Part shown: positions 1 through 24,801 of the stretch, piece after piece
How positions within the stretch are numbered: position 1 is the first letter of the stretch
Layout: every line of letters starts with the position of its first letter
From: a virus
DNA length: 24,801 bases
Virus record (IMG/VR): IMGVR_UViG_3300029893_000068
Span: 1-24,801 of that record
Reading direction: 5' to 3' (one strand)
Position numbers and translations under genes: made by a program
The notes under the pieces: generated by a model
What the model saw: only the letters and a program-made list of their open reading frames with translations
What the model was told of the DNA's origin: nothing
Databases searched by the model: none

Positions 1-173
1 CACTCCAAATCAGCGCGGCTCGTCGCCTTCGATCCGTAGTCGGTGCCGTAGCGGACGAACACCCAATGCGCGTTGAACGACGTGATAACGCCTTCTTCGA
101 GCTTGCCGCCCGGATAGCGATTGCCGGTGTAGACGACTTCGCGACCAATATCGGATTGCGTCGGCTCAATCAT
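1..173 (-). CDS. hypothetical phage protein, partial (C-terminus off window)
   Basis: An open minus-strand frame starts at the ATG at 173-171 and runs off the left edge after 57 codons. It begins MIEPTQSDIGREVVYTG and contains a VFVRYGTDYGSKA stretch, which suggests a small beta-rich fold. The start codon overlaps the TGA of the preceding gene as ATGA, the pattern used throughout this operon, and this fixes the start. It is the most downstream visible gene of the leftward early operon. I do not recognise a function. It resembles short proteins common in alphaproteobacterial prophages. Confidence 0.6.
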   Translation of the reverse strand, partial: MIEPTQSDIGREVVYTGNRYPGGKLEEGVITSFNAHWVFVRYGTDYGSKATSRADLE

Positions 174-700
174 CTCGGCATCCTCCCCCTCGCCCCGGCG
201 AGCCAGCGCACGTCGCGCAGCACGAACGGCGCGAAATGGCGCGGCATGGGAATGTGATCGACCTTTACCGTGACGCTGCTCAATGAAGCGGTGAGGTAGT
301 TGCGCGTGCGCTTGATTGAGCCGCCACCGAGCACGCCGTCCTGGCGGTAGAACACGCCGACCTCGACGTTGGCCGGCAGCGGCGGGAGCGGCAAGACTGC
401 ACGATCCGGCGGATCGAACGCGAACAAGAGCGCGATCGGGATGGCCTCCGGCAACAGCCGATGCGCGACACGGACGGCGGCGTTGGCGCCAGCCGAATGG
501 CCAACGAACACGAGATGGCAGCGCCATGCGAACGAACGCGCGTATTCGGCCATCGCGTCATCGGCGTCGTGCGTGAACGACTGCACATGCACACGCGGCT
601 CGGCGCGGAGCTTGGCCGCGAGATCGCCCATGCCCGACGGATCGAATGGCAGGATTCCGCCGCCGAGGCCGAAGATGAGGAGCGCGGTGACGCAGTTCAT
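170..700 (-). CDS. alpha/beta-hydrolase-like protein in the early operon
   Basis: This 176-aa protein has a nucleophile-elbow motif GHSAG at about residues 67-71 (candidate Ser69) after a hydrophobic strand (HLVFV). It is followed by a FAFDPPDR segment and a late VDHIPMPRH segment that could supply the acid and the histidine of a Ser-Asp-His triad. The order fits an alpha/beta-hydrolase, at the short end for that fold. The N-terminus (MNCVTALLIFGLGGG) is hydrophobic but reads more like the first core strand, with a glycine-rich oxyanion loop, than a clean signal peptide. It overlaps both neighbours by 4 bp. The substrate is unknown. An esterase sitting with recombination genes rather than with lysis genes is odd. 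Confidence 0.65.
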   Translation of the reverse strand: MNCVTALLIFGLGGGILPFDPSGMGDLAAKLRAEPRVHVQSFTHDADDAMAEYARSFAWRCHLVFVGHSAGANAAVRVAHRLLPEAIPIALLFAFDPPDRAVLPLPPLPANVEVGVFYRQDGVLGGGSIKRTRNYLTASLSSVTVKVDHIPMPRHFAPFVLRDVRWLAGARGRMPR

Positions 701-885
701 AGCAGCCGCTCTTTCTCGGCGAGAACCGCGTAATCAGCGGCAATCGATTCCATCACGGCGAGCCGATAGTCCGCATCGTCCTGCTTCATGCGGCCATTGG
801 CGACGAAACGCGGATAGACACGCCTGCGCATTGCGATCTCGCGCTTGATCTCGGTGAGTTTTTCGGCGGCCGTGTGCGGCGTCAT
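697..885 (-). CDS. small hypothetical phage protein (62 aa)
   Basis: I start this at the ATG at 885-883 because it overlaps the TGA of the upstream gene as ATGA. The longer open frame upstream is a shadow of that gene. The product begins MTPHTAAEKLTEIKREIAM and is charged and helical, ending in a Leu/Glu/Lys-rich tail. It looks like a small cytoplasmic helical protein. No known domain is recognised. It is co-transcribed with the recombination genes. Confidence 0.65.
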   Translation of the reverse strand: MTPHTAAEKLTEIKREIAMRRRVYPRFVANGRMKQDDADYRLAVMESIAADYAVLAEKERLL

Positions 886-1118
886 TGCTTCGTCCTCTCG
901 CTCTCGTGCATGTGCTTCGCACACCAGTTCTTGCGATTGACCGGCGGAAACACGCCATGCATCGATTGCTGCATGCCTTCCTGCATCCCCTGCGGGCCGA
1001 GGCGCGCGGTGGGCCGCATGATGACCTGTGCGGTCGGCGGGTTGGCGTGACACTCGCCGACTTCGCCTTTATCGGGAGCTTGCCAGTGGACGCAGGTGCT
1101 GCATGTGCGCGTGATCAT
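882..1118 (-). CDS. small cysteine-rich, probable zinc-binding phage protein
   Basis: This 78-aa product has CxxC at Cys6 and Cys9 (CSTCVHW), a GEC at Cys23 followed by HANPP, and a C-terminal WCAKH at Cys66, so a four-cysteine zinc site is likely. The CxxCxHW...C...PP pattern recurs in small phage proteins of unknown role. A longer frame reaches 1292, but the ATG at 1118 overlaps the ATPase stop as ATGA, and upstream codons only mirror the ATPase gene. A DNA- or RNA-binding or adaptor role is inference from the zinc site and the operon. Confidence 0.7.
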   Translation of the reverse strand: MITRTCSTCVHWQAPDKGEVGECHANPPTAQVIMRPTARLGPQGMQEGMQQSMHGVFPPVNRKNWCAKHMHESERTKQ

Positions 1119-2308
1119 TTCTTCCTCGCCAGTTCCGCGCGCTTGGCATTCGCGCGCTGCAAAATCTGCGTCCAGTGGTGCTTGTCGTTCTCGTCCTCCG
1201 GCCAGAGGATTTTTGCCCGCAGCGCTTTGCCCGCATTCCATGCGTTCTTGATCATGTCGGGATCGTCGGCTTCGGCGAGCATCGAATCCCAAAGCTCGGA
1301 GTAATCCTCTGCGCTCGGCACGGGATCTTCGGATCGGTCACCTGCCCCGGCCTGGGCAGTCCTGGTCTCGCGGGCCTGTGCCGCAGGACTTTTGGCCGGG
1401 GCAGGCGCCTCGCCCGCGGGCTCCTTTGCGGAGGGTTGTCCGCGGGTAGCGGGTTGGGGCGTGCCGCCGCGCGCCCACTCGGCGAGAGCGGCGCCGGCAG
1501 TTTCGGCGAGCGGCTTGTCAAGCGGGATGGCGCTACGGTGCTGCTGTTGCAGCTTGATTGGAATCGGCACGCCGGGGTTTTCCGGCGTCAGCACGAACGA
1601 AAGCGTCATCTCGTACATGAAGCGCTTCTCGCAGATCGGCACCCAGCGCTCGACCGGCTTCATGTCCTTCGGCTGCACGATCACCGTGCGCTCGCGCCCG
1701 CGATCATCCTTCACCTTCTCGATCCTGATCTTCTCGTCGGCGCGCATGCACAGGATCAGGTGCGCGCGGCATTGCAGGAGGCGGGACACGAATTTCTTGT
1801 GGCGCGTCTTGGGCTCGCGCCACGCACCGATCGAGGCGCGGTCGGCCTGCTTGGCTTCGTCGAATGGACCCCAGTTCGGATTGTGATTGGCGCGCGCCTT
1901 CTCGATGGCTTCGCGCACCGCGAGATCGTGCATCTCGTGCAGGCCGCCTTCGCCTTCGTACTCATGCGAGCAGGAATCCACCACGATGACCTCGAATCCT
2001 GCCTCGTCGGCGGCACGGATCGCTTCGGCATAGGCTTCGGGCGTAAACGGCGGCTTCAGGTCGCCGTGCTGAAAGCCAAAGCGATCCGGCCCCGGCTGTT
2101 CATTCGGTGCCGGTGCATAGTGCTTGGCGCGTCCTGCTTCGGTGTCGATCACCGCGATCTTGCTGTCGTCGCCGCCGGCGAGGCCACGCGCGAGCTTGAG
2201 CGCGCTCAGCGTCTTGCCGCTTCCCGACGCGCCGGCGAGCGCGATCAGCAGCGACACGCGGTCCCGCACGGCGGGGGCGAAGGCAAATTTCGTGGCAGGC
2301 GCGTTCAT
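1115..2308 (-). CDS. phage AAA/RecA-like ATPase, probable Sak4-type recombination protein
   Basis: This 397-aa protein has a Walker A motif GASGSGKT (residues 26-33), an IDTE motif (54-57) and a Walker B strand VIVVD (107-111), typical of the phage AAA_24/RecA-like group. A charged central region follows, then a long Pro/Ala-rich linker (about 290-345) and a helical tail. It lies two genes downstream of a RecE-like exonuclease. Known phage recombination systems pair an exonuclease with a single-strand annealing protein or RecA-like ATPase such as Sak4, so a role in ssDNA annealing or strand exchange is likely. The start overlaps the upstream TGA as ATGA. The exact recombinase family is inferred from motifs only. 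Confidence 0.8.
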   Translation of the reverse strand: MNAPATKFAFAPAVRDRVSLLIALAGASGSGKTLSALKLARGLAGGDDSKIAVIDTEAGRAKHYAPAPNEQPGPDRFGFQHGDLKPPFTPEAYAEAIRAADEAGFEVIVVDSCSHEYEGEGGLHEMHDLAVREAIEKARANHNPNWGPFDEAKQADRASIGAWREPKTRHKKFVSRLLQCRAHLILCMRADEKIRIEKVKDDRGRERTVIVQPKDMKPVERWVPICEKRFMYEMTLSFVLTPENPGVPIPIKLQQQHRSAIPLDKPLAETAGAALAEWARGGTPQPATRGQPSAKEPAGEAPAPAKSPAAQARETRTAQAGAGDRSEDPVPSAEDYSELWDSMLAEADDPDMIKNAWNAGKALRAKILWPEDENDKHHWTQILQRANAKRAELARKK

Positions 2309-2538
2309 ACGGCAGCTTCCTCAGTTACCGGCACGCCAATTACGATCTCATTCGGCTTTATCAATCTGAGGCTGATTCCGTCCCACGCAAAAACAGGACA
2401 TTGTTTCATGTCAGCCAAAGTTTGAAGCAAAGGATCACCATGCCGACATACGGTGAGAACGGCTCCCGTCGCATCCCATCCAATATTTTCTAGGTAGCGA
2501 CGAAGCTGCTGCCGGATCATTTTGCTTGGTGATTGCAT
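2305..2538 (-). CDS. hypothetical phage protein between nuclease and ATPase (77 aa)
   Basis: I start this at the ATG at 2538-2536, which shares one base with the TGA of the exonuclease gene (TGATG). The longer frame upstream mirrors the nuclease gene. The product begins MQSPSKMIRQQLRRYLENIGW and ends in a beta-rich half (SLRLIKPNEIVIGVPV). There is one CRHGD and one KQCPVF cysteine. No family is recognised. Local GC is lower than in the flanking genes (roughly 50%), which may mean a different origin. Being nested between exonuclease and ATPase suggests a recombination accessory role, which is inference. Confidence 0.65.
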   Translation of the reverse strand: MQSPSKMIRQQLRRYLENIGWDATGAVLTVCRHGDPLLQTLADMKQCPVFAWDGISLRLIKPNEIVIGVPVTEEAAV

Positions 2539-3473
2539 CACCCCACCTCCGCCGGCCGCACGAGCTCGCCCACGCCCCAATTGCCGCTGCGCTCGGCTTC
2601 CTGCACCTCGCGATCCAGCCATTTCGTCTCGGCGAAGCTCGGATATTCCGGCCGCAGCAGTTCGCGCGGATAGCCGGGCCACGAGTTGCGCGTCAGGCAT
2701 TCGTTCCAGAGCGCCATCGCGTATTCGAGCCGACGGCGCCCCATGGTCAGCACCGCCTCGGTAATCTCGCTCACCGTCAGCGCGTAGGGCGGCTCGGCCT
2801 CTTGCAGGACATAGCGGAAGCGGCGCCGGCCACGGTTCTCCGGGTCGAGCGCATCAAGCCCGCGCTCGTGCATGGCCGCCTGAATATCCCAGCCGCCGTC
2901 GAACAGCCGATTGCTCACGGCCTGCGGCGCGGCGCTCGTGCTCGTGGTCTTGTAGTCCCAGCAGAGCGCCAGGCTCTCCATCCAGTCGATCATGGTCCGG
3001 CAATAGAATCCCGCTGGCTCCTGCCACACGAGCACCACCTCGCCGTGGCCCTCGCGGAAGGCGTCGGCATGGCCGCGTTCGATCAGTTGCGTGCGCGCGG
3101 CCTTTTCCATGGCGAGCCCGGTTTCGTAGTGCTTGGCGAGCACGCCGAGCTTGCCTTCGGCCGCCGCTTGTTCGCGCGCTTCTTTCGCCGCCTTGGTGCG
3201 CCAGTCGTCCGCCTCGATCACGGCCAGTTCCTTGCCGCGGCCGATCAGCAGCCGATGCGCGATGTTGCCGATGTCGTACTTGGTGGCGTCGTCCGGATCA
3301 AAATCCGGATTGAGCCGCGGATGCGCGAGCCGCGCGTGCGCCGGCGAGCGGTCGATCAGGAGTTTGCCGATCGACTGCGTGAAGCTCGGCGAAGGACAAG
3401 GATCGGCGAAATAATCCGCCGCCGCGATGTCGAGGTGGATGCCGGGCCGGAGTGTGGTTGCCGCCTTGCTCAC
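2538..3473 (-). CDS. PD-(D/E)XK exonuclease, RecE/exodeoxyribonuclease VIII-like
   Basis: This 311-aa protein carries the PD-(D/E)XK nuclease core: GNIAHRLL (69-76) with an early His, Glu145 in HGEVVLVW, Asp163 in MIDWM, then DYK at 173-175 (CWDYKTT) and a later Gln198. This matches the RecE-type C-terminal nuclease (DUF3799 group), which degrades dsDNA 5' to 3' to expose ssDNA for annealing. It starts with GTG at 3473-3471, overlapping the upstream TGA as GTGA. Length fits phage homologues without the long N-terminus of RecE. It should act with the ATPase downstream in phage recombination or concatemer formation. Confidence 0.85.
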   Translation of the reverse strand: MSKAATTLRPGIHLDIAAADYFADPCPSPSFTQSIGKLLIDRSPAHARLAHPRLNPDFDPDDATKYDIGNIAHRLLIGRGKELAVIEADDWRTKAAKEAREQAAAEGKLGVLAKHYETGLAMEKAARTQLIERGHADAFREGHGEVVLVWQEPAGFYCRTMIDWMESLALCWDYKTTSTSAAPQAVSNRLFDGGWDIQAAMHERGLDALDPENRGRRRFRYVLQEAEPPYALTVSEITEAVLTMGRRRLEYAMALWNECLTRNSWPGYPRELLRPEYPSFAETKWLDREVQEAERSGNWGVGELVRPAEVG

Positions 3474-4027
3474 CGCACGCTCCCTTCGTCGTGCACGTGG
3501 GCGCCCGCCGGTCTTTCATCCGCATACAGCTCCTGCGCGTCCGCTTCGTCGTTCGGCGCGCTCCCCGCCTCGCCGCGCAATTCCTCGATGTCCTTGCGAA
3601 TTTGCTCCTCCAGCGCCGACAGATCGACGCGGCGGCGCGGCGGGATATTCGGCACATGCGGCACCGGATCGGCGAGATTGTTCGCCATCACCTCGGCGGC
3701 CAGCTCGTTCATCAATGTGATGATCGCGTCGCTCTTGGTCACGATCCGCGTGTTGGCGTATTGCAGCCGGCGGGCGATGTCCTCTGCCGCTGCGCATTGC
3801 TGCTCGGCGGCGTGGCGGGCGCGGCGTTCGGTCTCCAGGTCTTGTTGGAGACCTGCGACTTCTGCCAACAGTTCGGCGTTGCGCTGGCGCGTCTCGTACA
3901 TGTCACGGATCACCCGTTCCGCATCGGTATCGCGCGGAACCGGCGCCGGCGCGGCGGGCGGCATCACGGCCTGCTTGCCCGCTGGCTGGCTGCGGCTGCG
4001 GCTGAATACGCCGGAAAGATTTGCCAT
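3470..4027 (-). CDS. coiled-coil phage protein upstream of the exonuclease (185 aa)
   Basis: The start is ATG 4027-4025, with a GGGAGG ribosome site 6 nt upstream. The Pro-rich N-terminus (about residues 1-30) is followed by a long heptad-like region rich in Glu, Leu, Gln, Ala and Arg (about 38-120), then a PPRRRVDLSALEEQIRKDIEE helix and an acidic tail. It is probably an oligomeric coiled-coil protein. No catalytic motif is visible and no family is recognised. It is the first gene of the nuclease/ATPase group after a 10-nt gap, so it could be a partner of the exonuclease, which is inference. Confidence 0.7.
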   Translation of the reverse strand: MANLSGVFSRSRSQPAGKQAVMPPAAPAPVPRDTDAERVIRDMYETRQRNAELLAEVAGLQQDLETERRARHAAEQQCAAAEDIARRLQYANTRIVTKSDAIITLMNELAAEVMANNLADPVPHVPNIPPRRRVDLSALEEQIRKDIEELRGEAGSAPNDEADAQELYADERPAGAHVHDEGSVR

Positions 4028-4037
4028 GATCGCCTCC

Positions 4038-4298
4038 CTATCGGTTTGCCGTCCGCATCGACGCCGCGAACCTCGCGAGCTGATCGGCGAGATCGCCCAT
4101 TGCCGTCTGGATGCGGTACATTTCCTGTTCGTGCCGCCCGCGTTCGGCGAGCAGATCGCGCTCCAGAATGTCGAGCACGCGCGCCGAGCGCTCGACGACC
4201 TCCACGGCTTTCATGTTCAGGACCTCCGGGATGGGTGCGAAGCCGAACAGGTCGGCGGTGGCCGGAAGGGGAAAGAGGTCGATCACGTCTGCGCTCAT
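4038..4298 (-). CDS. hypothetical helical phage protein (86 aa)
   Basis: The start at ATG 4298-4296 overlaps the TGA of the alanine-rich gene (ATGA). The N-terminal segment MSADVIDLFPLPATADLFG is hydrophobic with prolines. The remainder is one predicted amphipathic coiled-coil helix (VVERSARVLDILERDLLAERG...) ending in RTANR. Similar DLFPLP-type N-termini occur in rhizobial phage proteins of unknown function. It is part of the leftward early operon. Confidence 0.65.
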   Translation of the reverse strand: MSADVIDLFPLPATADLFGFAPIPEVLNMKAVEVVERSARVLDILERDLLAERGRHEQEMYRIQTAMGDLADQLARFAASMRTANR

Positions 4299-4900
4299 AA
4301 TTGTTGCTCCGCTTGGGAGAGGGCCACGGGCGGGAATGCGGCAATGATGTCCTGGCGCTGCCGCTCGCGTTCCTTTTTGCTGGCAGCGGCGGCGGCGGCG
4401 GCGGAGACGGCGGCGGCGGCGTCGGCGGCGGCGGCGGCGGAGACGGCGGCGTAGGTGGCGGTGTAGGCGGCGGCGTCGGCGGCGGCGGCGGCGGCGGCGG
4501 CGGCGTAGGCGGCGTTCAGATCAACGCTGTCATCCCCAGCGCACCATTTTTCAATGGCCGCGATGCATTTGTGTACTCGCTGGTCTTTCGTGGATGCAGA
4601 CACACGTTTGATGGCTGGCAGCACGGCGCCCGCGATCACCGCACGGCGCACGGCGATGTCCGGCCAATCGAGCACGCGAACGCACCACATCGCGTCTGCG
4701 GCATCGTTGATCGTGGCGATGTCGCCGAGCGATACCACGCGGTCAGGATCGTATATGCCTTTGTAGCCAAGGCCAGCGAGCAATTTCTTCCAACCATCCT
4801 TGCATGGGTGCTTGGCGCGGATCGAGGCGAGCGTCATGATGGGGTTGAACGCAGGCGGGTTCTCAATCTGGGCCATCATGCAGCCCCTGTCCGCGCTCAT
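4295..4900 (-). CDS. alanine-repeat phage protein (Imm5-like group suspected)
   Basis: This 201-aa protein has a conserved-looking N-terminal part with SIRAKHPCKDGWKKLLAGLG, a VVSLGDIATINDAADAMWCVR segment and a DIAVRRAVIAGAVLPAI helix, followed by about 45 residues that are almost all alanine broken by Asp, Tyr, Ser and Thr. Phage proteins with a KPCxDGWxKLL start, a DALWCxR middle and an Ala-rich repeat tail are common, and some are annotated as Imm5-like putative immunity proteins. I rely on that memory only. The start ATG 4900-4898 overlaps the upstream TGA. The tail is coded by GCN triplets and is probably variable in length. Confidence 0.7.
   Translation of the reverse strand: MSADRGCMMAQIENPPAFNPIMTLASIRAKHPCKDGWKKLLAGLGYKGIYDPDRVVSLGDIATINDAADAMWCVRVLDWPDIAVRRAVIAGAVLPAIKRVSASTKDQRVHKCIAAIEKWCAGDDSVDLNAAYAAAAAAAAADAAAYTATYAAVSAAAAADAAAAVSAAAAAAASKKERERQRQDIIAAFPPVALSQAEQQL
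4381..4515. repeat. GCN/GGC triplet repeat tract coding a polyalanine tail
   Basis: On the plus strand this tract is nearly all ggc/gcg triplets, with interruptions gac, gtc, gta and gtg that read on the minus strand as Ala runs broken by Val/Ser, Tyr or Thr codons. A unit of five or six GCN triplets followed by GAGAC occurs twice (around 4394-4409 and 4431-4446). It lies in frame inside the alanine-rich gene, so length changes by replication slippage would keep the frame. Confidence 0.85.
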
Positions 4901-5148
4901 GCCGCCTGCTCCATCTCTTTGGCGATCCGTTTTTGGATGCCGATCAGGGTGAGATGAAAATCGAGCGCGCAGGCGTCGCCGAAGCGGGCAGTCGATTCGC
5001 CGCTATCGACGAGCCGTTGCCAGCGCTGGAAGTTTTCGGTCCATTTTTCGAGTTGCTGCCCGAGGAACTTCCGCCGTTCATGGCGCGGCAAGATTTCCAA
5101 GTGTTCGTCGATCCGCTTCAGCAGGTCGCCGGAATAATCGCGTTGCAT
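4897..5148 (-). CDS. first gene of the leftward early operon, hypothetical (83 aa)
   Basis: I choose ATG 5148-5146 because a strong GGAGGGG site lies just upstream. The longer frame to 5208 would place its start inside the promoter and operator. The product begins MQRDYSGDLLKRIDEHLEIL, is rich in Arg, Glu, Gln and Leu, and is probably all-helical and soluble. No family is recognised. As the promoter-proximal gene it should be the earliest and most strongly expressed after derepression. Confidence 0.7.
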   Translation of the reverse strand: MQRDYSGDLLKRIDEHLEILPRHERRKFLGQQLEKWTENFQRWQRLVDSGESTARFGDACALDFHLTLIGIQKRIAKEMEQAA

Positions 5149-5173
5149 AGGCCCCTCCGCATCAGGAGGCCCC

Positions 5174-5202
5174 CTTATAATCCATGTGACATGGATAAAC
5201 AA
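5174..5202 (-). promoter_or_regulatory. leftward early promoter
   Basis: Read on the minus strand, TTGTTT (5202-5197) and TATAAG (5179-5174) are separated by exactly 17 bp, a good sigma70-type arrangement. The promoter lies 26 bp upstream of the first gene of the leftward operon. The spacer is occupied by a perfect palindrome, so binding there would block RNA polymerase directly. Confidence 0.7.
5180..5196. promoter_or_regulatory. operator O1, perfect 17-bp palindrome
   Basis: ATCCATGTGACATGGAT is a perfect dyad with 8-bp arms around a central G at 5188. It fills the -35/-10 spacer of the leftward promoter exactly. The half-site CATGGAT recurs at 5221-5227 and 5895-5901. This is the expected site for the CI-like and/or Cro-like regulator coded nearby. 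Confidence 0.75.
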
Positions 5203-5210
5203 GCCCACTT

Positions 5211-5227
5211 ATCCACCGGGCATGGAT
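5211..5227. promoter_or_regulatory. operator O2, imperfect copy of O1
   Basis: ATCCACCGGGCATGGAT has the same 17-bp length as O1, with an intact right half-site and a left half changed at two bases. Its centre is 31 bp from the centre of O1, about three helical turns, which would place two bound dimers on the same face of the DNA. A separate perfect palindrome, GGCCGATCGGCC (5228-5239), abuts it. Confidence 0.6.
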
Positions 5228-5322
5228 GGCCGATCGGCCGGATAGCAATTTCCTGCTTCCTGCCGTGGCGGAAAATGCGATAGCCTGCCGTACTTCGAGT
5301 AGCGAGTTTGGAGGGTTGGGCA

Positions 5323-5496
5323 ATGCAGGATACGGCTTTAAGGCTCGTCCCAAATGACGAAGCCCACCTGAAGCGCTTGGCAAATCAGGTACTTGTGCAA
5401 TTACCAGAAGATCGCGAGCAGGCGTTGCGCATCCTTGGCTATGTGCGCTGGCTTGTGGAGAATTTCATCCACGGCGATTTACCCACAGAAAAATAA
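5323..5496 (+). CDS. small phage protein beside the immunity region (57 aa)
   Basis: The ATG at 5323 has a GGAGGG site at 5310-5315 with a 7-nt spacer, better than the TTG at 5308. The product (MQDTALRLVPNDEAHLKRLANQ...) is amphipathic and probably all-helical, with LPEDREQALRILGYVRWLVENF in the middle. It reads toward the repressor gene and ends 21 bp from the repressor stop, so the two converge. No domain is recognised. I see no convincing promoter of its own. Its location suggests a lysis-lysogeny accessory protein, which is inference. Confidence 0.65.
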   Translation: MQDTALRLVPNDEAHLKRLANQVLVQLPEDREQALRILGYVRWLVENFIHGDLPTEK

Positions 5497-5517
5497 TCGA
5501 TCGCCGCCGCCCCCGGG

Positions 5518-5823
5518 CTATTTGCTATTAGCCGCTTGATATCGCTGGATTTTTAGCGCCAGCGAATGCGGCAAGCTATGCAAGCTGCCGAAATAAATCC
5601 AATCGAGCGAAATTCCGGTCGCCTGGCAGATTTTTAGCGCCTCGTCGAGCGAAATGCGGTTGAGCGCTTCCTCGTAATTGTTCCACGTGGACGGACGGAT
5701 TCCTACGCGCCGCGCCCATTCCGCCTGATTGTCAACGCCATCCATCAAGGCAAGCCGGGTCAACCGCAGCCGCGCGGCAATCGCCCGTTTTGTAGTTTGT
5801 TCACCCGCCCCCGCGCCCATCAT
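5518..5823 (-). CDS. CI-like XRE-family repressor, short form
   Basis: The 101-aa product has an XRE helix-turn-helix: an N-terminal helix, then NQAEWARRVGIRPSTWNNYE (about 32-51), then the supporting helices LDEALKICQATGISLDWIYFG (59-79). It is the expected maintenance repressor, binding O1-O3. Unlike lambda CI it has no C-terminal S24/LexA-type peptidase domain, so RecA-stimulated self-cleavage is not expected. I start at the first ATG of a MetMet pair (5823). A GTG nine bases upstream is possible, and no good ribosome site is visible. It is divergent from the Cro-like gene. Confidence 0.75.
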   Translation of the reverse strand: MMGAGAGEQTTKRAIAARLRLTRLALMDGVDNQAEWARRVGIRPSTWNNYEEALNRISLDEALKICQATGISLDWIYFGSLHSLPHSLALKIQRYQAANSK

Positions 5824-5877
5824 TACGGCCACTTGTCGCAAAGCGAGGAAGGCGGCGCTATCCACATGTGACGCCTC

Positions 5878-5906
5878 TTGAGTTCTCCACGCAGCATGGA
5901 TAAATT
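5878..5906 (+). promoter_or_regulatory. rightward (cro) promoter with operator O3 in its spacer
   Basis: TTGAGT (5878-5883) and TAAATT (5901-5906) are 17 bp apart. Within the spacer and touching the -10 is CTCCACGCAGCATGGAT (5885-5901), which matches the O1/O2 consensus in TCCA and in the right half-site CATGGAT. The promoter/operator geometry is the same as at the leftward promoter. The predicted start of transcription, about 7 bp past the -10, falls at about 5913, at the cro ATG. A further ATCCACATG half-site lies at 5860-5868. Confidence 0.65.
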
Positions 5907-5913
5907 GCGCGGC

Positions 5914-6210
5914 ATGGAAATGCGCGCGCTGAAAACCGTCGCTGAAGTGATCGAGAAATGCGGGGGATTGACCGCAGTGGCCCGGCTGACCGGCCGGAAA
6001 GATTTGCGATCGGCGTGGAATTGGAAGGCAAATGGGAGATTCCCGCCCAATACCTTCCTCGTGCTCACCAACGCGCTCATGGAACGCAACTACACCGCCC
6101 CACCGGCCTTGTGGGGCATCCCGAGCGCCGCACCTTCCGGGAACCCTAGGCCAGTTCGGAACGGGAAACAACCGCGGCGGGGCCGAAAGCGGAACGGGAG
6201 GCGGCGGTGA
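5914..6210 (+). CDS. Cro-like HTH regulator, probably from a leaderless mRNA
   Basis: The product begins MEMRALKTVAEVIEKCGGL and carries a Cro/YdaS-like helix-turn-helix (about residues 8-45: AEVIEKCGGLTAVARLTG, then SAWNWKANGRFPP), followed by helices and a basic Arg/Gly-rich tail. This pattern (GG..AVA.L....V.NW...G.FP) is common for alphaproteobacterial phage Cro proteins. I choose ATG 5914 because the predicted transcription start coincides with it. ATG 5896 would lie inside the operator and upstream of the -10. It should repress the CI-like gene and tune early transcription. The Arg-rich end (about 25 aa) may be a poorly conserved extension. Confidence 0.7.
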   Translation: MEMRALKTVAEVIEKCGGLTAVARLTGRKDLRSAWNWKANGRFPPNTFLVLTNALMERNYTAPPALWGIPSAAPSGNPRPVRNGKQPRRGRKRNGRRR

Positions 6211-6281
6211 GTTTCATTGATTCCGCAAGGGAAAATAGACCAGCGCCCATGCGCGCCGATCCGTCGCCCCGCGCATCGCGC

Positions 6282-6383
6282 TCAATCCGGCGCGTCTTCA
6301 CGCGGTCCGATCAGCAAAATCGCCCACAGAGCGCCGATTACGGTCAGGGCGCCTGCAATATACGCGGCCACAATCCAGCCCAT
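6282..6383 (-). CDS. possible 33-aa single-pass membrane peptide
   Basis: On the minus strand an ATG at 6383 opens a 33-codon frame that reads MGWIVAAYIAGALTVIGALW, then AILLIGPREDAPD: one clean transmembrane helix with a short acidic tail. The plus-strand frames across the same gap give Arg/Ser/Pro-rich products that look like shadows, although one has a GGAGG site and a GTG start at 6207. No good ribosome site precedes the minus-strand ATG, and its direction opposes the flanking genes, so I am unsure that it is expressed. Without it, 6211-6445 is a gene-free gap. Confidence 0.4.
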   Translation of the reverse strand: MGWIVAAYIAGALTVIGALWAILLIGPREDAPD

Positions 6384-6445
6384 TGGTTCAGTCTATCGCC
6401 GATTGTGCCGCTTTACCAGCGTTACCCGGATAAGAGGAGGCAGAC

Positions 6446-6832
6446 ATGAGCGAGCTTGGCCACAACTCGGTCGCCCGCGGCCAACTCCGTGCATTTGTCG
6501 GCCGGATCGAGCGGCTTGAGGAAGAAAAGGCGTTTATCGCCCAGGACATTCGCGAGGTCTACGGCGAGGCCAAGGCGGCCGGCTTCGACGTGAAGGCCCT
6601 GCGCGCAGTGATCCGCCTGCGCAAGCGGGACAAGCAAGAGCTCGCAGAACACGAGGCGCTGGTCGATTCCTATCGCCATGCGCTCGGCGATCTCGACGGG
6701 ACCCCGCTCGGCAAAGCGGCGATTGCGCGCGATGTCGGCGTCCGGCCCATCGGCAATCTTGCTGGTGAGATCGTCTCCGATCTCTCCGACCCGCCCTTCG
6801 CTGTGCCGCCGGATGAACCGGCGGGAACCTGA
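6446..6832 (+). CDS. phage-encoded GapR / DUF2312-family protein
   Basis: Residues 1-83 match the GapR (DUF2312, UPF0335) pattern: [19 protein letters not shown], then [31 protein letters not shown] and a helix ending YRHALGDL. GapR of Caulobacter is a nucleoid-associated protein that binds overtwisted DNA ahead of replication forks and transcription and stimulates type II topoisomerases. About 45 extra residues ([18 protein letters not shown]...) follow the core and are not part of the usual family. An AGGAGG site lies 6 nt before the ATG. It may help phage replication or manage the host nucleoid, which is inference. Confidence 0.85.
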
Positions 6833-6856
6833 TTTCCGCAACAACCACAGGGGGTT

Positions 6857-7564
6857 ATGATGAAACGTCTGCTTCTTGCGACCGCCGCCGTGGCACTCGC
6901 CATGCCGGCCTTTGCTGCCGACGTACCCGAGACGCGCACCACGCGCACGGCTACGGCCATATTCGATTGGAGCGGCTTCTATGCCGGCGCGCATGCGGGC
7001 TATGCCTGGGGCGAGGCCAGGGGCTCGATCTCGCCATTCGGTTTTGGCCCATTCGCTTATTCGCCCGACCCCGATGGCTGGTTCTATGGGCTGCATGCCG
7101 GTGCGCAGAGGCAGCTCGGCACGCTCGTCCTCGGCGTCGATGGGTCGATCTCCAAGGCCAACATCAAAGGTTCGTCGGGCGTAACCGGCCCTGGTGGGGC
7201 AATCGCCGGGCTCTCGACCAGTTATGATGTCGCCTGGCTGGCGATGGCCGAGGTTAAGGCTGGTTTTGCTTGGGGTGCTTGGCTACCGCACCTCACCGCC
7301 GGCGGCGCTTGTGGCCTTGGCAATGCGACGGCGGCCTTCGGCGCGACTTCGGTCGGCTCGTCCGATACCTGGCACTGCGGCTGGACTGCGGGCGCTGGGC
7401 TCGATTGGGCCATCGCCAGCAACCTGATCTTGAACGTCGGCTACCGCTACGTCGATCTCGGCTCCGCGCAGGTGAGCTTCCCGATCAGCGGCGGCGTTGG
7501 CGTGAGCGTGCCGGTCGATCTCAAGGCGCACATGATCAGGGGCGGAGCCTCGCTGAAATTCTGA
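6857..7564 (+). CDS. outer-membrane beta-barrel protein (Omp25/RopB-like)
   Basis: The 235-aa protein has a signal peptide (MMKRLLLATAAVALAMPAFA, cleavage before AD), then FDWSGFYAGAHAGYAWG, the hallmark first strand of alphaproteobacterial 8-strand barrels, alternating strands through the body, NVGYRYVDLGS near the end, and a C-terminal Phe for BAM recognition. Such porin-like proteins are common host genes. In a phage the closest parallel is lambda Lom, a lysogenic conversion gene. It probably alters the host surface in lysogens (adsorption, adhesion or exclusion), which is inference. The start may be the first or second Met, and GGGGGT precedes it. It is followed by a hairpin. Confidence 0.8.
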   Translation: MMKRLLLATAAVALAMPAFAADVPETRTTRTATAIFDWSGFYAGAHAGYAWGEARGSISPFGFGPFAYSPDPDGWFYGLHAGAQRQLGTLVLGVDGSISKANIKGSSGVTGPGGAIAGLSTSYDVAWLAMAEVKAGFAWGAWLPHLTAGGACGLGNATAAFGATSVGSSDTWHCGWTAGAGLDWAIASNLILNVGYRYVDLGSAQVSFPISGGVGVSVPVDLKAHMIRGGASLKF

Positions 7565-7575
7565 GAATGCACCAT

Positions 7576-7607
7576 CCGGGCGGCGCCTGACTCGCCGCGC
7601 TGCCCGG
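7576..7607 (+). terminator. hairpin after the outer-membrane protein gene
   Basis: CCGGGC-GGCG pairs with CGCC and, after a 5-nt bulge, GCCCGG (7576-7585 with 7593-7596 and 7602-7607), starting 11 bp past the stop codon. The downstream bases are not a real T-run (caattcgtgg), so a classical intrinsic terminator is only possible. Confidence 0.35.
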
Positions 7608-7626
7608 CAATTCGTGGGGTTGGGTG

Positions 7627-7869
7627 ATGGCGTATAGACCGAAGGTCCGGCCGCTCGGGCCGGCATGTCGCGAGGCGTTGCGTGATGGTGTGCTGCGGCG
7701 GTGCGCTGGCGAATCCATATGGCATGGGGCGCCGAAGCGCACCTATCACAACGCGATCGGTTTTCGGCTTCAGGACCGCGGGCTGATGCGGCCCGATCTC
7801 GAGGCTGATCCGGCTGGCCGCGTGCTCGTGCGCACCGAAGCCGGCGATGAGGAGGCCGCCAAGCTGTAG
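7627..7869 (+). CDS. small basic phage protein, possible winged-helix fold (80 aa)
   Basis: The frame begins GTG-ATG at 7624/7627, and I use the ATG. The sequence has a REALRDGVLRRC helix pair, a central KRTYHNAIGFRLQDRGLM stretch, then a short beta-hairpin-like GRVLVRTEAGDEEA. The order is reminiscent of a small winged helix, but this is weak. Upstream is a G-rich site (GTGGGG) rather than a clear Shine-Dalgarno. I do not recognise the family. It is followed closely by the VRR-NUC gene. Confidence 0.55.
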   Translation: MAYRPKVRPLGPACREALRDGVLRRCAGESIWHGAPKRTYHNAIGFRLQDRGLMRPDLEADPAGRVLVRTEAGDEEAAKL

Positions 7870-7894
7870 TTCGTTGCGTCGCGTTGGAAGCGAA

Positions 7895-8260
7895 ATGAGG
7901 TCACGGATGCGACGTGCCGAGCAGGCAATTCAGAAAGCTGTATTCGATCATTTGAAGATGCGCGCAGCGCCCGGCGTGTTTGCCTTTCATCCTGCGAATG
8001 GCGGCTGGCGCAGCCCGATCGAAGCGAAGATTCTCGTCGGTCAAGGTGTGCGAGCGGGTGTGCCGGATGTCATCGCCGTGCGCGCCGGACAGTTCTATGC
8101 GCTCGAACTGAAGGCCGAGCACGGCAAGTTATCAAATAGTCAGAAGTCCGCGCACGAGGCGCTCGCGGCCGCCGGCGCCATCGTCGGCACGGCCTACGGC
8201 CTCGACCAGGCGCTGAATTGGCTGGAGGTTCATGGGCTTTTGAAAGGGAGGGCGGCGTAG
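7895..8260 (+). CDS. VRR-NUC domain nuclease
   Basis: From ATG 7895 the 121-aa product has the VRR-NUC core: an N-terminal helix (EQAIQKAVFDHL), HPANGGWR, GVPDVIAV with Asp58, ALELKAE with Glu71 and Lys73 (ExK) and NSQ with Gln83. VRR-NUC is a PD-(D/E)XK nuclease fold. Stand-alone phage versions of about 110-130 aa are known and can act on branched DNA, so a role in resolving replication or recombination junctions is likely. An internal ATG at 7907 with GAGGT upstream is an alternative start. It lies between early and replication genes. Confidence 0.8.
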   Translation: MRSRMRRAEQAIQKAVFDHLKMRAAPGVFAFHPANGGWRSPIEAKILVGQGVRAGVPDVIAVRAGQFYALELKAEHGKLSNSQKSAHEALAAAGAIVGTAYGLDQALNWLEVHGLLKGRAA

Positions 8261-8272
8261 ATGCTGGCGCAC

Positions 8273-8383
8273 TCATACCCCGACACGGTTCAACTCTTTC
8301 GCCCGCTCGTAGGCCGATCGCTTCACGCCAATAGTGCCGTCGCTGTCGATCGCGCCGGCCAGATAAGCAAGTTCGGTTTCCAT
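8273..8383 (-). pseudogene. remnant of a LAGLIDADG-type homing-endonuclease-like gene
   Basis: The minus strand from ATG 8383 reads METELAYLAGAIDSDGTIGV, then KR, RSAYERAKELNRVGV and a stop after 36 codons. YLAGAIDSDGTIGVKR fits the first LAGLIDADG helix and the strand after it. Intact phage-borne homologues are over 100 aa with a second domain part. Here the rest is missing, because the intact VRR-NUC gene begins 12 bp further on. It therefore looks like a decayed fragment in the gap between two genes. A plus-strand frame (8261-8413, 50 aa) with a good ribosome site covers the same bases but has no recognisable content. Confidence 0.55.
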
Positions 8384-8455
8384 GCCGCATGCCCCACTCG
8401 CGAGGTGGCATGATCATGAGCTTATTCGCGAGCCCGCGGAAGGGGGTGGTTCGAG

Positions 8456-9585
8456 ATGCGGTCTATCAGAATCCTCAAGGGAGACGTTTTCGACGCGCTG
8501 GCCGATTTGCCGGACGATCATTTCGATTGTGTCGTGACGTCTCCCCCGTAACGTACTGGGGCCTGCGCGACTACGGCGTGGCTGGGCAGATCGGCCTTGA
8601 GCCGTCGCTCGGCGAGCATCTCGACGTCATGGTGCGGGTGTTCCGCGAGGTGCGCCGCGTGCTCAAGCCGACGGGCACGCTCTGGCTGAATTACGGGGAC
8701 TGCTACGCGACGAGCCCGAACGGGCGCTCTGCGGCCGATACGAAAGCAGCCGGCAACGATGACCGCACGTTTCGCGACAAGCCTTTCTCGACGGTGGGGC
8801 CTGTGCTCGCCCATTCCAAGGCCGATGCAATACGCGCAACTAATGGGAAGGAAAGATACCTGCCAGGCCACGACGCTCGCGTCGTGGCGGGCGGCTTTCT
8901 CAAGCCGAAAGACCTTTGCATGGTGTCGAACCGCCTCGCCATTGCGTTGCAAGATGATGGCTGGTGGGTACGTTCAGAAATCATCTGGCACAAGCCGAAC
9001 CCGATGCCGGAGTCGATCACCGACCGGCCGACGTCATCGCATGAGAAAATATGGCTACTCACCAAGGCGGAGCGATATTTCTACGATGCAGGGGCAATCC
9101 GCGAAGCTGTTTCGGTTCCCGGTTGGGATGACGGATCGCGCGTATTCGGCGGTAACAAGCACGGCGCGAACGCAAAGCAGCAGCGCACGACCGGCCGTCG
9201 CGCCTATCGCGCCAAAGATAGGGATGAAACGGCGAGGCCTCCGAACAGCCGCCCGCACAGTCTCGGCGCCTTCGAGGCTAAGAATGATCGAAACTACCAA
9301 GGGCGCAATTCGCGCAACGTCTGGACGATCATGCCGCAACCGTTCCCCGAAGCCCACTTTGCGACCTTCCCGCCCGAGCTCGTCGAGCGCTGCCTGAAAG
9401 CCGGATGCCCGAAGGGCGGACATGTGCTCGATCCATTCGGCGGCTCCGGTACCACGGCGCTCGTTGCCGATGGGCTCGGTATGGACTGCACACTGATCGA
9501 ATTGAATGGCGCCTATGTCGAGATCGCGCGCAAGCGGCTCAGCGACATGTTCCGGCGCGTCGAGATCGCCGAGGTATGTGCATGA
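8456..9585 (+). pseudogene. DNA (adenine/cytosine-N4) methyltransferase, frameshifted in the catalytic motif
   Basis: The gene opens at ATG 8456 as MRSIRILKGDVFDALADLPD and runs to TSPP at 8537-8548, where a TAA (8549-8551) stops it. The continuation WGLRDYGVAGQIGLEP and the rest of a beta-class DNA methyltransferase, including a late SAM-binding motif DPFGGSGTT, lies in another frame from 8557 to 9585. Removing 5 bp (8549-8553) restores TSPPYWGLRDYG without a gap, so the break is a 5-bp insertion in motif IV, the catalytic (D/N/S)PPY. The C-terminal frame alone lacks a sensible start. A -1 ribosomal slip on the C5 run would give SPPVTYWG, still a damaged motif. Probably inactive. Confidence 0.8.
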
Positions 9586-9857
9586 CCGCCCCGCGCCGCA
9601 TCGTCGCCCGCGTCTCGGATCATGCGCTCGTCAGGTATCTTGAGCGCGTCAAGGGCTTCGACATGGCCGCGCTGCGCGCCGAGATTCTGACGCCCGGCGT
9701 TGTTGCCGCGATCGAGGCCGGCGCTCGCACCATCAAGCTTGGCGACGTCAAGTTTCCAGTCAACGATGGCGTGATCTGCACCGTGCTCGCGAACAGCCAG
9801 CGCGCGAAGCGCCGTGATCGCAAGCAGCGGTTTGTGCTCGATCGGGTGGGATTATGA
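9582..9857 (+). CDS. hypothetical phage protein after the methyltransferase (91 aa)
   Basis: ATG 9582 overlaps the methyltransferase TGA as ATGA. The product contains VSDHALVRYLERVKGFD, a pattern seen in many alphaproteobacterial phage proteins, then a helical part, then a small beta region (GDVKFPVNDGVICTVL) ending in basic residues. The arrangement is compatible with a small alpha/beta nucleic-acid-binding protein, but I recognise no named family. It is coupled to the replication gene that follows by another ATGA. Confidence 0.65.
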   Translation: MTAPRRIVARVSDHALVRYLERVKGFDMAALRAEILTPGVVAAIEAGARTIKLGDVKFPVNDGVICTVLANSQRAKRRDRKQRFVLDRVGL

Positions 9858-10708
9858 GTCGTTGGTTCCGATATTACGATGAAGCGCTCAACGATCCGAA
9901 GGTGCAGACGCTGCCCGGAGAGTTGTTCAAGACATGGGTGAACCTCCTCTCAGTCGCGTCGAAATACAACGGTAAGCTTCCCGTTATCTCCGAGTTGTCC
10001 TACCTGCTGCGCCGGAGATCGGACCACCTTCAACGCGATCTTAACACCCTAGTTGAGCGCGGTTTATTCGACCTAGTTGGCGACCACTTGGAACCGCATA
10101 ACTGGCAGCGCCGACAATACAAATCCGACAATTCGACCGCTCGTGTGCAACAGCATAGAGCCGAGAAAAGAAACGTTTCATGTAACGACGATGAAACGTC
10201 CACAGAGACAGATACAGAGTCAGAGACAGAACAGAACAGAACAGAGAAGGGTGGCGCTAACGCGCCACTACGGCGGCGAGCCGACCACCTTCCTGATGAG
10301 CCTAAGCAGGCAATGGACGCCTACAACCTCATTGCCGAGCGCGTCGGCTGGGAAATTGCTCAGCGATTGCCCGGCGTTCGGAGGCAAAAACTCAGAGCCC
10401 GATTGGCTGAATGCGGCGGAATCGAAGGCTGGAAAGCGGCAATGGCCAGAGCTGGCCAGTCGGATTTTCTTACCGGCAAGATCCCCAAGAACGACGAGCA
10501 TGCGCACTGGCGCCCGACGCTCGATTTCTTCTTGCAGCCCAAGAGTTTCACGCGATTGATGGAAGGTAGCTATGACAACCGTCCCCGCACGAACGGACAG
10601 CACCGCACTGGCCTCGCCGCTGCGCTCGATCAGGCCCGCGAGTACGCTCGAGGTGGCGATTTTGCAGACACTGCCGTTCCCGAAGATGGACGGCCGCCAG
10701 GCCGCTGA
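9854..10708 (+). CDS. phage replication protein, O-like
   Basis: The N-terminal half (MSRWFRYYDEALNDPKVQTL, then WVNLLSVASKYNGKLP, a LLRRRSDHLQRDLNTLVERG helix pair and LEPHNWQRRQYKSD) is the winged-helix start typical of phage replication initiators. A Thr/Glu/Asp linker (about 115-132) follows, then a C-terminal part with RLPGVRRQKLRARLAECGGI and a WRPTLDFFLQPKSFTRL segment, common at the end of these proteins. It probably binds the origin and recruits the helicase. The last 137 bp overlap the next gene, which has its own ribosome site. The linker is coded by a CAGA-type repeat that may be the origin. Confidence 0.75.
   Translation: MSRWFRYYDEALNDPKVQTLPGELFKTWVNLLSVASKYNGKLPVISELSYLLRRRSDHLQRDLNTLVERGLFDLVGDHLEPHNWQRRQYKSDNSTARVQQHRAEKRNVSCNDDETSTETDTESETEQNRTEKGGANAPLRRRADHLPDEPKQAMDAYNLIAERVGWEIAQRLPGVRRQKLRARLAECGGIEGWKAAMARAGQSDFLTGKIPKNDEHAHWRPTLDFFLQPKSFTRLMEGSYDNRPRTNGQHRTGLAAALDQAREYARGGDFADTAVPEDGRPPGR
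10199..10250. repeat. CAGA/ACAGA purine-rich repeat inside the replication gene
   Basis: About 50 bp consist of ACAGAGACAG, ATACAGAGTC and three ACAGA(A) units, with GC well below the surroundings. It encodes the Thr/Glu/Gln linker. Lambda-type origins lie in the O gene as direct repeats beside an AT-rich stretch, so this is a candidate origin. A slippage-generated linker is an equally good explanation. Confidence 0.5.
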
Positions 10709-11195
10709 CGCCGCCGCGAAGCTGATCGGCTGCTATCCGAGCGGGAAGCCGGCCGACCCACAGACCTACGTGGCGGCCGTGACTGCGGTACTCGCCGATT
10801 ACCCGGCCGAGATCGTGCGGCACGTGACAGACCCGCGCACCGGCCTGCCGCGGCACTGCAAATTCCTCCCGACGATTGCCGAGCTTGCCGACGCGCTCGA
10901 AGTCGAGATGGTGCCGTATCGCCGGCAATGGCGTGAGGAACGCGAGCGCAAGGAACGCGCACGCGAGCGTGAAATCGCTGCCCGCGCATTGCCCGATGCA
11001 CAAGCCGAGCGGCGGGTGGTCGACGGCTTGAACAAACTCGCTAACGAATTGAAAGCGGCGCCCGATCCTGTGCCGCCGAAACGCCGCGTGCGCGAGCCGA
11101 CAATGCCGCACGTGAGCGATTATGGCGCTCGCGTGCTCGCCGACATCGCAGCGCGCAAAGAGCGCAACACCGAGGAGCGAACGGAATCCGAATGA
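10572..11195 (+). CDS. replication-associated phage protein (207 aa)
   Basis: ATG 10572 has GGAAGG upstream, giving a 137-bp overlap with the replication gene. An internal ATG at 10686 would remove most of the overlap, so the start is uncertain. Residues 38-100 (MDGRQAADAAAKLIGCYP, YVAAVTAVLADYPAEIV, TDPRTGLPRHCKFLPTIAEL) match a family common after O-like genes in rhizobial phages. It is followed by a long charged helix (REERERKERAREREIAARAL) and a basic tail. A helicase-loader or primosome role is plausible from position only. Confidence 0.65.
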   Translation: MTTVPARTDSTALASPLRSIRPASTLEVAILQTLPFPKMDGRQAADAAAKLIGCYPSGKPADPQTYVAAVTAVLADYPAEIVRHVTDPRTGLPRHCKFLPTIAELADALEVEMVPYRRQWREERERKERAREREIAARALPDAQAERRVVDGLNKLANELKAAPDPVPPKRRVREPTMPHVSDYGARVLADIAARKERNTEERTESE

Positions 11196-11806
11196 CCGAC
11201 GTGCCTTCGCTCTACGGCTCCGCCGCTGACCCGGTTGAACTTGTGGAGGTGCTGCGCCGGCGGAAGCAGGAACTGCAGATCACCGATCAGGAGCTTGACC
11301 GCATCGCGGGATTGACCAGCGGGCATTCAGGCAAGCTGCTTGGTGCGGCGCGGGTAAAGCGGTTCGGGGAGCTGTCGCTGTTTCTGATGCTGGGCGCGCT
11401 CGGGCTACGATTGGCCGTCGTTATTGATGAAAACGCGTCAAGGAAATTCAGCGGACAGGCCGAACAAAGTGTGCAGTCGTCGCGTATGCTTGCCCGCGCA
11501 ACCAAAAGACGGTATTCGGTCGGTCCGCTCAGCCGCAAAGTGATTCATCGTGCGCTCGTCACTGCCGGCCGCAGGGCGGCGCGGCTTGGCGGAATCGCGC
11601 GCGCTGCGAGATTGTCGCCCGCGCGCCGGGCGCAGATTGCTCGCCGTGCCGCTCGTGCCAGGTGGGCACGGTGGCGGATTGCGCGGCGTGCGGCGAAGGC
11701 GCGCGGCACGGAAGAAGATCACCGCCGCAGCAAGCGGCGCCAATGGCGCGCGAGATGCTTCCGGCGGGTAGCGGCGACATCGATGCCCTCGGCCTCGGCC
11801 CAGTAG
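11192..11806 (+). CDS. HTH protein with a long basic C-terminus
   Basis: ATG 11192 overlaps the previous TGA. The first 80 residues (VELVEVLRRRKQELQITDQE, LDRIAGLTSGHSGKLLG, LFLMLGALGLRLAVV) form an XRE-like helix-turn-helix family frequent in rhizobial prophages. The middle (GGIARAARLSPARRAQIARR, AARARWARW) is the usual basic C-terminus of that family. From about residue 160 the frame continues another 40-odd Arg-rich residues and overlaps the reverse-strand gene 11719-11928 by 88 bp, so the natural stop seems to have been lost or moved. Confidence 0.65.
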   Translation: MTDVPSLYGSAADPVELVEVLRRRKQELQITDQELDRIAGLTSGHSGKLLGAARVKRFGELSLFLMLGALGLRLAVVIDENASRKFSGQAEQSVQSSRMLARATKRRYSVGPLSRKVIHRALVTAGRRAARLGGIARAARLSPARRAQIARRAARARWARWRIARRAAKARGTEEDHRRSKRRQWRARCFRRVAATSMPSASAQ

Positions 11807-11928
11807 CGCACGAGCTGGCGCGAGGTGCGGGCGAGTTCGGCGACCTCGGCGAGCGTGGCGAGGCCGGCGGAGAGGAGCGCGAGGGCCGCGCGGCGCTCCG
11901 GGTCCGTGCTATGCTGCTTCGTCGTCAT
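11719..11928 (-). CDS. small HTH DNA-binding protein of the reverse module (69 aa)
   Basis: This minus-strand gene starts at ATG 11928 with AAGGA upstream. It reads MTTKQHSTDPERRAALALLS, then LATLAEVAELARTSRQLVRYWA (a clear helix-turn-helix) and EAEGIDVAATRRKHLARHWR. The family resembles short HTH proteins common in alphaproteobacteria. It lies convergent to, and 88 bp inside, the long plus-strand HTH frame. The leader carries TTCGGGTCTCC (11940-11950), the same sequence as upstream of the split gene. Confidence 0.65.
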   Translation of the reverse strand: MTTKQHSTDPERRAALALLSAGLATLAEVAELARTSRQLVRYWAEAEGIDVAATRRKHLARHWRRLLRR

Positions 11929-11964
11929 GGCTTGATCCTTTCGGGTCTCCGGCTATGGCGGCAC

Positions 11965-11990
11965 GGGCCGGGGGCTGCAATCCCCGGCCC
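11965..11990 (-). terminator. perfect 9-bp hairpin between reverse-module genes
   Basis: GGGCCGGGG pairs with CCCCGGCCC around an 8-nt loop. It lies between the stop of the split gene (12002) and the next minus-strand gene (start 11928). No T-run follows in either direction, so it may act as an mRNA processing or stability hairpin rather than as a terminator. Confidence 0.45.
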
Positions 11991-12092
11991 ACATGCTTGC
12001 ATCAGGCGCCGGGGAAAGCAGCCGCGATCGTTTCTGCGATGCGCATGCGTTCTTTCTCGTCGGGGTGTTCAACCCGAATGGTCGCGTTCGGA

Positions 12093-12100
12093 CCAAAGTA
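12093..12100. repeat. left target-site duplication CCAAAGTA
   Basis: Direct copy of 13874-13881 immediately outside the left end of the IS element. Joining across one copy restores the reading frame of the interrupted gene. Confidence 0.8.
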
Positions 12101-12124
12101 GGGGAATTATATAGATGACTCCCT

Positions 12125-12256
12125 TTAGTCATTTGCCTTTGCCTTCTCGATTTTCCGGCGTTTCCGCTGCCGCTTCTTCGCGGGCTTCGATTTTGGCTTC
12201 GGGCGATAGCGCAAAACCTTATCGGCAATGGCGTCGAGAACCTTGGGTGTTTTCAT
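12125..12256 (-). CDS. IS passenger: 43-aa highly basic protein
   Basis: ATG 12256 overlaps the TGA of the upstream passenger as ATGA. The product is MKTPKVLDAIADKVLRYRPK, then PKSKPAKKRQRKRRKIEKAK and AND. It is strongly basic and likely to bind nucleic acid. It stops within 25 bp of the IS left end. Short proteins with a similar K(V/I)LDAIADKVL.YRPKPK start accompany IS1595-type elements in rhizobia, as far as I recall. Function unknown. Confidence 0.6.
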   Translation of the reverse strand: MKTPKVLDAIADKVLRYRPKPKSKPAKKRQRKRRKIEKAKAND

Positions 12257-12423
12257 CGGGCGCTTTTCCTTAGGATCGATTTCAGCCGAAACGCTTTCCA
12301 GCCATCACGCCGATCCCGCTTGGAGAGAATTGGCTTCTTTGTCCCGGCCGGGATGCGTATGCCCGATGGCGTTTCCAGTCCCCAGAAGGTCCGCAGAGAC
12401 GGCACAACATTTTTCATCGGCAT
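12253..12423 (-). CDS. IS passenger: 56-aa basic protein
   Basis: I start at ATG 12423, preceded by AAGGGG, rather than at the upstream GTG (12483), which overlaps the previous gene. The product begins MPMKNVVPSLRTFWGLETPS and ends in a basic helix (KRDRRDGWKAFRLKSILRKS). No family is recognised. It is translationally linked to both neighbours (7-nt gap upstream, ATGA overlap downstream). Confidence 0.55.
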   Translation of the reverse strand: MPMKNVVPSLRTFWGLETPSGIRIPAGTKKPILSKRDRRDGWKAFRLKSILRKSAR

Positions 12424-12430
12424 GAACCCC

Positions 12431-12661
12431 TTAATCAGCGGGCGCGTATTCGGATGCAGTGCGAGCGTCAACGCTCCCAGCACCGCCGCAAAGATGGCAC
12501 CTGCGTTCGATCATCGCGTTTCGGCACGCAGGGCACTCAAAAGCGCCACCCTTGAGTGCGGCATCCTCGACGGCTTGCAGTCGCTCGATTTCGTCGGCGG
12601 TCTCGCCAAAGCCCTTCTCGCGAAGAAAGGCTAGGTCTTCTGCCGTGTGGCGTCCGTTCAT
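12431..12661 (-). CDS. IS passenger: 76-aa zinc-ribbon-like protein
   Basis: ATG 12661 follows a strong GGGGAGGAG ribosome site, 11 bp after the transposase stop. The N-terminal helix (AEDLAFLREKGFGETADEIE) is followed by FECPACRNAM (Cys43, Cys46) and ERRCHLCGGAGS (Cys55, Cys58), a four-cysteine zinc knuckle resembling DnaJ or rubredoxin-type ribbons. It might assist transposition or regulate expression of the element. This is inferred from the fold and the position. Confidence 0.7.
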   Translation of the reverse strand: MNGRHTAEDLAFLREKGFGETADEIERLQAVEDAALKGGAFECPACRNAMIERRCHLCGGAGSVDARTASEYAPAD

Positions 12662-12672
12662 ATGCTCCTCCC

Positions 12673-13596
12673 CTAGTGCGTCAATGCTTTGTAGGTGAGC
12701 CGCTTGCCGGCAACGCGCGACACAAAGCTGTCGAGCCGTTCCATCGTGTGCCGCGCCACATTGCCGTCATTGAGTCGGAACGCGAACTCATCGACGTAGC
12801 GGCCAAGGTGCTTCGGGCTGGCGTGGTGATAGACGCCGATCAGGCCGCGCTTCATGACCGCAAAAACAGATTCGATGCTATTCGTGGTCACGCCATCGCG
12901 GACGTATTCGCCTTCGCTATGGTTGACGCTTTCGTGCTCGAAGAACAGCCCGCCCATCGCGTGATAAACGCCAGCTTCGTCGGTGTGAAGCGCCGTGCCT
13001 ACTTCTACGTTTTGCACGATCACATCTTGGACCGTCTGCGCGTCCGTACTTTCGATCTTTACGGCCTTCGTGCGCCCACCCTTGCCGCGCTCCCTCATGC
13101 CCAGAACGGCGGTTTTACCAACCGTGCCGCGCCCCGCTTTCAGCTTTTTGCTTTCGTGCTTGTTGGCCTCGGTGCCGCCGACATAGGTTTCGTCAATTTC
13201 GACCAGACCTTGCAGTTTGTCCAAGTCTTTGCCGCACGCTTCACGCAGACGGTGCAGCATGAACCACGCGGACTTTTGCGTGACGCCGATCTCTTTGGAA
13301 AGTTGCAGGCTGGAAATGCCTTTGCGGGCCGTAACCAGCAGATACATTGCGTAAATCCACTTGTGCAGCGGAATGTGCGACCGCTCGAAGATGGTGCCGG
13401 TGCGGACGGTGAAATCCTCCCGACACTGGTTGCAGCGGTAGAAGCCGCCCTTGCGGGCCGTCACCCGCTCGCCAAAGGAACAGACAGGACAGCGCGGCCC
13501 ATTGGGCCAGAGCCGCGCTTCCAGATAGGTTCGCGCTGTCTCCGCATCGGGAAACAGCGCGAACAGTTCAAAGGTCGAAATGGTGCTTTTAGACAT
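12673..13596 (-). CDS. IS1595-family transposase
   Basis: The 307-aa protein starts with a zinc ribbon (CPVC at 36-39, CNQC at 55-58) and a helix-turn-helix-like SSLQLSKEIGVTQKSAWFML, followed by the DDE-type catalytic core: Asp135 in VEIDETYVGG, Asp206 in LHTDEAG, and NSIES with Asn239 and Glu242, then the signature MKRGLIGVYHHASPKHLGRY. This order is diagnostic for the ISXO2-like/IS1595 family. Full length and without frameshifts, so probably active. Its ATG directly follows the stop of the 62-aa passenger. Confidence 0.9.
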   Translation of the reverse strand: MSKSTISTFELFALFPDAETARTYLEARLWPNGPRCPVCSFGERVTARKGGFYRCNQCREDFTVRTGTIFERSHIPLHKWIYAMYLLVTARKGISSLQLSKEIGVTQKSAWFMLHRLREACGKDLDKLQGLVEIDETYVGGTEANKHESKKLKAGRGTVGKTAVLGMRERGKGGRTKAVKIESTDAQTVQDVIVQNVEVGTALHTDEAGVYHAMGGLFFEHESVNHSEGEYVRDGVTTNSIESVFAVMKRGLIGVYHHASPKHLGRYVDEFAFRLNDGNVARHTMERLDSFVSRVAGKRLTYKALTH

Positions 13597-13785
13597 CTAA
13601 GCCGCCATCGTCTTACGCGCCTCAAGAGCTTTACGCTTATTTGCGTCGCGTCGCCGTTCCCACTTCTTTCTCTCTTTGAGACTTGTGGCCTGTCCCGCCA
13701 TGAAGGCGGCGTGAGCGGCGCTTCTCTCATACGATGCAGCGAGGATGGAGGTGCGCTCGTTATGGGCCTTCTTCAGGCTTTCCAT
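13597..13785 (-). CDS. IS passenger: 62-aa helical basic protein upstream of the transposase
   Basis: It begins MESLKKAHNERTSILAASYE and ends in a Lys/Arg/Glu-rich helix (KERKKWERRRDANKRKALEA). ATG 13785 has GGGAG 8 nt upstream, and the stop abuts the transposase start, so the two are probably translationally coupled. The coding strand lies just downstream of the IS promoter. A DNA-binding or regulatory role is possible. No family is recognised. Confidence 0.6.
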   Translation of the reverse strand: MESLKKAHNERTSILAASYERSAAHAAFMAGQATSLKERKKWERRRDANKRKALEARKTMAA

Positions 13786-13824
13786 CGTCTTTCTCCCAAA
13801 GGCCGTGGATCGGCCTATAAGGTC

Positions 13825-13853
13825 AATGTAGATGACTCCCTAGCCCCTGTCAA
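13825..13853 (-). promoter_or_regulatory. IS operon promoter near the right end
   Basis: On the minus strand TTGACA (13853-13848) and TACATT (13830-13825) are 17 bp apart, a near-consensus promoter reading into the passenger and transposase genes. ACTCCCT (13835-13841) and AGGGAGT (13853-13859) form a 7-bp-arm inverted repeat overlapping it. TAGATGACTCCCT (13829-13841) is repeated exactly at 12112-12124 near the other end. The transposase may bind these sites and repress itself. Confidence 0.6.
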
Positions 13854-13873
13854 GGGAGTAAGGTAATAATTCC

Positions 13874-13881
13874 CCAAAGTA
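13874..13881. repeat. right target-site duplication CCAAAGTA
   Basis: Direct copy of 12093-12100. The first two bases (CC) could instead belong to the IS end, since the inverted terminus there reads ATAATTCCCC. Confidence 0.8.
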
Positions 13882-14040
13882 GATGCCCTGCGGATTGCAG
13901 GCGTACAGCGCAACGCATGTGATCTTGCCTTTCGGATCGCGATAGACGCGCGGCGGAGTGAGGATCAGCGGTTTCGTCATCGTTCGGGTCTCCTATGGTG
14001 TTTGATCGCTGCAACGATCGCGGGAGCGAAGGCGCCCGAA

Positions 14041-14065
14041 CATGCCCCGCGCGAGACGGGGCATG
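14041..14065 (-). terminator. perfect 9-bp hairpin after the 92-aa reverse gene
   Basis: CATGCCCCG pairs with CGGGGCATG around a 7-nt loop, between the stop of the gene at 14076 and the start of the split gene at 13980. There is no T-run. Position and stem length match the hairpin at 11965-11990. Confidence 0.45.
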
Positions 14066-14075
14066 GGCTGGCGTC

Positions 14076-14354
14076 TCAGTCTTCCGCGCGGTAGCGTTGA
14101 GCCAACTCATTGCTGCCGCGCCATACGATCTTCGCGTCGCGTGGCCAGCGGCCCGCACCAAAGCGGGAGATATTGTCTTTTGAGCGTGTGACGAAGACTA
14201 CAAAAAATTCGTCGCTGTCTCCGTAATACACTCCCCTGCACAGTTTGAGTGCTGTCTTGACGTCGGTGGAATGCGCGAGCACTTGATGCGAAGCGACCGA
14301 ATAAACAACATACCGAAGGTCAGAAGCCGTCGAACGATTAGGGTGATTTGTCAT
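14076..14354 (-). CDS. first gene of the reverse module, hypothetical (92 aa)
   Basis: I start at ATG 14354, which has GGAG 8 nt upstream. The longer frame to 14507 would begin upstream of the promoter. The product (MTNHPNRSTASDLRYVVYSV...) is alpha/beta: a strand-rich start, a KTALKLCRGVYYGDSDEFFV segment, VFVTRSKDNIS, and a C-terminal WRGSNELAQRYRAED helix. It resembles small cytoplasmic proteins with a short domain of unknown role. Its strong promoter suggests expression in the lysogen. Local GC is lower than average, which points to a separate origin. Confidence 0.65.
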   Translation of the reverse strand: MTNHPNRSTASDLRYVVYSVASHQVLAHSTDVKTALKLCRGVYYGDSDEFFVVFVTRSKDNISRFGAGRWPRDAKIVWRGSNELAQRYRAED

Positions 14355-14355
14355 C

Positions 14356-14366
14356 TTCGTGTCTCC
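14356..14366 (-). promoter_or_regulatory. shared leader/ribosome-site motif (three copies)
   Basis: The minus-strand leader GGAGACACGAA lies immediately before the 92-aa gene. GGAGACCCGAA occurs before the split gene (13993-13983) and before the HTH gene (11950-11940). The GGAGA part can serve as ribosome site. The conserved CCCGAA after it is unexplained. Confidence 0.6.
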
Positions 14367-14406
14367 GCCCCTGAAGTCAGGCGAGGCGCCCTGTCTTGAT
14401 AATGCG

Positions 14407-14435
14407 AATATAGACGCCCGCAGTCTATTTGTCAA
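14407..14435 (-). promoter_or_regulatory. strong promoter of the reverse module
   Basis: Read on the minus strand, TTGACA (14435-14430) and TATATT (14412-14407) are 17 bp apart: a perfect -35 and a near-perfect -10. It drives the three small minus-strand genes. TTTGTCAAACGACAAA (14428-14443), an inverted repeat with 6-bp arms, covers the -35 and could be an operator. Unlike O1-O3 it has no CATGGAT half-site, so a different regulator is implied. Confidence 0.75.
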
Positions 14436-14517
14436 ACGACAAAAGAGCATCGCGTCATCACGAATTGTTACATGAGGTGCGTTGCCGGGAGGCGAGCAGC
14501 ACGGCACGTCATCCGCA

Positions 14518-15132
14518 ATGGCGAACCGTCAGCAGATTACCCGCCCGTCGCCCGCGCTCATCGCCGCCCGCAAGCGGGAGATCGCCAAGCGCTACGCGCG
14601 CAAAGATAAGCGCTCGATCCCGCTCACATTCGCGGCCGTGCGGCTGTCGGAGCTCAATCGCTTATACCAATACCGCCACGGCCGCGAGCTGCCCGCCACC
14701 GACGACGGCCTGCAAGCCGCCCGCCTCGCCGTGCACCATATCGGCCGGCTCAGAGACGCCGCCCGCCGCATTGGTTCGTGGCTCGACTACTGGACTCCGT
14801 GGCTTGATCTCGCATCTCGCGAGCGCCTGATCCGTGACGCCACTGAGCATCCGCTGCGCTGGCGAGCCGACAAGATCGCATGGAAATTGCGCGTGACGGC
14901 TGGCGAGCGCCAGGCGCTCAATCTGCGCACCATTGGCGCGATCGACGAGACAAGGGCCGAGCGCCAAGCCAAGGCCCGCATCCTCAAGCGGGAGCGCGAT
15001 CAAGCCCGGCGCAGAGCACAAGGCGTCAAGCCGCGGGCCGATTACGAGCGCAACGCTATCGCCAAGCAGGCACCATGGGAGGCCGTCGGCATCAGCCGCG
15101 CCACCTGGTACAGGCGCCGCCTGAGACTGTGA
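14518..15132 (+). CDS. phage DNA-binding-like protein upstream of the terminase genes (204 aa)
   Basis: ATG 14518 is my choice, although no good ribosome site precedes it. The protein has a basic N-terminus, a region with LSELNRLYQYRHGRELPATD, a WRADKIAWKLRVTAGERQAL segment with TIGAIDE, a strongly basic helix (RQAKARILKRERDQARRRAQ) and a C-terminal APWEAVGISRATWYRRR that looks like a helix-turn-helix. This family is common in rhizobial prophages with the ending 'WYRRR'. It may be a late regulator or a DNA-packaging accessory, judged from its place before terminase. Its stop lies within the left arm of a large inverted repeat. Confidence 0.65.
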   Translation: MANRQQITRPSPALIAARKREIAKRYARKDKRSIPLTFAAVRLSELNRLYQYRHGRELPATDDGLQAARLAVHHIGRLRDAARRIGSWLDYWTPWLDLASRERLIRDATEHPLRWRADKIAWKLRVTAGERQALNLRTIGAIDETRAERQAKARILKRERDQARRRAQGVKPRADYERNAIAKQAPWEAVGISRATWYRRRLRL

Positions 15133-15188
15133 GACAAGTCCGCGCCACGCATATCATAGTATATATATGGAGCGCGGACCTGTCTCAC
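15129..15188. repeat. 17-bp inverted repeat with an AT-rich loop
   Basis: The left arm GTGAGACAAGTCCGCGC (15129-15145) and right arm GCGCGGACCTGTCTCAC (15172-15188) are complementary at 16 of 17 positions. The 26-nt loop contains ATATCATAGTATATATAT, by far the most AT-rich stretch nearby. It starts at the stop of the upstream gene and ends about 58 bp before the putative small terminase. It could be a pac or cos recognition site, an origin, a terminator or a late regulatory site. Confidence 0.8.
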
Positions 15189-15246
15189 ATCCGCCGCACC
15201 AGCCAGTGCGTTGACCATGCGCCCGCCGCTCCCGCACCCTCCCACC

Positions 15247-15774
15247 ATGTCCAACGACCTCACCCTAGACGAGCGCCCAGCAGGACCGCCGGCCGCCTCA
15301 ATCGTTCGCGTTCCCACCAAGGATGGCGTCAAGGAGATCCGCGGCAGGCTGAAACGCGCCTTGGACCTCATGGTCTTCGGCGATCAAGAGACCATGACGC
15401 CAATCGAATGGAATGAAGCAGCTCAGCGCGTCGGCTTCTCCGTCCGCCGAATGAGATCAGCGCTCGAACGTCCGCACGTCCAGCGGTACATCAGGCAGCA
15501 AAAACAGGTGTTTCGAGCAAGCGCCAGCGCAGGAAACATTCTCGTCGCTAAGCAGATTCGCGACAAGAGCGCGAACGATAACGCGCGCATGAAGGCGATC
15601 GGCTATCTCGACGGCATCGCCGATCATGAGCAGAACGGCGCGGCTCGTCATGTGACGCCGGGCGTCGTTGTGCAGGTGAATGTCAGCTCGCGCGCGGATC
15701 GCCAGATAGACAATCTGGACGTGATCGAGGTTAACCCGCTGGGTGAGCAGCAGCCGGTGCGGAACGACGAGTAA
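15247..15774 (+). CDS. putative terminase small subunit (TerS)
   Basis: From ATG 15247 the 175-aa protein has a central helix-turn-helix (PIEWNEAAQRVGFSVRRMRS with ALERPHVQRYIRQQKQVFRA) followed by a helical AKQIRDKSANDNARMKAIGY region and a beta-rich C-terminus (GVVVQVNVSSRADRQIDNLD). HTH-plus-helical-oligomerisation order and position five genes upstream of TerL fit small terminases, which recognise the packaging site and load the large subunit. In-frame TTG 15211 and ATG 15217 are alternative starts. No clear ribosome site is visible. Confidence 0.65.
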   Translation: MSNDLTLDERPAGPPAASIVRVPTKDGVKEIRGRLKRALDLMVFGDQETMTPIEWNEAAQRVGFSVRRMRSALERPHVQRYIRQQKQVFRASASAGNILVAKQIRDKSANDNARMKAIGYLDGIADHEQNGAARHVTPGVVVQVNVSSRADRQIDNLDVIEVNPLGEQQPVRNDE

Positions 15775-16059
15775 CGCACGGGCTTGTCTCGGCATGCAGG
15801 CATAGACTTCGCGGCCTCGGCATGCGTGCGAGTTCGGCGGCGTGCATGCCATCCCACCTCCGGGCGGGCGCGCGCGAGGTGGGGGTGGGGGCAAAAATGG
15901 CGCGCGATTCCGTGGCAGGTGATACCCCCGCGCGATTTTTCTGCTATACTTCGGGCCGGTCTGGAAATTTTTTTGGTTGGAAAAATCTTGGGGGAGTAGG
16001 CTGTCGGTGTCTCGCGGCGCAGGGATATTCAGATGAGCATCATCGGACGGAGTGCTGAG
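15775..16059 (+). promoter_or_regulatory. gene-free block with repeats, hairpin and a candidate extended -10 promoter
   Basis: No convincing gene lies in this roughly 285-bp gap. It holds two direct copies of CTCGGCATGC (15788-15797, 15816-15825) plus an inverted GCATGCC (15844-15850). A hairpin CCCACCTC/GAGGTGGG has a 15-nt loop (15853-15883). An extended -10 TGCTATACT (15942-15950) has no good -35. Further on is a T/A-rich tract (15961-15989). It probably carries late-promoter, terminator or packaging-site signals. Confidence 0.5.
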
Positions 16060-16332
16060 ATGAACCGGATGATCGACATTCTGCTTGGTGTGGTCGTCTT
16101 CGGGGTGGTTCTCGTGTTTGCGGGGATCGCGGTCGAATTTTATAGGATCATCCCGGAGATCTGGGCGACGCAGCCGCTGTCGCTTCGGCTGGTCTGGATG
16201 GGGATCGTCATCATGTTGCTTGCGATGGGCGCGGTGGCGATGTTCATGCCGGGTCCGCGGCGGTTGGTGCCGCCATTTCCGCGCCGACCAGGACCAGGAA
16301 GTGATGAGGTGATCGGCCATGACGAACGCTGA
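16060..16332 (+). CDS. small two-helix membrane protein (90 aa)
   Basis: ATG 16060 has GGAG with a 7-nt spacer, so I prefer it over ATG 16033. Two transmembrane helices are clear: IDILLGVVVFGVVLVFAGIA and VWMGIVIMLLAMGAVAMFM, joined by an FYRIIPEIWATQPLSL loop, followed by a Pro/Arg-rich tail. Size and topology would fit a class II holin, but no endolysin or spanin is nearby, so other membrane roles are equally possible. It overlaps the next gene by 14 bp. Confidence 0.65.
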   Translation: MNRMIDILLGVVVFGVVLVFAGIAVEFYRIIPEIWATQPLSLRLVWMGIVIMLLAMGAVAMFMPGPRRLVPPFPRRPGPGSDEVIGHDER

Positions 16333-16525
16333 TCTGAGCGCTGCGCTGGATGCGTTTGAGAAGGAAGCTGGCCGGCCGCCGGATCGTGCGGAGCGGGCTG
16401 CGATTGCGGCGGGGCTGGGGAGGCGCGTCGAGCCGGATGCGGTGGCGTCGGTTGTGCCGTCGATTGCGGAGTTGCGGGAGCGGGCGGCGGTGCTGACGGC
16501 GGAGAAGAAGCGGAGGTACGGGTGA
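16319..16525 (+). CDS. hypothetical phage protein (68 aa)
   Basis: Starts at ATG 16319 with GAGGTG 7 nt upstream. The product (MTNADLSAALDAFEKEAGRP, then PDRAERAAIAAGLGRRVEPD and a helical end) is helical, with a stretch resembling the short DNA-binding or oligomerisation helices of packaging accessory proteins. No family is recognised. Its TGA shares a base with the next start (TGATG). Confidence 0.6.
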   Translation: MTNADLSAALDAFEKEAGRPPDRAERAAIAAGLGRRVEPDAVASVVPSIAELRERAAVLTAEKKRRYG

Positions 16526-16662
16526 TGCCGTTCAAGAAAACGAAGGGCGGGAAGTATCGGTCGCCGTCGGGGCGGACGTACACCGGGAAGCAGGTGAAGG
16601 CGTACTATGCGACGGGCGGCTTCAAGCGGGCGCCGCGCAAGGCGAAGGCGAGGAAGCGGTGA
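16525..16662 (+). CDS. very small basic phage protein (45 aa)
   Basis: ATG 16525 follows GGAGGT by 8 nt. The product, MPFKKTKGGKYRSPSGRTYT, GKQVKAYYATGGFKR and a Lys/Arg-rich end, has 17 Lys/Arg out of 45 residues and no acidic residue, so it should bind nucleic acid. Similar short KKxKGGKYRSPSGR peptides occur in the head-gene clusters of other phages. It is coupled to both neighbours by TGATG and GTGA overlaps. Confidence 0.65.
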   Translation: MPFKKTKGGKYRSPSGRTYTGKQVKAYYATGGFKRAPRKAKARKR

Positions 16663-16904
16663 GCGACGCGCCGAAGGTCGTTTCGCTGCGCGGCGAGGAA
16701 ATTCTGCCGCCGGGCGAGCCGCGGCCGAAGGTGATTGCGATGCTTGAAGATTATCTGGAGCGCGCCCGGTCGGGAGATATTTGCGCGGTGGCGATGGCGG
16801 TCAAGTTTTCCGATGGGGCAACGATGTTTCATTTCGAGGGAAACCTGGATAACGCGGTGATTGGCGCGGTCGAGCGGATGAAGATTGCTCTCGTCAAAGA
16901 CTGA
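16659..16904 (+). CDS. hypothetical phage protein (81 aa)
   Basis: GTG 16659 overlaps the TGA of the 45-aa gene. The protein begins MSDAPKVVSLRGEEILPPGE and has a helix (KVIAMLEDYLERARSGDICA) followed by a strand-rich region (AVAMAVKFSDGATMFHFEGN). This DxCAVAMAVxxxDG pattern occurs in small phage proteins of unknown role. It precedes the terminase genes. No activity is assigned. Confidence 0.65.
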   Translation: MSDAPKVVSLRGEEILPPGEPRPKVIAMLEDYLERARSGDICAVAMAVKFSDGATMFHFEGNLDNAVIGAVERMKIALVKD

Positions 16905-16951
16905 CCTGGCAGTGCGTTGAGGCTGCGCGGCGGCGGGGCGACGGTTGCCGC

Positions 16952-17140
16952 ATGGCCGATCCGGGAAAACGCAGGCATCAATCGCGCGAGCATAAGCTGG
17001 CGATCAGCCGCGCCCTGCGCGAAGCCTGGGTACGGCGCAAGGCCATGGAAATCGACGAGGGCGAGCGGGGGATTGACCTGCGGGCCCGCGACCGCCTGCT
17101 CGAGCGCCTGCGCGAAGTTCACGGGGAGCGGTACAAATGA
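16952..17140 (+). CDS. small basic protein before the large terminase (62 aa)
   Basis: It begins MADPGKRRHQSREHKLAISR and has a charged helical remainder ending LLERLREVHGERYK. The ATG lies 47 bp after the previous stop, and the TGA overlaps the TerL start as ATGA. The N-terminal motif (HxxAISxALREAWxRRK) resembles the NUMOD-type or other short DNA-binding motifs seen in small phage proteins. No specific function is known. A packaging accessory is plausible from position. Confidence 0.6.
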   Translation: MADPGKRRHQSREHKLAISRALREAWVRRKAMEIDEGERGIDLRARDRLLERLREVHGERYK

Positions 17141-18705
17141 GCGCGCCCGCCCGGGCCCTGCCGCAACTCCGCTTCACGCCCGAAGGGCAGAAGATTTACG
17201 AGCCGGACGGCGAGGTGCTCGGCCGGTTTCTCCTCGATCGCAGCCATGTGTCGATCATCCGCGGGCCGTGGGGCTCGGGCAAGACGCTCGCGGTCATCAA
17301 CAAGATTTGGCAGATCGCGTGCGAGCAGGCGCGCTCGCCGCTCGACGGCCTGCGCAAGACGCGCTGGGGCGTGGTGCGGAATCATTATGGTGAGCTGCGC
17401 GATACGACGCTGAAGGACGTGATCGACTGGCTGCCGCCGGCCGAGTACGGCAACGATCTGAAGCTGTCGCGGCCGATGATCTATCACCTGCGGCTAGGAG
17501 ATGTTTCCTGCGAATTGATTTTCATCGCGCTCGACGGGCCGGAGGACGTGCAGAAGCTGATGTCGACGCACTTCACCGGCTTCTGGTTTCACGAGATGCA
17601 GTTCACCGCCAAGCAGGTGTTCGACGACGCGGAAGGGCGCACGGGCCGCTATCCGCCGGTGCGCGACGGCGGGCCGACCTGGCACGGCATCCTCGGCGAC
17701 ATGAACGAGCCGGGCGAGGATCACTGGCTGGTGCGGATGACGCACGAGGTGCCGCTGCCGGTCGACATGACGCCGGAGGAGCGCGAGCGCTGGCACTGGC
17801 CGAAGGAGTGGGCGTACTTCGTGCAGCCGCCGGCGCTGATCGAGGTATTTCATGCCGATGGCAAGACGCTGCGCGGCTACCGCATCAATCCGGCGGCGGA
17901 GAATACGCTATGGCTGCCGCCCGGATTCTATCGGGAGAAGATCACCGGCAAGGACCGCCGCTGGATCGACTCGCGGCTGATGAACCGGATTTCCGTGTGG
18001 GTCGACGGCGAGCCGGTTTGGCGCGGCTTCTCGCCGGAGACGCACGTGGCGAAGGAGGCGCTGAAGCCGATCGCCGGGCTGACGCTGTACGTGGGATTGG
18101 ACTTCGGCCGCTCGCCGGCGGCCGTGCTCGGGCAGCGGGTCGGGACCAGGTGGCAGATCCTCGATGAGATCGTGGCGTTCGATGTGGATTCGTCGGAGTT
18201 CGCGCCGATGCTGAAGCGCAAGCTCGCGGAGCCGCGCTACGCCGGGATCACGGACATTCGCATTTACGGCGATCCGAAGGGCACCGACAAGTTCCAGTCG
18301 ACCGAGCGCACGAGCTACGACATCTTCGAGAGCTTCGGGCTGCACGTGATCGAGTGCCCGTGCAACGACAACGACATCGAGCTGCGCGTGAACGCGGTGG
18401 CGGACTTGCTGCGGCGGATGGAGAACGGCGCGCCATGTCTCTTGCTCGATCCGGCGCGGGTGCCGACCCTGAAGACGGCGATGGCCGGCCGCTATCATCG
18501 TGAGCGCATCAAGGGTGCGGACGGCGTGGTGAAGGAAATCCCGAAGAAGGACCGCTACTCCAACGTGGCCGACGCGCTGCAATACATGGTGCTGGGCGCC
18601 GGCGAGGGCAGGACGCTCTTGGGCAAGTCGGCGCAGACCGCGGCCCGCGTGGTGCGGCTGCCGCCGCGGCGGCAGCGCTTCACCGGCGCGCGAAGGCCGT
18701 TCTGA
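17137..18705 (+). CDS. terL: terminase large subunit (TerL)
   Basis: The 522-aa protein has the packaging ATPase domain with Walker A GPWGSGKT (43-50) and a Walker B-like GFWFHEMQ (148-155, Glu153). The RNase H-like nuclease domain carries Asp322 in VGLDFGRSP, Asp379 in YGDPKGTDK and Asp479 in YSNVADALQY. TerL docks on the portal, drives DNA into the prohead and cuts the concatemer. Length and both catalytic sites look complete. The start overlaps the upstream TGA. It is followed by portal, scaffold and capsid genes. Confidence 0.92.
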   Translation: MSAPARALPQLRFTPEGQKIYEPDGEVLGRFLLDRSHVSIIRGPWGSGKTLAVINKIWQIACEQARSPLDGLRKTRWGVVRNHYGELRDTTLKDVIDWLPPAEYGNDLKLSRPMIYHLRLGDVSCELIFIALDGPEDVQKLMSTHFTGFWFHEMQFTAKQVFDDAEGRTGRYPPVRDGGPTWHGILGDMNEPGEDHWLVRMTHEVPLPVDMTPEERERWHWPKEWAYFVQPPALIEVFHADGKTLRGYRINPAAENTLWLPPGFYREKITGKDRRWIDSRLMNRISVWVDGEPVWRGFSPETHVAKEALKPIAGLTLYVGLDFGRSPAAVLGQRVGTRWQILDEIVAFDVDSSEFAPMLKRKLAEPRYAGITDIRIYGDPKGTDKFQSTERTSYDIFESFGLHVIECPCNDNDIELRVNAVADLLRRMENGAPCLLLDPARVPTLKTAMAGRYHRERIKGADGVVKEIPKKDRYSNVADALQYMVLGAGEGRTLLGKSAQTAARVVRLPPRRQRFTGARRPF

Positions 18706-19211
18706 TGGGCAAGCCGATCTTCACGCATTTCGCCATCGAGCCTTCTGAGTGGCTGATCCTGTTCCATGAGCGCTCGACGCCGTGGGTCGCGCGGCTCTGC
18801 CCTGGCCGCTTCAAGCACGTGTCGGCGCTCGCCTTCGTGCCCGATGCGCAGGCCTGGGTGTTGCTGTCGTGGGAGCTCGCGCGCATGCGCGTCGGGCTGA
18901 TCGGGGACGACGATTTCGAGCGCTGGTTCGCGGCGGCAAGCGAGGATGCCGCCGTGCTGCGGTTGCCGGCGCCGCCGTTCGATCACGGGCCGTGGTGCCC
19001 GCGGCTCGGCATGACCTGCGTGACGATGGTCAAGCACCTTCTGGGCGTGCGTTCCAGTGCGTTGTGGCCGGACGGGCTTTGGCGCGATCTTGTCGCCCAT
19101 GGAGCCGAGGTGATTTCCCATGGGCAACCTCTTGCGGCCGAAGATCGACATGCCGAAACCGAGCGCCGAGGAGCAGGCGGCTGCCGCCACCGCCGACCGC
19201 GAGCGCATTGA
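18705..19211 (+). CDS. phage protein between terminase and portal (168 aa), possible permuted papain-like fold
   Basis: TGATG overlaps the TerL stop. A beta-rich N-terminal half contains RFKHVSALAFVPDAQAWVLL with His38, and a later TCVTMVKHLLG carries Cys105. His before Cys is the order of circularly permuted NlpC/P60-like (YiiX-type) enzymes, and proteins with a similar F(R/K)H...TCV pattern sit next to terminase in other podophages. A catalytic role is inference. The last 30 residues overlap the next gene by 92 bp and are Arg/His-rich, so they may be a non-conserved extension. Confidence 0.65.
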   Translation: MGKPIFTHFAIEPSEWLILFHERSTPWVARLCPGRFKHVSALAFVPDAQAWVLLSWELARMRVGLIGDDDFERWFAAASEDAAVLRLPAPPFDHGPWCPRLGMTCVTMVKHLLGVRSSALWPDGLWRDLVAHGAEVISHGQPLAAEDRHAETERRGAGGCRHRRPRAH

Positions 19212-19302
19212 CGCCATACGCGAGCAGGCGCGCCGCCGCACCGAACAACTGATGCGCCTGTATGGCCGCCCCGGATCGCTCGGCTTCGGCATGGGATTCT
19301 GA
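19120..19302 (+). CDS. small protein before the portal (60 aa)
   Basis: ATG 19120 has GAGGTG 8 nt upstream and lies inside the preceding gene. The product, MGNLLRPKIDMPKPSAEEQA, then AAATADRERIDAIREQARRR, TEQLMRLYGRPGSL and GFGMGF, has a Pro-rich start, one long helix and a Gly/Phe-rich end. Proteins of the same layout (MGxxxxPKxPxP, then a helix, then a Gly-rich tail) are frequent beside portal genes and probably attach to the head-tail junction. That role is not established here. Confidence 0.65.
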   Translation: MGNLLRPKIDMPKPSAEEQAAAATADRERIDAIREQARRRTEQLMRLYGRPGSLGFGMGF

Positions 19303-19305
19303 TCG

Positions 19306-20955
19306 ATGCCATCCGCTGTAGTGTTTGCCCCGTCGCAGGCGCGCCAGCAAGAGGATGCGCTGAAGGCGCTGGAGCAGGAAGCGCGCGACCGCCTCGACGA
19401 TGCCCGCCGCGAAAAGCGGCAGATCGAGAACGATCTCCAGAATGTCTATTTCTACACCGCGCCGCGCCGCGTGCGCCGGCAGGGCTCGCAGGCGGCGAGC
19501 GACGCAAACCGTTCCGGCGACGACCGGCAATTGCAGACCTCGTTTCCGCAGGAAGTGGTCGACGATTTCGTGACCATGCTGATCGACACGTTCACCCCGC
19601 GCGAAGGGCCGTGGGCGGAGCGCGCGCTGCCGACCGATCCGGACGAGGAAGGGCAGGAAAATCCCGACATCGAGGCAATCAACAAGGCGCTTGCCGCCGA
19701 CGACGCGAAAATTTTCGACCTGATCCGCGCATCGAACTACTACGCCGAGAAGGCAAAGACGGGCGTGCCCGACGCCGCCATCGGCGTCGTCGCGCTGATG
19801 ATCGACGATCCCGGCAAGGGCCAGCCGGTGCGCTGTCTCGGCGTGCCGATCCGCGAACTGGAAATCGATTTTGGTCCGGACGGGCGCGTGGATTTCCGCG
19901 CGCAGGTGCGGCGCACGAAATACCGGCATCTCCGCGCCCTCCTCGGCAAGGAGATCATGGCGAAGCTGCCGGACGAAATCGCGCGCAAGGTGCGCGACGA
20001 GAAAAATCAGGCCTGCGAGGTCGTGTGGGCGTGGTGGCGCAACTGGGAAAACGATGGCGATGTCGAATGGCGCCATGTGGTGCTGGTCGACGGCAAGCTC
20101 GTGCATGAGGCGACGCTTCTGGGCGAGGGATCGTGCCCGCTCGTGGTCGGCCGTTTCGGCGCAAGTTGCGATTTCGCCTGGCCGGACGGCCCGGCAATCA
20201 AGGCGCTCGCCGATTTCGTGCAGCTCGACGAGACGCGCGGCGCGCTGATCGAGAATCTCGATTTCACGCTGCGCCCGCCGAAAGCCTACGAGGACGACGG
20301 CGTGCTGAACATCCCGCCCGACGGCATCCGTCCCGGCGACGCCTTTCCGAAACGCCCGTCGGGCGGCAGGGCGGCGTTCGAGGACATCTACGAACCGCGG
20401 CCGCTGGATGCCGCGCTGTTCGATGTGCAGATGCTGCGCGAGTCGATCCGCCGGCTGCACTACGTGGATTTCCCCGAGCAGCGCGGCAAGACGCCGCCGA
20501 CGGCGACGCAATGGATCGACGAACTGGTGATCCGCCAGCGCCGCATCGGCACGCCCGGCTATGCGTTCTGGCGCGAGGAGCCCTACGATACGTTCCAGCG
20601 TTTCCGCTACATCGCCGAGAAACGCGGGCTCATCCGCGACGAGGAAACGCTCCGGCGCGAGCTGCGCATTCCGACCGGGATCAACCTGCAGCCCTACAAT
20701 CCGGCCGAGCGCGCGCAGGACAGCCAGGAAGTGCAGACGGCGGTGAAGTTTGCCGAACTCGGCCAGGCCATTGCACCGACCATGTGGCAGATCATGGTCG
20801 ATGAGGAGCGCTCGCTCAACAATCTCAAGAAGAAGCTGCGCGACAAGGTTATTTCATTCGTGCCGGAAGCGAAGATCAAGGAACGCATTGCCACCTTCGC
20901 GCAGCTCGGCGCGGAATTTGTCAACCAGCCGCGACCGGCGGCCGAGGAAAAATGA
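19306..20955 (+). CDS. portal (head-tail connector) protein
   Basis: The 549-aa protein fits the T7-like/BPP-1-like connector family. It has an N-terminal helical stretch, VYFYTAPRRVRR, a DDFVTMLIDTFTPREGPWAE segment, the central stem region (PVRCLGVPIRELEIDFGPDG, a WAWWRNWENDGDVEWRHVVL strand block), and TPPTATQWIDELVIRQRRIG near the wing/crown. Twelve copies form the portal ring through which DNA is packaged and to which the short tail attaches. It starts 3 bp after the previous stop without a strong ribosome site. Complete. Confidence 0.88.
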   Translation: MPSAVVFAPSQARQQEDALKALEQEARDRLDDARREKRQIENDLQNVYFYTAPRRVRRQGSQAASDANRSGDDRQLQTSFPQEVVDDFVTMLIDTFTPREGPWAERALPTDPDEEGQENPDIEAINKALAADDAKIFDLIRASNYYAEKAKTGVPDAAIGVVALMIDDPGKGQPVRCLGVPIRELEIDFGPDGRVDFRAQVRRTKYRHLRALLGKEIMAKLPDEIARKVRDEKNQACEVVWAWWRNWENDGDVEWRHVVLVDGKLVHEATLLGEGSCPLVVGRFGASCDFAWPDGPAIKALADFVQLDETRGALIENLDFTLRPPKAYEDDGVLNIPPDGIRPGDAFPKRPSGGRAAFEDIYEPRPLDAALFDVQMLRESIRRLHYVDFPEQRGKTPPTATQWIDELVIRQRRIGTPGYAFWREEPYDTFQRFRYIAEKRGLIRDEETLRRELRIPTGINLQPYNPAERAQDSQEVQTAVKFAELGQAIAPTMWQIMVDEERSLNNLKKKLRDKVISFVPEAKIKERIATFAQLGAEFVNQPRPAAEEK

Positions 20956-21284
20956 GCGACGAACGCGAGAGCCCGCACGAAGAAGAACGCAAGGCAATGG
21001 CGCGCATCGGGCTCGGCAATGACGGCCGTCTGATGCTCCGCAATCTCTACCGCGTGCTCGATTCGGTGACCCCGCCGGGGGCCGAGGTTGGTACGTTGTG
21101 GCACGCCGAAGGACGCCGCAATCTCGCCCGTGAATTGATCGAAGCCCTGGAAGGCGAGCATGCCGGTCGTCGAAGCGACGAACAATCTGCCAGACCCGAA
21201 CTCGGGCGCAAGCCCGAACCCGTCCGCGCAGGCGGATGGCGCGGCGCCCGGCGGCCCGTCCCCGCAGATCGGGACGAAGCCTGA
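20952..21284 (+). CDS. Bbp19-like phage protein (110 aa)
   Basis: ATG 20952 overlaps the portal TGA. Residues 10-70 (EEERKAMARIGLGNDGRLML, RNLYRVLDSV, EGRRNLARELIEALE) match the Bbp19-like pattern of small proteins that follow portals: a helix with a 'ND/TPDGR' motif, a hydrophobic helix, and a 'EGxRxLxRxL' helix. Role in the particle unknown. The last third overlaps the scaffold gene by 125 bp and is Arg/Pro-rich, so the conserved part probably ends near residue 70. Confidence 0.7.
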   Translation: MSDERESPHEEERKAMARIGLGNDGRLMLRNLYRVLDSVTPPGAEVGTLWHAEGRRNLARELIEALEGEHAGRRSDEQSARPELGRKPEPVRAGGWRGARRPVPADRDEA

Positions 21285-21909
21285 CGGGCTGCCCGATGCT
21301 TTCTGGGACCCGCAGACGGGCTTCAAGCAGAACGAGTTCATCCAGTCCTATGCCGAGCTTGCCGAGTTCAAGGCCCAGCACGCCAAAACCTTCGAGAATT
21401 TCCCCGAGAAGCCCGAGGACGCCGGCAAGTTCTATACGCTGCCGGAGCAGATGCTGCCCGAAGGCGTGACGCTGCCGGAGGGTGTGCAGTTCCAGCCCGA
21501 CGAGGAACTGCTGGCCGCGGCGCTCCCGGTCGCGCACAAGCACAAGCTCACACCCGAGGCGTTTCACGATCTCGTGCGCGGATACAACGCTTTCGAGCTC
21601 GCGCGCTATCAGGCGGCGCAGAAGGATTTTGCCGAGGACGGCAAGAAGCTCGGCGCCCGGGCCGCCGAACGGCGCAAGGCAGTGGCGGACGGCCTGAAAG
21701 GCCTCGTCGGCGACAAGGCAGGATTCATCGATACCGGCGCGATCTCCTCGCAGGCTGTCGAGTTTTTCGAGGCCGTGCTCGATCGCGTCACCAGGCAATC
21801 GAACGTCGTCCCGCTCAATACGAAGCGGGACAACGAACCACCGCCGGAGAAAGCACCGCTCTTTGACCGGCTCAATCCCAAGTCGAAAGACTTCATCAAG
21901 GCAGGTTGA
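21160..21909 (+). CDS. capsid assembly scaffolding protein
   Basis: The 249-aa protein is acidic to neutral, low in hydrophobic core and mostly helical: an Asn/Pro/Ala/Gly-rich N-terminus, GLPDAFWDPQTGFKQNEFIQ, a LPEGVTLPEGVQFQPDEELL region, then long helices and a basic C-terminal NPKSKDFIKAG that could bind the coat. Position between Bbp19-like and major capsid genes is typical of podoviral scaffolds. GGAAGG precedes ATG 21160. It should be absent from mature virions. Confidence 0.8.
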   Translation: MPVVEATNNLPDPNSGASPNPSAQADGAAPGGPSPQIGTKPDGLPDAFWDPQTGFKQNEFIQSYAELAEFKAQHAKTFENFPEKPEDAGKFYTLPEQMLPEGVTLPEGVQFQPDEELLAAALPVAHKHKLTPEAFHDLVRGYNAFELARYQAAQKDFAEDGKKLGARAAERRKAVADGLKGLVGDKAGFIDTGAISSQAVEFFEAVLDRVTRQSNVVPLNTKRDNEPPPEKAPLFDRLNPKSKDFIKAG

Positions 21910-21911
21910 CC

Positions 21912-22895
21912 ATGGCTACAATCGGCGGCGACTGGCCCACCCTCCTCGACGTGCAGACCCGGCTCGACCCCACCGGGGCCACCGCGGATATCGTCGAGAT
22001 GTTGCAGCAGACCAACGAAGTTCTGCTCGATGCCCCCTGGTTCGAGGGCAACCTTCCGACCGGGCACCAGGTCACGCAGCGCACCGGCCTGCCGGCGGTC
22101 TATTACCGCCGCATCAACCAGGGCGTGCCGCATTCCAAATCGACCACGGCGCCGATCGTCGTGACGGCCTCGATGCTCGAAGCCATGTCGAAGATCGACG
22201 AGCGCCTCGTCGAGCTGAACGGCAAGGGCTGGATGCTGTCGGAGCAGGCGGCGTTCGCCGAGGCGATGAACCAGCAGGTCGCCGAGACGATGTTCTACGG
22301 CTCGACCAGCACGACGCCGGACGAATTCACCGGGCTCGCCGTGCAATATTCCGATCTCACGAACGCGGCCTCGAAGGCGAACATCATCGATGCCGGCGGC
22401 GCCGGCTCCGACAACACGTCGCTCTGGCTCGTCACCTGGGGCCAGCAGGGCTCCTACATGATCTACCCGAAGGGGGCGCAGGGCGCGCTGCAATACGAGG
22501 ATCTCGGCCGCCACATCGCCACCGATGATGACGGCAACGAGTTCATGGCGTTCCGCGGCCACTGGAAGATGCGGCCCGGTTTCTGCGTCGCCAACTGGAT
22601 GGCGAACGTCCGCATCGCCAACATCGACGTGTCGAATCTCGTCAATGAGTCGAGCGCCGCCGACCTGCTCAAGCTGATGACCAAGGCCGTGCACAAGGTG
22701 CCGAAGAACATTGCGGGCAAGAAGGCGTTCTATTGCAATCGCACGGTGTTCACGATGCTGGACATCCAGGCGCAGAACAAGGCGAACGTCTATCTCACTG
22801 TCGGAGAGGAGGAGGGCCGGCCGAAGGTTTCCTTCCGCGGCATTCCGATCCGAACCGTCGATCAGATCACCGATGCCGAGAGCCGGGTCACCTGA
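21912..22895 (+). CDS. major capsid protein (Bbp17-like)
   Basis: The 327-aa protein, starting at ATG 21912 (a TTG at 21906 is also open), begins MATIGGDWPTLLDVQTRLDP and contains ADIVEMLQQTNEVLLDAPWF, the HQVTQRTGLPAVYYRRINQG block and FYCNRTVFTMLDIQAQNKAN. These are characteristic of the HK97-fold major capsid proteins of BPP-1-like and related podoviruses. The order scaffold, capsid, cement supports it. It should form the icosahedral shell. The frame looks complete. Confidence 0.9.
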   Translation: MATIGGDWPTLLDVQTRLDPTGATADIVEMLQQTNEVLLDAPWFEGNLPTGHQVTQRTGLPAVYYRRINQGVPHSKSTTAPIVVTASMLEAMSKIDERLVELNGKGWMLSEQAAFAEAMNQQVAETMFYGSTSTTPDEFTGLAVQYSDLTNAASKANIIDAGGAGSDNTSLWLVTWGQQGSYMIYPKGAQGALQYEDLGRHIATDDDGNEFMAFRGHWKMRPGFCVANWMANVRIANIDVSNLVNESSAADLLKLMTKAVHKVPKNIAGKKAFYCNRTVFTMLDIQAQNKANVYLTVGEEEGRPKVSFRGIPIRTVDQITDAESRVT

Positions 22896-22922
22896 CCGGG
22901 GCAGGATGAAGGGAACACGACC

Positions 22923-23393
22923 ATGATCCGCGACCAGGAAAACATCTTCGAGGACGGTGCCGCCCTCACCGCGACCCGCATCTCGACCAACGTGATCGAC
23001 CTCGGCCCGCTCACGAGCGACGATGCCACCAACACCTTCCGCGGCATCGGCGACGGCAAGGAGCCGGTGTGGCTCTATTTCCGCGTCCACACGACGCTCG
23101 CCTCCGCCGGCACATCGGCCACATTGACGATCACACTGGAAAGCGACGACGTTGCCGGGCTCAGCACCTCTCCGACCGTCCATTGGTCGTCGGGCTCGAT
23201 CGCCGAGGCCACGCTCGTCGCCGGCTACGAGATCAAGGTCCGCATCCCGCCCGGCGAGTATCAGCGCTATCTCGGTCTGCGCTTCACCGTCGGCAACGAG
23301 AACTTCACCTCGGGCAAGATCGACGCCTCGCTCGCGCGCGATGTCGAAATCCGCCGCGCCTACGCGCGCGGCTTCAACGAATCGGTGGCATGA
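22923..23393 (+). CDS. Bbp16-like capsid cement protein
   Basis: The 156-aa protein begins MIRDQENIFEDGAALTATRI, then STNVIDLG and the YFRVHTTLASAGTSATLTIT strand block, and a YLGLRFTVGNENFTSGKIDA segment. This is the Bbp16 family pattern of trimeric decoration proteins that stabilise the shell. All-beta jelly-roll-like composition fits. AAGGGA lies 9 nt before the ATG. It overlaps the next gene by 4 bp. Confidence 0.88.
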   Translation: MIRDQENIFEDGAALTATRISTNVIDLGPLTSDDATNTFRGIGDGKEPVWLYFRVHTTLASAGTSATLTITLESDDVAGLSTSPTVHWSSGSIAEATLVAGYEIKVRIPPGEYQRYLGLRFTVGNENFTSGKIDASLARDVEIRRAYARGFNESVA

Positions 23394-23719
23394 TGGCGAA
23401 GTACCGCGTCATTCCGGAAGGCAAGGTATGGCTGCACTTTCCGTCGAAGGACGGGCCGGCGCCGCGCATGTTCAAGGCCGAGCACGGCGTATTCGAATAT
23501 GCCGGCTGGCCGAACGCCTTCATGGAGCCGGTCGATGCCGAGGCAAAGGAGACCGTGAAGCTGCTCGAGGAGTTGCGGGCGCAAGGCGGCAAGCTGCCTG
23601 ACACACCGGCCGAGGCGCGGGCCAAGGCGGCGCCTGCGGCGGAATCCAAGGATGACGGCACCGGCGAAACGGCGCATTCCCGCGGCCGCTCGCGCAGGGC
23701 AGACGCAAAAGCCGCATAA
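23390..23719 (+). CDS. small structural-cluster protein (109 aa)
   Basis: The gene starts with tandem ATGs (23390/23393) overlapping the cement TGA. The N-terminal half (MAKYRVIPEGKVWLHFPSKD, then GPAPRMFKAEHGVFEYAGWP) is beta-rich, followed by a helix and a low-complexity Ala/Lys/Glu-rich tail (about 65-109). It may be a minor head protein. The family is not recognised. Confidence 0.65.
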   Translation: MMAKYRVIPEGKVWLHFPSKDGPAPRMFKAEHGVFEYAGWPNAFMEPVDAEAKETVKLLEELRAQGGKLPDTPAEARAKAAPAAESKDDGTGETAHSRGRSRRADAKAA

Positions 23720-23731
23720 CGGAGAATCGTC

Positions 23732-24220
23732 ATGTCGACGCCCGCTTTCAATACGCTGCCGGAAATCTACAAGCGCGAATTTCTTTCGCTCAAGGTGCTT
23801 TCCGGCACGACCGACATCGACGACTCGGTACAGACCGAGACGACGCCATGGACGATCCTGACGATTGCCGCCGCCGCCGGCGTTGCGGGCGATCTGCACG
23901 ACGTCGAGGTCTGGATCGATCTCGCCAAGGCGACCACCGGCTACGCCGCCGTGGAGACCTCGGCCACCATCCAGTTCGGCGTGGCGCGGCAGGTGGACGG
24001 CACCAACTGGCGGCGCGAAGCGTATGTCGAGGCCGCGCTGTCCGGCACCAATGCGGCGGGCCGCATGCAGAAGATCCCGGTCGGGCGCATTCCGGCCGGG
24101 CAGAGCGTGCGCATCATGGCGGTGATGTCGGCCGACGCGACCTCCGACATGGAGCTGCCGTATCAGGTCATCTATCGCGGGCTGGCCGCGCCGACGGTGA
24201 CGCCGATCGTGGCCGGCTGA
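23732..24220 (+). CDS. putative virion structural protein (162 aa)
   Basis: GGAG lies 7 nt before ATG 23732. The product is almost all beta: SVQTETTPWTILTIAAAAGV, DVEVWIDLAKATTGYAAVET, ATIQFGVARQVDGTNWRREA and VRIMAVMSADATSDMELPYQ, ending in a Pro-rich GLAAPTVTPIVAG. Such proteins follow the cement gene in podoviruses and are candidates for a second decoration or head-completion protein. Not assigned to a named family. Confidence 0.7.
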   Translation: MSTPAFNTLPEIYKREFLSLKVLSGTTDIDDSVQTETTPWTILTIAAAAGVAGDLHDVEVWIDLAKATTGYAAVETSATIQFGVARQVDGTNWRREAYVEAALSGTNAAGRMQKIPVGRIPAGQSVRIMAVMSADATSDMELPYQVIYRGLAAPTVTPIVAG

Positions 24221-24241
24221 TCCTGACAGGAGCCGCCGATA

Positions 24242-24541
24242 ATGGCGCAGCAGGCCAACGCGCTGAATGAAAACACGTACTTCGAGAATATCTCGGCGAC
24301 GACGGCTGCGTTTACGCTGAAGGGCGGCTCGTACGGCATCACCGCAAAGGCCACCTGGGGCGGCGGGTCTGTGACGCTGCAAAAACTGTCGCGCGACGGC
24401 ACCAACTATGTGACGGCATTGACCGCCTTCACTGCGGACGGCTATCAAACGGTTACACTGCCGCCCGGCACCTATCGCTTTCTCGTCGCCACCGCGAGCG
24501 CGATCTATCTGGAGATGACAGCGATCACAAGCGAGGCGTGA
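24242..24541 (+). CDS. putative virion structural protein, small beta fold (99 aa)
   Basis: AGGAG 9 nt upstream sets ATG 24242. It reads MAQQANALNENTYFENISAT, then TAAFTLKGGSYGITAKATWG and SVTLQKLSRDGTNYVTALTA, with a C-terminal YRFLVATASAIYLEMTAITS. The strand pattern GGxYGxxxxATWGGGSVTLQ, LxxDGTNYVxxxT and LPPGxYRFxxxxAxAIY is common for a small phage head-decoration domain. Function remains unknown. Confidence 0.75.
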   Translation: MAQQANALNENTYFENISATTAAFTLKGGSYGITAKATWGGGSVTLQKLSRDGTNYVTALTAFTADGYQTVTLPPGTYRFLVATASAIYLEMTAITSEA

Positions 24542-24739
24542 ATGCGCCCCACCACGCGGCCCGGCAGCATGAACTGGGTCGAGATCGGCGGCATGATCGT
24601 TGTCCCGCAGTACGGCTGGGTTTCGCCGGCCGCTTGCGCGACCGCCCCCACGACCAGCATCAACCATCAACATCGGCATCGTGTGGGAAGAAATCCCGGT
24701 CTGATCCCGACGCCTGACGGGTGCGTTGCCGCGCGCTGA
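24542..24739 (+). CDS. uncertain small ORF (65 aa)
   Basis: Starts at the ATG immediately after the preceding TGA (TGAATG) and could be translated by reinitiation. It reads MRPTTRPGSMNWVEIGGMIV, then VPQYGWVSPAACATAP and a His/Arg/Pro-rich rest. No domain is visible and the composition is not clearly that of a real protein. It fills most of a 220-bp gap in which I see no better gene. Confidence 0.35.
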   Translation: MRPTTRPGSMNWVEIGGMIVVPQYGWVSPAACATAPTTSINHQHRHRVGRNPGLIPTPDGCVAAR

Positions 24740-24760
24740 GGCGCGGCTAGCTTCGCGCGC

Positions 24761-24801
24761 ATGGCACTGGAACCGCTCGATTGCGGTCACGCCGACGGCG
24801 G
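24761..24801 (+). CDS. possible start of the next gene, truncated by window end
   Basis: An ATG at 24761 opens a frame, MALEPLDCGHADG, for the last 13 codons. No good ribosome site precedes it, so this is tentative. In related phages the next genes would be tail or virion-associated proteins. Confidence 0.25.
   Translation, partial: MALEPLDCGHADG

What the first reader, a model, noticed from the sequence alone, without database searches (positions are those of the whole stretch)
15129..15188. Large inverted repeat with AT-rich loop just before the small terminase
Two 17-bp arms (one mismatch) enclose 26 bp that include ATATCATAGTATATATAT in an otherwise GC-rich genome. It starts at the upstream stop codon and sits about 58 bp before the putative terS, where packaging sites often lie. 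No intrinsic T-run supports a plain terminator. It could be a pac/cos site, an origin of the late phase or a late operator.
Basis: partly seen in the sequence, partly recalled or inferred. Interest (0 to 1): 0.65.

Follow-up and report, generated by a model that had tools for sequence, protein, structure and literature searches.

The report
Phage initiator's own DNA-binding palindrome
A hairpin-like DNA palindrome ahead of a phage's packaging genes turns out to be the binding site of the protein encoded just before it, a relative of the protein that starts replication of plasmid ColE2, so it is most likely a replication origin rather than a packaging site.

Summary
The inverted repeat is real (arms 15128-15145 and 15172-15189, one A.C mismatch, AT-rich spacer). 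It is not specific to the terminase. It belongs to the gene that ends inside its left arm (14518-15132). That protein has an unclassified helical core and a C-terminal helix-turn-helix (HTH) whose only significant PDB sequence match is the DNA-binding domain of ColE2-P9 Rep (3vw4; profile E 4e-9). In 30 phage loci the same place holds an inverted repeat. Its outer half-site follows two HTH residues: RA gives TGAGAC (21 loci), RR gives TGGCAC (9 loci), with no crossover. Relatives without the HTH have only a shorter inner hairpin. Six circular Methylobacterium plasmids with no recognised Rep carry core homologues with half-sites exactly 60 bp apart that obey and extend the code. ColE2's own origin starts with TGAGAC just after its HTH. 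Best reading: an initiator-binding replication origin at the 3' end of its initiator gene, ColE2-like but without a primase. A transcriptional operator for the late genes is the main rival. The pac/cos reading is weak. Protein-site pairing is well supported by comparison; origin activity is inferred.

The parts
14518..15132 (+). Gene for the site-binding protein (204 aa): helical core, long helix, C-terminal HTH (alternative TTG start at 14482)
   Evidence: AF2 pLDDT 93, depth 41; no Pfam, PHROG or NCBIfam family
15034..15126 (+). C-terminal HTH (residues 173-203); specificity residues R194-A195 at 15097-15102 (GISRATWYRRR)
   Evidence: match to ColE2-P9 Rep DNA-binding domain 3vw4; hhalign to ColE2-type Reps prob 96.6, E 5.5e-10, 36 columns
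15122..15127 (+). Second, direct copy of half-site TGAGAC
   Evidence: seen 8-11 bp before the left arm in many relatives
15128..15145 (+). Left arm, with half-site TGAGACAAGTCC (15130-15141) overlapping the stop codon
15146..15171 (.). AT-rich spacer, with partial inner pairing GCATAT/ATATAT
   Evidence: equivalent inner hairpin conserved in relatives
15172..15189 (-). Right arm, with inverted half-site TGAGACAGGTCC (15176-15187)
   Evidence: the two arms hold the only exact TGAGACARGTSC sites in the window
15206..15213 (+). GTGCGTTG leader motif before terS (another copy at 14477-14484 before the HTH gene)
   Evidence: role unknown, may not belong to the module
15247..15774 (+). Putative terS (neighbour, not part of the module)
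   Evidence: position and conserved synteny; no family hit of its own
17137..18705 (+). terL (neighbour)
   Evidence: phrog_2, E 1.1e-14
9854..10708 (+). O-like replication protein / DnaD-like helicase loader (neighbour, possible partner)
   Evidence: phrog_10469 E 3.7e-18, phrog_345 E 4.3e-17

Best explanation
The palindrome is the DNA site of the protein whose gene ends inside it. Shown by comparison: two copies of the C-terminal HTH's recognition sequence (TGAGACARGTSC) lie in inverted orientation about 60 bp apart around an AT-rich, partly self-complementary centre, and HTH specificity and half-site change together. Inferred: the protein is a replication initiator and the palindrome its origin, placed as in ColE2 at the 3' end of the initiator gene. 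HTHs of two protomers would grip the outer half-sites while the core acts on the inner hairpin and opens the AT-rich centre, after which the phage's DnaD/O-like loader brings the host helicase. The protein has no primase domain, so priming must come from elsewhere. In some relatives a third half-site before the gene suggests autoregulation.
For: (1) The only significant PDB sequence match is the ColE2-P9 Rep DNA-binding domain (hhalign). (2) A blind DNA pattern scan of 2.9 million viral contigs gave 4 contigs, all with the repeat directly behind a GISRAT-type HTH gene. (3) RA helices have TGAGAC arms (21 loci), RR helices TGGCAC arms (9), no crossover (Fisher p 7e-8 ignoring kinship); on a tree of the core 4 of 4 independent pairs agree. 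Background: 10 and 0 of 7,276 windows. (4) HTH-less relatives end in a shorter hairpin without the outer half-sites, 4 of 4 independent pairs. (5) Six small circular Methylobacteriaceae plasmids with no typed replicon and no Rep found carry core homologues with half-sites exactly 60 bp apart obeying the same code. (6) A ColE2-type plasmid has TGAGACCAGATAAGCC... 30 nt after its HTH, same orientation; its relative pEI2 with helix RR has GCAC where RA has AGAC. (7) Relatives of the module lie beside a helicase and Prim-Pol. (8) PMC5304414: origin at the 3' end of, or just after, rep in ColE2-like replicons.
Against: The core was not recognised as PriCT by Pfam, hhalign or Foldseek, and there is no primase domain. 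ColE2's CAGATAA repeats are absent from this site. The phage already has an O-like replication gene, which could have its own origin. The usual position between replication genes and terS also suits a late-gene regulator. GC skew shows no clear switch at the site. The six plasmids share another HTH protein that could be their Rep. Two of five ColE2-type plasmids examined do not show the half-site.
Confidence: 0.6

Rival explanations
1. Operator for transcription control: the HTH protein is a late-gene (or switch) regulator that binds the palindrome at its own gene's end to control the terS-terL-portal operon, as lambda Q acts at a site next to its gene, and represses itself through a half-site before its start codon.
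For: In most loci the gene lies just before terS/terL/portal on the same strand. Nine relatives carry a cognate half-site 23-30 nt before the ATG, of the class matching the helix in 9 of 9. Sigma-70-like matches on both strands overlap the palindrome, 2 found against 0.1 expected. Plasmid homologues are annotated 'transcriptional regulator'.
Against: The same module occurs beside helicase/primase or integrase genes and on plasmids without late genes. A promoter at a fixed place in the palindrome was not shown for relatives. A long inner hairpin with compensatory changes is not needed for an operator. Initiators also autoregulate.
Confidence: 0.25
2. Packaging site (pac/cos) recognised by terS.
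For: The window site is 58 nt before the putative terS; most relatives also lie near terS.
Against: The arms track the HTH of another protein across different terS/terL clusters and on plasmids; a phage with related terminase genes lacks the palindrome in the stretch examined.
Confidence: 0.05
3. RNA hairpin: terminator, attenuator or protein-binding RNA at the end of the transcript.
For: Strong RNA fold (z -5.1); arms covary (positions 13-16 and 18 keep 77-93% Watson-Crick pairing with 3-4 pair types); the basic tails of HTH-less relatives could bind RNA.
Against: No T-run, no Rfam family; no excess of G-T over A-C on the transcribed strand, which RNA selection would leave; the HTH matches a dsDNA origin binder; ColE2 and Xanthomonas-type plasmids have the same half-site without this hairpin.
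Confidence: 0.07
4. The arms are complementary mainly by mutation: template switching keeps repairing the palindrome, and only the half-sites are functional.
For: Inner arm sequence varies quickly while complementarity persists; quasipalindrome correction is a known process (own knowledge).
Against: Conserved mismatches at positions 7 and 10 survive in many loci, and the inner CASCATAAG-like motif is conserved in HTH-less relatives.
Confidence: 0.03

Closest known systems
ColE2-P9 / ColE2-type replicon (Rep HTH and origin)
   Same: Homologous HTH (3vw4); half-site TGAGAC in the same orientation just behind the HTH; origin at the 3' end of the initiator gene; same RA/RR to AG/GC change seen within ColE2 relatives (PMC5304414, PMC5862659)
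   Different: No primase domain, core not recognisable as PriCT, half-sites inverted about 60 bp apart with an AT-rich hairpin between them, no CAGATAA repeats; found in phages and Methylobacterium plasmids
Primase-type RepA of Xanthomonas, Alcaligenes and Aeromonas plasmids
   Same: C-terminal HTH (GMSRASWYR) and TGAGACARGTCC copies at or just after the end of repA
   Different: Half-sites are direct repeats, not inverted; no similarity of the rest of RepA to the phage core was seen (tblastn match limited to the C-terminus)
Lambda Q / qut
   Same: Regulator gene just before late genes with its DNA site next to the gene end (own knowledge)
   Different: No sequence relation tested or seen; Q sites are not long palindromes
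Iteron initiators (RepE, pi)
   Same: Initiator that binds repeated sites and may autoregulate (own knowledge)
   Different: No iteron array here; different protein

Membership tests
ColE2-type replicon | HTH homologous to the Rep origin-binding HTH | tested here: met
   3vw4 profile E 4.3e-9; hhalign prob 96.6
ColE2-type replicon | Primase (AEP) domain in the initiator | tested here: not met
   204-aa all-helical protein, no primase family hit
ColE2-type replicon | PriCT domain before the HTH | tested here: inconclusive
   not found by Pfam, hhalign or Foldseek; a helical domain sits at that place
ColE2-type replicon | Origin at or just after the 3' end of rep, with the HTH half-site | tested here: met
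   TGAGAC half-site overlaps the stop codon; compared with L076. Placement and half-site only; origin activity not tested
ColE2-type replicon | CAGATAA direct repeats in the origin | tested here: not met
   absent from 15128-15189
ColE2-type replicon | Autonomous replication from the site | not testable with these tools
   needs a replication assay
Phage pac/cos site | Site conserved with the terminase and absent without it | tested here: not met
   follows the HTH gene across different terminases and on plasmids
Phage pac/cos site | Virion DNA ends at the site | not testable with these tools
   no virion end data
Intrinsic terminator | GC-rich stem followed by a T-run | tested here: not met
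   none found
Known structured RNA | Match to an Rfam family | tested here: not met
   0 at gathering; only far sub-threshold miRNA matches

The most novel reading that the evidence does not exclude
An undescribed family of primase-less replication initiators shared by phages and small alphaproteobacterial plasmids. Protein and origin are built from matching modules: the core goes with an inner AT-rich hairpin, an optional ColE2-type HTH with an outer pair of half-sites, and two HTH residues spell the outer sequence, so origin specificity could be read from the protein sequence.
Probability: 0.4. Interest if true: 0.75.

Novelty: new variant of a known kind. Interest (0 to 1): 0.62.

Why it matters
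It would give a function to a protein family absent from Pfam, PHROGs and NCBIfam, explain how several Methylobacterium plasmids without a recognised Rep replicate, and extend the ColE2 origin principle to phages without its primase. Domain gain and specificity change in the protein are mirrored in the DNA next to its gene, which makes an initiator-origin recognition code directly testable with a few small constructs.

Tried and rejected
Genome-wide pattern scan of GTDB genomes gave 24 unrelated palindromes. Surveys of about 385 genomes each gave one weak match with profile A2 and none with the DNA pattern, so no prophage census. A first HTH-blind alignment was too diverse. Foldseek of a confident model found no significant fold. 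No phage record of the annotated collection encodes a detectable core homologue. Rfam: nothing. Intrinsic terminator and RNA readings were rejected for lack of T-run and of G-U bias. Short GISRAT-type HTH matches in other proteins (L059-L063, L065-L075) lack the inverted pair: the site goes with the core protein, not with any GISRAT sequence. JBC 2015 and J Bact 2006 papers on the ColE2 origin were not held, so the base-level contacts of 3vw4 could not be compared. Searches for earlier reports found none.

Full report
Observation. The repeat is at the stated place: 18 positions per arm with one A.C mismatch, 26-nt AT-rich spacer, left arm holding the stop codon of the upstream gene. It is the strongest palindrome of the window and beats all shuffles. 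No T-run. The putative terS starts 58 nt downstream.

What it belongs to. A pattern built from the arms alone (GAGACARGTC-N18-48-GACYTGTCTC) was run over 2.9 million viral contigs. Four contigs matched, and in every one the palindrome sits right behind a gene ending in a GISRAT-type HTH; one of the four carries the window's own gene and palindrome unchanged (L002/L004), so the others represent two further kinds. The equivalent scan of GTDB genomes gave only unrelated palindromes. The window protein has no Pfam, PHROG or NCBIfam family. Its single PDB sequence match is 3vw4, listed as Rep (E 0.0097 alone, 4.3e-9 with a profile), which is the DNA-binding domain of ColE2-P9 Rep solved for the origin study (identity of the entry from own knowledge; the paper was not held). 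hhalign confirms the HTH only: 36 columns, probability 96.6. AlphaFold2 gives a confident helical model (pLDDT 93), with no significant fold match.

Survey. Searching with the HTH and, independently, with the core only gave about 60 viral loci. Among distinct proteins with the HTH and a site, helices with residues RA have TGAGAC outer half-sites (21 loci, at least one arm exact) and helices with RR have TGGCAC (9 loci), with no crossover. Strictly exact pairs occur in 10 and 0 of 7,276 background windows. On a tree of the core alone the helix class changes at least 5 times, and 4 of 4 supported independent pairs agree with the half-site; four pairs cannot reach p 0.05 alone. Most relatives lacking the HTH end in a shorter hairpin of the type CGCACCATAAG...TATGCTGCG whose stop codon is the TAA in CATAAG; gain or loss of the HTH and of the outer arms agree in 4 of 4 independent pairs. 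Three loci depart: L103 has only a left half-site, L051 none, L119 has a divergent helix and no repeat.

Plasmids. Core homologues lie on six complete circular Methylobacteriaceae plasmids of 20-47 kb, for which the database types no replicon. No annotated Rep was seen, and Pfam scans of the larger unknown proteins of two of them found none. Each has an inverted repeat directly behind the HTH with an outer span of exactly 60 bp: TGAGAC for RA (two plasmids), TGGCAC for RR, TGAGCC for YA and LA, TGACCC for LS. So helix residue 1 appears to read base 5 (R: A; Y/L: C) and residue 2 bases 3-4 (A: AG; R: GC; S: AC). In ColE2-type enterobacterial plasmids, L076 (RA) has TGAGACCAGATAAG 30 nt behind its HTH, L077 (RA) GTAGACCAAATAAG and L081 (RR) GTGCACCAGATAAC: the same AG to GC change. 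Two further ones (L078, L079) do not show it. Primase-type RepA plasmids carry direct copies of TGAGACARGTCC at or just after the end of repA. This is the main evidence that the phage arms are protein sites of ColE2 type.

DNA or RNA. Inside the arms, positions 13-16 and 18 keep 77-93% pairing through 3-4 pair types, so complementarity is kept while sequence changes. On the transcribed strand G-T mismatches are not commoner than A-C, so there is no sign of selection on the RNA. A DNA hairpin/cruciform, or mutational repair of the palindrome, are both possible.

Function. For an origin: homology and placement as in ColE2 (PMC5304414, PMC5862659), presence as the best Rep candidate on the six plasmids, neighbours such as a helicase and Prim-Pol in L058 and a helicase in L057, AT-rich centre among the richest of the contig. 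For an operator: usual place just before the late genes, and a cognate half-site 23-30 nt before the ATG in nine relatives, always of the matching class (not in the window). These do not exclude each other, since initiators often autoregulate. Packaging is unlikely: the palindrome tracks the HTH through different terminases and is absent from the examined stretch of Mwe-JY08, which has related terminase genes.

Certainty. Binding of the HTH to the arms: about 0.9, by comparison only. Origin function: 0.6. The core's action on the inner hairpin and the helicase loading step are inference.

Noticed in passing
window 14477, 15206, 16912, 19057, 24721 (+ strand): GTGCGTTG(C) motif, 78 on the coding strand against 3 on the other across 23 loci, often 31-34 nt before an ATG; in front of the HTH gene and of terS. 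Some copies lie inside coding sequence. Leader, promoter or translation element unknown.
   Followed up: partly
L084, L086, L087, L088, L089, L090, L093, L094, L101, just before the gene start: Cognate HTH half-site 23-30 nt before the ATG, TGAGAC or TGGCAC according to helix class (9 of 9): likely autoregulation.
   Followed up: partly
L124-L129 (Methylobacteriaceae plasmids): Plasmids pCMU02, p3META1, pAMS5c and three others have no recognised Rep; the core homologue annotated 'transcriptional regulator' or 'hypothetical' is a candidate Rep.
   Followed up: partly
L058:3180-3489: Two HTH units in one protein with the palindrome coded between them, with doubled half-sites on both sides.
   Followed up: no
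L087 and L088 near 6355: An extra half-site in inverse orientation directly abuts the left arm (GCACTTGTGCCACATGGCACAGGTCC).
   Followed up: no
window 6857-7564: Phage gene for an outer-membrane beta-barrel protein (PF13505, E 3.5e-9).
   Followed up: no
window 4295-4900 (-): Protein with a long alanine-rich repeat (AAAAADAAAYTATYAAVSAAAA).
   Followed up: no
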